60,743 nucleotides of DNA, taken from an uncultured Granulosicoccaceae bacterium (GTDB taxonomy: Bacteria > Pseudomonadota > Gammaproteobacteria > Granulosicoccales > Granulosicoccaceae). Every line of letters starts with the position of its first letter. Position 1 is the first letter of the stretch. Both the position numbers and the translations under genes were made by a program. The DNA lies in NCBI GenBank assembly GCA_937981955.1, contig CALJNA010000067.1, positions 1-60,743 of the forward strand. Direction: 5' to 3'. The notes beneath the pieces were generated by a model. It was given only the letters and a program-made list of their open reading frames with translations. It was not told where the DNA came from and made no database searches. This document shows, piece after piece, positions 1 through 60,743 of this stretch.

Positions 1-26
1 TAGTCCGCCCTTTTTTGTGCCTCTTT

Positions 27-623
27 TTAGCAACGGCTGTAAACATGTGCCCAGAACCTTCTGTTCGGAAATGGGTCTTCGATGTGTCGCTGCTTGAAAT
101 AGCGTTGGCCGAGCAGATAGGCTTCTTTTTCTCCAAATGCCGGGCAGGGATAAGTCTTGGTAGCACCTGTTTGAAATTGCACATGGTGTACAAGTTCGTG
201 AAGTAACCTCTCTGTCAATATCGGATTATCTTCAAGTAATTGCGCGTTTGAAGCGGTGTTTTGATGCATCGAAGCCAAGGAGTTGTCAGAGTTAGGCGCC
301 TGAATAAACGTAGTGCCGCGTAACGCTGTGCTGGTCGTAACTTTTTCTCTTGCCTTGAATTCATCTACTCGGAGATAGATGGTGCCGGAGCTGGTCGTTT
401 CTGCATCGTAAAGTGCCCATATTCTTTCGTCAATTCCGTTGTCGGGAATGAGTTCTCGGTGCGCGGCGTAATACTCGGAAGTGATTTGTGCGGCGCTCAT
501 GAACACAATTTCAGGAGGTTTAATGTTGTCAACAGAATGTTGGCTGTTCGACGCGATCCAGAATAGCAATGCCTGCACTATTGCATCCACATGAAGCTCC
601 ACACTCGAAAGCAGATGCATCAT
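27..623 (-). CDS. HExxH-motif protein (DUF6647-like, putative zinc metallopeptidase)
   Basis: A 198-residue protein of unknown function. The clearest feature is the HELVHH segment at about residues 140-145, an HExxH zinc-peptidase signature, followed about 20 residues later by a Glu (in FGEKEAY) that could be a third metal ligand. The N-terminal 25 residues are hydrophobic (VDAIVQALLFWIA) and may be a membrane segment or poor signal. The arrangement recalls small uncharacterised proteobacterial proteins of the DUF6647 type, which I recall but could not check. It is divergent from the regulator starting at 774, with about 150 bp between. Protease activity is inferred from the motif alone; the protein could equally be an inactive metal-binding protein. 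Confidence 0.6.
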   Translation of the reverse strand: MMHLLSSVELHVDAIVQALLFWIASNSQHSVDNIKPPEIVFMSAAQITSEYYAAHRELIPDNGIDERIWALYDAETTSSGTIYLRVDEFKAREKVTTSTALRGTTFIQAPNSDNSLASMHQNTASNAQLLEDNPILTERLLHELVHHVQFQTGATKTYPCPAFGEKEAYLLGQRYFKQRHIEDPFPNRRFWAHVYSRC

Positions 624-773
624 CTTTCAATGTTTCTACCGGTAAATCAGGAAGTTACTCCGAAAGAACCCCGAAATTTAGGCGAAATCGCTTTTGTAAC
701 TGCTTTGTTGACTGGAAACAGATCAATCGCCCGAGTTATATTGTCGTTGAGTGTTTAGTGCTTATTTGATCTG

Positions 774-3314
774 ATGCGCAAGGAAAATCAGGGTAGTGAT
801 ACGGGTTCTAATCAACCCGATTCGGCCGAAGAGCAAGCGCTATCGGCCTACTTTGGTGGTTTCAGATACCATGCAAACCGCAAGTGCCTCGTTTCAGTAT
901 CAGGTGAAGAGCGGAGACTGCGAGCACAATCGCTTTCGGTTTTTGAAGAACTGGCAAAATGGCCTGACCAGGTTGTCTCCAAAACGCATTTAACTGAAAA
1001 AATCTGGCCCAATGTTCACGTAACCGATGATTCCATCGGAAAGTGCATTTCTGATATTCGCAAAGCTTTATCAGATACGGACCATGTTGTGTTAAAAACG
1101 GTACCTCGTCAGGGCTACATGCTTGTCGCTGATCGCGTACCTGCCTGTGCAGAAAGAAAGGGTAAAGCCAGCAATGGTCAACAAGGCTTACGGATGATAC
1201 TGGCTTTCGCGCTTGTCGGATTGGCTATTGTTTGGTTGACTAAAAGCGATGGAACTCCTGAACGCTCAATACAAAGTGTCAGTTCTATATCGGGTACACC
1301 ACGTATCAAACTGGTTGATCGATTGGATAATACAGTTGCGTCAAATGAATTCGCCGCCGGTGTTTTGCCAGAGCTACGGGTTGCATTAAGCCGATATCGG
1401 ACCTTAGAGCTATCGGATGCGGAGGTGACCGATTACAGTATTGTTCTTGAAGGAATTGGGCAAAACAAGTTAGCCGTAGAGTTGCATAACGGCGCATCAT
1501 CTCTGGTTTATGCACAAACTTTTGACAACGCGCAACTACCAGCTTCGACGACTCAGACAGCGCAGCGTATCGCTGCGTCTATAGCTTCGCCAGGTGTGGG
1601 AGCACTTGACCGAGAATTACTCCGAGCATCGAGGCTTAAACCGATTGAAGAACTGAGCCATGCAGAGTGTTTTGCCCACGGTTTCGGCTGCTCGAAATGT
1701 TCCGGGGAAGAGGACAGCATTACGAAACGTGCGGAAGCTTGCCTGGCACATATACTGGAAAACGATCCAGAGAATCCTCGTGCACTCGCCCTGCAAGCAA
1801 CCATTCACGCGCACCAATATTGGTGGGGGAATACTCTCCCAGAGCCGTTGCGAAGTCATTTAAAGTTACGAAAACATCTACCCTCCAAGGCGATCAGTGC
1901 AGCTAACAGAGCAGAGGCTTTGTCCGTGGGTAACGATAGCGCTATATACTGGGGCATGAGCGAAGCTTATTACGCTTCGTGTGAGACCGACAAAATGGCT
2001 GCGTCGATTGAACGTGGGCTTGAAATCAACCCGGCTGATCCGAATCTGTTAGCAGCGTTTGGAAACTGGTTGTCCTATTCGGGTAGATGGGATGAAGGTG
2101 CTGCTCTGACACAAAAGGCGTTGGATTTGGAACCTCAGCATTATCGTAAATGGTGGTGGATGGGCTTGGCGAAAACGCATTACTTTAAAGAGGAGTATCA
2201 GGAAGCTTACGACGATTTTTTAAAATCATTTAATGAGCGTAATTGGGTAAGCCATTTACAGTTTGCGTACACATTGCCCCATCTGAATCGTATTGACGAA
2301 GCCAAACAGGCGGTAAAGCGATTGCAGGATCTTGCTCCACAAATAACCATAGAAAAAGCCCTGGAGCAATACAAAATACTCTGTTTTCCTGAAAGCTTCC
2401 TTTTGAATATGAAGCATGCTTTGCAAATGGCAGGCTTACCTTCACGTGGTAATAGCGACTCGTTCTCTGATATTACTTTGCCGCGAGCGAAAATCATGGA
2501 CTTGAATGGCTACACTGCAGAGTATCTTGATGTAGGGCAGGGTGAGCCTGTTGTGTTTGTGCATGGGTCAATATCCGACTACCGGTCGTGGGGCTTTTTT
2601 CTTGTGCCAATATCCGAAAACCATCGTTTCATTACTTACTCCCGCCGCTATCATGGCACCCAGGATTGGGTAGATGATGGTAAAGACTACAAATCGAAAA
2701 TACATGCTGACGATCTGGTGGAGTTTGTAGAAGCGCTTGACATTGGTCCTGTACATCTTGTGAGTTGGTCAACCGGTGTAATTACCGCCATGCTTGCGTC
2801 GATTGATCGACCTGATTTGTTTAAAAGCGCCGTACATTTCGAACCGGTGGATACAGCGATATTTGAAAAACAATCGGTTGATAATGCTCAATTGCAGGAG
2901 TGGTATAGCCGTTGGGAAAAATATGGTCAGGCAATGGAAAATAACGATGTTGAACTTGCACTGGAAAGATTTGTGGAAATTGTATTTCAGTCGGGCGACG
3001 GTGGTTATCAACTTGAGCGCGAATCTGTGCAAGAGATTGTGCGGCAGAATGCCCGGACACTCATACCGGAAAATGCAGAGTCGGATGAAACTCGATGGTC
3101 CATTGATTGTGAAAAAGCCGGGGAAAATACAATACCCACTCTGTTTGTAAAAGGTAATTTAAGTCACTACTTTTATGCAAAGCAGACTGAAATTTTCGCC
3201 GAATGCAGCGGTGGTGCGCTAGTGTCGATTCCCGATATTAATCATCGAGGGCCAATTGATGGGGTGTTACCGATGACGAATATAATTTCAGAGTTTGTCG
3301 CCCAACATCAATAG
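774..3314 (+). CDS. CadC-like winged-helix regulator fused to TPRs and an alpha/beta-hydrolase domain
   Basis: An 846-residue membrane-linked multidomain protein. Residues about 25-115 form an OmpR/CadC-type winged helix (LTEKIWPNVHVTDDSIGKCISDIRKAL...VPRQGYML). A single hydrophobic segment follows at about 139-157 (ILAFALVGLAIVWLT). Residues about 290-520 contain TPR-like helices. The C-terminal domain from about 573 is an alpha/beta hydrolase with VVFVHGS (oxyanion region), a nucleophile elbow SWSTG with Ser666, and a candidate catalytic His824 in DINHRGP; the acid residue is not obvious. In CadC/ToxR-type proteins the part after the transmembrane helix is periplasmic, so the hydrolase may be an extracytoplasmic sensor or enzyme. 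Targets and substrate are unknown. The gene converges on polB with about 115 bp between. Confidence 0.85.
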   Translation: MRKENQGSDTGSNQPDSAEEQALSAYFGGFRYHANRKCLVSVSGEERRLRAQSLSVFEELAKWPDQVVSKTHLTEKIWPNVHVTDDSIGKCISDIRKALSDTDHVVLKTVPRQGYMLVADRVPACAERKGKASNGQQGLRMILAFALVGLAIVWLTKSDGTPERSIQSVSSISGTPRIKLVDRLDNTVASNEFAAGVLPELRVALSRYRTLELSDAEVTDYSIVLEGIGQNKLAVELHNGASSLVYAQTFDNAQLPASTTQTAQRIAASIASPGVGALDRELLRASRLKPIEELSHAECFAHGFGCSKCSGEEDSITKRAEACLAHILENDPENPRALALQATIHAHQYWWGNTLPEPLRSHLKLRKHLPSKAISAANRAEALSVGNDSAIYWGMSEAYYASCETDKMAASIERGLEINPADPNLLAAFGNWLSYSGRWDEGAALTQKALDLEPQHYRKWWWMGLAKTHYFKEEYQEAYDDFLKSFNERNWVSHLQFAYTLPHLNRIDEAKQAVKRLQDLAPQITIEKALEQYKILCFPESFLLNMKHALQMAGLPSRGNSDSFSDITLPRAKIMDLNGYTAEYLDVGQGEPVVFVHGSISDYRSWGFFLVPISENHRFITYSRRYHGTQDWVDDGKDYKSKIHADDLVEFVEALDIGPVHLVSWSTGVITAMLASIDRPDLFKSAVHFEPVDTAIFEKQSVDNAQLQEWYSRWEKYGQAMENNDVELALERFVEIVFQSGDGGYQLERESVQEIVRQNARTLIPENAESDETRWSIDCEKAGENTIPTLFVKGNLSHYFYAKQTEIFAECSGGALVSIPDINHRGPIDGVLPMTNIISEFVAQHQ

Positions 3315-3429
3315 TTGCAAAAAGCTCATACGAAAATGATTTGTGTGTGGGGCGATCATGCCGCTCAAATTCTCTATTCACCTTTCTACATGAGACGTTG
3401 TGGGTAAAACAAGTAACCTTACACGGAGG

Positions 3430-5739
3430 CTAGAACATTTGCATCTGCGCATCTGTTATTGCGCTAAAGCTTGTGTCCAAAAACTGAAGAATACCATCGG
3501 CAGCGGGAGCCAGCTGCTTATCCATATAGTGTTGGTAATCGGGCAAAGATGTCAAATTGTCTGTGGGTTCCGGACCATTTCGAGTAATAACATAGGTGAC
3601 CCAACTGCCCGGCTTTGAGCGCATCTTGCGAGCAGCCTGAACGTGGGGTGGTACGTTGCGCTGGTAGTCATCAACTTTTCTTCTTAATCGTTTGCGGTAA
3701 ACAATATCCTTGTCTCTGTCTCCGTTAAGCAATTCTGTGGCTGTGTTTCTAACAAATTCTTCAAAGGGCTGATCGTTGAAGACGAGATGAAACAGGGAGC
3801 GTTGAAAATCCCGAGCCAGTGGAGTCCAGTCCGTACGCGCAGCTTCCAAACCCTTAACAATCAAATTGGTTTGATTGTTCTCATCAATAACGATTCCGGC
3901 ATAACGTTTTTTACTGCCTGTTGGCATGCCGCGAACCGTTGGCATTAGGAACCGACTGTAGTGTGTCTCATATTCGACTTCAAGATGGCAGTCCAGATTG
4001 AATTCGCTTTTTAGTTTCTGCGTCCACCATTTGTTTAAGGAGTCGGTAAGACGATTCCCTATTTTGTCAGCGCTATCCTTGGTGTGGTTTTCCCCGAGCA
4101 GTACAAAGAGCGAATCGGTATCACCGTAAATAACGCGATAACCATGTTCTTCAATTTTATCCCGAGACTGTGTAATGATATCGTGCCCGCGTCTGGTAAT
4201 ACTGGATGCCAACTGATGAGAATGGAATCGGCAGCCGTTCGTTCCAAGCACTCCGTAAAAGGAGTTCATTATGATCTTTATGGCTTGTGAGAGCGGCTTG
4301 TTATTTTCCCGCTTTGCATCGTCTCTTGCTTTCCAAAGCTCTGAGATTATTCCCGGCAAAATGTGGGTATCGCGTGAGAAACTGGCTTCCATGAATCCTG
4401 GCACCGGATCGGAACCGGGCTGTGAAAGTCCCATTGGGTCAATACAAAACGTTCGTATAATACTTGGGTACAGGCTTTTAAAGTCAAGCACTAACACGTT
4501 CTGATATATACCGGGCGCTGAATCCAATACATATCCACCAGGGCTACCCAAACCATCGGAGGTATTATCCACATCAGGGGCAACATAACCATGACGGTGT
4601 AATCGAGGTAGATACAAATTGTCAAACGCAGCAACAGAGCCGCCTAGACGATCAATTGCAAGCCCAGTCAAGTTTGCTCTTTGTACAGCAAACTCTATTA
4701 GATCGGCCTTGATGAAAATATCGTTCACCAGCTGGCAGTCTTTTATGTTGTAGTCGGCCAGTTTCGGTTTATCGTTTTTGAACAAGTGATTAATTCGCGC
4801 AACTTTATCTTCACCTGTGGAGATCAGTTTTCCCTCGCCAAGCAGTTCATGAGCCACATTGTCCAAAGAGAAACTATCGAAAGCCCAGAACCCCGCTTTG
4901 AGTAGATCGATTCCGTCGAGCACAGCGCGGCCGGGTATTTTTGCGATACGCGGTTGCCCCGGATTACCTGGTTGAAGAATAGCGGCCGAATCGCCCCCGC
5001 GTCCCATATCGAATCGAATACCCAATGCCCGACATTTTCTGTCAATAAAGCTCAGGTCAAAATTCACGATAGCCCAACCGATGATAATGTCAGGATCCAC
5101 ATCTTTAAGCCATTGGAAAAATCGCGTGAGTAATTCTCGTTCATCGGAACAGTAGTGAAGCTGGTAGCCATCTTGTTTTTCCGCTGTTCCCGAGCCAATC
5201 ATGTACACGTGATTCTGTGCAGCATCGCCGTGCATGACCGAACCTGCGATGGAATACAACTGATCTGTGCTGCCGCGGGTTTCAATGTCGACTGACATTG
5301 CTGTAAGTGCAGGTTGTATTTTTGCCGGCTTAATGCGAGCACCATTCATGCTCCAGAAGCCTTCACGATTAGTGAGTTCCCCCGATGCTTCAAACCCCGC
5401 GCAGACAAAACGCTCCATCAGAAAACGATCGCTGGGTTTTATATCGGACTCGTGCAGCGGGACCAATTGAGTTCGCAGGCTTTGCAAGTCTCTTTGGTGT
5501 TTAAAGTATAGAGCGTCAATCGGTTGATTATTTAAATTTCTTAGCTCAGGCGAGTCTCTGCGCACGTTACGTGGCAGATGCACGTGGGTTTCACGGTCGA
5601 TAAAGCAAACCGCTTCCTGATTTGAAATTGATATCCGAACGGGGCCCACTGGCGTTGAACCCCAGAAACAGAGCTCAATACCGTGATTTGTGTCTCGCCA
5701 GTGACGGGTGAGTAAGTAGCCTGTAATGTCGTTTGCCAT
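3430..5739 (-). CDS. polB: DNA polymerase II (family B)
   Basis: A 769-residue family-B DNA polymerase, close to the 783 residues of E. coli PolB. The 3'-5' exonuclease begins with DIETRGS (Exo I) at about residue 150 and contains NFDLSFIDRKC further on. The polymerase motifs are intact: LDFKSLYPSII (motif A), a KIIMNSFYG segment (motif B) and YGDTDSLFV (motif C with the two catalytic Asp). In enterobacteria Pol II acts in replication restart and translesion synthesis and is SOS-induced. I found no convincing LexA box in the 61 bp before the divergent gene at 5801, so SOS control here is not supported. An ImuAB cassette lies elsewhere in the window. Confidence 0.96.
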   Translation of the reverse strand: MANDITGYLLTRHWRDTNHGIELCFWGSTPVGPVRISISNQEAVCFIDRETHVHLPRNVRRDSPELRNLNNQPIDALYFKHQRDLQSLRTQLVPLHESDIKPSDRFLMERFVCAGFEASGELTNREGFWSMNGARIKPAKIQPALTAMSVDIETRGSTDQLYSIAGSVMHGDAAQNHVYMIGSGTAEKQDGYQLHYCSDERELLTRFFQWLKDVDPDIIIGWAIVNFDLSFIDRKCRALGIRFDMGRGGDSAAILQPGNPGQPRIAKIPGRAVLDGIDLLKAGFWAFDSFSLDNVAHELLGEGKLISTGEDKVARINHLFKNDKPKLADYNIKDCQLVNDIFIKADLIEFAVQRANLTGLAIDRLGGSVAAFDNLYLPRLHRHGYVAPDVDNTSDGLGSPGGYVLDSAPGIYQNVLVLDFKSLYPSIIRTFCIDPMGLSQPGSDPVPGFMEASFSRDTHILPGIISELWKARDDAKRENNKPLSQAIKIIMNSFYGVLGTNGCRFHSHQLASSITRRGHDIITQSRDKIEEHGYRVIYGDTDSLFVLLGENHTKDSADKIGNRLTDSLNKWWTQKLKSEFNLDCHLEVEYETHYSRFLMPTVRGMPTGSKKRYAGIVIDENNQTNLIVKGLEAARTDWTPLARDFQRSLFHLVFNDQPFEEFVRNTATELLNGDRDKDIVYRKRLRRKVDDYQRNVPPHVQAARKMRSKPGSWVTYVITRNGPEPTDNLTSLPDYQHYMDKQLAPAADGILQFLDTSFSAITDAQMQMF

Positions 5740-5800
5740 TTGCTCAGTTTACAAAGGTCATCGTGTAACATGCTAGTGTCTGAAACAACATTTATGCACC

Positions 5801-6370
5801 ATGCATCGTTATTTACCTGGAATATTGCTCGTACAAATTGTAACCGCTGTATTGTTGTGGGTGAATATCAATGCCGAGCCGCGTGATCTTGCCGTTCAGT
5901 TTGGTGTTCCCGCTTTGCTCGTTTGTGTCGTTACCGGTCTGTGGTTTGCCAGTATTGCCCGTGCAGATGCGGAGCGGGCGAGCGCTAAGATTCGGCTACA
6001 GCATGCAAAAGAGCGAGAGCAATTACATATCAAAGCCGAGAAAAGCAAAGCCAAAATATTAGAAAAATCTCACAAGGAAATTCGTAAAAACGAAAAGCGC
6101 GTTAGTCGAATTGCAAGCTTGAAAATAAGTTTGGCATTCATCGGTGCGGCTATGGCTGGCATTATTATGGTTATCACTGAGCTGTTCACACTAGGGCTCA
6201 TGACCATCATGACTACTGTTGGTGGCTTGGGCGGCTATCTGGTTCGAGCACGTCAGTCTTATGACGTCAATAATGGCTCAGCCCAAGAATCTCCGTTAGA
6301 AATTGACAGTGATGAGACTTTTGCCGAGTTGCCACCACCGCCATTGTCCGCTCCGGACAACAATAAGTAA
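5801..6370 (+). CDS. Membrane protein with cytosolic basic coiled coil, unknown function
   Basis: A 189-residue protein I do not recognise. It has two N-terminal hydrophobic segments (about residues 4-22 and 33-53), then a highly charged Lys/Glu-rich helix (about 55-105, probably coiled coil), then a long hydrophobic stretch at about 108-150 that could form one or two membrane helices. The tail is Pro-rich (PPPPLSAP). It is divergent from polB with only 61 bp between the starts, so the promoters must be close or overlapping. It is followed by a 292-bp gap before the large surface-protein cluster. No enzyme motif is visible. Confidence 0.7.
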   Translation: MHRYLPGILLVQIVTAVLLWVNINAEPRDLAVQFGVPALLVCVVTGLWFASIARADAERASAKIRLQHAKEREQLHIKAEKSKAKILEKSHKEIRKNEKRVSRIASLKISLAFIGAAMAGIIMVITELFTLGLMTIMTTVGGLGGYLVRARQSYDVNNGSAQESPLEIDSDETFAELPPPPLSAPDNNK

Positions 6371-6662
6371 GCTTCTCCAAGAAATAATCGGATGCATTCC
6401 CGGAGTTGTCATGAGCGACTCCGACATCGAATGCGCTCAATCTAGCTTCAAAATTGTGAGCTATCTCTCAGCTTGAGAACATTTTGACACTTCAGTTTCT
6501 TAACCCGCAACCTCCTGACGCTTCAACTTTCATTCCATTGTAAAGAAGCGTCACAGCCCACCAGTGTGTTTGTTGATTGGCCTGTTGCTTGTAACGCGTT
6601 ACACCGGACGGGTGGGTTTGCCGAGTTTTATTGCGCGCAAATTGTCTAGTTAATTCTGCGGA
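6371..6662 (+). promoter_or_regulatory. Upstream region of the surface-protein cluster
   Basis: A 292-bp non-coding stretch that must hold the promoter of the four-gene cluster. A TTGACA hexamer lies at 6484-6489, but I see no well-spaced TATAAT partner. A perfect 14-bp palindrome lies at 6590-6603. An in-frame TAA at 6651 limits how far upstream the first gene can start. Apart from these features I see nothing recognisable. Confidence 0.45.
6590..6603. promoter_or_regulatory. 14-bp palindrome, possible operator
   Basis: TGTAACGCGTTACA is a perfect inverted repeat 60 bp before the first possible start codon of the surface cluster. The half site TGTAA resembles LacI/GalR-type operators, but the centre is GC, whereas GalR-type sites usually have a central CG. 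The LacI-family gene at the far end of the cluster (20965-22002) is a conceivable regulator, though this is only proximity. I saw no second copy at that gene's own promoter. Confidence 0.35.
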
Positions 6663-8537
6663 TTGTTAGAGCGTGCCTTGAGAAAGACAGCAAAAATCCG
6701 ATTTATTTTGCCGATGCTACTGGCAGTGGCGGGTAGTGCTCTGTTTGCTGAAAAGGCAAGAGCGCTGGTGCTGACACCGTATTTCGAGTCGATTCTTGTG
6801 CCAAATGTGTCCACTGCCTGGACTACGGTAGCATTGGATAACACCTACTCGAACGCCATACCGGTTTGCACCTATGTGCTTGACACCTTTGCAGGAACCA
6901 ACCCGAACTACACAAACCCTCCAGCAGTAACGCGAATCCGCAATATTGGCGCTTCCTCTTTTGATCTTCGAATACAGGGTTGGGAAAACTCAGCCGCCTC
7001 TACCGGCGATGTGCATTGCATGGTGATGGATGAGGGTGCGCACACGTTACCCGATGGCAGATTAGTCGAAGCACACAGTGTTGTATCTGATCAGACCAAT
7101 GGTCAGTACTCCACAGACGGTGCTTGGTCAATGGCATTAATGGAAGACGTTAGTGCCAGCATCGTTCACTCTTATACCAATCCTGTCGTTGTAGGCCAGG
7201 TGATGAGTTACAACGACACACGTGCCAGCGTGATCTATGTAACTGATTGTGATGCTCGACAGAATCACCCATTCATGACAGGCATGGCCGATGGCATTTG
7301 CGTTGGTAAACACATTGGCATGATACCAGGCACGCGCAATCCGGAAACCATCGGCTACATCGTGGGTGAAACCGGCAGCGGCACTATTAACAACGTCTTT
7401 TACGAACTGGCGCTCGGCGCTGACGCCATAGCCGGTAACAATGGAGCGAATAACGGCGGTAGCTACGGTTTGTCCAGACACCACACCATGGGTGTTTTGA
7501 CGCAGGCTGCTGAAGATGGTGGCAACGGTTCATGGGCTGTGTTGTACGGCAGTACGCCACTCACGGCCAGTGCGATGGGGCTGGTGGTCGATGAAGAAAT
7601 TTTTGCCGGAGACACAACCCGAAATCACACAACGGAACCTGTTTATTACTGGGCATTTGCCGGTGCTGAAATTACGCTGGTCAAAAAGCTCATTAATGAT
7701 GATGGTGGTGCTGCCACGATAAACGACTTTATTTTAAGCGCAACAGGCCCTGATTCAATTTCCGGGGTTAGTGGTACCACAGCCGTTACCAAGGCTGTGG
7801 TTGAACCAGGTACATACGTTATATCCGAAACAACCGTACCTGGCTACATCGCAGGAACCTGGAGTTGTGTGGGCGCAACCAATACCTCTGGTAATAAAAT
7901 TGAATTGGTAGGTGGCGACCATGCGACTTGCACCATCGTAAACGATGACGAAAAATTCTCGACGCTGACACTGGTCAAGTCGCTGACCAATGATTCAGGT
8001 GGCAGCGCAGCAGAAAGTGATTTTACATTGTCATTCTCAGGCAGTGGTGGATCTGGTAGTGGAACCACAGGTGATACTGCAATTACTTCTGCGCCTGTCC
8101 CTCCCGGTAGTTACACCTTGTCGGAAAACAACGTCACTGGTTATCTTCTGGAAAGCATCAAATGTGACGGCACAGATTCAGATGGAACAGACGGGCTGGA
8201 TATACAGCCGGGTGAAAAGATCATCTGTTACTTCGTCAATAATGATCAGGGAGTTGATCTGAACATCACCAAGTCGGTAAGCAATCTTGCGCCGAACATT
8301 GGTGACACGCTTACCTTCACGTTGCTGATTAGCAACACAGGGCCGGATACGGCCACAGATTTACAAGTTCTTGATCCGGTACCCGCTGGTTTTACCTATG
8401 TCGCAAGTTCGATGGCAGGTGGTGATATTCGCGATGACAGCACTCCCACCGGAACAGGTTTGGACTGGACAATAAATAGTTTACCTGCAGGCTCGTCTAC
8501 GTCACTGACGTTTCAGGCGATCGTGCTGGCACCGTAG
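6663..8537 (+). CDS. Exported tip-like protein: novel N-terminal domain, two CnaB-like repeats, C-terminal half DUF11 domain
   Basis: A 624-residue exported protein, first gene of the surface cluster. The start is TTG at 6663 or TTG at 6678; an in-frame TAA at 6651 excludes anything earlier, and the later start gives a tidier signal peptide (RKTAKIR then FILPMLLAVAGSALFA, cut near ARA). Residues about 37-335 form a domain I do not recognise, Gly/Asn-rich with several Cys. Two prealbumin/CnaB-like repeats follow (about 335-433 and 434-529), each with Lys in strand A, Glu in YxxSE and Asn in the closing (V)NDD/NND. From about 530 a DUF11 domain begins (VDLNITKSVSN...) and stops abruptly at SLTFQAIVLAP before its usual last strands. 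The unique domain and first position suggest the distal tip of a fibre. The next gene starts 15 bp on with an AGG ribosome site. Confidence 0.85.
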   Translation: MLERALRKTAKIRFILPMLLAVAGSALFAEKARALVLTPYFESILVPNVSTAWTTVALDNTYSNAIPVCTYVLDTFAGTNPNYTNPPAVTRIRNIGASSFDLRIQGWENSAASTGDVHCMVMDEGAHTLPDGRLVEAHSVVSDQTNGQYSTDGAWSMALMEDVSASIVHSYTNPVVVGQVMSYNDTRASVIYVTDCDARQNHPFMTGMADGICVGKHIGMIPGTRNPETIGYIVGETGSGTINNVFYELALGADAIAGNNGANNGGSYGLSRHHTMGVLTQAAEDGGNGSWAVLYGSTPLTASAMGLVVDEEIFAGDTTRNHTTEPVYYWAFAGAEITLVKKLINDDGGAATINDFILSATGPDSISGVSGTTAVTKAVVEPGTYVISETTVPGYIAGTWSCVGATNTSGNKIELVGGDHATCTIVNDDEKFSTLTLVKSLTNDSGGSAAESDFTLSFSGSGGSGSGTTGDTAITSAPVPPGSYTLSENNVTGYLLESIKCDGTDSDGTDGLDIQPGEKIICYFVNNDQGVDLNITKSVSNLAPNIGDTLTFTLLISNTGPDTATDLQVLDPVPAGFTYVASSMAGGDIRDDSTPTGTGLDWTINSLPAGSSTSLTFQAIVLAP

Positions 8538-8552
8538 TTATAGGTTGATGTT

Positions 8553-11500
8553 ATGAGAGTTATTAAAAAGCGAACGCTAAGAGCAATAATTAATCGAACT
8601 ACGCGAAAAACACGCGTAGTGCTTTTGCTGGTTGGTGTATCTATCCCATTAACGGCTTGGTCACTTGGCTTGTCGGACTATTTGAATCAATCAACGGTGA
8701 CGGCATCGTCATCGCAGTTTGAAACAAACACGTCTAACAATACTGACACGGTGCAAATAATTCCCAACGCCGAACTGATTGTTGTGAAACAGGTTATAAA
8801 CGACGATGGTGGTGTTGGTAGCCTGAATGACTTTGTTGTGGCCAGTGACGCGGGAACTTTGAATTTTGATGCTGGCGTGCTGTCAGGCAGCACGACAACA
8901 TTTACATCCGACACGTTATATGTACCACCAGGCACGTATTCGCTAACCGAAATAGACTTTGATGGTTACACCGAAGGTGCATGGTCTTGTACCGTTGGCA
9001 CGGTAGGGAATACTGCGTTCGATTCAGGCTCTGTAACGTTAGCGTTTGGTGAGCAGACCGTTTGTACCATTGTCAATGATGATATTGCTCCAACCCTGAC
9101 ACTGGCCAAAACCGTTGTTAATGACGACGGCGGTATTCTTGCTGATACCGATTTCTCCATATCGATTGACTCTACAGTCGTATCCAGTGGCGCTGCCACA
9201 ACGGTTGCTGCCAACACACCCATTCTTATTAGTGAATTGGACGTGGATGGCTATACAGAAGGCACCTGGTCTTGTTCTGATGCCAACGGCCTGACTACAT
9301 CACTGCCGACTGCTGGTCTGGCTACTGGCGAGTCTATTACGCTTGCATCGGGTGCCGATGTTACCTGTTCTATCACCAATGACGATATTGCGCCCACATT
9401 AACCCTGACCAAAACTGTGGTGAACGATAATGGTGGTGATCTGGCCATTGTTGATTTTGATATTTCCATAGACGGTACGGTTGTTACCAGCGGCACTCCA
9501 AACACCGTTCTGGCTAATACAGCACTGACCATTTCAGAACTTGACGTTGATGGTTACACAGCGGGTACCTGGGCGTGTACCGATGCTACCGGCCTGACAA
9601 CAGGATTACCAAGTGCCGGCGTTGCCACCGGTGAAGCGGTCACGCTTGCCTCTGGCAGCGATGTCACTTGTGCCATATCTAACGATGATATTGCACCGGT
9701 ACTAACACTGACCAAGACGTTGGTTAATGATAATGGCGGTGTTAATACCATCAGCGATTTTGATATATCTATTGATGGCACTGTAGTTACCAATGCTGCG
9801 CCTAACACCGTTCTGGCGAACACACCGATCACTATTTCAGAACTTGATCTTGATGGTTACACCGAGGGCACCTGGGCATGTACTGATACAAACGGCTTAA
9901 CCGCTACATTACCTACCGCCGGTGTTGCAACCGGGGCAGCATTGACACTGGAGCCGGGTAGTGACGTTACCTGTGCCATTACCAACGATGATGTTGCGCC
10001 TTCTTTGACACTGGTGAAGGTATTGTCTAATGATGATGGCGGGCTCAAGACAATAGAAGACTTTGACATATCCATTGACGGAGTAGAGGTCGTTAGCGGT
10101 AGCAACAACATCGTGGCTTCTAATACTAACATCACCATTTCAGAACTTGATCTGGATGGTTATACAGAGGGTACCTGGTCGTGTACAGACTCTACTGGCC
10201 TGACTAGCGGATTACCAACAGCCGGTGCTGCAACAGGAGCAACGATCAGTCTTGAAGAAGGTTCGATTGTAACCTGTGAAATCTCCAACGATGATATTGC
10301 TCCGTTGCTGACATTGACCAAAACCGTGATTAATGATGATGGTGGTCTGCTGGCGATTGATGATTTCGATATTTCAGTTGATGCAGCTGAAGTAACCAGC
10401 GGAACGCCGAGTACAGTGCTGGCTAATACGCCTATAACCATCTCTGAACTGGATGTTGATGGTTATACCGAAGGTACTTGGGCATGTACCGATGCAAACG
10501 GGCTAACAACCACATTGCCTGCTGCGGGAACCGCAACTAGCACGTCTCTAAACTTACTGCCAGGCTCTGATGTGACATGCGCCATTACGAATAACGATAT
10601 TGCACCGACACTCACGTTAACCAAAACACTGGTTAACGATAACGGTGGTGATCTGACCATTGCTGACTTTGATGTGTCTATTGATGGCGTTGAGATTGTT
10701 AACGGTGGCTTGAATTCCGTGACATCGAATGTTGCCATATTGATCAGTGAATTGGACATGCCTGGATACACCGAAGGCACATGGTCTTGTACAGACGCTT
10801 CGGGCCTTACTGCAACACTACCAACCGCAGGCCTTGCCACCGGTGAATCGATTACCCTTGCGCCTGGAGCGGTGGTGGATTGTGCAATCAGTAATGATGA
10901 TATTGCACCAACCCTTACGTTGACCAAGACCGTTGTTAACGATGATGGTGGTGACAAGGTGATTAGCGACTTCAACATATCGGTTGATGGTGTTGTTGTA
11001 CCTTCCGGTGCCATTAATACCGTAACGGCGAATGTGGGAGTACTGATATCTGAGTTGAATATTCCTGGATACACATCCGGAACGTGGTCTTGTGCAGATG
11101 CAGCAGGGTTAACATCCGGACTGCCTACCGCTGGTGCCGCTACCGGAGAGTTGATCACGCTTAAGCAGGGAAGTGACGTTACATGTTCGATCACTAACGA
11201 TGATATTGCACCGACTTTGACATTGGTGAAAACCGTTGTGAATGACAATGGTGGTGACAAGGTTATCGACGACTTTGATATTTCGATTGACGGGGTAGAA
11301 GTAACCAGTGGCACCGCCACTACAATGACTGCCAATACCCTGATTACTATCAGCGAACTTGACCTGGTGCCTTATTCGGAAGGTACCTGGGCTTGTAGTG
11401 ATGCAAACGGTTTAACAACTGGATTGCCAAGCGCCGGGCTTGCGACTGGAACCGATATTAGTCTGCTGCCAGGTTCGGATGTGACTTGTTCAATCGTCAA

Positions 11501-11798
11501 TAACGATTTGGGTATTGATCTAACCATTGCCAAGGCTGTTGATGACCCTACACCGAATATTGGTCAAACCATCACGTTTACATTGGAAGTGTCGAATGCG
11601 GGTCCAGATGTTGCCACGAATGTAACGGTAACAGACCCGGTACCAGCAGGCTTTACCTATGTTGGTTCGTCAATGAGCGGTGGAGATGCATCGAGTGATG
11701 CAGACCCAACGGGTGCAGGATTGTCCTGGACAATCAACTCGCTTCCGGTTGGTTCACCTGCTTCACTGACGTTTCAAGCAGTTGTAAACGCGCCATAA
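8553..11798 (+). CDS. Exported stalk-like protein with nine tandem CnaB/prealbumin-like repeats
   Basis: A 1,081-residue protein with a long basic n-region and hydrophobic core (VVLLLVGVSIPLTAW) as signal peptide. Residues about 38-70 look like the C-terminal strands of a DUF11 domain (LNQSTVTASSSQFE...SNNTDTVQIIP) without the rest. Nine repeats follow from about residue 72 to 985; repeats 2-9 have a unit of exactly 101 residues. The consensus is LTKTVVNDxGG...DFxISIDG...ISELDxDGYTEGTWxC...GSDVTCxITNDDIAP. Each keeps a Lys, a Glu, a terminal Asn and two Cys, as expected for CnaB-type folds with a possible isopeptide bond and a disulfide. The protein ends in a DUF11 N-terminal part that stops at SLTFQAVVNAP, the same point as in the preceding protein. 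It is probably a rigid stalk subunit. Long antisense frames across it are repeat artefacts. Confidence 0.9.
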   Translation: MRVIKKRTLRAIINRTTRKTRVVLLLVGVSIPLTAWSLGLSDYLNQSTVTASSSQFETNTSNNTDTVQIIPNAELIVVKQVINDDGGVGSLNDFVVASDAGTLNFDAGVLSGSTTTFTSDTLYVPPGTYSLTEIDFDGYTEGAWSCTVGTVGNTAFDSGSVTLAFGEQTVCTIVNDDIAPTLTLAKTVVNDDGGILADTDFSISIDSTVVSSGAATTVAANTPILISELDVDGYTEGTWSCSDANGLTTSLPTAGLATGESITLASGADVTCSITNDDIAPTLTLTKTVVNDNGGDLAIVDFDISIDGTVVTSGTPNTVLANTALTISELDVDGYTAGTWACTDATGLTTGLPSAGVATGEAVTLASGSDVTCAISNDDIAPVLTLTKTLVNDNGGVNTISDFDISIDGTVVTNAAPNTVLANTPITISELDLDGYTEGTWACTDTNGLTATLPTAGVATGAALTLEPGSDVTCAITNDDVAPSLTLVKVLSNDDGGLKTIEDFDISIDGVEVVSGSNNIVASNTNITISELDLDGYTEGTWSCTDSTGLTSGLPTAGAATGATISLEEGSIVTCEISNDDIAPLLTLTKTVINDDGGLLAIDDFDISVDAAEVTSGTPSTVLANTPITISELDVDGYTEGTWACTDANGLTTTLPAAGTATSTSLNLLPGSDVTCAITNNDIAPTLTLTKTLVNDNGGDLTIADFDVSIDGVEIVNGGLNSVTSNVAILISELDMPGYTEGTWSCTDASGLTATLPTAGLATGESITLAPGAVVDCAISNDDIAPTLTLTKTVVNDDGGDKVISDFNISVDGVVVPSGAINTVTANVGVLISELNIPGYTSGTWSCADAAGLTSGLPTAGAATGELITLKQGSDVTCSITNDDIAPTLTLVKTVVNDNGGDKVIDDFDISIDGVEVTSGTATTMTANTLITISELDLVPYSEGTWACSDANGLTTGLPSAGLATGTDISLLPGSDVTCSIVNNDLGIDLTIAKAVDDPTPNIGQTITFTLEVSNAGPDVATNVTVTDPVPAGFTYVGSSMSGGDASSDADPTGAGLSWTINSLPVGSPASLTFQAVVNAP
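9100..11523 (+). repeat. Eight consecutive 303-bp coding repeats
   Basis: The segment starting with the codons for TLTLxK recurs at about 9100, 9403, 9706, 10009, 10312, 10615, 10918 and 11221, a period of 303 bp with no length change. Protein identity between units is high, but third positions differ widely, for example the codons for the VNDDGG motif. This suggests old duplications held by purifying selection rather than a recent expansion. A ninth, more diverged unit lies before them at about 8775. Confidence 0.9.
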
Positions 11799-11802
11799 GC
11801 AA

Positions 11803-14800
11803 ATGATGAATCGTCTTTCAGTCAAGCTGCTTAGTGCCACGGCAGCCCTGTTCTTCGGATCAGGGCTGACGTCGGTCTATGCGCTTACTGAAACCGATTT
11901 TACCAACACTGGTATCGTTCTCTCTGCGCCAACGCAATATGAGAACAATGATAATAATAACAATAGCGTCGTATTGGTGCAGCCAAAAGGATTGACGGTT
12001 GAGAAGGTGGCTGACGCATCGACCATGTCTACGCCTACGCAGTTGGGCGATGTGATCAGTTATACCATCACGCTGGATAATATTGGATTATTAGGCCTAA
12101 CTGGTATTACGCTGGCAGACTCTATTATACCGGCTGCGAACCTGACCTTAAGCGCAGGAGACAGTAACAGCGATAGTGTTCTCGACGCCGATGAAGTTTG
12201 GGTCTATAACGGCAGTTATGCGGTAACTCAGTCTGATATCGACAGTTTCGGTGGCGGCGATGGTGATATCGATAATACAGTAACGGTATCAAGCAATGAG
12301 CTGGATCCAATCACTGACGATGCGGAAGTGCCCATCACACAAGCACCGGCATTCACCGTTGTCAAAACCGTAGATAAACCATCGATATCTGCACCTGGCA
12401 CACTTACTTACTCAATAGCGGTAAAGAACACCGGTAATCAGACACTAACCGGCATTAGCCTGAACGATGCGCTACCCGACGCATCTGTTGGCTCACCTAC
12501 CGGTCCAAATGCTGATACCGGCATTTCCGGTGCGCTGGATGTCGGCGAAACGTGGACATATATCGTTAGCTATAACGCAACTCAAATTGACATAGATTCC
12601 GGTGCTCCACTGGTTAACACAGTTAGCGTGACAACAACTGAAACCGGCGCGGATATTCAATCGGACAATGCGCAGACAACGATTGCCAAAGCACCGGCAA
12701 TGGTTGTGAAGAAGGATGTCGACATACTGGATATCAATGCACCAGCAACACTTGGTTATATTATTGTTGTAGAAAATACCGGTAACGTAACGCTCAACAA
12801 TGTGACACCTGTTGATACCTTGCCCGATGGTAGCAACGGCGTGCTTGCCGGACCTTTGAACGACTCGGGCATAGCAGGCGCATTGGATGTTGGAGAAAGC
12901 TGGACTTATAACGTTTCTTATAACGCTCCACAGGGTGATATTGATGCAGCGCTTGATCTGGTTAACACGATTATCGTTACCTCTGACGAAACGGGCACTG
13001 ACCCGGTAACGGATACGGCTTCAACCACTATAAAAACAGCACCGTCCATGACGGTGTCTAAAGCAGTTGATATAGCTTCGATCAATTCACCTTCAACGCT
13101 TAACTATTCCATTTTTATCGAGAACACGGGCAATGTCAGCCTTAGTAATGTTGCACCTGTAGATACTTTGCCTGATGGCACCACCGCAACCTTGGTTGGG
13201 CCGCTAACAGATACCGGTTTGGCCGGTCAGCTTGATGTGGGTGAAATCTGGGAGTACACCACCAGCTATGCTGTATCACAGTCAGAAATTGATCTTGGTT
13301 TAGCGCGCACCAATACCGTTGACGTTACGAGTACTGAAACGGGTGGCGATGTGTTTAGCGATACAGCGCAAACGACTATTGCACGCTCTCCTGCCTTTAC
13401 GTTGGCAAAGTCTGTTGATGCTGCAAGTATTACGGAACCGGGAGTACTCAACTATCAAATTGTTATCAACAACACGGGCAATACCTCTTTAACTGATATT
13501 CAACTTAGTGATACCTTGCCTAATGCTACGTCTGCGATACTGACTGGGCCCGTTGCCGATATCGGAGCAAGTGGGGTTATGGATGTCGGTGAGAGCTGGA
13601 CGTACATTGGTCAGTACACAGCAACCCAAGCTGATATAGATTCTGGTACGGCCCTAACGAACAGCGTAACCGTATCAACTGCAGAAGCTGGCAGTCAGGA
13701 TGACACCGCTGTAACCTCAGTTAGTCAAGCGCCTGGTATTGATATAGCCAAGGCGAACACCGAAACCGAATTTACCGCTTTGGGCGACACCGTAAACTAC
13801 ACCCTGACGGTGACCAACACCGGCAACGTCGTATTGTCGAATATCGTTGTTAGCGATCCGATCGCAGATGCGAGCTCGCTAACTTGCGCATTGCCAATGC
13901 CGTTTGTCTTACAACCTGGCGCACAAACGACGTGTACTGCGACACGCAGTGCAGCAGTTATAGACATAAGCGCTACTCAGATTGTTAATCAGGCCAGCGT
14001 TAGTTCAGACGATCCGGCAGGTAACAATGTTTCTTCTGTCAGTAACACGGTTATTGTGCAAATGCTGCGGATACCGCCGTTGGCAACTGATGATGACTTT
14101 CAATCACCGGTGGGCGCAGTGCCGATCACTTTGGAAGGTGCCACGGATGATATGGATACCAATGCTGATCTTGACCCGACAAGCGTGAACCTGACGGGTG
14201 CAGGTGCTACCGATCTGGATGGTGACGGGGACAATGATACGCTTGTTGTGGCAGGTGAAGGCACCTGGTTGGTTGATGATGCAACGGGCCAGGTCACGTT
14301 CACTCCATTGCCCGGGTTCACGGCAGATCCCACCCCAACAACTTATACCGTCAGTGATGCGACCGATTTGGTTTCAAACGAAGCACTGTTGAGTATCGAT
14401 TACCCACAAAGCGCTCCGGTTGCTGAAGATGATTACAAACAAAACACTCAGGTGGAAAGTCCGACCAATCCTACAACGTTAAATGTACTGGCTGACAATG
14501 GTAGTGGTGTCGACAGCGATCCGGAAAACGATATTGATGTTCAAAGTGTTAATTTTGTCAGCGCAGCGGCTGTGGACAGCGATGATGACGGAGATAACGA
14601 TACATTAGTCGTTGCTGGTGAAGGAACCTGGGTTATTGACAATGCATCAGCCAATGTCACCTTCACCCCGGAAGCTGGATTTCTGTCAGACCCGACCCCC
14701 GTCTTCTACACGATATCAGACATTAACGGGCTGGTGTCTAATGAAGCGCTTATCACGATTGATTATCCGCAAACAGCACCGGTTGCCAATGACGATGAAA

Positions 14801-17355
14801 AACTGAATCAGCCGTTAGGACAGCCGGCGACGGTTGCGACCGTCGTTAATGACGAAGACCCTGAGAATAATCTTGATCCAACGACTGTAATGTTGCTCGA
14901 TCCGGATACTGCCAATCGAGTAACCACTCTGACTATTCCCGGTGAAGGTGTTTGGACGGTTGACCCGGCAACTGGTGATATTACGTTTACTCCAGAGCCA
15001 GGGTATGTAGAAGACCCTGCGCCTGTTCAATACACCGTTAGCGATACCACCGGTCTTGAATCGAATATTGCGTCGGTTATCGTTTCCTACGAAGAGCCGG
15101 CTGCGCTCGAAGGTATCGTCTGGCTTGATGCCGATCGCGACGGACAGGTGGGTGCTGACGAAGAACGCAAAGCCGGCTGGACGCTTAAGGTTTATGACGA
15201 TAACGGCACCCTCGTGGCCACAACAATGACCGATGCAGACGGCTATTATCTCGTTGAAGGCTTGATACCCGGCGTGTTTACCGTCGAATTCTTTAACGAG
15301 AATGGTGTCTTTATGGATATCCAGACCACCGACGGTATTGTTTCCGCAGGTGAAATGGTGAACTTGCCCTTACCGGTAGATCCAGGCGGAGTCGTGTACG
15401 ACAGCATAACGCGTGAAGCCGTCGCTGGCGTAACCTTGAACATGGTAAATGTCAAAGGTGACTTGTTACACCCAGATTGTCTGTATGCAAATCAGCAGTC
15501 GCAGGTAACAACTGACGATGGTCTGTATGCATTCAATCTGAATCCGGGTGCACACAATACCTGTCCATCAGAGGGCATTTATCGCATCCAGATTGCAAAT
15601 GCTCCAACAGCGTATCACCCGAACTTTTCTGCGATTATCAGACAGGAAGGAGCGGCAAGCTGCGGCGATGTAACGCTTGGCTGTGCCGTATCGCGTACGT
15701 TTGAATCTGATGTAAACGAGACAAATTGTACGATCGACTCTCATCCTGGTACCAATGCTTGCGAGGTACAGTTTCAACCTGATGCGCCCGATGAGAAACA
15801 ACAGACTCAGTACTTTGTCGAGTTCTACATTCAAAGCGGTGATCGTAACGTCATCTTTAACCACTTGCCAATAGATGCGCGTGCCAACGATGCTCAAATT
15901 CTATTGAGTAAAACCGCTGATAAGCGAGCGGTGTCGGTTGGTTCGTTTGTCGAATACACGCTTACGGCTGAGAACACCAAAGAAGTCCCGGCTGTTGATA
16001 TAGCCATTGTTGATGATCCCCCATCTAACTTTAGCCTGGTTGCCAGCTCGATTCGAATGATTCAGGCAGGTGTTGACGGAGAATTTGACACTGCTGATGA
16101 CGCTGTTCAAACATTGAACCCGAGCGATTTGAATCCGATTTTGCTAAACGGTATTGACTTTGAGCCGCTTGAAACGATTCGTTTTAAATACGTTATGCGC
16201 GTAGGAGTTGGTGTTGTAGCTGGTAGTTACGCCAATAAGGCCACAGCCAGCGGGCTGGGTGGTGTTGCGAGTAACACCGTATCTGCAACGGTCGAAATTA
16301 TTCCCGATCCGGTGCTGGAACAAGCGACGCTGGTTGGTAAAGTCTTCAATGACCGTGATGCCGATGGTGCGCAAGACCCTGCAGGTGCAACTGGTGTTGC
16401 GCTGCGCAGCGATCACTACGGCTGGAACAGTTTGAACCTGCCACCGTTACCGGGCAGAGACAGTGTGAATGATGACCCGGCAGAACATGCAGCGATTGTA
16501 AATATGCCGATATCTGATAACAATCGATTTATGGTGGTTACGCGTGAAGGAACACGTATCAGTGTTGATCACGAAGGCACAATATCTGAAGCACACGTAG
16601 GTGCCAAGGCCCGCGGCATGAACGCTCAGGACATTCGCGTTTGCACTCAATATACCCGGGCAATTCCAACTAATCAGCAAGGTACAAGCACCGGCGATGG
16701 TGTTGAATCTGATGTATTGCAGATTGTGATTCAGAACTACGGTGTTAATGAGGAAGGAATACCGGGTGTTCGTCTTGCGACCGTAACCGGCCTCCTGATT
16801 GAGACAGACGCTTACGGACGGTACAGCATTCCAGATGTAGATGCGGGTACAACCGGCATAGGTCAAAACTTTGTGCTTAAAGTAGACCCTGCGACCTTAC
16901 CTCAAGGTTCCCGTTTCACTACTGAAAACCCATATGTGTTGCGCATCGTTAATGCGTCTTTGAACAAAATTAATTTCGGTGTTCTGGTGCCGGATGATGA
17001 TCCATATCTGGAAGTGGACAGTCAATTGTGTATTCAGGATGAGAACGAGCAGGTTTACCAGAGTGTGGAAGTCAGTCTGGGATCGGTATTTTTCGATACT
17101 GATAAACACAACGTTCGCGAAGATCAGCGCGGCATCGTACTCGATATAGTTAATAAACTGCGTGAGTACGGTGGTGGGCAGATACTAATTGAGGCACATA
17201 CCGATTCGCGCGCCAGTAAAGAATACAACCTGAAGCTCGCTGAACGTCGCGCCGAGACCATTCGCAATATTCTCAGTGAAAGTCTGGGAAGTGAAATGAT
17301 GGAGCTTATTAGCGTGGATGTAAATCCGGCAGCCTACACGGAGCAGGAACAATGA
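11803..17355 (+). CDS. Giant exported mosaic protein (DUF11, CshA-like, SdrD-like, OmpA C-terminus)
   Basis: A 1,850-residue protein with signal peptide (SVKLLSATAALFFGSGLTSVYA). Just after the cut lies a DUF11 C-terminal strand set (FTNTGIVLSAP...NNNNSVVLVQP). About six DUF11/DUF7507-like Ig repeats reach about residue 750 (motifs YSIxxxNTGN and LDVGExWxY). Three CshA-type fibril repeats follow at about 755-1095 (GEGTWxVDxATGxVTFTPxPGF, then YTxSDxxGLxSN). An SdrD B-like domain starts near 1100 (GIVWLDADRDGQ), then a complete DUF11 at about 1364-1500, a second SdrD-like module at about 1506 (LVGKVFNDRDADG), and an OmpA C-terminal domain from about 1755. The OmpA motif HTDSRASKEYN...ERRAET keeps the Asp and Arg that bind diaminopimelate in peptidoglycan. 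Cluster order and domains suggest a cell-wall-anchored base. The stop overlaps the next start (ATGA). Confidence 0.9.
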   Translation: MMNRLSVKLLSATAALFFGSGLTSVYALTETDFTNTGIVLSAPTQYENNDNNNNSVVLVQPKGLTVEKVADASTMSTPTQLGDVISYTITLDNIGLLGLTGITLADSIIPAANLTLSAGDSNSDSVLDADEVWVYNGSYAVTQSDIDSFGGGDGDIDNTVTVSSNELDPITDDAEVPITQAPAFTVVKTVDKPSISAPGTLTYSIAVKNTGNQTLTGISLNDALPDASVGSPTGPNADTGISGALDVGETWTYIVSYNATQIDIDSGAPLVNTVSVTTTETGADIQSDNAQTTIAKAPAMVVKKDVDILDINAPATLGYIIVVENTGNVTLNNVTPVDTLPDGSNGVLAGPLNDSGIAGALDVGESWTYNVSYNAPQGDIDAALDLVNTIIVTSDETGTDPVTDTASTTIKTAPSMTVSKAVDIASINSPSTLNYSIFIENTGNVSLSNVAPVDTLPDGTTATLVGPLTDTGLAGQLDVGEIWEYTTSYAVSQSEIDLGLARTNTVDVTSTETGGDVFSDTAQTTIARSPAFTLAKSVDAASITEPGVLNYQIVINNTGNTSLTDIQLSDTLPNATSAILTGPVADIGASGVMDVGESWTYIGQYTATQADIDSGTALTNSVTVSTAEAGSQDDTAVTSVSQAPGIDIAKANTETEFTALGDTVNYTLTVTNTGNVVLSNIVVSDPIADASSLTCALPMPFVLQPGAQTTCTATRSAAVIDISATQIVNQASVSSDDPAGNNVSSVSNTVIVQMLRIPPLATDDDFQSPVGAVPITLEGATDDMDTNADLDPTSVNLTGAGATDLDGDGDNDTLVVAGEGTWLVDDATGQVTFTPLPGFTADPTPTTYTVSDATDLVSNEALLSIDYPQSAPVAEDDYKQNTQVESPTNPTTLNVLADNGSGVDSDPENDIDVQSVNFVSAAAVDSDDDGDNDTLVVAGEGTWVIDNASANVTFTPEAGFLSDPTPVFYTISDINGLVSNEALITIDYPQTAPVANDDEKLNQPLGQPATVATVVNDEDPENNLDPTTVMLLDPDTANRVTTLTIPGEGVWTVDPATGDITFTPEPGYVEDPAPVQYTVSDTTGLESNIASVIVSYEEPAALEGIVWLDADRDGQVGADEERKAGWTLKVYDDNGTLVATTMTDADGYYLVEGLIPGVFTVEFFNENGVFMDIQTTDGIVSAGEMVNLPLPVDPGGVVYDSITREAVAGVTLNMVNVKGDLLHPDCLYANQQSQVTTDDGLYAFNLNPGAHNTCPSEGIYRIQIANAPTAYHPNFSAIIRQEGAASCGDVTLGCAVSRTFESDVNETNCTIDSHPGTNACEVQFQPDAPDEKQQTQYFVEFYIQSGDRNVIFNHLPIDARANDAQILLSKTADKRAVSVGSFVEYTLTAENTKEVPAVDIAIVDDPPSNFSLVASSIRMIQAGVDGEFDTADDAVQTLNPSDLNPILLNGIDFEPLETIRFKYVMRVGVGVVAGSYANKATASGLGGVASNTVSATVEIIPDPVLEQATLVGKVFNDRDADGAQDPAGATGVALRSDHYGWNSLNLPPLPGRDSVNDDPAEHAAIVNMPISDNNRFMVVTREGTRISVDHEGTISEAHVGAKARGMNAQDIRVCTQYTRAIPTNQQGTSTGDGVESDVLQIVIQNYGVNEEGIPGVRLATVTGLLIETDAYGRYSIPDVDAGTTGIGQNFVLKVDPATLPQGSRFTTENPYVLRIVNASLNKINFGVLVPDDDPYLEVDSQLCIQDENEQVYQSVEVSLGSVFFDTDKHNVREDQRGIVLDIVNKLREYGGGQILIEAHTDSRASKEYNLKLAERRAETIRNILSESLGSEMMELISVDVNPAAYTEQEQ

Positions 17356-20300
17356 TCATCCGACTATTCGTGTACCTGGCATTGGCGGCGTCCATTATAT
17401 CCATGGGTAATTTGCCTGTGTTTGCCGCGGAAAAAAGCGAAGAAGAATGTAAGTCAGAAGATTGTGAAAAGCCTGCGCCTTATGTTCTGCGCATAATAAA
17501 GTCTGGCGAGGGTACCCCTCGATCGACTAATAAAACCGACAAAGGAAAACAGGATAACCGACGAGTCGATGTTACGTTAACACGTAAAGTTCCTGTTGAT
17601 AAAGTCAAAACGGAAAACCGGCGCGCATTGTTCGGAACCGGTGGAGCCGTGTGGATATCGAAAGACCCCACATCGCTTGATCGTATTCTCACTATCAAAA
17701 CGGCTGCGACCGTTGCTGTGCAAGAGGGTGAAATTAGTTCTCCGATTTCATTCGAAGCCGAGTCGAACTACACCCACTTTATAGATCAGCTTGACTTGCT
17801 TATCTGGCCAGCCGACGCTACTCAACTGACAAATCCGATGTTAGTTGCACCACTGAATGCATCGTTGGAACAACAAAGTTGGGAGTGGGATGCAGCAGTC
17901 GACAATCTGGAACTGAAGCCCGGACTTGAAATACAGTATGCGCTACGAGCGACCGACGGTAAGGGACGTATTGATCAGACCGTCAGGCAGTCCTTAAGTT
18001 TTATTCAGGCTGATAAGGATACTCAAGACATTGCGACGGTGCCGGACCTGTCAGTCTTGGAGAACACCGAAACTACAGATGGTCAGTATGTAGAACTGGA
18101 ACGCGAGTCCATACCGATTAAAGGAAGTAAAGTTCGAGTACTTGGTCAGGACCTTAAGCCCAGCAGCCAGGTCACTATCAATGAACAACAGGTTGTTGTA
18201 GATAAGGATGGTCGCTTTGGGCTGGAGTATTTGTTGCCAGAAGGCGAACACAGTTTTAACGTCAGGGTGTTGGATGATGAAGATCAGATACTGGAAAAGC
18301 AGCTGAATATTGATTTGGATAGTGACTACTTTTTCATGGTTGCGTTGGCTGATGTAACGGCCGGCAAGAACAAGGTCAGTGGTTCACTTGAACCATTGGC
18401 GGTAGATGAGCATCATTATGGTGGTGACATATTTGTCGATGGGCGTCTGGCTTTCTATTTGAAGGGAAAGGTGCGTGGAAAATACCTTATAACCGCGCAA
18501 ATGGATACCGGGACCGAGAATATTGAAAATCTGTTCGACGATTTCCATCGCAAAGATTCTCAAAGTGTTTTCCGACGACTGGATCCGGACCAGTACTACC
18601 CGGTCTATGGTGATGATTCACAGCTAACGGATGACACTGACAGTCAAGGCAAGCTTTATGTTCGTGTTGACTGGGACCGTTCAAGACTGCTGTGGGGCAA
18701 CTTCAACACCAATTTTACCGGAACCGAGTTTGCGCCATTCAATCGTAGTCTTTATGGTGCTCAGCTCTTACACAATAGTACGATCGATACCAGCCTCGGT
18801 GATGCCACACACAGCCTTAATATTTTTGCATCAAAAGCGCAAAGTCTGTTTCGCCATAACGAATTTCTTGGAACAGGTGGTAGTCTCTACTATTTGCGCG
18901 ACACCGATATAGTCGCTGGGTCGGAAAAAGTCTGGGTAGAAGTACGACAGTCCGGAACTGAACGTGTCGTACAAAAGGTACCGCTTGTTGCCGGGCGTGA
19001 CTACGACATAGACGATTTTCAAGGCCGCTTAATCTTACGCCGGCCTTTACTAAGTGTGGCCGCGCAGGGTGGTCCTTCGATTATTCGTGATGAGCCGCTT
19101 GCAGGCAACCAGACCTTTCTTATCGTCGATTATGAATACAGCCCAGCGAATCTTGAATTTGATGACGCCAGTGCAGGTGTACGAGCAAAGAAATGGCTTG
19201 GAGATCACTTAGGCGTAGGTGCTACCTGGGCACATGAGCAGCGCGCTGGTGCTGACTACGATATCAAAGGCACCGATGTTACTTTAAAAAGGTCTGATCA
19301 AACATTTATCAAAGGCGAGTTTGCACAATCTGAATCATCTCAGACGTCGGGTAGTTTCATCTCCGACGACGGTGGATTGAGTTTTTCACCGTTCGTCAGT
19401 AATACCGCTCAAACAAAAGGCAGTGCCTTTGGCATTGAAGCCCGTGCGTCACTGACCGACTTTAAGCCGGCCAGCCGACAGCTTGAAGTAGGTCTTTGGA
19501 CCAAAAGGCAAGAAGCCGGATTTTCTACCGCCAATACTGATGTTGGTGTTGAAACGACGGACATAGGTCTGGAAGCGGTTTCACGACCCAGTGACCGTTT
19601 TGCATTGTATGGGCGAGCCAATCGATTGCACAGAAAAAACGAATCTACCGAGATGAGTTTGTCAGGGCAAGTCGATTTTATTTACTCCGACAGGATTACT
19701 GTATCTGGTGAATTACGTAACACGCGAGAGGAGAATCACGCGGCCAATACTAATGGTGAATCTGCATTGGTTGCTGGAAAAGTGTCTGTTGATGCCACCA
19801 GTAATCTTAATGTCTACGGGTTGCAACAAATCACTGTTAAGCATAGCGGCACCGAGTCAAAGAATAATTCAGCGACAATTGGTGCACGATATTCTGCCAG
19901 CAATAGGTTGAGCCTGACAGGTGAAGTGAGCGCTGGAGACCGTGGCAACAGTGCGCTGCTAGGTACTGAAGTTAACTTGAGTGATACATACAGTGTATAC
20001 ACCAATTACACCTATTCATTTAATCGCGACAGGGTCGAGAAGAATTCCTTTGTACTGGGGCAACGAAAAACGCTAAGTAGTCAACTAAAAGTGTATTCAG
20101 AGCATCAGTTCACTGATGAAGACAATCGGAATGGCTATGCCCATACCGTTGGTCTGGATCAACAATTTACCCAGTACACTTCTGCCAGTCTGTCGGCTCA
20201 GAGGGCTGCTGTGGAAAATGACGACGGGACTAACACTGAACGCAACACAGTGTCAGCCGGCCTGGCATATCAAAAAGATCGTACCCGTTTTAATTCAAAA

Positions 20301-20954
20301 CTTGAGTATCGATGGGACGAGGGTGTTGGTATTGATACGCGTCAGTGGGTTACGACAAACCGATTTGAGTATCGTAAGACGCCATCGTTTCGTTGGCAGG
20401 GAAAGCTGAATGCATCGATAACTGATGATCAACTCGGTACAGACGATGCGCGTTTTGTGGAAGCAGGAATTGGTTTTGCGCTACGACCTGTGAAAAATGA
20501 CAGGCTTAATATGCTTGGACGTTTAACGTATTTGAACGATCTGCAACCATTGTCGCAAAGCAGTGATGCTGATCAGCGCTCTCTTATCGCCAGTATCGAA
20601 GGACTTTATGATGTTACTCGTCGCTGGAGTACCGGGGCCAAATTCGCGCATCGAAGCAGCGAAATTCGCTTACAGAGAAACACCGGCGCCTGGATTGATA
20701 ACGATGCGAGTCTTATTTCGGCTCGACTGCGTTACAAAGCGCCATTTGGTGTCGATGCAACCGGTGCTTATCATTGGCTGGGTTCAAGCGCCAGCAACGG
20801 AGATCGTCATGGTGCGCTGTTTACCATCGGTAGACGTGTAGGGGACAATTTAACTTTCTCGGTAGGATACAACTTCACGAGCTTTGATGACAACCTGGCC
20901 AACGACAGCTACGACGTAAAGGGGTGGTTCATTAACTTGATTGGTACTTACTAG
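17352..20954 (+). CDS. Large outer-membrane beta-barrel protein
   Basis: A 1,200-residue exported protein overlapping the preceding gene by 4 bp, so probably translationally coupled. The signal peptide is at 1-25 (IIRLFVYLALAASIISMGNLPVFAA). Residues about 26-330 form a soluble part with Ig/carboxypeptidase-regulatory-like strands (SKVRVLGQDLKPSSQVTINE). From about 330 to the end, alternating amphipathic strands with short turns and many aromatic ends indicate a beta-barrel, and the last residues (FINLIGTY) finish in Tyr. A distinctive segment reads YYLRDTDIVAGSEKVWVEVR, then DYDIDDFQGRLILRRPL; similar GSEKV and DYxIDxxxGR motifs recur in very large outer-membrane channels, from memory only. 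There is no TonB box I can identify. It may be a secretion or assembly platform for the three upstream proteins, or an anchoring porin. Confidence 0.8.
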   Translation: MIIRLFVYLALAASIISMGNLPVFAAEKSEEECKSEDCEKPAPYVLRIIKSGEGTPRSTNKTDKGKQDNRRVDVTLTRKVPVDKVKTENRRALFGTGGAVWISKDPTSLDRILTIKTAATVAVQEGEISSPISFEAESNYTHFIDQLDLLIWPADATQLTNPMLVAPLNASLEQQSWEWDAAVDNLELKPGLEIQYALRATDGKGRIDQTVRQSLSFIQADKDTQDIATVPDLSVLENTETTDGQYVELERESIPIKGSKVRVLGQDLKPSSQVTINEQQVVVDKDGRFGLEYLLPEGEHSFNVRVLDDEDQILEKQLNIDLDSDYFFMVALADVTAGKNKVSGSLEPLAVDEHHYGGDIFVDGRLAFYLKGKVRGKYLITAQMDTGTENIENLFDDFHRKDSQSVFRRLDPDQYYPVYGDDSQLTDDTDSQGKLYVRVDWDRSRLLWGNFNTNFTGTEFAPFNRSLYGAQLLHNSTIDTSLGDATHSLNIFASKAQSLFRHNEFLGTGGSLYYLRDTDIVAGSEKVWVEVRQSGTERVVQKVPLVAGRDYDIDDFQGRLILRRPLLSVAAQGGPSIIRDEPLAGNQTFLIVDYEYSPANLEFDDASAGVRAKKWLGDHLGVGATWAHEQRAGADYDIKGTDVTLKRSDQTFIKGEFAQSESSQTSGSFISDDGGLSFSPFVSNTAQTKGSAFGIEARASLTDFKPASRQLEVGLWTKRQEAGFSTANTDVGVETTDIGLEAVSRPSDRFALYGRANRLHRKNESTEMSLSGQVDFIYSDRITVSGELRNTREENHAANTNGESALVAGKVSVDATSNLNVYGLQQITVKHSGTESKNNSATIGARYSASNRLSLTGEVSAGDRGNSALLGTEVNLSDTYSVYTNYTYSFNRDRVEKNSFVLGQRKTLSSQLKVYSEHQFTDEDNRNGYAHTVGLDQQFTQYTSASLSAQRAAVENDDGTNTERNTVSAGLAYQKDRTRFNSKLEYRWDEGVGIDTRQWVTTNRFEYRKTPSFRWQGKLNASITDDQLGTDDARFVEAGIGFALRPVKNDRLNMLGRLTYLNDLQPLSQSSDADQRSLIASIEGLYDVTRRWSTGAKFAHRSSEIRLQRNTGAWIDNDASLISARLRYKAPFGVDATGAYHWLGSSASNGDRHGALFTIGRRVGDNLTFSVGYNFTSFDDNLANDSYDVKGWFINLIGTY

Positions 20955-20964
20955 AAGACGCACA

Positions 20965-22002
20965 TTATCTTGACACCACCGATGTTGACTCCCGCACAAT
21001 CAATTCGGTTTCTATAATCCTATTCTTAAATCCAGCTGCCGAACCCCGTTCACTCATTTCAACGATAGCATCTGCAGCAATTTTTCCAATACGGTTCGCC
21101 GGTAAGCGAACCGTGGTGAGCGATGGAACAATTTCTGCCGAGCCTGTGAAATCACCGATACCAACCACTGACAAATCATAAGGCAATGTTATCTGCTCTT
21201 GTTGGGCGGCATAAATTACACCGTGTGCTATGACATCATTTCCACATACTATCGCTGAGGGCTTATCCTTTCTAAGCAGGTCAATAGTGGTCTGTTTTGA
21301 CTGAGCAATATCATAAGGGCAAGTATGAATACGATGATCGGGAACAGACATGCCAGCATCTCTCATGGCTTGCAAGGCACCGGCTTTGCGGTCTCTTGCG
21401 CGATCATTGTTGTGTGTTTCCGGAAATATGAAAGCAATATCGTTGTGCCCAAGCTCGAGCAAATGTTGGGTTACCTTGTAAGCTGCCTGTGCGTTGTCAG
21501 AACCGACAAAGGGAATTACCGCATCTTTGTGATATCCCCACAGCGCTAAAACAGGAATTGATCGTATGTTGAGCATCTCTATGGCACTATCAAGATGATG
21601 GTGACCAACAATCGCAATACCATCAATGCGTCGTTCAAGCAATGATCGAATAAGCGACACTTCAAGCGTCGGGTCATAGCTATGGCTGGCCACCAGCATC
21701 GTTCGATCATGCTGTAGCAGTTGGTTTGAGAAGGCGGCAATCAGCTCACTGAAAATAGCGTTGTTTATTGTTGGTACAACCAACCCAATGGTGCCGGAAA
21801 AGCGGTTGTGCATAGCGCCGGCCATGCGATCACGAATGTAACCCAGTTCGGTCGCCGCCGCCTGAATCCTTAATTTGGTATCGGTCCGGACCATTGCTGG
21901 TGAGTTGAAAAAGCGAGACACCGTTGCCGGAGACACGCCGGCCCGTGCTGCAACATCGATAATGCCGGGCGCACCGCTTCTGGTTCTGGTTGGCCGTTTC
22001 AT
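20965..22002 (-). CDS. LacI-family transcriptional regulator
   Basis: A 345-residue one-component repressor. The N-terminus has the LacI helix-turn-helix and hinge (IIDVAARAGVSPATVSRFFNSPAMVRTDTKLRIQAAATELGY). A periplasmic-binding-protein-like effector domain follows (TIGLVVPTINNAIFSELI..., later VVGIGDFTGSAEIVPSLTTVRLPANRIG). The ligand is probably a sugar or other small metabolite and cannot be named. The gene converges on the surface cluster with only 10 bp between stops. A 224-bp gap separates it from the divergent histidine kinase. No sugar-catabolic genes adjoin it, so its target is unclear; the palindrome at 6590 is one possibility. Confidence 0.9.
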   Translation of the reverse strand: MKRPTRTRSGAPGIIDVAARAGVSPATVSRFFNSPAMVRTDTKLRIQAAATELGYIRDRMAGAMHNRFSGTIGLVVPTINNAIFSELIAAFSNQLLQHDRTMLVASHSYDPTLEVSLIRSLLERRIDGIAIVGHHHLDSAIEMLNIRSIPVLALWGYHKDAVIPFVGSDNAQAAYKVTQHLLELGHNDIAFIFPETHNNDRARDRKAGALQAMRDAGMSVPDHRIHTCPYDIAQSKQTTIDLLRKDKPSAIVCGNDVIAHGVIYAAQQEQITLPYDLSVVGIGDFTGSAEIVPSLTTVRLPANRIGKIAADAIVEMSERGSAAGFKNRIIETELIVRESTSVVSR

Positions 22003-22226
22003 TATTCGAGAATACCAGTAATAAAAACGTTTGGATTGGTAGTTTCAGAATGCCGGACAAAATTCATTTCCGTAACGAATTAACCTACGGAATATCCGGT
22101 AAAAATTCAGTGCGGTCGTTTGGTAGATTCGTTCACCGAAACGTGCTGCAGCGCCGTTTCATGAGACAAATGTGCAAACACCGAGGAAATTCGGCCAGCC
22201 GGGTCGGAATTGGCCGATAATAAGGC

Positions 22227-23630
22227 ATGAGGCTGAAATACCAACTTTTTCTAACCTTGCTTGCCGCCAGCGCCTTGCTGATCGCGTTGATGTATGCGAT
22301 CAGTAGCTGGACGTTTAGCCGTGGTTTTCTCGAATACGTCAATAAGAATGAAGCAGACCGACTGCAAAGCGTCGCAGATCAGGTTGCCGTTCGCTATGCT
22401 GAAGAAGGCAATTGGCTGTGGGTAAACAAGCAATCGGTCAGGCGTCTTACGGGGGCTCCAAGAGACAGGCGGGGCAGCGAAAACGCGCAGAGTCCGAAAT
22501 CCAGAAGAGGTCCGCCGCGCCGACACTTTATTATTGCCGATGCCTCTCGCAAACCCGTGTTCGGTGAGATCAAGGCCGACCGAACTATGCAGTGGCTGCC
22601 AATCAGCTCAGACGACGAGGTTGTCGGCTTTCTGGCAGCGCCAAAGCTTGAACGGGTCGATGGCTCGTTTGATCGTGTGTTTGAAAGTAAACAGCGAAAG
22701 ACATTTGGATTAACTGCACTGGCGATGATTTTGTTATCCGGTTTATTGTCCGTTCCACTGGCAGGGCGGATAGTTAAACCACTTCTCAAAGTCAATAAAG
22801 CAGTCGGTGAGATCAGTAGTGGAAACTATGCGCACAGAGTTGCGGCTAATCGTCGTGATGAAATAGGGGATCTGGCGGCAAATATTAATTCTCTGGGCCA
22901 TACCCTGGAACAGAATCGCGATGCGCGGCAACGCTGGATTGCCGAAATATCGCATGAGCTTAGAACACCATTGGCGGTGCTACGTGGTGAAATTGAGGCG
23001 GTGCAGGACGGTGTTCGAACCATGGACAAAACGGCGCTGGCATCGTTGCACACTGAGGTGTTGAGCTTGGGTCGTTTAATCGATGACCTGCATACACTAT
23101 CCTTATCTGATGTGGGTGCGATCAATTATCAGTTCGAACCTGTCAATCTGGCTGAATCGCTGAACCTGTTCTTTGCGAGCCACAACGACACTCTGTCCGA
23201 ACACGCAATATCGCTGAATCTCGATCTGGCATCCGGAGATGGTCAGTTTCTCGCTGACGCGCAGCGAATGGAGCAGCTGTTTTCGAACTTACTGCAAAAT
23301 ACCTGTCGGTACACAGACGAGGGTGGAAGCCTGTATGTCTGTTTGAGTCAGTCAAATGCAACTGAGTCAGACACCAGTCATAGTCGTCTGCATGTGATCG
23401 ACTGGTATGACTCATCGCCTGGTGTGGAAGACGTTGCGCTTTCAAAGCTCTTTGATCCTTTGTACCGCACGGAAATGTCGCGCAATCGTGAGTTTGGTGG
23501 TGCCGGGCTCGGGCTAGCTATTGTCAAACGTATTGTTGAAGCTCATCAGGGCAATATTTCTGCCTCTCACTCAAGTGTTGGTGGGCTGCATATCCGAATT
23601 GAATTACCTGTTCTCGAGGGGAGCGTATGA
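22227..23630 (+). CDS. baeS: BaeS-like sensor histidine kinase
   Basis: A 467-residue inner-membrane kinase with two transmembrane segments (about 5-27 and 158-180) bounding a periplasmic domain that carries an unusually basic stretch (PKSRRGPPRR). A HAMP domain lies at about 180-232, then the HisKA dimerisation helix with phospho-acceptor His243 in SHELRTPL, and a HATPase domain ending in FGGAGLGLAIVKRIVE. The partner regulator overlaps it by 4 bp (ATGA). In E. coli BaeSR senses envelope stress and induces spy and multidrug exporters; here the next gene encodes an EF-hand protein. The symbol is by family resemblance. Confidence 0.88.
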   Translation: MRLKYQLFLTLLAASALLIALMYAISSWTFSRGFLEYVNKNEADRLQSVADQVAVRYAEEGNWLWVNKQSVRRLTGAPRDRRGSENAQSPKSRRGPPRRHFIIADASRKPVFGEIKADRTMQWLPISSDDEVVGFLAAPKLERVDGSFDRVFESKQRKTFGLTALAMILLSGLLSVPLAGRIVKPLLKVNKAVGEISSGNYAHRVAANRRDEIGDLAANINSLGHTLEQNRDARQRWIAEISHELRTPLAVLRGEIEAVQDGVRTMDKTALASLHTEVLSLGRLIDDLHTLSLSDVGAINYQFEPVNLAESLNLFFASHNDTLSEHAISLNLDLASGDGQFLADAQRMEQLFSNLLQNTCRYTDEGGSLYVCLSQSNATESDTSHSRLHVIDWYDSSPGVEDVALSKLFDPLYRTEMSRNREFGGAGLGLAIVKRIVEAHQGNISASHSSVGGLHIRIELPVLEGSV

Positions 23631-24301
23631 CTGTCGTCGCTATCGTAGAAGATGAGCCGAAGCTTGCGGCTTTACTAAAAGATTATTTAACCAGTGATGG
23701 TTTTGATACCAGGCTTTATGACAATGGCACAGAAGCGCTTAACGGTCTGTTGCAATCGCCGGTTGACTTTGTGCTACTTGACTTGATGCTGCCGGGTACA
23801 GATGGCACTGAGATTTGTCGAGAACTTCGTAAAACGTCAAATGTACCTATTATAATGCTGACAGCAAAGGCCGATGAGATTGATCGTTTGCTCGGTTTGG
23901 AAATAGGTGCCGATGACTATATATGTAAACCATTTAGTCCAAGAGAAGTCGTTGCCAGAGTTAAAGCGGTACTGCGCCGGGCAAGTGATACGCCAGTGAA
24001 AGCAGACACCGGAACTGATTTCGAACTGAATGAAAATGCGGCCACATTAAGAATTGGTGACAAGGAATGCAGTTTGACGTCAGTTGAACTTAATCTGCTG
24101 AAAATCTTATATGACAACCCTGGTCGCATCTTCAATCGCAATCAGATTATGACCCGAATCTACAATGATAATCGCATAGTGAGTGATCGTACGATAGACA
24201 GTCACGTAAAAAAACTAAGACAGAAAATCGAAGCACTGAAACCCGAACAGCAATACATTCATTCTGTGTATGGCATCGGGTACAAATTCGAAATGGCTTA
24301 A
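23627..24301 (+). CDS. baeR: BaeR-like OmpR-family response regulator
   Basis: A 224-residue response regulator translationally coupled to the kinase. The receiver domain (1-120) has the acidic pair in VEDEPK, phospho-acceptor Asp52 in FVLLDLMLPG, and the conserved Lys in ICKPFSPREVVARV. The C-terminal winged helix (about 130-222) ends in the typical RTIDSHVKKLRQKI...YIHSVYGIGYKF. Likely targets are envelope-stress genes. The EF-hand gene 143 bp downstream is a candidate target by position only. Confidence 0.92.
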   Translation: MTVVAIVEDEPKLAALLKDYLTSDGFDTRLYDNGTEALNGLLQSPVDFVLLDLMLPGTDGTEICRELRKTSNVPIIMLTAKADEIDRLLGLEIGADDYICKPFSPREVVARVKAVLRRASDTPVKADTGTDFELNENAATLRIGDKECSLTSVELNLLKILYDNPGRIFNRNQIMTRIYNDNRIVSDRTIDSHVKKLRQKIEALKPEQQYIHSVYGIGYKFEMA

Positions 24302-24385
24302 AAAGGCGCTATTTCTCTCCCATTGCACATTAGCTCCTCAGTTTATGCACATTTGCTGAACAATTGCTGCCGATAATGATTACAC

Positions 24386-24406
24386 CTACAGCGAAACGGG
24401 CTGTAG
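24386..24406 (+). promoter_or_regulatory. Inverted repeat upstream of the EF-hand gene
   Basis: CTACAG and CTGTAG, separated by 9 nt (CGAAACGGG), lie between the baeR-like stop and the EF-hand start. It could be a weak hairpin ending the kinase-regulator transcript or a regulator binding site. There is no run of T after it that would make a classical terminator. Confidence 0.25.
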
Positions 24407-24444
24407 AGAAAACTGTTTAATCAATTTAAATAAGGGTAATAATT

Positions 24445-24921
24445 ATGAGCAAGCAATTTACAGTGAAATCTCTGGCTATCACCAGCGCAGTTGCAGCAGT
24501 ATTGGTCAGCGGCGTGGCTTTTGCCAAGGGTAATCTGACACTTTCAGACACAAATGGTGATGGTGTCATTTCAGCTGAGGAAATCACAGCAGCGAGAGAA
24601 GCAAGCAGAGCAGACATGCTGGCGCAATTCGATACAGACGGCAATGGCGAGCTTTCGCGAACCGAACGACGTGCCATGCGAGATGCGCGTTATGATGCGA
24701 TGCTACTTGAGTTCGATGCTGATGGCGATGGCGAACTGTCCCGCGATGAGAAACGTGCAGCCAAAGAAGCGCGACGTGCGTCAACCCAAACCATGCTCGA
24801 TGTTAATGGTGATGGTGAAGTATCAGCTGAGGAATCGGCTGGCTGGGAGCAAGTTAAAGAAGAGCGCGGTGGCAAGGGTGGCAAACGTGGCAAAGGCCGA
24901 CACGGTAAGAACGAAAGCTAA
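24445..24921 (+). CDS. Exported EF-hand calcium-binding protein
   Basis: A 158-residue protein with signal peptide (SLAITSAVAAVLVSGVAFA). Four EF-hand loops are visible: DTNGDGVISAEE, DTDGNGELSRTE, DADGDGELSRDE and DVNGDGEVSAEE, each with acidic positions 1, 3, 5 and a final Glu, so all four should bind calcium. The C-terminus is a flexible Gly/Lys/Arg tail (GGKGGKRGKGRHGK). It probably acts in the periplasm as a calcium buffer or structural protein. Its position behind a BaeSR-like pair suggests an envelope-stress target. A hairpin follows at 24992. Confidence 0.9.
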   Translation: MSKQFTVKSLAITSAVAAVLVSGVAFAKGNLTLSDTNGDGVISAEEITAAREASRADMLAQFDTDGNGELSRTERRAMRDARYDAMLLEFDADGDGELSRDEKRAAKEARRASTQTMLDVNGDGEVSAEESAGWEQVKEERGGKGGKRGKGRHGKNES

Positions 24922-24991
24922 CGTATCGGGTTGGTGTCACAATACGTGCCGCGGTATGGCATGCGAGGCAAGAGCGCGTGCATAGACACGG

Positions 24992-25023
24992 TAGCGGGTA
25001 GTCAGCATTTGCTCTACCCGCTA
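24992..25023 (+). terminator. Hairpin after the EF-hand gene, possible terminator
   Basis: TAGCGGGTAG pairs with CTACCCGCTA as a perfect 10-bp GC-rich stem around a 12-nt loop, 70 bp after the EF-hand stop. What follows (ATTGGTTCAC) is not a strong T tract, so it may be a weak terminator or an mRNA 3'-end stabiliser. Confidence 0.45.
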
Positions 25024-25150
25024 TTGGTTCACAATTGTTAGCTCCGCTGAGCCTGGTCGATGGCAGCTTGGAAAGTTAATCGACTACGCATCACACATAG
25101 CGCTTGAACTGGCTACAATTAGTGATAGACCACTATAGCTGGAGCTACCG

Positions 25151-25834
25151 ATGGCAAAGCGAAATCCAATTGGACGTCTTTTAAATCAAAACAAATCGCT
25201 TCTTCTTTTTGTATTTTTACTGGTTGTGTTTCGTGGTGCTATTGCAGACTGGCATCCGGTACCTACAGGCTCAATGAAACCAACCATTCTTGAAGGTGAT
25301 GTTGTACTTCAGAATAAGCTCGCTTACGATTTAAAAGTTCCATTTACCGATATCAAGCTGGCAAGCATGGGTGAGCCGCAGCGTGGTGATATTGTTGTTA
25401 TTAATTCGGCTGCCGCAGATAAGCGATTAATCAAACGCCTGATTGGTATGCCAGGTGATGAAATAGCGCTGATAAATAATCGGCTGTTCATCAATGGCTT
25501 CCCGGCCGAATATCAAATATCAACAAATCATGAATTTGCACCTGTGCGTGACAGTGATGCCGAGCAAGTTCTGTATGCTTTAGAAAGCTATGAAGGCATG
25601 CCTTCTCATGTAGTTAGCGTCAAACCTCAAAGCCGACATGAGTTTCGAGTATCCGTACCCGAGGGGCACTATTTTTTTATGGGAGACAGTCGAGACAATA
25701 GTGCTGATTCGAGATTTTATGGATCAATACCACGGGCTCAGCTGCGTGGCAAAGCCACCCACACGTTGTTATCCCTGAATATGCTGGACAAGTACAAGCC
25801 GAGATTCGAGCGGTTTTTCGCTCGTTTGCAATAA
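25151..25834 (+). CDS. lepB: Signal peptidase I
   Basis: A 227-residue type I leader peptidase. One hydrophobic N-terminal anchor (about 16-32) precedes the catalytic motif PTGSMKPT with nucleophile Ser41. The general-base Lys95 is in LIKRLIGMPGDE, and the later conserved box GHYFFMGDSRDNSADSR is complete. It cleaves Sec signal peptides at the outer face of the inner membrane. It is shorter than E. coli LepB (324 residues), having one rather than two membrane helices, which is common. A GGAG ribosome site lies 8 nt before the ATG. It is not in the usual lepA-lepB-rnc context, so a second copy may exist elsewhere. Confidence 0.93.
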   Translation: MAKRNPIGRLLNQNKSLLLFVFLLVVFRGAIADWHPVPTGSMKPTILEGDVVLQNKLAYDLKVPFTDIKLASMGEPQRGDIVVINSAAADKRLIKRLIGMPGDEIALINNRLFINGFPAEYQISTNHEFAPVRDSDAEQVLYALESYEGMPSHVVSVKPQSRHEFRVSVPEGHYFFMGDSRDNSADSRFYGSIPRAQLRGKATHTLLSLNMLDKYKPRFERFFARLQ

Positions 25835-25975
25835 TAATGGTGCTATTGAGTTAAGCGCGTTTTGCTCCTGATGAGCCTTTGTCTACTAAGACCCATTAGT
25901 AAACGCTATTAAAAATACATTCAAGCCTGATAGGTTACAATTCTGCCTGGGAAGTCTTAATCTAAGGGCGGTATT

Positions 25976-26773
25976 TTGAAACAAGCAGATCATGCTTCTG
26001 GTGATTCAACTGGTGCTCAGCCAGCCAATAGAGTAGCGATTGTTACTGGTGCTGCGCGCGGCATTGGACTCGCCACAGCACGTTTAATGTTGGCCGATGG
26101 CACTTCAGTGGTCATGGTTGATTCCGATGGCGATGAATTGAGCAAGGCGACCAGTGGCCTGAACAATGTGCTGCCGCTGAATCTTGATATATCCGACCCT
26201 GAGCAGGTTTCAAACATGGTCAGTGAGAGCCTGGCTCATTTCAAACAGATTGACTGCCTGGTGAATAACGCGGGCATCGCCGACTTTGGTCCTATTGAAA
26301 AAACGTCGTTCGCCACCTGGCGTCGCGTCATGGCAACCAACCTTGATGGTGTTTTTCTGTGCTCGCAGGCGGCTACAGGTGCGCTAAAAGAAACCCGCGG
26401 CTGTATCGTCAACATTGCCAGTATTTCCGGTCTACGTGCGTCAACGCTTCGAACTGCCTACGGCACTTCTAAGGCAGCCGTTATTCACTTAACCCAACAG
26501 CAGGCAGCAGAGCTGGGTGAATTTGGCATACGCTCTAATTGTGTTGCACCAGGTCCGGTGCGAACGAAGTTAGCCATGGCTGTCCATACGCAAGACATCA
26601 TTGATGCCTATCACGATGCCATACCGTTAAATCGCTATGGTTCAGAGGAAGAGATTGCTCAAGCCATTGTATTCTTGTGTTCAGACAAAGCTAGCTATAT
26701 TACGGGTCAGGTGCTTGCGGCCGATGGCGGATTTGAAAGTACCGGTGTCGGACTGCCGTCTTTGCGTCTTTAG
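25976..26773 (+). CDS. SDR-family NAD(P)-dependent oxidoreductase
   Basis: A 265-residue classical short-chain dehydrogenase. It has the nucleotide-binding TGAARGIG (24-31), NNAGIADFG, and catalytic Tyr162/Lys166 in YGTSK with a preceding Ser; the C-terminus has SDKASYITGQVLAADGGF. An Asp (VMVDSDGDE) after beta-2 favours NAD(H). The start is TTG at 25976. It is followed after about 137 bp by the gamma-glutamyltransferase-like gene in the same direction. The substrate cannot be assigned. Confidence 0.9.
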   Translation: MKQADHASGDSTGAQPANRVAIVTGAARGIGLATARLMLADGTSVVMVDSDGDELSKATSGLNNVLPLNLDISDPEQVSNMVSESLAHFKQIDCLVNNAGIADFGPIEKTSFATWRRVMATNLDGVFLCSQAATGALKETRGCIVNIASISGLRASTLRTAYGTSKAAVIHLTQQQAAELGEFGIRSNCVAPGPVRTKLAMAVHTQDIIDAYHDAIPLNRYGSEEEIAQAIVFLCSDKASYITGQVLAADGGFESTGVGLPSLRL

Positions 26774-26910
26774 GCCGGTGTTGTAACGGTTGTTGGTTAA
26801 ATCACGGCAGATCAATCCGCTGCTGTTTCCGAACATGTTTTGACGCTGGTCAGGTACCATCGATTTAGCGTAGTCTGTTGCTGATTTCAATTCAGAAGCA
26901 AAAAACGACA

Positions 26911-28707
26911 ATGACCGAGATTCCGGCACCACGAAGAACGTATAAAAGTACCCGCGCGTTCAGAACAGCTCCAACCGATCACATGCCAAGTAATGCCAGG
27001 GTGTATGGGTATCAGGGTGGTGTAGCGACGCACCATCATCAATCTGCCCTGGCTGCGCAAAACGTTTTGCAAGCTGGTGGCAATGCGGTCGATGCCGGTG
27101 TTGCTGCTGTGCTGGTCGAGGGAATAGTCAATCCACATATGCACGGGCCTGCCGGCGAGTGCCCGATTCTAATTGCTGGCCCCGAAGTTTCGACTATTGC
27201 TATAAACGGCAATACGCGGGCGCCGGCGCTGGCAACGGTGGATGCCTTGCGGGCTCGCGGGCACACTATCATGCCCGATGCGGGCATTCTGGCCGCTGGT
27301 GTACCTGCATCTTTAAGCGCGTTGTTAGCTGCGCTTGATCGCTTCGGGTCTGTGCCGTTCCATCGTTTAATAGAGCCTGCGCTTGAACTCGCGCGTAACG
27401 GGTTTGCTATGCACGATGGTTTGCTGTTGCAGGAGAAGGTAGGCATTGCCATGCTGGCAGAAAAGTTCCGCAACGAGTGGCCAGCCAGTGGTGCGATTTA
27501 TCTGAACGAAGGTGAGCCCATTGCATCTGGCGGTAAAATTGTTAATCCTAAACTGGCTGCGGTATACGATCAGTTAGCGGCTCGCTCTATTGCCTGTGCA
27601 GATCATCGAGATGGTTATAAGGCAGTAAGGCAGGAGTTTTATCAGGGCAGTATTGCAGATGCCATCGAGCGTTATTCGCTTGCAAATGACGGGTTTCTGC
27701 GAGCCGCAGATTTAGCTAATTTCGATACACCGTATGAACAGGCGTTTAGCGTGACGCTGGGCAACACGAAAATTTATAAATGTGGTTATTGGTGCCAGGG
27801 TCCTGCACTGTTGCAACAGCTACAAATTATGAAGCAGTTTGATTTATCCAGCATGCTGCACAATTCAGCCGAGTATCTGCATTTACTGGTTGAAGCAGGC
27901 AAGCTTGCGTACGCTGATCGTGAACAATTCTATGCGGACCCCGACTGTGTTGAGGTGCCAGATTTGCTCGATGAACACTATGCAAAGATGCGTGCGGGTT
28001 TAATCGATATGCAAAACGCTAATAGTAATATGCGCCCGGGCGATCCGCAAAATGGCAGTGCAGCATTGCCTGTATCTGAACGGCTAGGTGGTGCCAGTTG
28101 GGGAGATGGAACAGTGCATGTCGATGTTGCAGACAGCAGTGGCATGATTGCCTCGTTTACTCCAAGCGGTGGTTGGCTTGGTTCGCACGAAGTACTACCT
28201 GAACTTGGTTTTCCATTAGGCAACCGGGGAATGACGTTTTATATGGAGCCGGGCAATCACCCGAACCTCGTTGCGCCTGGTAAACGCCCCAGGACAACCA
28301 TTTCACCATCGCTTGTTACACGTGAAGACAAGCCGTGGATAGCCTTTGGGACGATGGGTGGGGATCAGCAAGATCAATGGATGCTGCAATTTTATTTAAA
28401 CGTGGCACTGTTCGGTATGAGTCTTCAACAGGCAATTGATGCACCGAAGTGCTCAAGCGAGCACTTTAATGGATTTTTCTCTCCGCACGATCGATTTGCG
28501 CAACGTCTCAGAATCGAGGAGCTGGTTAATGCTGAAGTGCTGCAGGACTTACAACAACGTGGACACGAGCTTGATATTGCACCTATGTGGAGCGAAGGGT
28601 ATTTGAATGCGGTATCGTTTAATACTGAAAGTGGTTGTATTGAAGCTGCGTGCGACCCACGGGGTGCGAAAGGCCATGTGTTTCCAGCGGCAGCGTTAGC
28701 ATGGTAG
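26911..28707 (+). CDS. Gamma-glutamyltransferase-family protein
   Basis: A 598-residue Ntn-hydrolase of the GGT family, counted from the ATG at 26911; an in-frame TTG at 26878 would add 11 residues. Family marks are GGNAVDAGVAAVLVEGIVNPHMHGPAGE near the N-terminus, the predicted autoprocessing Thr401 in DGTVHVDVAD, and the C-terminal FGTMGGDQQDQWMLQ and PRTTISPS. Thr401 would be the new N-terminus of the small subunit and the acyl-enzyme nucleophile. No clear signal peptide is present, so it may be cytosolic, as for oxamate amidohydrolase (HpxW)-like members. The neighbouring class I glutamine amidotransferase suggests a pathway with gamma-glutamyl or amide substrates. Confidence 0.9.
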   Translation: MTEIPAPRRTYKSTRAFRTAPTDHMPSNARVYGYQGGVATHHHQSALAAQNVLQAGGNAVDAGVAAVLVEGIVNPHMHGPAGECPILIAGPEVSTIAINGNTRAPALATVDALRARGHTIMPDAGILAAGVPASLSALLAALDRFGSVPFHRLIEPALELARNGFAMHDGLLLQEKVGIAMLAEKFRNEWPASGAIYLNEGEPIASGGKIVNPKLAAVYDQLAARSIACADHRDGYKAVRQEFYQGSIADAIERYSLANDGFLRAADLANFDTPYEQAFSVTLGNTKIYKCGYWCQGPALLQQLQIMKQFDLSSMLHNSAEYLHLLVEAGKLAYADREQFYADPDCVEVPDLLDEHYAKMRAGLIDMQNANSNMRPGDPQNGSAALPVSERLGGASWGDGTVHVDVADSSGMIASFTPSGGWLGSHEVLPELGFPLGNRGMTFYMEPGNHPNLVAPGKRPRTTISPSLVTREDKPWIAFGTMGGDQQDQWMLQFYLNVALFGMSLQQAIDAPKCSSEHFNGFFSPHDRFAQRLRIEELVNAEVLQDLQQRGHELDIAPMWSEGYLNAVSFNTESGCIEAACDPRGAKGHVFPAAALAW

Positions 28708-28820
28708 TGTTTCTGCAGGCTTTAAACTGAACCACTATCACCGCAAACTGGCACACAAAAAACCTTGGGTTCAACCATAGTAAATTAGATTATTAATCTT
28801 TAAGCGAGTACAGATTTAAT

Positions 28821-29507
28821 ATGCGAATTGTTGTTTATGACTGCATAACAGGTGATGCTTTAACAGACAAACACGGAAGCACTGGAGTGCAGGTAATTCG
28901 GTGGATTCAGGGCTATCTGGCCGAAGCAACATTCTCGTCAGTCCACATTGCCGGTAATGAAACACCTTCGAGTCCTGATGACGTGGACGGTATCATAATT
29001 TCTGGCTCCGAGAAGGGTGTTTATGACGACACCCCCTGGATGCAACCATTACGAGATAATCTACAACTCATGCGTTCAGCCGGGGTGCCAATGTTCGGTA
29101 TCTGCTTCGGACATCAAATTATGGCCGATGTGTTTGGTGGCGCTGCAGCGAAATCGGATAAAGGCTTTGTGACCGGTTCACGGCAATTTAACGATCGCGG
29201 TAAAACAACCAACGCCTATCTGGCTCATCAGGATCAGGTTCATGAAGTTCCTCCTGAGGCTAATATTATTGCCTCAGCCCCGCATTGTCCGGTTGCTGCC
29301 TTATCATACGACTTCCCAGCACTGTCGGTGCAGTTCCACCCTGAATACGATCGCCAGTTCGCAACAGATCTTGTTGAGTTATACGGCACAAAGCTAATGA
29401 ATGCCGATCAAGTACAATCGGCTCGTGAAAGTTTATCGGATGAAATAGCCGACGATTTATGGTGTAACGAAGTGGCTGATTTTTTTCGTAAGCACGCCAA
29501 GTGTTGA
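28821..29507 (+). CDS. Class I glutamine amidotransferase domain protein
   Basis: A 228-residue stand-alone GATase1 protein. Catalytic Cys95 is in MFGICFGHQIMADVFGG, and the His-x-Glu pair is in VQFHPEYD. It resembles GMP-synthase-like amidotransferases and hydrolases such as gamma-glutamyl-GABA hydrolase. Lying after the GGT-family gene, it probably hydrolyses a gamma-glutamyl or related amide bond. It has its own upstream region of about 113 bp. Confidence 0.88.
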   Translation: MRIVVYDCITGDALTDKHGSTGVQVIRWIQGYLAEATFSSVHIAGNETPSSPDDVDGIIISGSEKGVYDDTPWMQPLRDNLQLMRSAGVPMFGICFGHQIMADVFGGAAAKSDKGFVTGSRQFNDRGKTTNAYLAHQDQVHEVPPEANIIASAPHCPVAALSYDFPALSVQFHPEYDRQFATDLVELYGTKLMNADQVQSARESLSDEIADDLWCNEVADFFRKHAKC

Positions 29508-29722
29508 GTTGTTCCAGATACACGGTCACTATCAACGCTAAACTCGCACCAGCTCTAGCTGGTGGAGAATACACACATGATGAACTCGGTACGGTAACGT
29601 TAAAGTTTCTTGAAGAGGGTATCTACGAAATAACTGAATTAAATTTGTTTAGTAACAGTGTTGGATGGATTTCTGTTATCAAGGATAGTAAATACGCAGA
29701 CCTTGATAATACGATTGGTTGA
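29501..29722 (+). CDS. Doubtful small ORF, unknown
   Basis: A 73-codon frame starting with GTG that overlaps the amidotransferase stop by 7 bp. The peptide (YTVTINAKLAPALAGGEYTHDELGTVTLKFLEEG...) looks like a plausible beta-rich fragment but matches nothing I know. It could be a remnant or the end of a degraded gene. It contains the perfect inverted repeat at 29547. Confidence 0.25.
   Translation: MLSCSRYTVTINAKLAPALAGGEYTHDELGTVTLKFLEEGIYEITELNLFSNSVGWISVIKDSKYADLDNTIG
29547..29564. repeat. 18-bp inverted repeat
   Basis: CACCAGCT-CT-AGCTGGTG is an 8-bp perfect inverted repeat with a 2-nt centre, 40 bp after the amidotransferase stop. The loop is too short for a good RNA hairpin and there is no T tract. 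It may be a protein site, an end-of-operon structure, or chance. Confidence 0.3.
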
Positions 29723-29806
29723 CGGCAAAAATCATAAAGGCTGAAGGCATACTAAATAGGAATGTGTCGGATTGACGCCCGTACAATGCGTCCGAATAGT
29801 TAGACA

Positions 29807-30532
29807 TTAGTCACCAAACACAACAGGAGTTTCAACACTGTCTTCTTGCCATATCGGATATTTTTCCATCACGCTGGCAAACAAATCACTTTTTAAGCCC
29901 ATTGCTAACCATTCTTGCAAATTAGGTAAGGCCAAACCCGTAAAAGTGTTTTGGTCTACCATAGAAAACTGTCGAATAAAAGGCAGTATAGCTGCATCTA
30001 CAAAGCGGAACTGGCTGCCGCCAATATAAGGTGATTTGGCTAGAATGTTTTCAAGCCGCTCAAGAAAAGGCATAGCCTGCTCAAGGTAGTGGTGCTGCGG
30101 ATGATCCGGGTGTCGATCACTGTATTTGTACTTGTCTAACTGGTCTTTGAATTCACTGTCGGTCTCTTGAATAAGCGCATCAATTTCTTTTTCGCTCATT
30201 GTTTCCGATATTTTCCACGCCTGGGCGTTTTGCATATTCCGCAACGGATTTTCATTCATTGCCCATTGCATGATGTCCAGGCTTTCATCTATAACGCGCA
30301 GATTATTTAGGTTGCCATCATTGTCAGTCAAATCTTCTGACGAGTCATTTTCATCAGCGAGTAATACGAGTACCGGCACGGTGCCTTTGTTCGACACTTT
30401 AAGCATTTGTGCCGGTTTGGCTTTAAGACTCACTTCGCGAAGGATACATTGTGCACCGCAATGCATTAGTGCCATGCGCGCGCGCATAGCGTATGGGCAT
30501 CGTCTAAACGAATATAAAATAGGTTGTGGCAT
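29807..30532 (-). CDS. Glutathione S-transferase family protein
   Basis: A 241-residue GST-like protein. The thioredoxin-like N-terminal domain starts YSFRRCPYAMRARMAL, with Cys in the position used by omega/beta-type GSTs, and contains the cis-Pro region NKGTVPVLVL. A helical C-terminal domain follows (SPYIGGSQFRFVDAAILPFIRQF). An acidic insertion (about residues 59-70, LADENDSSEDLTDNDGN) between strands is unusual. It lies 117 bp after the DMGDH-like gene in the same direction and could be co-transcribed, but may be independent. It probably acts in glutathione-dependent reduction or detoxification. Confidence 0.88.
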   Translation of the reverse strand: MPQPILYSFRRCPYAMRARMALMHCGAQCILREVSLKAKPAQMLKVSNKGTVPVLVLLADENDSSEDLTDNDGNLNNLRVIDESLDIMQWAMNENPLRNMQNAQAWKISETMSEKEIDALIQETDSEFKDQLDKYKYSDRHPDHPQHHYLEQAMPFLERLENILAKSPYIGGSQFRFVDAAILPFIRQFSMVDQNTFTGLALPNLQEWLAMGLKSDLFASVMEKYPIWQEDSVETPVVFGD

Positions 30533-30649
30533 GTGAATATTCTAGCAGTTGATAGAATACACGGCGATCGTTGTTACCATGTGCACTGAATCGCATTTTT
30601 ATCAGTGCTGTGGTCTGTGATTGCATCTGGCAGTGCATCAATACAGATT

Positions 30650-33094
30650 TCAACCTCGCATGCAAGAACCCTCTGCATCGTAGAGCGGCCCATCCAGTAT
30701 TGTGGCGGGGTAACGTTCTCCCAAAATTTCCACCTCAACTGCAGTACCTGCATTGCCGTGTTCTGTTGAAACGTATCCCATGGCTAGAGACTTTTCAACG
30801 TGGTGTGCATAGCCACCCGATGAGATATAACCAATAGCTTCATCGTTTTTCAAAATGGCTTCATCCAGCGATACATCAATGGGTGTATCAATTCTTAGCG
30901 ACACCAGTTTTCGAGCAGCACCTTCTTTTTGGAATTGTAGCGTTGCATCTTTGCCCACAAACTCTTTATTCCAGTTAATAAACGCATCCATACCCGATTC
31001 AATGGCATTAAAGTCTGGTCGGAATTCAAGACCCCAGGCACCCCAGGCTTTTTCCAATCTCAAACTCATTAATGCTCTGTTGCCATACCAGCGGTAATTC
31101 GTGGATTCACCGGCATCTTCTATGGCCTCGGCTAATCTGATCAAGTACTGTGGGCGACAGTAAATTTCATAGCCCAACTCGCCGGAAAAACTTAACCGGT
31201 TCAGAATAACTGGCACACCAGCAACAAATGTTTTGCGCGTGTCCCGAAATTTGAACGCATCAGCTGAAACGTCATCACGTGTTATCTGTGCCAGCAATTC
31301 ACGCGACTTCGGGCCGGATAATGCAATGCCATGCCAGTCCGATGTTTGATTTTCGTGCTTTACCGTGTCTGGAAGTGTGCGTGCAAACCACCGGCTGTGG
31401 GCATCTTGCATGGCGCCGGAACCGAATAGCATGAATGTATTATCGTCGTAACAGGCAACGGTCAAGTCGCCATACAAACGTCCTTTTGCCGTTAGCATGG
31501 GTGTCAGGGCAATTCTTCCAGGCTTTGGAATATGTCCTGCCATGGTTTTATCTAACCACTCACGAGCACCGGGGCCGGTAATCGCATGTTTTGCAAAGTT
31601 GGCAATCTCTATACCGGCTACGCCTTCACGTACTGCCTTAACCTCACGGGCTACGTAATCATGTGAACGATTTCGTTCAAACGTCGGGTCCTCCCAGGCA
31701 TCGTCAGGGCTGTCGGCGAACCACAGTGCATGCTCAAGACCAAATGCCTGTCCCATCCTTGCACCTTTTGCGACAAGGCGATCGTGCAGTGCTGTGGTTT
31801 GTTGGCGACGACCTTTGGGTAGTGTTTCGTTTGGAAAGGTCATAACGAAACGGCGTTCGTAATTTTCCGTGGACTTTATCGTGCCCCAGTCGGGTGATGC
31901 CCAGTCGCCAAAGCGCGCAACGTCCATGGCCCAGACATCAATCGAAGGTTCGCCATCGATCATCCATTCTGCCATGGTTAATCCAACACCGCCCCCCTGG
32001 CAGAAGCCAGCCATAACACCGACTGCACACCAATAGTTATGCATACCCGGAACCGGGCCAATCATGGGATTACCGTCTGGTCCGAACGTGAAAGGGCCGT
32101 TAATTGTTTGTCGTATACCTGCTTCGGCAAGCGCGGGTATGCGTTCAAAACCGAGCTCCAGGCGATCAGCAATGTGTTCAAGGTTCGGGTTTAACAGCTC
32201 GTGTCCAAAGTCCCAGGGTGTGCCTTCAACACGCCACGGCACACCGACCGGTTCATAGGTTCCCAATAACATGCCATCGCGTTCCTGTCGAAAGTACAAG
32301 TTAGCTTCGTAATCAATACCACAGGGTAGGCGTGATCCAAAGTTGGTTACTTCATCAATGGTATCGGTGAGCAGGTAATGGTGTTCCATTGGCTGTACCG
32401 GAAGCGCCATGCCAGCCAGCTGCCCGACTTCGCGTGCCCAAAGTCCACCGCAATTAACAACATGCTCTGCATTAATAACGCCTTTTGGAGTGGTGACATC
32501 CCAGGTGCCATCTGCGCGTTGTTTGGTAGAAGTTGCCGGTGTATGTGTAAAGTATTGTGCGCCAAAAGTTCGTGCCGCTTTTGCAAACGCGTAGGTTGTA
32601 CCGGAAGGGTCAAGGTCTCCGTCCTGATCATCCCACAGTGACGCGTGGTAGAACTTGGGGTCGATCAGTGGATGACGTTCTGCGACTTCTTTGGGTGATA
32701 TAAACTCCTGATCCAAACCCATATACCGCGCTTTGGAACGTTCTCTTTTCAAATAGTCATACCAGGATTTGGTTGATGCCAGATAAAACCCACCGGTTAA
32801 ATGTAAGCCCACCGAGTGGCCGGAAATTTCTTCAATTTCCTTATACAGATTTATCGTATAACTTTGCAGCCGAGAAATATTCGGATCGGAACTGATGGTG
32901 TGGATTTGGCCAGCCGCATGCCAGCTCGACCCGGATGTAAGTTCATCACGCTCCAGCAGAACACTGTCTTTCCAGCCAAACTTGGCCAGATGAAACAATA
33001 TGGAACAGCCAACCACACCACCACCTATTATGACCACTTTGGCATGACTGGGTAATGCGGCTTTGGTAGCACCTTCTTTAACAAATTCTGGCAT
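30650..33094 (-). CDS. Dimethylglycine/sarcosine dehydrogenase-like flavoprotein with GcvT domain
   Basis: An 814-residue FAD-dependent N-demethylase. The DAO domain begins VVIIGGGVVGCSILFHLAK and has the motif SGSSWHAAG, whose His is the covalent FAD site in mammalian dimethylglycine and sarcosine dehydrogenases. A FAO_M middle domain (about 380-440) and a GcvT-type tetrahydrofolate domain (about 440-800; ISSGGY near its end) complete the architecture. The family oxidises N-methyl groups of dimethylglycine or sarcosine and passes the C1 unit to tetrahydrofolate. It follows the MttB-family gene by 45 bp, so stepwise demethylation of a quaternary or tertiary amine is likely. The exact substrate is not deducible. 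Confidence 0.9.
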   Translation of the reverse strand: MPEFVKEGATKAALPSHAKVVIIGGGVVGCSILFHLAKFGWKDSVLLERDELTSGSSWHAAGQIHTISSDPNISRLQSYTINLYKEIEEISGHSVGLHLTGGFYLASTKSWYDYLKRERSKARYMGLDQEFISPKEVAERHPLIDPKFYHASLWDDQDGDLDPSGTTYAFAKAARTFGAQYFTHTPATSTKQRADGTWDVTTPKGVINAEHVVNCGGLWAREVGQLAGMALPVQPMEHHYLLTDTIDEVTNFGSRLPCGIDYEANLYFRQERDGMLLGTYEPVGVPWRVEGTPWDFGHELLNPNLEHIADRLELGFERIPALAEAGIRQTINGPFTFGPDGNPMIGPVPGMHNYWCAVGVMAGFCQGGGVGLTMAEWMIDGEPSIDVWAMDVARFGDWASPDWGTIKSTENYERRFVMTFPNETLPKGRRQQTTALHDRLVAKGARMGQAFGLEHALWFADSPDDAWEDPTFERNRSHDYVAREVKAVREGVAGIEIANFAKHAITGPGAREWLDKTMAGHIPKPGRIALTPMLTAKGRLYGDLTVACYDDNTFMLFGSGAMQDAHSRWFARTLPDTVKHENQTSDWHGIALSGPKSRELLAQITRDDVSADAFKFRDTRKTFVAGVPVILNRLSFSGELGYEIYCRPQYLIRLAEAIEDAGESTNYRWYGNRALMSLRLEKAWGAWGLEFRPDFNAIESGMDAFINWNKEFVGKDATLQFQKEGAARKLVSLRIDTPIDVSLDEAILKNDEAIGYISSGGYAHHVEKSLAMGYVSTEHGNAGTAVEVEILGERYPATILDGPLYDAEGSCMRG

Positions 33095-33139
33095 TGTAAT
33101 GACCTTAACGGTTATGTCGTTAGCAGTTGTATCGTTAAT

Positions 33140-34657
33140 CTAGTACCAGGCATCTGGTATGGCTTCTTTACGCTTTGCCACATAGGCATCGAGTTCTTCT
33201 TTTACGCCGGCATCGATTGGTGGCGGCTGGTATTCATCAAGCATTTTATTCCACTTGTGATATGCCCGCGTTCGCATGTCTTGCCCACCTTTTTCTTCCC
33301 AGCTTTCAACATTTTCACTGTCGCTTAATTCTGCGTTGTAAAAAGCATTTTGGTAATGACGCATTGTGTGAGCAGAACCAAGGAAGTGACCACCTGGCTC
33401 AACTTCTTCATAAGCGTCGCGTGCAAACTGATCTTCATCCAGATCAAGACCCGCCATAATTTTCTGATAGCTGCCCAAGCGGTCCGCATCCATAATGAGC
33501 TTTTCGTAGCCCGTTGCCAAACCACCTTCAAGCCAGCCTGCTGCATGCAGTGTGAAGTTAGAGCCACCAAGTACGGTGGAATGCATGGAGTCGGCGCTTT
33601 CGTAGGCCGCTTGTGCATCTTCTATTTTTGATGCCGTGAGAGAACCGCCACAGCGTAGTGGCATGCCCAAACGTCGAGCCATTTGACCAATCACATAATT
33701 TGATAGCACAGGTTCTGGCATACCAAAGGTAGGAGCACCTGACTTTAAGCTCATGGAAGACAGAAAGTTACCCATAACAAAAGGGGCACCGGGTCGTACC
33801 AACTGGGTGAACGCACAACAAATCATGGTTTCAGCCATGGCCTGTGCAATTGCGGCGACTGTTGAGACCGGACCCATGGCACCAGTAAGAATAAAAGGGG
33901 TAACGACCATGGCCTGACCACGTGATGAATATACCTGAATAGCTTCGGTAACGACTCGATCTATTAACAATGGCGAATTGGTATTAACGTTTGCCATAAT
34001 GACCACGTTATTGTCCATGGTGTCTTTTCCATGAAGAATTTCTGCCATATCAACACTGTCTTGCGCACGGCTTTTTTCGGTAATAGCGCCTAAGTGCGGT
34101 TTGTCACCGAGCGTCATGTGGGCATAAACCATATCGAAGTGTCGCTTCGATACCGGCACATCGGTAGGTTCGCAAATGACTAAACCACTGTGATGCAGGT
34201 TTGGATGCAGGTAGGTTAGCTTGACCAGTTTTTCAAAGTCGTCCATGGTGGCATAGCGTCGGCCACCTTGAAGGTCACGAACGAAGGGTGCGCCGTAGAT
34301 CGGTGCAAAGACCTGATTGTTGCCACCGATAACGACGGAGCGTTCCGGATTACGTGCCAGTTGGGTGAATTCGGATGGTATTTTTGCGCACTGCTCGCGA
34401 ACCCATTTGGCATCAGCGAATACTTTGTCGCCAACCATTTTGACACCGGCCTCATTCCAGATGCGAGTGGCGGCCGGGTCATCGCGAAACGCGAAGCCGA
34501 TGTTTTCAAGCATCCAGTCGACTTGGCTATCGATTTTATTGAGCTGTTCTTCGTCTAAAGGGTCGAAGAAGGGCAGCTGTCGTTTGATATAGGGTGCTGT
34601 AACGGGTAGTGCTCTGGACTCTGCACGGGTACGCCGCCGTTTTGTTCGTCGAGCCAT
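33140..34657 (-). CDS. Trimethylamine methyltransferase (MttB) family protein, non-pyrrolysine
   Basis: A 505-residue MttB-superfamily methyltransferase. The frame could open at 34792, but I prefer ATG 34657 because AGGTGA lies just upstream and the protein then starts MARRTKRRR, typical of proteobacterial members; the extension would encode the 13-bp repeats. There is no in-frame amber codon, so this is the pyrrolysine-free group, which includes glycine-betaine methyltransferases. These enzymes transfer a methyl group from a quaternary amine to a corrinoid protein; no corrinoid protein or activator is visible in this window. Coupling with the dehydrogenase gene downstream and the nearby Pot-type importer points to catabolism of betaine-like osmolytes. 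Confidence 0.88.
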   Translation of the reverse strand: MARRTKRRRTRAESRALPVTAPYIKRQLPFFDPLDEEQLNKIDSQVDWMLENIGFAFRDDPAATRIWNEAGVKMVGDKVFADAKWVREQCAKIPSEFTQLARNPERSVVIGGNNQVFAPIYGAPFVRDLQGGRRYATMDDFEKLVKLTYLHPNLHHSGLVICEPTDVPVSKRHFDMVYAHMTLGDKPHLGAITEKSRAQDSVDMAEILHGKDTMDNNVVIMANVNTNSPLLIDRVVTEAIQVYSSRGQAMVVTPFILTGAMGPVSTVAAIAQAMAETMICCAFTQLVRPGAPFVMGNFLSSMSLKSGAPTFGMPEPVLSNYVIGQMARRLGMPLRCGGSLTASKIEDAQAAYESADSMHSTVLGGSNFTLHAAGWLEGGLATGYEKLIMDADRLGSYQKIMAGLDLDEDQFARDAYEEVEPGGHFLGSAHTMRHYQNAFYNAELSDSENVESWEEKGGQDMRTRAYHKWNKMLDEYQPPPIDAGVKEELDAYVAKRKEAIPDAWY

Positions 34658-34803
34658 GGATTCACCTGCATAGGGAGGCTTTGCAAATACGCTGTATAAA
34701 TACGCTGTATGAATACGCTGTATAAATGCGACAACGTCATAATAGTCGCTTAAGACGCGGTTGTAACCTTGGAATATTTCGATCTTTAGCATAGACTGAG
34801 ACT
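34658..34803. promoter_or_regulatory. Divergent mttB-like / lysR promoter region
   Basis: A 146-bp intergenic region shared by the MttB-family gene and the divergent LysR gene once the ATG at 34657 is accepted. LysR regulators usually bind such divergent regions. The striking content is the triple 13-bp direct repeat at 34685-34723. Confidence 0.5.
34685..34723. repeat. Three 13-bp direct repeats (possible regulator sites)
   Basis: AAATACGCTGTAT occurs twice back to back (34685-34697, 34698-34710), then as GAATACGCTGTAT (34711-34723), followed by a partial fourth copy, AAATGCG. It sits between the MttB-family start and the LysR start. The 13-bp period does not match one helical turn, so it could be a slippage-prone spacer rather than an operator array. 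Confidence 0.75.
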
Positions 34804-35703
34804 ATGCGAAATACCTTGAAACTTATCGCTTCTCCTCGAAACCTGTTCGTTTTTGAAGCGTCCGCCAGGCTAGGCTCCTTCACGCTGGCGGCTGATGAAC
34901 TGGGTATGCAGCAACCTTCGGTCAGTGCGGCCATTAAGCAACTTGAAAATGCATTAGGTGTACGTCTGTTCGATCGAGGGCATCGTCGCATCACATTAAC
35001 CAATGCAGGCTTGCGATTTTTTGCAGATGTCTCTCAATCTTTGCGAGGTATAGAGAGTGCAGCGGAGGCGGTGCACAACATGGGAAGCTCAGAATACGTC
35101 ACGCTGAATTCTTCCTCAGCGTTTTCCTTTTACTGGATGATGCCGAAACTGCACATGCTGCGAAGCTTACATCCTGATATCGATTTGCGATTACAGAACA
35201 GCATTATTGAGCCTGATCTTGACGTTGAAAACATCAGTATCGCGGTGCGAATTGGCGACGGGCAGTGGCCCGATTGTTATGCTGAAAAAATTGCCGATGA
35301 GGTTATTTTCCCCGTTGCCAGCCCGGCGGTACTGGCATCGGCAACTAATCTGCGTTCCATTCCTAATTTACTTCACGAGCGCCTGATCCATCTGGAGGAA
35401 CCAGTTCGACTGCGCGCAACATGGAAGCAATGGTTTGAACATCACGGCGTTCAAAATGTGGATATCTCGGAAGGCATGCGATTGAACGACTATGCGTTGG
35501 TTCTGCAGGCTACGCAAACCGGTGAGGGTTTCGCATTTGGTTGGCAACATATTGTGCGTGACCTGATTGAACGTCAGTTGTTGTCGGCAAAAGAAGAGTG
35601 GGCCTGGGAAACGGGTAGAGGTGTTTATCTGGTGTGGTCACGATCGCGCGAGTTGTCGCCCAATGCCTCAGCTGTTCGAGACTGGATTTTATCTTTTGTC
35701 TAA
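34804..35703 (+). CDS. LysR-family regulator (GcvA-like)
   Basis: A 299-residue LysR-type regulator. The N-terminal helix-turn-helix is clear (LFVFEASARLGSFTLAADELGMQQPSVSAAIKQLENALGVRLFDR). The effector domain (about 95-299) resembles the GcvA group. It is divergent from the MttB-family gene and upstream of a cupin gene 24 bp on. It probably controls the methylated-amine operon in response to substrate or an intermediate; that is inferred from position. Confidence 0.92.
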   Translation: MRNTLKLIASPRNLFVFEASARLGSFTLAADELGMQQPSVSAAIKQLENALGVRLFDRGHRRITLTNAGLRFFADVSQSLRGIESAAEAVHNMGSSEYVTLNSSSAFSFYWMMPKLHMLRSLHPDIDLRLQNSIIEPDLDVENISIAVRIGDGQWPDCYAEKIADEVIFPVASPAVLASATNLRSIPNLLHERLIHLEEPVRLRATWKQWFEHHGVQNVDISEGMRLNDYALVLQATQTGEGFAFGWQHIVRDLIERQLLSAKEEWAWETGRGVYLVWSRSRELSPNASAVRDWILSFV

Positions 35704-35727
35704 TGTTAATTCGGGGCGGTAATCAAG

Positions 35728-36204
35728 ATGTCTGAACCATGGCTAAACACACTGACCGGAACACGTATTCGTATTAAAACTCCAGGATCGGATACGGATA
35801 ATCGGCTGACGATTATTGAATACGTTGAGCCGCCGAACAGTGTGCCGCCTGTATTCACAAGGCATGAATTTGTTGAAGTTTTTTGCGTGCAGAGCGGGGT
35901 GCTTACGTTCCAGTTTCTTGACGAGCAGAAGGTAACCCTTATTTCGGGTCAGAATATGGTTTGTCCCAGCTGGAAACCACACTCGTTCTGGAACGAGACA
36001 AACGAACCTGCCAGTGTCTTGCTGGTTTGCACGCCCGCTGGTCTCGATGAGTTTTTTATTGAATCCAATAGTCTGTTGGCAGGAGAGCAAAACAATGGTG
36101 CGTTATCACAAACAGATGATTTGGTAACAACCATGAAAGCGTTAAGAGCGAAGTACGGTCTTGAGCATGTCGGCGCGCCACCGTTAAACCAGTTTAAGCT
36201 GTAA
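35728..36204 (+). CDS. Cupin-domain protein
   Basis: A 158-residue small beta-barrel protein. The first cupin motif is partly kept (TRHEFVEVFCVQSGVLTFQF), and the second is ISGQNMVCPSWKPHSFWNET with its His. Metal ligands look incomplete, so it may be a binding or sensory protein rather than a dioxygenase. It follows the LysR gene by 24 bp and is likely co-transcribed with it. Confidence 0.8.
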   Translation: MSEPWLNTLTGTRIRIKTPGSDTDNRLTIIEYVEPPNSVPPVFTRHEFVEVFCVQSGVLTFQFLDEQKVTLISGQNMVCPSWKPHSFWNETNEPASVLLVCTPAGLDEFFIESNSLLAGEQNNGALSQTDDLVTTMKALRAKYGLEHVGAPPLNQFKL

Positions 36205-36217
36205 CGGTTGTTCTGTG

Positions 36218-36973
36218 TTAGTTCAAGCCAACCAGTCTGCGTCCTTCTTCTGTTTTAATGGAAAAATCGGTACCGGAATACTCAGCCGCAGCCTCGGTGC
36301 ACAGCCAAGCAATGGCTTTTGCTGGCCATTCAGGTGGAATATGGTCAGAGTGCTCAAGCTGACTGACCGGGTTAATGCCAGAGGCCTTAATGGAGACTTG
36401 CATGTCGGTGGCAACGGTTCCCGGACTCATGCCAACAATGCGAACGCCAAGATCACCAAACTCTTTGTGCGCACATTTTGTCAGCGATAACACACCGGCT
36501 TTGGTCGCGCAGTAGTGACTCCAGCCTTCAAGTGCTCCTGTTGCGGCTCCCGAACTGATATTCACAACAACACCGCTGCCTTGTTCTTTCATTAACGGTA
36601 ACGCGGCTCTTAAGCCGTGGTAAACACCCTTCAAGTTGACATCGACAACGTTAGCCCACTGAATAGGGTCTGAATCTTCAATGCGGGCGATCGGGTCGAT
36701 AAGCCCGGCATTATTAACCAGAATATCAATTTTTCCGTATTGCGCCACGCACTCGGTGACCGCATTTGCAACCTCGTCATATTCGCTGACATCGCACTCT
36801 ACGCAGCATGCAGTTCCACCGTTGTCCTGGATACGCGAGACAACATCGTCGAGCGAGTTTTTACTACGCGCAGCGAGCACAACATTGGCACCTTGTGCAG
36901 CAAGCTCCATTGCCGCGGCTTCGCCGATGCCTCTGCTTGCTCCGGTTATTAGGGCAGCTTTGTTTTCTAACAT
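36218..36973 (-). CDS. SDR-family oxidoreductase
   Basis: A 251-residue classical SDR with TGASRGIG at the N-terminus, NNAGLIDP, and the catalytic Ser-Tyr-Lys set in ISSGAATGALEGWSHYCATKAG. The sequence after beta-2 (LAARSKN) favours NADP(H). It is the last gene of the Pot-type transporter operon, 17 bp after the permease stop, so it probably acts on the imported compound or a breakdown product. It converges on the cupin gene with 13 bp between. Confidence 0.9.
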   Translation of the reverse strand: MLENKAALITGASRGIGEAAAMELAAQGANVVLAARSKNSLDDVVSRIQDNGGTACCVECDVSEYDEVANAVTECVAQYGKIDILVNNAGLIDPIARIEDSDPIQWANVVDVNLKGVYHGLRAALPLMKEQGSGVVVNISSGAATGALEGWSHYCATKAGVLSLTKCAHKEFGDLGVRIVGMSPGTVATDMQVSIKASGINPVSQLEHSDHIPPEWPAKAIAWLCTEAAAEYSGTDFSIKTEEGRRLVGLN

Positions 36974-36990
36974 AGTCGGTAAATACGTTC

Positions 36991-37905
36991 CTACGCAGGA
37001 GAAATTCCGCGCAGCCTTTCCGAGCGTCTGCGCAACAGCTCAACAGTGGTGAGTAATATGATTGAGAAAATTACGAGTATGGTTGCCACCGCTAGAATAG
37101 TTGGTGATATTTGCTCACGAATACCGTTCCACATTTGTCTGGGTATGGTTTGCTGATCGTAAGCGGCAACGAATAACACCACAACCACTTCATCAAACGA
37201 AGTCACAAAGGCGAACAACGCCCCCGAAATAACGCCCGGTAAAATAAGCGGCAGGGTTATTTCCCTGAATACAGTTACCGGTGAAGCGCCGAGATTAAGC
37301 GCAGCGCGGGTTAGTGAATGATCAAAACCAACCAGCGTTGCTGTAACGGTAATGATGACGAATGGTATGCCAAGCGTGGCATGCGCCATGATAATGCCCG
37401 GGAACGTATGAGCTAGCCCTGTTTTGGAATAGAAAAAGAACAGTCCGGTTGCGGTAATGATCAGTGGCACGATCATTGGGGATATAAGCAGCCCCATTAT
37501 CAGTCGTCGAAATGGCATTTCCGGTCTGGATAAACCCAATGCTGCAACGGTACCGAGCAATGTGGCCAGTATGGTTGCGAGTACACCGATAATGACCGAA
37601 TTTTTAGCCGCGTGAATCCATTGCGCGTTTGCCCACGCGTCCTTCCACCATACTGAATCGCGAGGTATATCAGGGTTTGCCATACCGTGCGTCAGGATTC
37701 TATCGTAGTGTCTTAACGAATATCCTTCCGGATCAAAACTCAGCATTTCTTTGGTAAATGAAAAATAGTTTTCCGCATTGAACGAGAGCGGAATAATAAC
37801 CAGAATGGGCGCAATCAGAAACAGAAATATCAACACGCAAATTAGCAAATACGTGTAATGCCAAATACGTTCGCCGGTGGTGGTATAAGCAGGTAATTTG
37901 GCCAT
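36991..37905 (-). CDS. ABC transporter permease, PotC-like
   Basis: A 304-residue inner-membrane permease with about six hydrophobic helices and the EAA loop (RAALNLGASPVTVFREITLPLILPGVISG). It belongs to the PotC subgroup of spermidine/putrescine-type importers. It starts 4 bp after the partner permease stop. Related transporters carry polyamines, opines or betaine-like amines; the specificity here is open. Confidence 0.92.
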   Translation of the reverse strand: MAKLPAYTTTGERIWHYTYLLICVLIFLFLIAPILVIIPLSFNAENYFSFTKEMLSFDPEGYSLRHYDRILTHGMANPDIPRDSVWWKDAWANAQWIHAAKNSVIIGVLATILATLLGTVAALGLSRPEMPFRRLIMGLLISPMIVPLIITATGLFFFYSKTGLAHTFPGIIMAHATLGIPFVIITVTATLVGFDHSLTRAALNLGASPVTVFREITLPLILPGVISGALFAFVTSFDEVVVVLFVAAYDQQTIPRQMWNGIREQISPTILAVATILVIFSIILLTTVELLRRRSERLRGISPA

Positions 37906-37909
37906 CGGT

Positions 37910-39175
37910 TCAACCCAGCTTCATGTTGTCTATACCGATCAGTCGATCGTATAGCCAATACAGAAGGATAATAATAAAAAGCAAAACACTGCCAAGCGCT
38001 GCGGCTAGTGACCAATTCAATGAACTGAGCATGTGTCGCGCAATTTCATTTGAGATTAACTGTCCCGATGAACCGCCGACCAAAGCCGGAGTAATGTAGT
38101 AACCAACGGCAAGAATGAACACCAGCAATATACCCGCACCAATGCCCGGAATGGTTTGTGGAAAGTACACTTTCCAGAATGCAGTCCAGGAGCTTGCACC
38201 CAGTGATCGAGCTGCCCGAACATAGGTGGGTGGTATTGTTTTCATGACCGAGTACATAGGCAAAACCATAAATGGCAACAATATGTGCGTCATGGCGATG
38301 ATGGTACCGGCCTGGTTGTACATGAGTTGAAATCGGCCGTCGTCGTTAATCACACCACTGGCCACCAGCAAATCGTTAAACACACCTTGACTTTGCAAAA
38401 GCGTTATCCAGGATGTTGTTCGGACCAACAATGATGTCCAGAATGGCAGCAGAACAAATATCATCAACAGGTTAGAGTAACGGAGCGGCAGTGTGGCAAG
38501 TAAATGTGCAACCGGAAACGCCAGAATAAGACAAATGCCGGCGATCAGTCCTGAAAGCAACAACGTGCGAATAAACAGGGGCACATACACTCTGGATTTT
38601 TCTGGAACCCGGACAATGCTGCCCGTTTCATCGTATTCCATATCCAGCGCCGCCAGGTAGAAGCTGGCGCCAACCGGGTTAGCTGCGCGTTTCATGATAT
38701 TCCAAAGAAGTGGGTCTTCCCAGTCTTTGTCAAGCTTGATCAGTGCTTCTTTGTAAGGGGGTTCGAGTTTTTTGGCTTTTCTGGCAGCGCCTGTAAACTG
38801 GCTACGCGATCCGGAGAACTCGTAGTTCATCCGTGTTGCTACTTTACCAATTGTCTTGTTTTCACGTGCCAGTCTTAAATCAGTAACAAGCGCTTCGAAT
38901 GCGGCTTCATCAGGTACCCCACTAATGTCATTTTCAGACAGGTAGGCACTGAGCGTTGGCATGTTGTCTGAAAATGCCGTGTTATGAAAGCTGTTAACCA
39001 GCATCTGTCCGATCGGCACTGCAAAGGTAACGATAACGAATAACAGAAGTGGCAGCACCAACCCAAAGGCGCGCCACTTAGCTCGTCTGGTTGCGCGAGC
39101 GAGTGCTGTACGCAGCGGTGTTCCATCTGCAGCAGTCAGAACTTGATTGTTCTGTTCGATGTCGATCGCGCTCAT
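37910..39175 (-). CDS. ABC transporter permease, PotB-like, with large periplasmic insertion
   Basis: A 421-residue permease, clearly longer than E. coli PotB (about 275-285 residues). After the first membrane helix (about 33-55) there is a hydrophilic stretch of about 140 residues before the second helix (PLFIRTLLLSGLIAGICLILA). The rest has normal permease helices and the EAA loop (AARSLGASSWTAFWKVYFPQTIPGIG). The insertion would sit in the periplasm where it could contact the binding protein. Confidence 0.9.
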   Translation of the reverse strand: MSAIDIEQNNQVLTAADGTPLRTALARATRRAKWRAFGLVLPLLLFVIVTFAVPIGQMLVNSFHNTAFSDNMPTLSAYLSENDISGVPDEAAFEALVTDLRLARENKTIGKVATRMNYEFSGSRSQFTGAARKAKKLEPPYKEALIKLDKDWEDPLLWNIMKRAANPVGASFYLAALDMEYDETGSIVRVPEKSRVYVPLFIRTLLLSGLIAGICLILAFPVAHLLATLPLRYSNLLMIFVLLPFWTSLLVRTTSWITLLQSQGVFNDLLVASGVINDDGRFQLMYNQAGTIIAMTHILLPFMVLPMYSVMKTIPPTYVRAARSLGASSWTAFWKVYFPQTIPGIGAGILLVFILAVGYYITPALVGGSSGQLISNEIARHMLSSLNWSLAAALGSVLLFIIILLYWLYDRLIGIDNMKLG

Positions 39176-39222
39176 TAAAAAAGAATCGTTGCCAGAGGGG
39201 TCGGTGAATTTGTTGGTGTCCG

Positions 39223-39251
39223 TTAGACAGCCGCTAATTGCGGCTGTCTAA
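39223..39251 (-). ncRNA. Intercistronic mRNA hairpin between binding-protein and permease genes
   Basis: TTAGACAGCCGC pairs perfectly with GCGGCTGTCTAA around a 5-nt loop. It lies in the 121-bp gap after the binding-protein stop on the transcribed minus strand. No T run follows in that direction. Such structures between a binding-protein gene and its permease genes commonly protect the upstream mRNA or partly terminate, giving an excess of binding protein (known for malE-malF). It is a cis-acting element, not a separate RNA gene. Confidence 0.6.
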
Positions 39252-39296
39252 TTTACTTATTAAAGCAATAACAAAAGTTGATTCAAAGAATACAGC

Positions 39297-40382
39297 TTAG
39301 TTGGAAAGCAACCATGCGCTGAATTGCTCATCCAGCTCGTCCTGACGATCTGCCCAGAACTCAAAGTTGTTAACCAGTGCGGTTTTCATGTTGTCAGGTG
39401 CTGTTGGCATGTGTGGAGCCATGTCAGTTTCACCGTCTTTGTACTTACCAACCAAAGCAGAAGACGAAGCTCGTGCTGGTCCGTAAGAAATCCATGATGC
39501 TTGCGCTGCCAAAGGCTCTGTGCTGGTAGCGAACTTGATGAATTCCATTGCAAGTTCCTTGTTTGGAGCACCTTTAGGAATTGCATATAGGTCGAAGTCA
39601 AGAATTTGTCCGTCCCAAACAATTTCAAAAGGCTTACCTTCACCAACAGCGGCACCGAATATACGGCCATTGTAAGCAGTTGTCATAGCGACTTCACCGT
39701 CAGCCAATAGCTGTGGTGCTTGTGCGCCAGCTTCCCACCAAACGATGTCGTCTTTAATAGAGCCCATCTTTGCCAGTGCCTGTGCAACACCTTCGTCAGT
39801 TTCCAACGTAGCGTAAACATCTTCCGGAGCAACACCATCCGCAATCAGCGCCATTTCCAGGTTGGCTTTAGCAGATTTTCTCATGCCTCGCTTACCAGGG
39901 AATTTCTCAGTGTCGTAGAAGTCAGCCAGTGAAGATGGAGCATCACCACTGATTTTGGACGCATCGTATGCGAATACGGTTGACCAAACGATATTGGCAA
40001 CAGCACAGTCGGTGATTGCGCCTTCGATAAAGTCATCGACAGCAGGTGTGCCATCTGGTGCAGCAGGCAAAACGGAAGCATCGATTTCTTCGAGCAGGCC
40101 TTCATCGCAGTAGCGTACAGCGTCAGAGTATTCGATATCGGCAACATCGATAGAAACATTGCCTGCTTCTACTTGCGCTTTAATCGGAGTTGCAGGGTTG
40201 GCATCATCAACTGAGTTGATTTTATGGCCAGTCGCAGCCATCCACGGCTTGTAATAAGCTTCGGTCTGGCTCACGGTGTATGCACCACCCCAGGATACGA
40301 TGGTTAGTTCTCCAGCATTGGCAGCTGTGGCGAACATCGCCGCAGAAACCGCTGTTGATGTCAATAGCAATTTAAACTTCAT
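39297..40382 (-). CDS. Periplasmic solute-binding protein, PotD-like
   Basis: A 361-residue extracellular binding protein. The start is ATG 40382: a GGGAG site lies 9 nt upstream and a clean signal peptide follows (KFKLLLTSTAVSAAMFATAANA). A longer frame to 40478 has no comparable support. The mature part begins GELTIVSWGGAY, typical of PotD/PotF-type proteins. It delivers its ligand to the PotBC-like permeases. Polyamine is the family's usual ligand, but methylated amines or amino acid derivatives are equally possible here. Confidence 0.92.
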   Translation of the reverse strand: MKFKLLLTSTAVSAAMFATAANAGELTIVSWGGAYTVSQTEAYYKPWMAATGHKINSVDDANPATPIKAQVEAGNVSIDVADIEYSDAVRYCDEGLLEEIDASVLPAAPDGTPAVDDFIEGAITDCAVANIVWSTVFAYDASKISGDAPSSLADFYDTEKFPGKRGMRKSAKANLEMALIADGVAPEDVYATLETDEGVAQALAKMGSIKDDIVWWEAGAQAPQLLADGEVAMTTAYNGRIFGAAVGEGKPFEIVWDGQILDFDLYAIPKGAPNKELAMEFIKFATSTEPLAAQASWISYGPARASSSALVGKYKDGETDMAPHMPTAPDNMKTALVNNFEFWADRQDELDEQFSAWLLSN

Positions 40383-40493
40383 TAAGATCACTCCCAAAAG
40401 GTTCTCGTAAATCGTCTTCACAATCTGACGATATGTTTTTAGTGTCACGTGCTTTTGCAAACGGCTCGCTACCGGCACGTAATCGGTATTAAA

Positions 40494-41591
40494 TCAAGCT
40501 GAAATCTCATCCAACGCACGGCAGTCTTCCGGGCTCCATCCGACTGTTGTTTGTTGGCCAGCTTCCAGGTTTTTTCTCCCTGTTCTGTTACGCACCTTCA
40601 CGATAAATTCGCTGGTGCCGGCCACCGACATTCGAACGCGAATATGGTCGCCGAGATAAATCAGTTCTTCAATTTTTCCGGGTATTGTCACTGGCACTGA
40701 ACCGGCAACCGGATCCAGTTCGATTCGTTCAGGCCGTATGGATAATGTTGTCCGAGTACCAACGTCTCCTTCAACCACTTTATCTGCGGTGACTCTCTCG
40801 CCGCTGTCGAGTTGCACTGTGCAAGTGCTTCCCTCGATACTGTCTATTTGGCCGTTAATGCGGTTGTTCTCTCCGATGAATTGCGCAACAAACGAATTTT
40901 GTGGCTTCTCGTAAAGTTCGTTCGGGGAAGAAAGCTGCTGAATAACGCCATCTTCGAATACGGCAATTCGATCAGACATAGTGAGTGCCTCTGACTGATC
41001 GTGCGTTACATAGACAACGGTGACGCCCAGATTTTCATGTATATGCTTAATCTCGTACTGCATCTGCTCACGCAATTGTTTATCGAGCGCACCGAGTGGC
41101 TCATCCATCAATACCAACTGCGGCTCGAAAACGAGTGCTCGCGCAACCGCTACTCGTTGCTGCTGACCACCTGAAAGCTGGGCGGGACGTCGGCTGCCAA
41201 ATTCAGGCAGTTCGACCAACTCCAGAATACGTTTCACTTTCTCATCTGCTTCTGACGCGCTGACGTTTCGGACTTTCAACGGGAACGCCAAATTCTCGGC
41301 GACAGTCATGTGAGGAAAAAGCGCATAGTTTTGGAACACCATGCCAATACCGCGTTTGTTAGGCGGTACATTATTGATGGGTTTACCGTTCAGGTAAATT
41401 TCACCGTGAGTGGCTGGTTCGAATCCGGCCAGCATCATAAGACTGGTGGTTTTGCCAGAACCAGACGGCCCGAGCATAGTGAGAAATTCGCCTTGGGCGA
41501 TATCAACGTCCAGATTTTTGACTACGAGAGTTTTGCCATCGTAACTTTTCTGTACGTTGTCAAAACGGACCATCGGGTTGTCTATTGACAC
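40494..41591 (-). CDS. ABC transporter ATP-binding protein, PotA-like
   Basis: A 365-residue importer ATPase. Walker A is GPSGSGKTT, the signature LSGGQQQRVAVARAL, and Walker B LVLMDEPLGALD; the switch His is in VYVTHDQSEALTMSD. A C-terminal TOBE-like domain (about 280-360) is present. The start is GTG 41591, preceded by AAGGTAAGG. It is first in the five-gene operon ATPase, binding protein, two permeases, SDR. Confidence 0.94.
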   Translation of the reverse strand: MSIDNPMVRFDNVQKSYDGKTLVVKNLDVDIAQGEFLTMLGPSGSGKTTSLMMLAGFEPATHGEIYLNGKPINNVPPNKRGIGMVFQNYALFPHMTVAENLAFPLKVRNVSASEADEKVKRILELVELPEFGSRRPAQLSGGQQQRVAVARALVFEPQLVLMDEPLGALDKQLREQMQYEIKHIHENLGVTVVYVTHDQSEALTMSDRIAVFEDGVIQQLSSPNELYEKPQNSFVAQFIGENNRINGQIDSIEGSTCTVQLDSGERVTADKVVEGDVGTRTTLSIRPERIELDPVAGSVPVTIPGKIEELIYLGDHIRVRMSVAGTSEFIVKVRNRTGRKNLEAGQQTTVGWSPEDCRALDEISA

Positions 41592-42174
41592 GCCTTACCT
41601 TTACCTGTTTCGCCTGAGACCAAACTACTGCTTATGGTCACCGACTTAATTCCGGGAACCCGCTTTACGCTGAGCTAAATACATGTGCAAAGCGTTGTAA
41701 ACGGATGTTAACAGCCACATGCTACAAGGCTGGAGCGACTCTCGTCAATTTTACTATGCGCAGTCTAGCAAATGACAAAAATGGCCGATTCAGACCAATT
41801 TACGTCGATATTGTACCTTGTTCACAGGTTGCACGTGCCGCTGTGTCACAAGTCGCAAGTTAACGCACCGAACAGGTACTCAGGCGCCACAATTCAACAC
41901 TGGTTTCGCGCTAGAAGGAAATGTTCGGCAATGTAAATTTGTCAGTACGTACGAGCAGGTATCGGGGATTTGGTTCAATTTGCGGATCATCGATGAACGT
42001 GTGCACTTTGCGAGGGCAGTGAGCCACTCTGGCTATCCGTGCGTTTGAATAATGCTAACTGTTAAACCGGATGCGGAGTTAATTTCTGGGGTAATGTGTG
42101 TGTATGACCGGTGGCGCGACGACAGTTCGCACCCGGTAAAAGACCAGTCGTGAACAATCTGATGCCAGAGATGG
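41592..42174. other. 583-bp intergenic region without a supported gene
   Basis: It lies upstream of the Pot-type operon and downstream of the GGDEF/EAL gene, both on the minus strand, and so should hold the transporter promoter. An open frame at 41818-42048 starts with TTG, lacks a ribosome site and encodes a peptide without recognisable character. I see no RNA gene, riboswitch or strong terminator. Confidence 0.5.
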
Positions 42175-45100
42175 CTACGCAGCTTTAGGCTTGTTCTGTG
42201 TTTCGGTTAGCTCGGCCGAAGATGGAAAATGATCTGCATCCTCGTGCAACAAAGTAGTCAGCTCGTCTGCCGAAATGGGTTTTGAATATAAGTACCCTTG
42301 CGCTTGATCGCAATCGAGTGAACAGACAAAGTTATGTTGTTCTTCGGTTTCGATACCCTCGGCAATTAGTTCGAACTCCATACTCTTACCCAGTGCAACT
42401 ACCGAGCGTACGATGGCGGCATCGGCTGAGTCGCCACCGCTGCTTTCGGTAATATCCATAATGAACGACCTGTCAATCTTTAAATGATGGACTGGCAATC
42501 GCTTAAGGTAATTCAGTGATGAATATCCAGTACCAAAATCATCAATCGAAACTTGAATACCTGCATCCCGTATTTTGCTCAATTTTTCTATGTTCGATTC
42601 AACATCGGTCATAGCTGCACTTTCGGTAATTTCCAGTTCCAGCAAAGACGGGTCTAGTTGATGTTGTTCTAATGCATTGAGAACCGTATCGACAAAATCA
42701 CTTTGCTGTAACTGATTAACGGAAGCATTGACTGATACTTGCAGTGGTGTACCTGCCTTGGCCCATATTGATGCTTGTCTGCAACAGTAGTGCAATGCAT
42801 AGGTGTCAAGCTGACTAATGACGCCGATTTTCTCAGCCAGTGCGATGAATACATCGGGGTAGGCGCGTACAACCGGACCTTCATCGGTTAATTCAAACCA
42901 TCTCATTAATGCTTCGGCCGCTCGAATTTTGCCGGTCTTTAAATCTATTCGTGGCTGAAAGTACATACAAAGCTCATTGTTATTCAGCGCGTAACGTAGT
43001 TCCTGTGCCAGTAGCAGCTCCCGAGTGTCTGCTTTGTTCATTGACGGGCAATAGAATACAACGCTGTTTTTACCATTTTCTTTGGCGCGATACATCGCAA
43101 TATCTGCCTGCGTTATCAGGGTTTCAACATCGTTGCTGTTTTGCGGGTACAAAGCACATCCGATGCTTCCTGATATTGAAACCTGATTTTGATTGAGCGT
43201 ATAAGGTTTTGCCAGTGTTTCGAGTAAAGATTCACAGAATGCCTGAACGCTGCCCGATGCTGATTCCGTATGCAGAATGATCGTGAACTCATCGCCACCA
43301 AGGCGCGATATGAATCCATCGTATTCATTAGATGCTGCAACACAGCCGCTCAATCGATGCGCTACATCATTTAATAGCTTATCACCCATGGTATGACCGA
43401 GTGTATCGTTGACAAGCTTAAATCCATCAAGGTCGATAAAGAGCAAAGCAAACGATTTACCGCTTTGTTTTGCGGTGTGCTCAATGTAATGCTGGAATTG
43501 CAATCGGTTGGCCAGGCCGGTTAACGCATCGAAATTTGCCAGCTGTTCAAGCTCTGCATTGACCGATTGCAAGCTGTCTTTTTGCGTTTGCAAAGTCTTT
43601 ATATGGTGCTGCGTTCGCATTGCGTCACCGATGGATTCTGCTGCTGCGTCAATATAGTTCAAAGGCATATCGGCGGGATCAATCAGTAAGTAACCAAATA
43701 AATTATTATTGGCGTATACAGGTGAGAATACCAACAAACCGGTTTCAAGCTCATGAGACAGTTCTGGTGGGAGAATACAAAATGATTCAAATGGACGGGA
43801 TTCTGTGGTGGATACAGACCCGTTTTTAAATATATGTATTGCTGTTGCCCAACGATCGGGAATTGGTCCAAACTGCTGGTATTGAATCAGAAAACAGCGC
43901 TTTGGTGCTAACTCCTCTAGCCATTTTGTCATGACCTCAAGAATATCGTTCATATCGTTGCAGGAACTTAAGGCAAGTTGCATATCAGATCTGACGCTTT
44001 GCAATCTTGCTATTTCAAACTGCTGGTCCATTTCCTTGCCCCAGATTCGTTCCCTGACTTTGGACGTTGCTGAACTGACTATCGCCCTATGCGCGAAATT
44101 ATGATCGTGCTTGTGCTCAGCTGAGTGCTTGTGCTCGAAGGTGTGCAATCGTTGATTAATGGCATCTACCTGATCGCACAGATTTATCCACCAGTGCGCG
44201 TGATTCAGAATGATGTTATCGCTGATATCTGTGGTGAGCGATAGTATGTCCACAGAACCGTGTTGCAGTGTTTTCCAAAGTGGTTCTGATATCTGTTTCA
44301 TGGTTAGTTGCGGTGGTGTCAGCAGACCGTACATTGCCTCTTCGAGTAAGTTACGTATGGTTGATTCAAGCAGTGGTCCGGTAAATGTGGATTCAGTGTT
44401 GATCGGATTGCTTGATCGGCGAATAACCAGCTCAGAATGAATCGTAATAGATCTCAGTTCTGGATTTATCTGTTGCTTGCTTTGTTGTTGTTTGCTGGCT
44501 AAGTCTATTTGCTCTAAAAGTAATGACACACTATCAAGCGCCATTCTTTTTAGTGGTTGTCTTACTGTTGTGAGTGCGGGTGAGTGACTGGTTGCATCAC
44601 TTGAATCATCAAAGCCGCTAATGGCTATGTCTCCGGGAATGCTTAGTCCCTGTTTTTTGGCGGCACGTCCGGCACTGGCGGCCATAACATCATTCGCTGC
44701 CACAATGCAGTCAATCCTGGTATCAAGTAGCAGGTCAGTGACGACTTGATACGCAGTGAAAGGATGATAATCTCCTTCAAGATAGTAAATATTTTCGGGT
44801 TTAACGCCGCGTTCCAATAAACATCTGCGAAAAATGGCTTCTCTACCCAATGAATACGGGTCGTTTTGATGACCTCGTAGAAAAGCAAATTTTTTACGTG
44901 TACCGCAACTGAGCAAATGATTCATCAGGTCGGTCATGCCTTTGGATTCGGCAAAATAGACGCTGGCAATATTATCCAGTTTTAGTCCGAGACTCACCTT
45001 GGGGAAGGTGTACTTTTGCAGGAACTGGTTAATTGTTGCTCCGTGTCCAAGTGTACCGGACAAGGCAATCATTCCGCGAATGTCAAAATCGCTTAACTGT

Positions 45101-45288
45101 TCGTATATTTCATTGCAAACAGCATAGGCTTGCAGTTTATTGTCTTTTGACTGTAGTTCTTTTGCGGCTATACAGACGACCCCGTATCCTAGCTGGTTCA
45201 ACTCACCGGAAATGTATTCCACCAGCTCGGCCTGGTACTGGAAGTACCTGTCGGTTAATACAGCTATAGTGGGAGATCTGGCAGGCAT
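42175..45288 (-). CDS. Cytosolic LacI-type sensor, GAF-like, GGDEF and EAL protein
   Basis: A 1,037-residue c-di-GMP enzyme. Residues about 5-290 are a LacI-type ligand-binding domain without its DNA-binding helix-turn-helix (AVLTDRYFQYQAELVEYISGEL...AISGFDDSSDATSHSPALTTVRQPLKRMA). A linker at about 380-400 is rich in His (FEHKHSAEHKHDHNFAH). A GAF-like region follows at about 440-590. The GGDEF domain (about 605-765) has an intact RLGGDEF, and the EAL domain (about 780-1015) has EALMRW and DDFGTGYSSL, so both synthesis and hydrolysis are possible. No membrane helix or signal peptide is present, so it should sense a cytosolic ligand. Confidence 0.93.
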   Translation of the reverse strand: MPARSPTIAVLTDRYFQYQAELVEYISGELNQLGYGVVCIAAKELQSKDNKLQAYAVCNEIYEQLSDFDIRGMIALSGTLGHGATINQFLQKYTFPKVSLGLKLDNIASVYFAESKGMTDLMNHLLSCGTRKKFAFLRGHQNDPYSLGREAIFRRCLLERGVKPENIYYLEGDYHPFTAYQVVTDLLLDTRIDCIVAANDVMAASAGRAAKKQGLSIPGDIAISGFDDSSDATSHSPALTTVRQPLKRMALDSVSLLLEQIDLASKQQQSKQQINPELRSITIHSELVIRRSSNPINTESTFTGPLLESTIRNLLEEAMYGLLTPPQLTMKQISEPLWKTLQHGSVDILSLTTDISDNIILNHAHWWINLCDQVDAINQRLHTFEHKHSAEHKHDHNFAHRAIVSSATSKVRERIWGKEMDQQFEIARLQSVRSDMQLALSSCNDMNDILEVMTKWLEELAPKRCFLIQYQQFGPIPDRWATAIHIFKNGSVSTTESRPFESFCILPPELSHELETGLLVFSPVYANNNLFGYLLIDPADMPLNYIDAAAESIGDAMRTQHHIKTLQTQKDSLQSVNAELEQLANFDALTGLANRLQFQHYIEHTAKQSGKSFALLFIDLDGFKLVNDTLGHTMGDKLLNDVAHRLSGCVAASNEYDGFISRLGGDEFTIILHTESASGSVQAFCESLLETLAKPYTLNQNQVSISGSIGCALYPQNSNDVETLITQADIAMYRAKENGKNSVVFYCPSMNKADTRELLLAQELRYALNNNELCMYFQPRIDLKTGKIRAAEALMRWFELTDEGPVVRAYPDVFIALAEKIGVISQLDTYALHYCCRQASIWAKAGTPLQVSVNASVNQLQQSDFVDTVLNALEQHQLDPSLLELEITESAAMTDVESNIEKLSKIRDAGIQVSIDDFGTGYSSLNYLKRLPVHHLKIDRSFIMDITESSGGDSADAAIVRSVVALGKSMEFELIAEGIETEEQHNFVCSLDCDQAQGYLYSKPISADELTTLLHEDADHFPSSAELTETQNKPKAA

Positions 45289-45538
45289 ACCTTAGCAACA
45301 TGAATTCAGTTTGAACTGGGTCAGTTAAGGTATCGGCACATGCACAGTCTATTTTATGCAAAGGCTGGCTAACTCGTGCGGTTGAACGAGGCAGGTGTTA
45401 CTTCTATAGCGTAATTCGATACCCTACACACTTATTCGCAGTGTAACCACGGTAAAAAGGCGATGCAGCTCTAATTTCGCGGTGTGGTGAGCAAACTGAA
45501 AAAAGGACTTAACATTGTGTTTCTGCCACAGCGTTGAT

Positions 45539-45557
45539 TATTGCCGCTTAGGCAATA
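45539..45557 (-). terminator. Small hairpin downstream of the ABC-2 permease gene
   Basis: TATTGCC and GGCAATA form a 7-bp stem around GCTTA, just after the stop of the permease gene on the minus strand. It lacks a following T run, so it is a weak candidate terminator. The rest of the 285-bp gap to 45288 shows nothing recognisable. Confidence 0.3.
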
Positions 45558-45573
45558 CCGCAGTGCAACGGTG

Positions 45574-46740
45574 TTACATCAAGATTCTGTCGCGCGAATA
45601 GAGTCTTATTGCAAGCAGCAGTAGCAGCCCGGCAAACAACAAAGTGCCGAGAACAGACAGTGCAATATGCAAGGCTGGCGTTACATCACCAAGGACAATT
45701 TTTTCCAGCAATTGATACTGACTCATCATTGGGATAAACATACTTTGCAGTTCAGATCGTATGGTGACGAACTGCAATATGAAAAACGGTGCCATCGGTA
45801 TAACCATTAGAACACCGAGGTAGGTTTGTGCCTCTTTGGAGCTTCGTGTAAAGGCAGAGACAGTAATAAGTACCGCAGAGATAAATGCGATAAGTGGCGA
45901 TGCCACCAGGAAAGCTTTGAAAATGGTGGGACCATCAAAGTTAAGACCTCCACCCAATATATCAGTGGGAAAAAACTTGAACAGAAAGAAGACACTGACT
46001 GAGGTGAGAACACAGGATAAAGCAACAAAGCAAAGCGTTGCACCATACTTGCCCAGTACAAGCTCTGCGCGGTTTAGTGGCAAACTTAGCAAGGGTTCTA
46101 AAGACTGGCGTTCCCGTTCGCCGGCAGTGGTATCAATTGCAAGGTAAAACCCGCCCATTACCATAGAGATGATCAATAGAAACGGTAGAAGCGAAGCAAT
46201 AAGCTGACCGCCAGCCCCGTCAAGCGACACATCTTCACGGCTAATATCCAACGTGTTAAAGACGTTAGGGTCAATTCCTCGGTGCTGTAATCTAAGCGCA
46301 TCGATTGTACGCTCGTAGGCTTGTAGTAAAGTGATCACTCTGCGTGCCTGTTTCGAAGACTCCTTGTCGCCATCGTTTACAAACACGGTGAGCGGCGCAG
46401 GTTGACCTGCTCGCAATGCTTCGTTGAAGCTTGGCATGACTTTAAGTGCAACAGCAATATCGCCACGTCGTACGGCTTTTTCCGGATCATCTGGTGCATC
46501 AACAACATCGATGTTATTGCTGTGCAGGAAATCCATCAGATTCGGGGCACTGTCGCCATTGACTACAGTTAGCGTGGTGACCTCATCAAAATCAATTGAA
46601 AGTTGTTTCAGGCTACCAATAATAGATCCGCCCAGAATTAAGGGCATCAGTATAGGCCCGAAAAGCAGGGCATAGAAAACCGTTTGCTTATCACGCAGGT
46701 TGTCACGGATTTCCTTGAACATGACAACAAGAAATCTCAC
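45574..46740 (-). CDS. ABC-2 type permease, NatB-like
   Basis: A 388-residue exporter permease. It has an N-terminal membrane helix (about 20-42), a large extracytoplasmic domain, and five C-terminal hydrophobic helices from about residue 180, with the typical TTAGERERQSLEPLLSLPLNRAELVLGKY after the second helix. The start is GTG 46740, overlapping the ATPase stop as GTGA; ATG 46722 is an alternative. With the ATPase it resembles the NatAB sodium exporter family, but the substrate is uncertain. Confidence 0.9.
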   Translation of the reverse strand: MRFLVVMFKEIRDNLRDKQTVFYALLFGPILMPLILGGSIIGSLKQLSIDFDEVTTLTVVNGDSAPNLMDFLHSNNIDVVDAPDDPEKAVRRGDIAVALKVMPSFNEALRAGQPAPLTVFVNDGDKESSKQARRVITLLQAYERTIDALRLQHRGIDPNVFNTLDISREDVSLDGAGGQLIASLLPFLLIISMVMGGFYLAIDTTAGERERQSLEPLLSLPLNRAELVLGKYGATLCFVALSCVLTSVSVFFLFKFFPTDILGGGLNFDGPTIFKAFLVASPLIAFISAVLITVSAFTRSSKEAQTYLGVLMVIPMAPFFILQFVTIRSELQSMFIPMMSQYQLLEKIVLGDVTPALHIALSVLGTLLFAGLLLLLAIRLYSRDRILM

Positions 46741-47486
46741 GGTGTCTCTCCAATGGCTCGTACAAACGCATCTTCAAGATCTTCTTCGCCGGTCCTTGCT
46801 TTAATACCGTCAAGACTATCTGCAATGGCTATACGTCCGTCCGATATGATGGCGATGTGATCGCACAGCGCTGATACCTCTTGCATTATGTGGCTGGAAA
46901 ACAGCACACAGTGTCCGGATTTAGCCAAATCTCTGATGATTTCGCGTAGTCCTCTTGTACCCATGACATCCAGGCCATTGGTTGGTTCGTCCAGCATCAG
47001 TGTTTGCGGTCTATGCGCCAACGCGCGAGCCAAAGCAACCTTCGTTCTTTGTCCCTGTGAAAAACCTGCTGCGCGACGATCGGCATAGCTTTGCATACCC
47101 AGTTGTTCGACGAGTTCATCGACGCGTCTGGCTGTATCGTGGCGACTCAGGCCGCACAGTCTTGCGTAGTAGCTGATATTTTCTTTTGTCGTCAACCGAG
47201 GGTAAATTCCCGCATTGTGCGGCATGAAGCCGAGCTGTTTGCGTACCGCCAGAACGTCACTGCCAATATCGAAACCATCGATGCTTGCAGTTCCAGTGTC
47301 TGGTTTGACCAGTGTGGCCAGCATTCGCAGTGTTGTAGACTTGCCAGCGCCATTCGGTCCGAGCAAACCTGTCACCTCACCATCGCTGGCCGTGAAGCTA
47401 ACGTTGCTCACCGCCATCACCGGTTCACTTTTTCGGCCCGCTCCCGGTTTAGAGAACGACTTTCTAAGATCCATCGCCTTTATCAT
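46737..47486 (-). CDS. ABC transporter ATP-binding protein, NatA-like
   Basis: A 249-residue ATPase with Walker A GPNGAGKST, signature FSQGQRTKVALARAL (Q replacing the second G of LSGGQ, common in this group), and Walker B LMLDEPTNGLD. Four-bp overlaps with genes on both sides (ATGA at the hydrolase, GTGA at the permease) show a tightly coupled operon: hydrolase, ATPase, permease. Confidence 0.93.
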   Translation of the reverse strand: MIKAMDLRKSFSKPGAGRKSEPVMAVSNVSFTASDGEVTGLLGPNGAGKSTTLRMLATLVKPDTGTASIDGFDIGSDVLAVRKQLGFMPHNAGIYPRLTTKENISYYARLCGLSRHDTARRVDELVEQLGMQSYADRRAAGFSQGQRTKVALARALAHRPQTLMLDEPTNGLDVMGTRGLREIIRDLAKSGHCVLFSSHIMQEVSALCDHIAIISDGRIAIADSLDGIKARTGEEDLEDAFVRAIGETP

Positions 47487-49021
47487 GGCAAGGGGCCATT
47501 GGCGTCGACGAAAAACGCCGGTGCGCGCAGTCGATCAAGACAATCAATTGGTAATGACGCAACTGATGCTGTATTAATAAATTCTGCCATGAGTAATGGC
47601 ATACATCCCAGGGCGGCCTGCATGTGACCCTGATGCTCATTCACTATGTGTAGTGAACTGCTTAGGTGAGCGGCGATACTGTCTCCGTAAGACGGAGGTG
47701 TGACTGGATCATCACTGCCGGACAGGATAAGTGCCGGGGTATCTGCCACAACCGGATTTTTGAAGTCGTCATCTAGAACACCTTCATCCCATGATTTGCA
47801 ATTACTGTACATCGCATCGAGTAAATCGGAACCCAGATACGTATCGTCCAGCTCGGCGCGATCAATATCTTCTGGTATGAACGGTGTATCTTCAGTACAT
47901 ATAATGGCGTTATACATACCTCCGGCAATAGCCGTGTTTAGTCCTGAGGTTTGTAAGCTTGCCTGTCTTGCCAGCGAGGCAAAGTTGTTGTTGTCAATGG
48001 CGTCGTACAACATGGAAGGCAGTATCGCATTGCCGTGAGCGCTGTACGACATTAGCCGCATGGTTTTGGCAAGATGCTGATCAGTGAATTTGATTTCTCG
48101 CAACTCACCAGAGTTGATGTCTTCGTACCGAATGTCTTCCGGGTTTTTGTTTAAGCGCTGCATTAACGCTAACGTACCTGCGCGCAGTTGTGGAAATGAA
48201 TCATTGCAATCCGGGTTGCTTTCACAACGATCGAACAAGCGCAACAGCGAACGTTGCGCTACCAAAGGAATTTCCGGTCCCAGAGCGACCTCGGGTGGTA
48301 CGACTGCATCCAGAATAATCGTTCGAACTGAATCCGGGTAACGACGCAGATAGTGCAGGCCAAAACGCGTGCCATAAGAAACACCGTACAGATTCCATTG
48401 GCTTATATTCAAAGCCAGACGCAACGCTTCCAGATCTTTTACGGCGACACTGGTGGTGAAAAAGCGCGGATCTACATCGAGTGTTTCGCGGCACCGTTTG
48501 GAATCCGCCTCTGTTTTGACTTTGTCAAACACTAACGAATCTGCTTCATCCTCGTCGTCGCTTGAAGGGCAATCGAGCTTATTCGATTCACCGGTACCTC
48601 GCTGATCAAGCAGAATAATGTCGCGATCGCGGCGTATATGGCGAAACGCATACGATGCCGCTGGAAAAGATTCAGTGGCAGATTGTCCGGGGCCACCTGC
48701 TATTAATGTGAAAGCATCCGATTTCGGTTTGTTCGTCTGTGCTGCTAATCGTGCCACGCGCAGGTCAATCGTTTTGCCGTCCGGCGCATCGTAGTCCAGC
48801 GGTACGGTTAATGTGGCACAGGATGCATCGATCAGCCCGGCGTTGTTACCGATTGTGCAATCTGAGAATGCAGATAGATTCTCGCTGGCTAACGCGCCTA
48901 TTGGTTTTATAAGGCAAACCAGTAAGAGCAAACAGCGAGTCGAAAAGTTGAGAAAACGAGGCGTCACGGTTTCACCTGGCATCGAGCGATAACAGGCGCG
49001 AGGTGCAGGTCGCAGGTGCAT
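47483..49021 (-). CDS. Secreted alpha/beta hydrolase (S33/TAP-like peptidase)
   Basis: A 512-residue exported hydrolase. A hydrophobic stretch at about 28-45 (CLLLLVCLIKPIGALAS) is the probable signal; a start at the internal Met14 is possible. The core shows the oxyanion region LIAGGPGQSA, LDQRGTGES, nucleophile motif GVSYGT, and the TAP-like C-terminus with SGSDDPVTPP (acid) and a His in NEHQGHMQ. Proline-iminopeptidase/tripeptidyl-aminopeptidase relatives cleave N-terminal residues from peptides. Coupling to the ABC-2 exporter suggests a role with the exported compound. Confidence 0.87.
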   Translation of the reverse strand: MHLRPAPRACYRSMPGETVTPRFLNFSTRCLLLLVCLIKPIGALASENLSAFSDCTIGNNAGLIDASCATLTVPLDYDAPDGKTIDLRVARLAAQTNKPKSDAFTLIAGGPGQSATESFPAASYAFRHIRRDRDIILLDQRGTGESNKLDCPSSDDEDEADSLVFDKVKTEADSKRCRETLDVDPRFFTTSVAVKDLEALRLALNISQWNLYGVSYGTRFGLHYLRRYPDSVRTIILDAVVPPEVALGPEIPLVAQRSLLRLFDRCESNPDCNDSFPQLRAGTLALMQRLNKNPEDIRYEDINSGELREIKFTDQHLAKTMRLMSYSAHGNAILPSMLYDAIDNNNFASLARQASLQTSGLNTAIAGGMYNAIICTEDTPFIPEDIDRAELDDTYLGSDLLDAMYSNCKSWDEGVLDDDFKNPVVADTPALILSGSDDPVTPPSYGDSIAAHLSSSLHIVNEHQGHMQAALGCMPLLMAEFINTASVASLPIDCLDRLRAPAFFVDANGPLP

Positions 49022-49163
49022 TGAGGACAGTTGAGTTGCTTTATGGACACAAGTGCGGATGCGATTAAGGAAGCGGGCTGCCGTCTATATTGGGACTATC
49101 ACTACAATAGCAATCCCTGCGCCAGCCTGGCATTACGGAAGTCAGATATAAATGAAGAGGCCT

Positions 49164-49210
49164 TTTAGCGGTAATTTTCGTGCAAATACCGCCTTAACAG
49201 CACCGCTAAA
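49164..49210 (-). terminator. Overlapping inverted repeats at the end of the coiled-coil/HHH gene
   Basis: TTTAGCGGT (49164-49172) can pair with ACCGCTAAA (49202-49210), which overlaps the stop codon. Alternatively GCGGTA (49168-49173) can pair with TACCGC (49187-49192). The two stems are mutually exclusive. With no T run this is a weak terminator or a transcript-end structure. Confidence 0.35.
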
Positions 49211-50345
49211 GGTCTTCCAGAACCTCTTCTAATTGCGCTCGCGCGCCACCAACCCAGTTGTCACGCTCGATTCGGCCGGGGAAAATCTGCAGTGCATCGG
49301 CGATTTTCTCGATATCGTGCTGCTTGAGCTCTGCCAGCTGCGAGTAGGAGGTGATGCCCAGTTTATTCAGGGTCTTTTCGGTCACTGGACCAATGCCAAA
49401 TATTTGTTTCAAGTCATCCTGCTGATCCACCGGATCGAACAGTGGTTCCAGGTGATCGTGATCCACATTGGTTTCGGGTAACCCGTTCGATAGCGTCTTT
49501 GGCTGATTAATGGTTTTAGCGTGCTTATCCGGTAAATCGGCCGCCAACTGATCTCGCAGTTGCTTCAGTTCTGCCTCGGTTTCGGCCGCAGTTGGTGTAG
49601 CGCTTTTACTTTGCTCTGCCACCTCTGGTTTGCCGTCTAGCTTTGAATGGTTGCTGCTGCCTGTGTTCTGTACAGCTGCAGAAATCCCGGCGAGTTCACT
49701 TTGTGCTGTAACCGATGCAACCTCGGGTTTTTGGTATTCGGATTTGGCCGAGCTGGCAGACTCCGATTCACCGTTTGGTTTCGCGACCGACGATGTGTTG
49801 TTGTCGTGCAGATCAAGAGGCAATTCTGATTGTGATTCACCAGACAATGTTAGGTCTTCCGCCGATGACGACGAATCGGTTGCCGAATCTTCACCCAATT
49901 GCTTGTTGCGGCGGCGTTCAATATCAAGCTCCGCCTGAAGCTTGGTCAGGGCTTTTTCCTGATCATTAAATTGTTTGGCACGGCCGTTTAGCTTTTCGTT
50001 CTCTTCAACCAATTCGACGATTTCGGCTTTGTGCTGCTGCATAAGTTGTCGAACCAGCAGCTGGCTTTTCTCGAGGTTCTGATTAAGCGCCGGAATTTTC
50101 TGATTATCTTGCTGGAGTTCGGCAATTTCAGCTTCGCTCTGGCTTTTAAGGTCGTCGAAATCATCAGTTAAGATGCTGACTTGCGTTTGTGCTTCGCTGA
50201 CCTGCTGCTGCTGACGAGAAACGACGGTCTGAAGTTGACTGATCTGTTTACCAGCGCGAGCCCGATGAGCAAGCCAACCGATTGCACCGCCAACAATGGA
50301 CGCGAGTGCGAGACTGATCGCTATCTGAGAAAAAAGGTATATCAC
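49206..50345 (-). CDS. Membrane-anchored coiled-coil protein with C-terminal helix-hairpin-helix domain
   Basis: A 379-residue protein. One N-terminal membrane helix (about 5-27) is followed by a long coiled coil (about 33-150), a Ser/Glu-rich low-complexity region (about 150-290), and a C-terminal helix-hairpin-helix domain (LKQIFGIGPVTEKTLNKLGITSYSQLAEL...AQLEEVLEDL). Such domains occur at the ends of NuoE-like and L21-like proteins and bind DNA or protein. The start is GTG 50345. It shares this architecture with the gene at 51142. Function unknown. Confidence 0.82.
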   Translation of the reverse strand: MIYLFSQIAISLALASIVGGAIGWLAHRARAGKQISQLQTVVSRQQQQVSEAQTQVSILTDDFDDLKSQSEAEIAELQQDNQKIPALNQNLEKSQLLVRQLMQQHKAEIVELVEENEKLNGRAKQFNDQEKALTKLQAELDIERRRNKQLGEDSATDSSSSAEDLTLSGESQSELPLDLHDNNTSSVAKPNGESESASSAKSEYQKPEVASVTAQSELAGISAAVQNTGSSNHSKLDGKPEVAEQSKSATPTAAETEAELKQLRDQLAADLPDKHAKTINQPKTLSNGLPETNVDHDHLEPLFDPVDQQDDLKQIFGIGPVTEKTLNKLGITSYSQLAELKQHDIEKIADALQIFPGRIERDNWVGGARAQLEEVLEDL

Positions 50346-50366
50346 GCCATTCTCCCGAGCTTGTGA

Positions 50367-51074
50367 CTAGTTGACATAGTTGATTTCAATACGGCGGTTG
50401 GCAGCCCGACCAGCCTCTGTGCTGTTGTCGGCGATGGGTCTGGTCGCACCGTATCCCTGTGCAATGATCTGATTCGGATTGACTCGATTATCCGTCAGGA
50501 AGTCGGCGACCGAACTGGCACGCTGGCGACTGATGCGAAGATTGACTTCGGCACGTCCCGTATTGTCCGTATGACCGGAAACACGCACCCGGTACTGAGG
50601 GTAGGCCTGCAGAATCTGGGCTAGTTGTAAAAGGGCAGAGCGGCTGTTCGCCGTTAAAGATGCGCTACCGCGCTCAAATGCAACCTGTGAGAAATCGATA
50701 CTAGACAGGGCAGCTTTGAAGCTGCTCAGTTCCAGCCTTGCTTGCTCGGCCGGATCAAACTCTGTCATGTCATCGACGACCACTCGCACACCGTCAATGC
50801 TGGCAAGCCGGGTTACAAGCGCATCTCTGGGCACGCCATGATTAAGCGTACCGCTTAGCGCCAGGTCTCGTCCGTCCATGTGCAGATCAATAGTGGTCGC
50901 ACCAGCAGACTCCGCAACCACGTGGGCCTGACGGCTTAAACTACGCGGAATATTCTTAAGATCTGACCGAACTGAAACGGTGAGCAAGATGAGTGCGACG
51001 GCGCCAATGACCCACGGCCAGATACCCGGCGTATCGTTTTCCTGAAATTCGATCGGCAACGCAGCGTTTTGCAT
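50367..51074 (-). CDS. Inner-membrane anchored OmpA-domain protein with BON-like region
   Basis: A 235-residue protein. A single N-terminal membrane helix (IWPWVIGAVALILLTVSV) is followed by a BON-like segment (about 60-110, LSGTLNHGVPRDALVTRLASIDGVRVVVDD) and an OmpA C-terminal domain (about 125-235). The peptidoglycan-binding Asp and Arg are present in GHTDNTGRAEVNLRISRQRA. It lies between two coiled-coil/helix-hairpin-helix genes in the same orientation with short gaps, so the three probably work together at the envelope. Confidence 0.88.
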   Translation of the reverse strand: MQNAALPIEFQENDTPGIWPWVIGAVALILLTVSVRSDLKNIPRSLSRQAHVVAESAGATTIDLHMDGRDLALSGTLNHGVPRDALVTRLASIDGVRVVVDDMTEFDPAEQARLELSSFKAALSSIDFSQVAFERGSASLTANSRSALLQLAQILQAYPQYRVRVSGHTDNTGRAEVNLRISRQRASSVADFLTDNRVNPNQIIAQGYGATRPIADNSTEAGRAANRRIEINYVN

Positions 51075-51141
51075 GTTGCGGATAATAACAGGTTGAACGG
51101 GTTAACAGAATTGGCTTATGTTGCCTGAGGCAAATATCGGT

Positions 51142-51957
51142 TCAGGATTGACCAAGTAAGCGTTGAGCGCCACCTTTCCAGGCTGCAGTATAGTTCTCTT
51201 GATCGGTGTTCTTGTCTACGCCAACAACAATACTCAAGGCTGCAAGATCCGAATCACTCATGTTGGCGAGCTGTTCGACACGGTGAATGCCGGCCTGGTT
51301 CAGTTTCTTCTCAACTGATGGGCCAATACCATCGATGGCTTGCAGGTTGGCTGAATTGAAGCGTCGCTCTTCATTGCTCGAGCGCAGCCGGGTGAAGCGC
51401 GCCGAGTCCCTGTTCGACACACGCATGATTGCGTCTTTTTGTGCTTCTGGTGGGTGCTGATCGACCACATGTACCGGCACGGCGGCAGCCTGGCCATAGG
51501 ATTTTGGCGGCGGTGCATTGATGGTTTGCTTGGCTGGCAAATTCTTCTCAATCTGTTTGAGATGATTGGTCGCTCTAGCAGCAATTTTGGTTGCGCGTCG
51601 CGCTTTGTCGGATGCATGCGTGGCGAGCAATCGCAAGCGAGAGGTTTTTATGTAGTGCTGTTTTTCTATGTGATTGAGTCGTTTTTGCAGCAAGTTTGCG
51701 CGATGATTGGCGTCTTTGAGCTGCTTCAGGGTCAGCTTGAGCAAGCGGTCTTTGCGCTGTGACTGACCCAGAAACTTGCGCAACTTCGAGTGCTCGGATT
51801 TGACATCGAGCATATCAAGGCTTTGTTGGTTGAGTTCACGCTGCAAATCACGTTGCTGTTTTCTGGAATGGCGGGAGCCAATGAAGTATCCGATAAGCAA
51901 CGCGGCAATGACATATAATGCTAGCCAGAGCAGATTGTGTGGTACCAGTGCATCCAT
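51142..51957 (-). CDS. Membrane-anchored coiled-coil protein with C-terminal helix-hairpin-helix domain
   Basis: A 271-residue protein with one membrane helix (about 8-27), a very basic coiled coil (about 30-145), a linker, and a C-terminal helix-hairpin-helix domain (LQAIDGIGPSVEKKLNQAGIHRVEQLANMSDSDLAAL). The domain order matches the product at 49206 with a shorter linker, suggesting related genes. It is first in the three-gene set, with 67 bp to the OmpA-domain gene. Function unknown. Confidence 0.82.
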   Translation of the reverse strand: MDALVPHNLLWLALYVIAALLIGYFIGSRHSRKQQRDLQRELNQQSLDMLDVKSEHSKLRKFLGQSQRKDRLLKLTLKQLKDANHRANLLQKRLNHIEKQHYIKTSRLRLLATHASDKARRATKIAARATNHLKQIEKNLPAKQTINAPPPKSYGQAAAVPVHVVDQHPPEAQKDAIMRVSNRDSARFTRLRSSNEERRFNSANLQAIDGIGPSVEKKLNQAGIHRVEQLANMSDSDLAALSIVVGVDKNTDQENYTAAWKGGAQRLLGQS

Positions 51958-52198
51958 TTAATAAACTGTTTTCGCGTGACTTCCTGTTGGTGAATGCTTT
52001 CGCAAGCCGCATGTCATGTTCAGTATCAATGCCATAATACAAAAACGCACTACCTGACGGAATCGGAGCGGCTACAATTGAGACGTAATTCACACGAATT
52101 AACGATAGTGACGACTTCCTGAGCAATAAACGTGTGCTGCAACAAAGTGCAGATCTTAACATGCGTGACTCCTACCCCGTTATTGATGGACATTTAGA

Positions 52199-52777
52199 TT
52201 GGATAACAACGATTTATTGAGACGGCTGCGTTACGCCTTGCGCTGCGATGATTCCAATACAGCGCGGCTCATTCAGCTTGGTGACGGGCAAGCCACAACC
52301 AGGCAAGTAGCGCGTTGGCGCGCCAAAGAGGACGATGCGGATTACGAGCCATGCCTTCCTCAGCATATAGAATGGTTTCTGGCGGGCCTCATTATAGAAA
52401 ATCGAGGACCGCGTGAAGAGAAAGCACCGAGCCCATGGCCAGATCGTTCAAAAAAAGACCAGAAAGGCGCTGAGCGGAAGATAGAACAAAAAAGTCATCC
52501 GATAGCCGATGCTGCGAAGCCTGAAGGCGAGCAGAAAAAAGTCCTGCAGATGGATAACAACGTGGTGCTCAAACAACTGCGCATTGCGTTATCTCTAAGA
52601 TCGGATGATGTGCATGCCATTTTGCAGGCAGGTGGCAGTGCGTTGTCAGCATCAGAGGCAGGTGCTTTGTTTCGCAAACCGGATGCCCGCAACTACAGAA
52701 AATGTGGTGACCAGGTGCTGCGCCAGTTTATTGCTGGGCTTGTCAAACGCCGAGAACAGGAAACAGGTCAATCCTGA
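52199..52777 (+). CDS. DUF1456 (YehS-like) protein
   Basis: A 192-residue protein with two copies of the DUF1456 unit (about 1-67 and 117-185). Both start MDNN and continue with an arginine-rich helix (LLRRLRYALRCDD, VLKQLRIALSLRSDD). A charged linker of about 50 residues joins them. E. coli YehS has the same two-unit layout; its function is unknown. The start is TTG 52199, the only start that includes the conserved MDNN. It is directly followed by the FKBP-type gene. Confidence 0.88.
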   Translation: MDNNDLLRRLRYALRCDDSNTARLIQLGDGQATTRQVARWRAKEDDADYEPCLPQHIEWFLAGLIIENRGPREEKAPSPWPDRSKKDQKGAERKIEQKSHPIADAAKPEGEQKKVLQMDNNVVLKQLRIALSLRSDDVHAILQAGGSALSASEAGALFRKPDARNYRKCGDQVLRQFIAGLVKRREQETGQS

Positions 52778-52783
52778 TTGATT

Positions 52784-53290
52784 ATGAATTCGAATGAATC
52801 CGCCATGATTATTGATGACAATGCTGTCGTGTCAATCAGTTACCGGCTTGAAAATGGCGACGGTGAACTACTCGATTCGTCTCAGGGTCAGTTGCCGCTA
52901 GTGTATATGCACAACACCAATGCCTTGCTACGTAGCCTTGAGCGGGAGCTTACCGGTCATCAAAAAGGTGATGCCTTCGATGTGGTTATTTATCCTGAGG
53001 ATGGCTATGGCTATTCCAAGGAAGAGCTGATTCACGAATTACCTCGTTCACGTTTTGAAGGAATCGATGTGTCGGTTGGTTTGCGCGTTAAAGCATCCAA
53101 TCAGCAGAGCGATGAAACCGAAATGATGACTGTAACGGACGTAACAGATGAAACCGTCATAGTGGACACCAATCATCCCCTCGCAGGCCAAATTCTGCAT
53201 TTCAAAATTGTTGTCGTTGATGTAAGGATGCCGACCCAGGCTGAGCTTGACCAAGGGTATGCGGTACACACGAATGTCCGCGACGTGTGA
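52784..53290 (+). CDS. FKBP-type peptidyl-prolyl isomerase, SlyD-like
   Basis: A 168-residue protein. It begins VVSISYRLENGDGELLDSSQ and has the SlyD-type FKBP and insert-in-flap segments (GHQKGDAFDVVIYPEDGYGYSKEELIHELPRSRF, then NHPLAGQILHFKIVV). The His/Cys-rich metal-binding tail of E. coli SlyD is missing, as in the SlpA/short SlyD group. It should act as a cytosolic proline isomerase and chaperone. The start is ATG 52784 or 52805; the frame also opens at TTG 52778, right after the previous stop. Confidence 0.9.
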   Translation: MNSNESAMIIDDNAVVSISYRLENGDGELLDSSQGQLPLVYMHNTNALLRSLERELTGHQKGDAFDVVIYPEDGYGYSKEELIHELPRSRFEGIDVSVGLRVKASNQQSDETEMMTVTDVTDETVIVDTNHPLAGQILHFKIVVVDVRMPTQAELDQGYAVHTNVRDV

Positions 53291-53318
53291 ATCGCGGTTT
53301 TAAGAACGGTGAAGTTGC

Positions 53319-55319
53319 TCAGGAAGCCTTTTTCAGGTCGTTCTGATGGTCGATTGGTTTGAGTTCGTTTACAAGCTGAGTCAGTGCCTGAGGCTTGCAC
53401 AAACCGTAGCCTTGAGCGTAGTCAACGCCCATCTCTTTTAAATACTCAAGCGTTTGGTCGTCTTCAACAAATTCGGCAATGGTTTGCGCACCCACCGTAT
53501 GGCCGATTTCATTGATGGCGCGTACCATCTCGCGATCGATACCGTCGGTGGCCAGATTTTTAACCAGAGAACCGTCGATCTTCAGGTAATCGATAGGGAG
53601 TTCTTTCAAATAAGCAAACGTTGAAAAACCAGATCCGAAATCGTCCAGCGCAAAGCGGCTGCCGAGTTCGCGAACACGATCAATAAACACGTTAGCCTTT
53701 TCCATGTTATCCACGGCCGCTGTTTCGGTAATTTCGAACGCAAGCCGCTCGGGATCAATATCGCGTGTTTGCAGCTGTTCCACAACAAAGCTTAAAAATT
53801 CTTCGTTAATAAACGACAAGCCGGACAGATTGATTAACAACCGCGGCGTTTCATAATCATGCTGATGAGCAACGACCCAATCGAGAACGTGGGTGAAAAC
53901 CCAGCGGTCGATTTCGGTCATCACATTGTATTTTTCAGCTATCGGTATGAATTCGGCTGGAGAAAACATCTCGCCAGTTTCACTTTTAATACGCAGCAGA
54001 ATTTCGCAGTGGGCCATGCTGACGCCATCTTGCTGAATTGCATAAACAGGCTGATAAAATAGCGCCAGTCGTTCCTCTGCCAGAGCCAGTCGAATGTTTT
54101 GCATACCGGCAATGTCGTTGCGGTACTTGACTACTTCAGCATCGTTTTCCTGCGTAACATGAACGCGGTTTCGACCGGATTGCTTTGCCACATAGCAGGC
54201 TGAATCGACATCACTCAAAATGGCCTCAATGTCAGTCACATCTCCTTCTATGGGAATAACGCCGATACTCAAGGTGACTTTAAACGCCTGCTCGGCATAG
54301 TGGAACGTGAAGTCATGCACGAGTATGCGAAGATCTTCTGCCAGATTAGTAATGGCTTCAAAATTATCTGCTCTTGCGATAATGGCGAATTCATCTCCAC
54401 CCAAACGCGCGAACATATCTCCACGACGCAGTCGTGATTGAATCATTGACGTCAGTTGAATCAGTAGCTGATCCCCGGCATGGTGTCCGCAGGTATCGTT
54501 GATTATTTTAAACCGGTCCAAATCGACGAACATCAAGCCATAAGCATCTTTGCTGCGTGGCGCAACGGCAACGGTGTGTTTCAGGTGCTCTTCGAACGAA
54601 CGTCTGTTGTTCAGACCGGTTAAATCATCATGACTGGCCAGATGAGCGATTTTGCTATTGGCTCTGGCAACCCGTTTTATAACGAAACCGGAGATAAGCA
54701 TTGAGGTGCCAAACACGGCTAATGCTAAAGTTAACAACAGGCCTTGAATTTTCTTGTATCGCGATTGGTTGGCTGCCAGCGTTTCTTCCGCCAATGTTTT
54801 TTCAAGCTGAACCAGATCGTTCAGGTGATTCAGCAGCACAAATTCCTGCAACTGCACCTCTGCCAGCACCGATTTCAACATGTCAGGTGAGTTATTCATG
54901 TTGTAGATCTTGTTGTTGGCTTTGTCGTACACCTCGGCTACACGTCGATCTGCCTCTTCAACTTTGAGCAGAATTTCTGTTTCGCGCTCATTGGCACCCA
55001 GCGCCTCGAGTGCATATCTGCTGTTCACGTACGATTCGGTGCTACTGATCAGCTTATCGAATACCTTCTCGCGCTCATCAGGTTCGTTGATTTGCAACAG
55101 TGATTTTATCGCGCCTGATCGCAGACGGATAACGTCGCGCATTTGATAGGCAAGGCTGGTTTTCTGAGCGTTGTCTTCGATTAACTCAGACATTTCCTCG
55201 TTGGCGGAATTCATCGTTGCCATCGACAAGACCATCGCCAGGCCCATCAACAAAAATACGGCAAGAAAGCCGATGGCGATAACGGTTTTGGTGTTGTCTT
55301 TTTTCAGCGCTTCAGCCAT
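53319..55319 (-). CDS. Membrane GGDEF/EAL c-di-GMP enzyme
   Basis: A 666-residue protein counted from ATG 55319, which has GGAG 9 nt upstream; the longer frame to 55376 has no such site. Two membrane helices (about 13-35 and 195-215) enclose a helical periplasmic sensor of the four-helix type. The GGDEF domain (about 235-395) has RLGGDEF. The EAL domain (about 410-650) reads CEILLR in place of EALLR but keeps the Glu, Leu and Arg positions, and has DDFGSGFSTFAYLKELPIDYLKID. Both activities are possible. It converges on the FKBP gene. Confidence 0.92.
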   Translation of the reverse strand: MAEALKKDNTKTVIAIGFLAVFLLMGLAMVLSMATMNSANEEMSELIEDNAQKTSLAYQMRDVIRLRSGAIKSLLQINEPDEREKVFDKLISSTESYVNSRYALEALGANERETEILLKVEEADRRVAEVYDKANNKIYNMNNSPDMLKSVLAEVQLQEFVLLNHLNDLVQLEKTLAEETLAANQSRYKKIQGLLLTLALAVFGTSMLISGFVIKRVARANSKIAHLASHDDLTGLNNRRSFEEHLKHTVAVAPRSKDAYGLMFVDLDRFKIINDTCGHHAGDQLLIQLTSMIQSRLRRGDMFARLGGDEFAIIARADNFEAITNLAEDLRILVHDFTFHYAEQAFKVTLSIGVIPIEGDVTDIEAILSDVDSACYVAKQSGRNRVHVTQENDAEVVKYRNDIAGMQNIRLALAEERLALFYQPVYAIQQDGVSMAHCEILLRIKSETGEMFSPAEFIPIAEKYNVMTEIDRWVFTHVLDWVVAHQHDYETPRLLINLSGLSFINEEFLSFVVEQLQTRDIDPERLAFEITETAAVDNMEKANVFIDRVRELGSRFALDDFGSGFSTFAYLKELPIDYLKIDGSLVKNLATDGIDREMVRAINEIGHTVGAQTIAEFVEDDQTLEYLKEMGVDYAQGYGLCKPQALTQLVNELKPIDHQNDLKKAS

Positions 55320-55870
55320 GGTGAATGTCTCCACCATGAACACGCGCAATCCACTGTGTGACAAGCATGGCTGCACAGTGGAATTGGCTGCGGTGCATCG
55401 GTGTGTGGGTGGCTACCTGCCTTCCACTTGCACCGCGACTCAGCCGAGTGTTTTTAGTTACCGCCAATCGTTGTTCCATCGAAACGTTTTACTGTCCGTT
55501 TTCGCACCGATTTTTCAATCTGGTACGGCGTTCCGCGTGTCCGGATGTGGACACTTGTTTTTCTACATCCCAGTTATCGGCGAAATAACCTATCCATTGA
55601 CCGTCTTTTCGATGAAATTCACGGAAATTGGTTCAATTTTGGATATATATCGATCGATTTTGAATAATAGCTATTAAATTCAATAGGTTAAATTCATATC
55701 CACGTGCGACAGATGAAAAATGTTTGTCTATTTTCTGTGAAATCGCGCACGTTTGGTCTGTGGAATTGCTAGCTAGTTGTGTCTAATTTTGTGGCATAAC
55801 CGGGTTTGTTCGCGAGCTCGATTTTTTGGATTCAGTCGCTAAAAGGAAGCCTTTTCTGATGTTTTGGTCG
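55320..55870. other. 551-bp intergenic region without a supported gene
   Basis: It lies upstream of the membrane GGDEF/EAL gene and downstream of imuB, both on the minus strand. The part from about 55600 to 55800 is AT-rich and should contain the GGDEF/EAL promoter. Frames across it look like chance openings. No dnaE2 gene follows imuB here, although that is a common arrangement. Confidence 0.5.
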
Positions 55871-57280
55871 CTAAGCAAAAATGCCGTGAATGAATAGTGT
55901 TGCTGGCTGCTGGCGCAACCTGAAAACCCAAAAGTAGCTGCCTTTTTTATTGTGGGCAATGCAGTAATCGCGTCGTACGTCATCGTCTCCCCACCAGCCG
56001 TTTTCAATTCGTTCAGGTCGCGTTGCCAGTGTCAGAATCTCGGTTGCGGGACGGGGTTCGGGTAATAGCCAAAGTGGTCGGGCTGGCCATTCGCTGGGTG
56101 GTTGCTTTGTTTCGAGCATGGCAGCAAGCCAGGCTTTTTCGGGTCGATGATCATCATCGGGTAAAGCAGTATAAAGAGCGTCTTTGCCAAGTCTGGCCAT
56201 CAGATTGTCAAACACATGTTGAATGCTGGTAGGTTGCGCCTGGCTTTTTTGGAACAGGTCTTTGCCGTCGCGTTCGATATCGGCAAGTTCCGTGGCTTTG
56301 ATTTTTACCCGGGTAACCGGTTCAGGCAGTGAGGTGTTTGCCAATCGCTCTTTTGCTACTTTAAGTAAATGTCTGTGATCGGCTGTTGCGCTGAGGAAAC
56401 GCAGTGCAACAACAGTGGGTGCTGAGCGATGGTGATACAAAATAATATCCAGTGACTTCACACCGTGATCGCCTGACTTAAGATAACCACCGAGCGCGTT
56501 CAGCAGTCGGTTCAGTGGAAATGTCAGTGCATTGGTGTCGGGTGCTTCCAATGTCAGGTCGAATGCTTGCGAAAAGGTATCCGGTGCGATGAATGCCGGA
56601 CAAGGATCTGGCAAAGTACCATTGAGTTTGTAAATAATATCGGTGCACTGATGGCCGAAGCGTCTGGTTAATGCAGCCGGCGGAATATCGATTAACTGTT
56701 TGAGTACACGAATACCTGATTGGCGTAAGCCACGCTGAGTGAATTCATCCAGAGTCAGGTACTCAACCGGAATATTATCCAGTAGCCGTTGCATGGTTTT
56801 GGTTGAGCGGGCAGGTTCTTCAATACCGGCATAAGCAAACAAGCTTGCCGCTGTGGATGTTGGGGCTAAACCAATAAGCATGTTTAAGCCTTGTGCTGCT
56901 GCATCGTCATGTAATTGTGCGAGCAGGGCATCCAGCCCACCAAACAACTTCAAGCTTGCTTTTATTTCCAACAAAATAGTCGCTGGCATACGCGGCGTTA
57001 CCCATGATGAGTAACGCAAAGCCCATAGTGCTAACTGATGAAGGTGTGCTTGCTGCTCGTCTTCAAGGTATTCGTTGGTCTGCAGATTCGGTGCAATGGC
57101 GTAAGCGCTGTTTAAAGCCAGTCCGCAGTGAATACCGAGCTCGGTTGCAATGGAGTTACATGCCATGATTTGCTTGCGTGAACCGTGTTGATGAATTACA
57201 GCGGTGGGCAAATCACTCGTGTGTGTTGCACGCTGTCGGTCGATCGGTAACTGTGGAAAGTACAGGCAAGCCCAGAGCAT
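55871..57280 (-). CDS. imuB: ImuB, Y-family polymerase-like mutagenesis protein
   Basis: A 469-residue Y-family-like protein. It begins LWACLYFPQLPIDRQ and has palm and thumb features typical of ImuB (IKASLKLFGGLDALLAQL; later LIDIPPAALTRRFGHQ). The acidic catalytic residues of active Y-family polymerases are not evident, in keeping with ImuB being a non-catalytic hub that links ImuA, the beta clamp and DnaE2. It starts 2 bp after the imuA stop. No dnaE2 is downstream; it must lie elsewhere or its role is taken by another polymerase. Confidence 0.9.
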   Translation of the reverse strand: MLWACLYFPQLPIDRQRATHTSDLPTAVIHQHGSRKQIMACNSIATELGIHCGLALNSAYAIAPNLQTNEYLEDEQQAHLHQLALWALRYSSWVTPRMPATILLEIKASLKLFGGLDALLAQLHDDAAAQGLNMLIGLAPTSTAASLFAYAGIEEPARSTKTMQRLLDNIPVEYLTLDEFTQRGLRQSGIRVLKQLIDIPPAALTRRFGHQCTDIIYKLNGTLPDPCPAFIAPDTFSQAFDLTLEAPDTNALTFPLNRLLNALGGYLKSGDHGVKSLDIILYHHRSAPTVVALRFLSATADHRHLLKVAKERLANTSLPEPVTRVKIKATELADIERDGKDLFQKSQAQPTSIQHVFDNLMARLGKDALYTALPDDDHRPEKAWLAAMLETKQPPSEWPARPLWLLPEPRPATEILTLATRPERIENGWWGDDDVRRDYCIAHNKKGSYFWVFRLRQQPATLFIHGIFA

Positions 57281-57282
57281 GA

Positions 57283-58194
57283 TTAGAGTCCGGGAGAAGT
57301 ATTGGTTTCTGGTTCAGTTATAGACTCTGGTGTTGTTGGTGTAACAGATGCAATTGAGCTGACTGTCTGATTCATTTTTTGTGCTGGCGACATTGCCGGC
57401 CACTCAGCCCCTTGTGGCTGATCAAACTGGGTTGGGTGAATGCTGACACTGTGTTGTTTTCCACCACGCGCCTTGATGATGTCGAGCTTCATTTGCTGAG
57501 GTGCGTGATTTGATTCTTGATTTGGCACGTGATTCGTTGCAGCGCCAACGATAATGCGCAGTGCGGCAGGAGAGTGCTGGTCTTGTGCGCTGGCAGGACG
57601 ATAAACGGTTGCCCAGGTTTTACCAAGCTCTGCAGCCAGTTGCAGGCGACGCTGTTTCTGCGCTGTTGTACGGTTTACCCACGCAACGACGGATGCAAAA
57701 ATACCGGCACGCAATAATTGCTCGGTAGCCCACAAGGTATCGTTGTCGTTAGCGGTGTTGATGATTAGCAGCCGTTCCAGATTAATACCGGCATTGGCCA
57801 GTGCGGGGGCATAAGGCAAATAGGGCGGATTAACAAACGCTGCCCATTGATTCTCGCTGGTAACCTGGTTTAAGCCTGGCAGCAACAGGCTGAGCTCGCC
57901 AATGCCGTGTTGTTCCAGAAGCAGTTCAGTCAGGCAGCCGATGCCCCAGCCGTTCGATGGCAGCACAGCATCGAGTTGTGCATAGCCAGTTGGCACCGCT
58001 GCGTAGTCATTATGTTGATCGCGGCCCCGCCACAGAGCCGGTTGAGATTTGAGTAATTCTTCGAGCGTATCGTTTTTTGCACTGTTTATTTGTGCAACGT
58101 TTATTGATTCGCTGTTTATCGATTCGTTGTTTATCGATTCGTTGTTTATCGATGCAATGTTTGTTGATGTAGCGTTAACAGACGCGAGTTTCAT
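57283..58194 (-). CDS. imuA: ImuA, RecA/SulA-like mutagenesis protein
   Basis: A 303-residue ImuA-type protein with a RecA-like core (WRGRDQH...TGYAQLDAVLPSNGWGIGCLTELLLEQHGIGELSLLLPGL). The canonical Walker A is degenerate, as is usual for ImuA. The N-terminus carries a repeated five-residue unit (ESINN, ESINS, ESINV) absent from typical ImuA. It probably regulates RecA or the mutasome during SOS translesion synthesis. It lies between lexA (35 bp) and imuB (2 bp). Confidence 0.87.
   Translation of the reverse strand: MKLASVNATSTNIASINNESINNESINSESINVAQINSAKNDTLEELLKSQPALWRGRDQHNDYAAVPTGYAQLDAVLPSNGWGIGCLTELLLEQHGIGELSLLLPGLNQVTSENQWAAFVNPPYLPYAPALANAGINLERLLIINTANDNDTLWATEQLLRAGIFASVVAWVNRTTAQKQRRLQLAAELGKTWATVYRPASAQDQHSPAALRIIVGAATNHVPNQESNHAPQQMKLDIIKARGGKQHSVSIHPTQFDQPQGAEWPAMSPAQKMNQTVSSIASVTPTTPESITEPETNTSPGL
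58100..58160. repeat. 15-bp minisatellite inside the imuA 5' end
   Basis: A 15-bp unit (GTTTATCGATTCGTT on the plus strand) recurs about three to four times with minor changes, giving in-frame SINNE-type pentapeptides at about residues 13-32 of ImuA. Because the unit is a multiple of three, copy-number changes would keep the frame. Confidence 0.75.
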
Positions 58195-58229
58195 GATAAT
58201 TGCTCGACATTTTTATCGCCTTCATAACG

Positions 58230-58835
58230 TCAGTGTTCGAGACGCAATACACCAACGTAGACGCCTTCTATCGAGAAATCCTGCTCGCGAAGATCGACTC
58301 TGATAGGGTCGAATTCTTCATTTTCGGGTAGCAGGGTGACGATATTGCCGCGCTGGCGAAAGCGTTTAACGGTGACTTCATCATCGACACGTGCAACCAC
58401 TATCTGGTTGCTGTTGACTTGATTAGTTGCGTGTACTGCCAGTAAATCGCCATCGAGAATACCGACATCCCGCATGCTCATGCCTTTAACACGCAGCAGA
58501 TAGTCGGCATGCGGGTAGAAAAGATCTGGTGTGACTTGTACATAGTCTTCGATGTGATCGCTGGACATGATGGGTTCGCCCGCAGCGACACGCCCAACCA
58601 GCGGCAAGCCGTCCTCTTCGATATCTTCAACCACGCGAATGCCGCGTGAGGTGCCCGAAATAAGCTCAATAGCGCCCTTTTTCTCCAGCGCACGCAAGTG
58701 ATCTTCGGCAGCGGTTGGCGAGCGGAAGCCAAAGTATTCGCAAATATCTGTGCGTGTGGGCGGAAACCCGGTAGACGCAATATGCGACTGAATCATTCGA
58801 AGAATTTCCTGCTGCCGCTTGGTTAATCCCTGCAT
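58230..58835 (-). CDS. lexA: LexA repressor
   Basis: A 201-residue SOS repressor. The winged helix (1-65) is complete (LTKRQQEILRMIQSHIASTGFPPTRTDICEYFGF). The self-cleavage bond is Ala85-Gly86 in RVAAGEP, and the Ser120/Lys157 dyad matches E. coli Ser119/Lys156. RecA-stimulated cleavage should derepress its own operon with imuA and imuB. An SOS box lies 26 bp upstream of its start codon. A second lexA elsewhere in the genome is possible, since lexA-imuA-imuB cassettes often carry a second copy. Confidence 0.96.
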   Translation of the reverse strand: MQGLTKRQQEILRMIQSHIASTGFPPTRTDICEYFGFRSPTAAEDHLRALEKKGAIELISGTSRGIRVVEDIEEDGLPLVGRVAAGEPIMSSDHIEDYVQVTPDLFYPHADYLLRVKGMSMRDVGILDGDLLAVHATNQVNSNQIVVARVDDEVTVKRFRQRGNIVTLLPENEEFDPIRVDLREQDFSIEGVYVGVLRLEH

Positions 58836-58861
58836 TCTGGTTCCTTGAGAAAAGGGGAGTA

Positions 58862-58877
58862 CTGATTATATTTACAG
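58862..58877 (-). promoter_or_regulatory. LexA (SOS) box of the lexA-imuA-imuB operon
   Basis: CTGATTATATTTACAG matches the gammaproteobacterial consensus CTGT-N8-ACAG with one mismatch in the left arm, an AT-rich centre, and matching A/T flanks on each side. It lies 26 bp before the lexA ATG, a typical position for autorepression. Confidence 0.85.
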
Positions 58878-59029
58878 TTTATAGGATTTGCAAGCGGGTT
58901 GTCACTAAATATTGAGGGCTGCTTGGCCTCCATAGCTGCCGGTTGGCGATTACACATGTTCGGGATATTTTCTAGAACTCGACTGTCTCTAGTGTTCCTA
59001 AAACAATCAGTGAAAGGTAGACTCAAGTG

Positions 59030-59560
59030 ATGAACCGACCAGTTGTAAAGCTGAAACTTGACATCACATCGTTTGAAGAGTCTCCCTATAGCGGCGTACT
59101 TAAGCATGCTGAAAATCTTGGCGTCTCTTTTCAATCGATAGCATTGCTTGGAGACACAGAAGAGCATCGACGCTTGCTCTACGAACTTAACAAAACATGT
59201 TCTGCCGATATTCCAGCTAGGGGAAAATTCTTCGAATATGGAGAGTTTTGCGAGAAGCGGTATGGGCGGAGTTACGACCCAAAGGGCGTCATTATTGCAC
59301 TACTGAACGGAAATTGGATCGGGATGACAGCGAACTCCAACTGGAAACAACACAATTTCATTTTTAACGAAATGACAGGCGTGCTTACACCATATCGTCG
59401 AGCCGGCATTGCCATCGCGTTGAAACTGCATGGCATCCGCTACGCGAAATCACTTGGAGTAAAATTTGCCTACACGGTTCACGATACGGAGAATGTTGCA
59501 CCAATCGCATTGAATCGGCGACTCGGTTATGTCGAAGCTGAATGGGAACGGTTAGTTTGA
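59030..59560 (+). CDS. GNAT-family acetyltransferase
   Basis: A 176-residue protein. The C-terminal half has the acetyl-CoA binding region of GNAT enzymes (GVLTPYRRAGIAIALKLHGIRYAKSLG, where RRAGIA is motif A) and ends NVAPIALNRRLGYVEAEWERLV, the usual beta-6/7 part. The first 70 residues are less typical, so the usual N-terminal strands may be diverged. The start is ATG 59030, preceded by AGGTAG; a GTG lies one codon earlier. Substrate unknown. Confidence 0.82.
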   Translation: MNRPVVKLKLDITSFEESPYSGVLKHAENLGVSFQSIALLGDTEEHRRLLYELNKTCSADIPARGKFFEYGEFCEKRYGRSYDPKGVIIALLNGNWIGMTANSNWKQHNFIFNEMTGVLTPYRRAGIAIALKLHGIRYAKSLGVKFAYTVHDTENVAPIALNRRLGYVEAEWERLV

Positions 59561-59704
59561 CTAAGACGCACGGCCGCTCCGGGCCGATTCTTGCCGACCA
59601 ACTGAAGAATAGCTAAAAAGTTGATGGCATCCATGTTTCGGTCGTTTGCATCGTTGGAATGAAACTACTAAGTTCATCGTATGATTGAACATCAGTAAGA
59701 ATAA

Positions 59705-60247
59705 TCAAGTATTACGAGTAGCCAATTCGCGGTATAGCGCCTCCACAGAAACACCTAATTGCGCTGCCAGCACTTTCCACTGACCTTTTGCAGGTAACTC
59801 ACCACCATTCAATGTAATCCAGGCGTCAACCCGGTCGCATACCTTTTTGAGTCGCATGATCTCGCTATGCTGACGAGCTGTTTGTAAAAGTTGAGCAAGA
59901 TGTGCAGACCACGAACTTGCCATTGCTGGATTTGAGTCAAGTAACGAAATAAAGTCACCCTTTGGTACTTTGCGTAACTCGCAGTTTGAAAGAGCGACAG
60001 CGTCGCAGTGATATACCTTTGAGTAAACGGATGCTTCTGCCAAGATGCAAGGACCAACGGCTCGGAATAAAACCAGACTCTTGCCGTCCTCCATATGTCG
60101 CGTGAGCGCGATTTGACCGGTTTGCAGCACAAACAAAGACTCTACAATATCGCCACGAAAAAAGAGTGTTGCATCTCGTTCGCAACTTACCGTTGTGCTC
60201 CTATTCTGTAGAGCCTTTAATATTTCATCCAACATGATAATTATCAT
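59705..60247 (-). CDS. Crp/Fnr-family transcriptional regulator
   Basis: A protein of about 180 residues from ATG 60247; ATG 60235 is equally possible, and the frame opens at a TTG at 60298 that would lie 5 bp from the divergent gene. The N-terminal cyclic-nucleotide-binding fold is clear (TLFFRGDIVESLFVLQTGQIALTRHMEDGKSLVLFRAVGPCILAEASVYS). The C-terminal helix-turn-helix is short (QWKVLAAQLGVSVEALYRELA), and the protein ends right after it. The Fnr-type Cys cluster at the N-terminus is not evident, so oxygen sensing by an iron-sulfur cluster is unlikely. The palindrome at 60232 suggests autoregulation. Confidence 0.85.
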   Translation of the reverse strand: MIIIMLDEILKALQNRSTTVSCERDATLFFRGDIVESLFVLQTGQIALTRHMEDGKSLVLFRAVGPCILAEASVYSKVYHCDAVALSNCELRKVPKGDFISLLDSNPAMASSWSAHLAQLLQTARQHSEIMRLKKVCDRVDAWITLNGGELPAKGQWKVLAAQLGVSVEALYRELATRNT

Positions 60248-60249
60248 GT
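60232..60249. promoter_or_regulatory. 18-bp perfect palindrome, Fnr-like operator
   Basis: ACATGATAATTATCATGT is perfectly symmetrical and contains TGAT-N4-ATCA, the core spacing of Crp/Fnr-family sites (Fnr: TTGAT-N4-ATCAA). It covers the likely start of the Crp/Fnr-family gene and lies 55-72 bp before the divergent Spy-like start. It is well placed to control both. A Fur-like reading (GATAAT repeats) is a weaker alternative. Confidence 0.65.
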
Positions 60250-60303
60250 CATAAAGCTGCGAAAATTGGCAAGCTAATGGTCCAATCACCAAGATCAATC
60301 AAC

Positions 60304-60743
60304 ATGAGCGTGAAACTTATCCTGATTACAGCTTTATTAGCCATTACCTGCTTGAACTTAGCCGTTGCTGACATCGCAAAACATTCTAAGTATTCAGGTC
60401 AGGAAACACGCGCCATTAAGAGTCTGTCGCAAGAGGATATTGTTGAGCTTGAACGTGGCGGTGGATGGGGTATGGCATTGGTAGCAGAACTTAATGGAAT
60501 ACCGGGTCCAGTACATTTATTAGAGCTAAAAAATGAAATTGGACTGACTAATGACCAATTGAATGAAATTCAGACACTGCATGATGAAATGAAGAAGCAG
60601 GCAATCGAAGCAGGGAATCAATTAATTGCGCTTGAACGAGAGCTTGAGGAGCGTTTCCAATCTAAGCTCCCAACCGATAGCGAACTAAAAACAATGCTGC
60701 ACGAGATCGGGAAAACTCGTGCTCAGTTGCGTTTCATTCACCT
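60304..60743 (+). CDS. Spy/CpxP-like periplasmic protein (partial, cut by the window end)
   Basis: The frame is open from ATG 60304 to the window edge, giving 146 residues without a stop. A signal peptide is visible (SVKLILITALLAITCLNLAVA). The mature part is helical, with GGGWGMALVAELNGIPGP, then LKNEIGLTNDQLNEIQTLHDEMKKQAIEAG; LTxxQ-type motifs of this kind mark Spy/CpxP-type chaperones and metal sensors. It is divergent from the Crp/Fnr-family gene across a palindromic site. It probably acts in the periplasm in protein folding or metal stress. Confidence 0.82.
   Translation, partial: MSVKLILITALLAITCLNLAVADIAKHSKYSGQETRAIKSLSQEDIVELERGGGWGMALVAELNGIPGPVHLLELKNEIGLTNDQLNEIQTLHDEMKKQAIEAGNQLIALERELEERFQSKLPTDSELKTMLHEIGKTRAQLRFIH

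Follow-up and report, generated by a model that had tools for sequence, protein, structure and literature searches.

In Gram-positive bacteria, covalent pili depend on sortases, and donor-strand fibres are mostly non-covalent. In chaperone-usher pili, type V pili and TasA, an incomplete Ig-like domain is completed by the N-terminal strand of the next subunit (PMC9715654). The archaeal thread protein Saci_0406 likewise relies on head-to-tail donor strand complementation together with a proposed inter-subunit bond, which would link Asn57 of subunit n to the N-terminal amine of Asp24 of subunit n+2 rather than Lys and Asn side chains; the text of that paper makes no mention of DUF11 (PMC9715654). 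Split isopeptide domains whose halves react on mixing are represented by SpyTag/SpyCatcher-type pairs, which derive from engineered cuts, and two of the four CnaB domains cut in one study reacted across chains (PMC5487036). DUF11 was itself renamed CLIPPER after the crystal structure 9IFR, from Acinetobacter silvestris B9T28_05395, a Gram-negative, OmpA-anchored fibrillar adhesin, revealed an isopeptide bond between Lys715 and Asn806, with Asp748 as the presumed catalytic residue (PMC12617251). Finally, plasmids of Sinorhizobium meliloti, Roseovarius, Nitratireductor and Eleftheria carry giant DUF11 adhesins of 1859-4306 aa next to a barrel gene.

Here, a marine bacterium of the family Granulosicoccaceae is described in which neighbouring surface proteins appear to plug into one another through a split module, which would build an adhesive fibre. 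The module has the fold of 9IFR and its aligned Lys and Asp, but whereas the crystallized domain and its bond lie within one chain (PMC12617251), the domain is here divided between two gene products. As in SpyTag/SpyCatcher-type pairs, an isopeptide domain is split, yet the cut is natural and falls in a CLIPPER domain. In contrast to chaperone-usher pili, type V pili and TasA, the donated tail is two-stranded and a covalent bond is predicted. Our literature search found no natural split DUF11/CLIPPER isopeptide domain, the nearest case being the archaeal thread with its different proposed bond.

DUF11 domains divided between neighbouring genes

The window, that is, the whole 60,743-nucleotide stretch of DNA analysed, is an entire contig of a 4.34 Mb genome estimated to be 76.7% complete. 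It contains four codirectional ORFs on the + strand (6663-20954), designated P1 to P4. P1, the tip candidate (6663..8537, 624 aa), has an uncertain TTG start codon, a signal peptide, an N-terminal domain matching no known family, two SpaA-type domains and an open DUF11 domain at its C-terminus. P2, the stalk candidate (8553..11798, 1081 aa), begins 15 bases downstream and combines a signal peptide, a putative donor tail, SpaA-type repeats and a second C-terminal open DUF11 domain. After a gap of 4 bases, P3, the base candidate (11803..17355, 1850 aa), displays a signal peptide, a putative donor tail, DUF7507, DUF11, CshA and SdrD_B repeats, and a C-terminal OmpA match. The start of P4 (17352..20954, 1200 aa) overlaps the P3 end; it is a probable outer-membrane barrel, its only Pfam match being a below-cut-off barrel family (PF13505). 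In three named plasmid relatives, the gene in the P4 position is annotated as a TonB-dependent receptor or OmpA family protein. When P1-P4 and their three upstream neighbours (seven proteins) were scanned with Pfam, no PapD-type chaperone or usher family was detected, and an LPXTG-type C-terminal sorting signal is absent from P1 and P2, which end directly after the acceptor strand (...LAP and ...NAP).

The original prediction had claimed that P1 and P2 both stop within a DUF11 domain, at the same residue, and this proved accurate. P1 ends in SLTFQAIVLAP and P2 in SLTFQAVVNAP; the Pfam match halts at profile position 84 of 114 in P1 (1-84; P1C, 8250..8534, + strand) and 85 of 114 in P2 (1-85; P2C, 11511..11795, +), and both terminal domains span 95 residues from a G-[VI]-D-L start to the same last residue. 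The missing segment was located where it had been predicted, directly after the signal peptides (judged by eye) of the following proteins. It corresponds to residues 38-73 of P2 (P2N, 8664..8771, +), where profile and model indicate two strands, and, by segment alignment and profile, to residues 28-63 of P3 (P3N, 11884..11991, +). The complete DUF11 domain said to lie near residue 1400 of P3 fits an internal match at 15904-16254 (residues about 1368-1484).

Joining the separated halves restored the DUF11 Pfam profile. P1C alone scored 79.9 bits and P1C followed by P2N 98.2 bits over positions 1-114, whereas neither P1's own mature N-terminus (79.3 bits, no gain) nor the reversed P2 segment (80.8 bits) could replace the tail. 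P2N alone matched positions 89-114 (16.0 bits, E 0.016). P2C rose from 88.1 to 97.2 bits with P3N, which adds only 9.1 bits, and the highest score of all was obtained with the non-neighbour pair P2C and P2N (104.2 bits). Because this swapped pair surpasses the neighbours, the profile does not support a strict subunit order, and P2 may therefore also self-polymerise.

A structural model was consistent with these results. In an AlphaFold2 chain whose halves were joined by a read-through linker, as were 12 of its 26 rows, the tail docked with pLDDT values of 92-96, while the linker remained at 51-58. The model has the CnaA-like beta-sandwich fold of the CLIPPER domain and matches the whole solved domain 9IFR, although many Ig-like chains match it equally well. 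On profile and model evidence, P1 and P2 thus end in DUF11 (CLIPPER) domains devoid of their last strands, and the missing strands stand at the start of mature P2 and P3; the predicted arrangement is that of donor-strand complementation, in which the N-terminus of the next subunit supplies the strand. The central proposal, that subunit n+1 completes the DUF11 domain of subunit n, is well supported by profile joining, the AlphaFold2 model and the conservation of the split.

Distribution of the split arrangement

A strong match to the C-terminal region of P3 (E 3.6e-173 or better) was found in 22 of the 48 genomes of the order, including that of the window. Among 20 relative loci, 15 possessed both P2 and P3 ends, two were truncated at contig ends (L057, L059) and three encoded giant chains (L066, L067, L069). 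Across the window and the loci retrieved by position, all P1 and P2 C-termini present (30/30, one P1 row, L065, containing masked residues) ended at the same position after a domain of 95 or 96 residues, with the Lys conserved in 29/30 and the Asp in 30/30. The 36-residue segment, including the Asn, was present in 32/32 P2 and P3 N-termini (two rows being caught as 35) with a regular expression that itself demanded the Asn; its five failures were all P3 rows from contig-cut or giant-chain ORFs rather than intact short N-termini devoid of Asn. P2 length across loci varied from 480 to 1597 aa.

A wider survey used a DUF11 model built from 10 complete domains and 76 sequences (the window, L070-L109, L140-L163 and L184-L194), which are no unbiased census, since they were mostly picked by likeness to P3 or P4. 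All 57 matches lying no more than 8 residues from an ORF end stopped at model columns 84-90 of 135, and 51 of them were followed by a codirectional ORF starting -163 to +70 bases from the acceptor end. Read by eye, these 51 ORFs open with a signal peptide and a tail carrying Asn (49) or Asp (2), the latter in the 151-aa proteins of two sphingomonad loci (L099 and L100). The other six acceptors were orphans (two in L084 and one each in L091, L160, L161 and L193). Over both scans, the C-terminal acceptors (n=59, by eye) had the Lys in 58 and the Asp in 59 cases, the exception being a Ser in P2C of L068/L091. The same-position count and this survey are not independent, because most Granulosicoccaceae loci among L070-L096 repeat the assemblies of L050-L069.

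The window and Granulosicoccaceae contributed 32 of the 51 pairs. The remaining 19 belong to further loci or systems (L098, L099, L100 (Sphingobium xenophagum), L102 (Erythrobacter), L103 and L109 (Aurantiacibacter), L105 (Porphyrobacter), L185, L101 and L107), which extends the split arrangement to sphingomonads, Sphingobium xenophagum NBRC 107872 being a named record that shows it; in L101, a MAG of the Granulosicoccaceae, and L107, from Altererythrobacter, the cut domain, judged by eye, resembles the related type DUF7507. Whole DUF11-type domains were frequent in the same ORFs (77), and the cut at the stop codon is therefore a special case. The plasmid adhesins share with the present locus a P3-type C-terminal region adjoining a P4-like barrel gene, but split DUF11 domains were found in none of the four relatives fetched (of 16 records found), each of which encodes one giant chain and a barrel. 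The split form looks like a giant-chain adhesin divided into separately exported pieces.

The isopeptide site and competing explanations

Compared with the PDB, the junction profile retrieved 9IFR as its sole match (E 0.0042), and the alignment pairs the Lys and Asp of the two. The corresponding residues in P1C are Lys537 (8271-8273, +) and Asp571 (8373-8375, +), and those in P2C are Lys994 (11532-11534, +) and Asp1028 (11634-11636, +). The third member of the triad is found on the following subunit, as Asn45 of P2N (8685-8687, +) and Asn35 of P3N (11905-11907, +), placed by segment alignment and the docked strand rather than by residue alignment with 9IFR. Since Lys and Asp sit on subunit n and Asn on subunit n+1, an isopeptide bond, if formed, would join subunits. 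We consider such a self-made covalent bond probable. The original prediction did not cover this separation of Lys and Asp from Asn, nor the possible OmpA split and the acceptor-only proteins described below.

Strands could also be exchanged without any covalent bond, as in chaperone-usher pili or TasA, the Lys, Asp and Asn being kept for the fold or by ancestry. Isopeptide bonds are indeed absent from some DUF11 domains and the site is not universal in the Pfam family (PMC12617251); moreover, the Lys is lost in one relative and Asp replaces Asn in the two sphingomonad 151-aa proteins. Yet SpyTag provides a known case of Lys-Asp isopeptide bonds (PMC6539128), and the near-invariance of the acceptor Lys and Asp, like that of the Asn in the tails, argues against purely structural conservation, so that we regard a non-covalent joint as unlikely. 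Far less credible is the suggestion that each C-terminal domain needs no completion, or receives it from another part or protein, and that the segments at the N-termini are leader remnants with no relation to it. The modest score of the isolated tail speaks in its favour, but the tail fills exactly the missing part of the profile where two control tails do not, docks at high confidence in the joined chain and follows the acceptor in 51/57 cases.

ORF coordinate arithmetic showed that P1 and P2 share a reading frame in the window and in 9/15 loci, and giant single-chain relatives exist, as would be expected if a single gene had been broken or misassembled, or if stop codons were read through into one polypeptide. 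This explanation, which we consider barely plausible, was rejected: the P1 and P2 frames differ in 6/15 loci, those of P2 and P3 differ in the window, signal peptides sit between the halves and the same boundary recurs in many species. Taken as a whole, the data are best explained by split CLIPPER joints, probably covalent, within a P1-P2-P3 surface fibre, an interpretation that we hold with reasonable confidence.

From divided domains to a surface fibre

P1, P2 and P3 would be separately exported subunits of a surface fibre, forming its tip, stalk and base, respectively. Once exported by Sec, subunit n+1 would insert its tail into the C-terminal domain left open in subunit n; Lys537, assisted by Asp571, could then form an enzyme-free isopeptide bond with Asn45 of P2, as could Lys994, assisted by Asp1028, with Asn35 of P3. 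Such a natural tag/catcher joint would yield a covalent chain P1-(P2)n-P3, in which n possibly exceeds 1 because P2 bears a tail as well as an open domain. With regard to the tip-stalk-base order of the original prediction, the polarity stands, as it fits the valency of the subunits (P1 has an open domain only, P3 a tail only, and P2 one of each), but the notion that strand matching fixes a strict order was overstated, P2C and P2N being the best-scoring pair.

The OmpA domain of P3 would anchor the base to the cell wall, beside the barrel P4 as outer-membrane partner. This domain may also be split, although the evidence is mixed. The C-terminal match in P3 (P3C, 17038..17352, +) covers positions 1-66 or 1-67 of 98, depending on the scan, and lacks the C-terminal part, and a segment after the P4 signal peptide (P4N, 17472..17594, +) is similar to the end of OmpA-type domains. 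A profile built from ten P4 N-termini gave 29 PDB matches (best E 6.3e-5), of which 26 had OmpA, MotB, Pal or TssL-type names, two were named outer membrane beta-barrel domain-containing protein and one photosystem I. By eye, 22 loci have the first part at the P3 end and the second at the beginning of the gene that follows; L084, L087, L088 and L090 yielded the first part alone, while L083 and L091 are cut. In L159, both parts occur within one 2297-aa chain. However, joining P4N to P3C brought no gain in OmpA score, none of the ten P4 N-terminal segments matched Pfam OmpA, AlphaFold2 confidence for this pair was low and the OmpA split was absent from the four plasmid relatives examined. Neither is the cut clean, because P3 keeps a strand that the P4 segment seems to repeat (by eye).

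The fibre likely serves in adhesion to surfaces, and the life of Granulosicoccus on kelp surfaces (PMC8944128) fits such a role. ORFs with an acceptor only, encoded elsewhere in the genome (L160, L161), suggest exchangeable tips, although that of L161 has no signal peptide and may be broken. The fuller picture of a natural tag/catcher polymer, a sortase-free and enzyme-free covalent fibre of Gram-negative bacteria, with exchangeable tips, whose chain continues to the barrel through a split OmpA domain, is in our view about evenly balanced between right and wrong. If true, a natural split isopeptide domain would represent another route to covalent fibres, one powered by nothing but the subunits themselves, and the natural equivalent of SpyTag/SpyCatcher, for which the relatives of this locus provide dozens of natural pairs (51) for comparison.

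Other cut domains and small donor-acceptor proteins

Three-gene chains with a cut domain that, by eye, resembles DUF7507 were found in a Granulosicoccaceae MAG (L101, 247-6333) and in Altererythrobacter (L107, 313-6244). Visual inspection placed the cut between an upstream protein ending in ...TYTVTQADIDNLQ* and a downstream gene whose start carries ...IVNTATV; the DUF7507 type is related to DUF11. In sphingomonads, 151-aa proteins combining a donor tail, with Asp replacing Asn, and an acceptor domain (the C-terminal open DUF11) are encoded between the tip and stalk genes (L099, 3583-4038; L100, 6673-7128).

Acceptor-ended ORFs elsewhere in the genomes

Two other contigs of the window's genome each carry an acceptor-only ORF with the same open DUF11 at its C-terminus: L160 1323-2741 (-) and L161 8810-9502 (+). 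The latter, which may be a broken gene, itself lacks a signal peptide; the ORF that precedes and overlaps it encodes one. Acceptor-like C-terminal sequences also occur in two adjoining ORFs of L193 (9044-12055, by eye, and 12215-13684), distant from that genome's P3-type (candidate base) gene.

The N-terminal region of P1 and candidate alternative tips

The N-terminal region of P1, the candidate tip (window 6768-7661), is well conserved across relatives and matched no family or solved chain. Elsewhere in the window, a single 846-aa ORF (774-3314) combines a winged-helix regulator domain, TPR-like repeats and an alpha/beta hydrolase. Near split operons, acceptor-ended ORFs with a different N-terminal part were identified at L091 5645-6535 (-) and at L084 700-2259 and 16795-17514, and these perhaps represent alternative tips.
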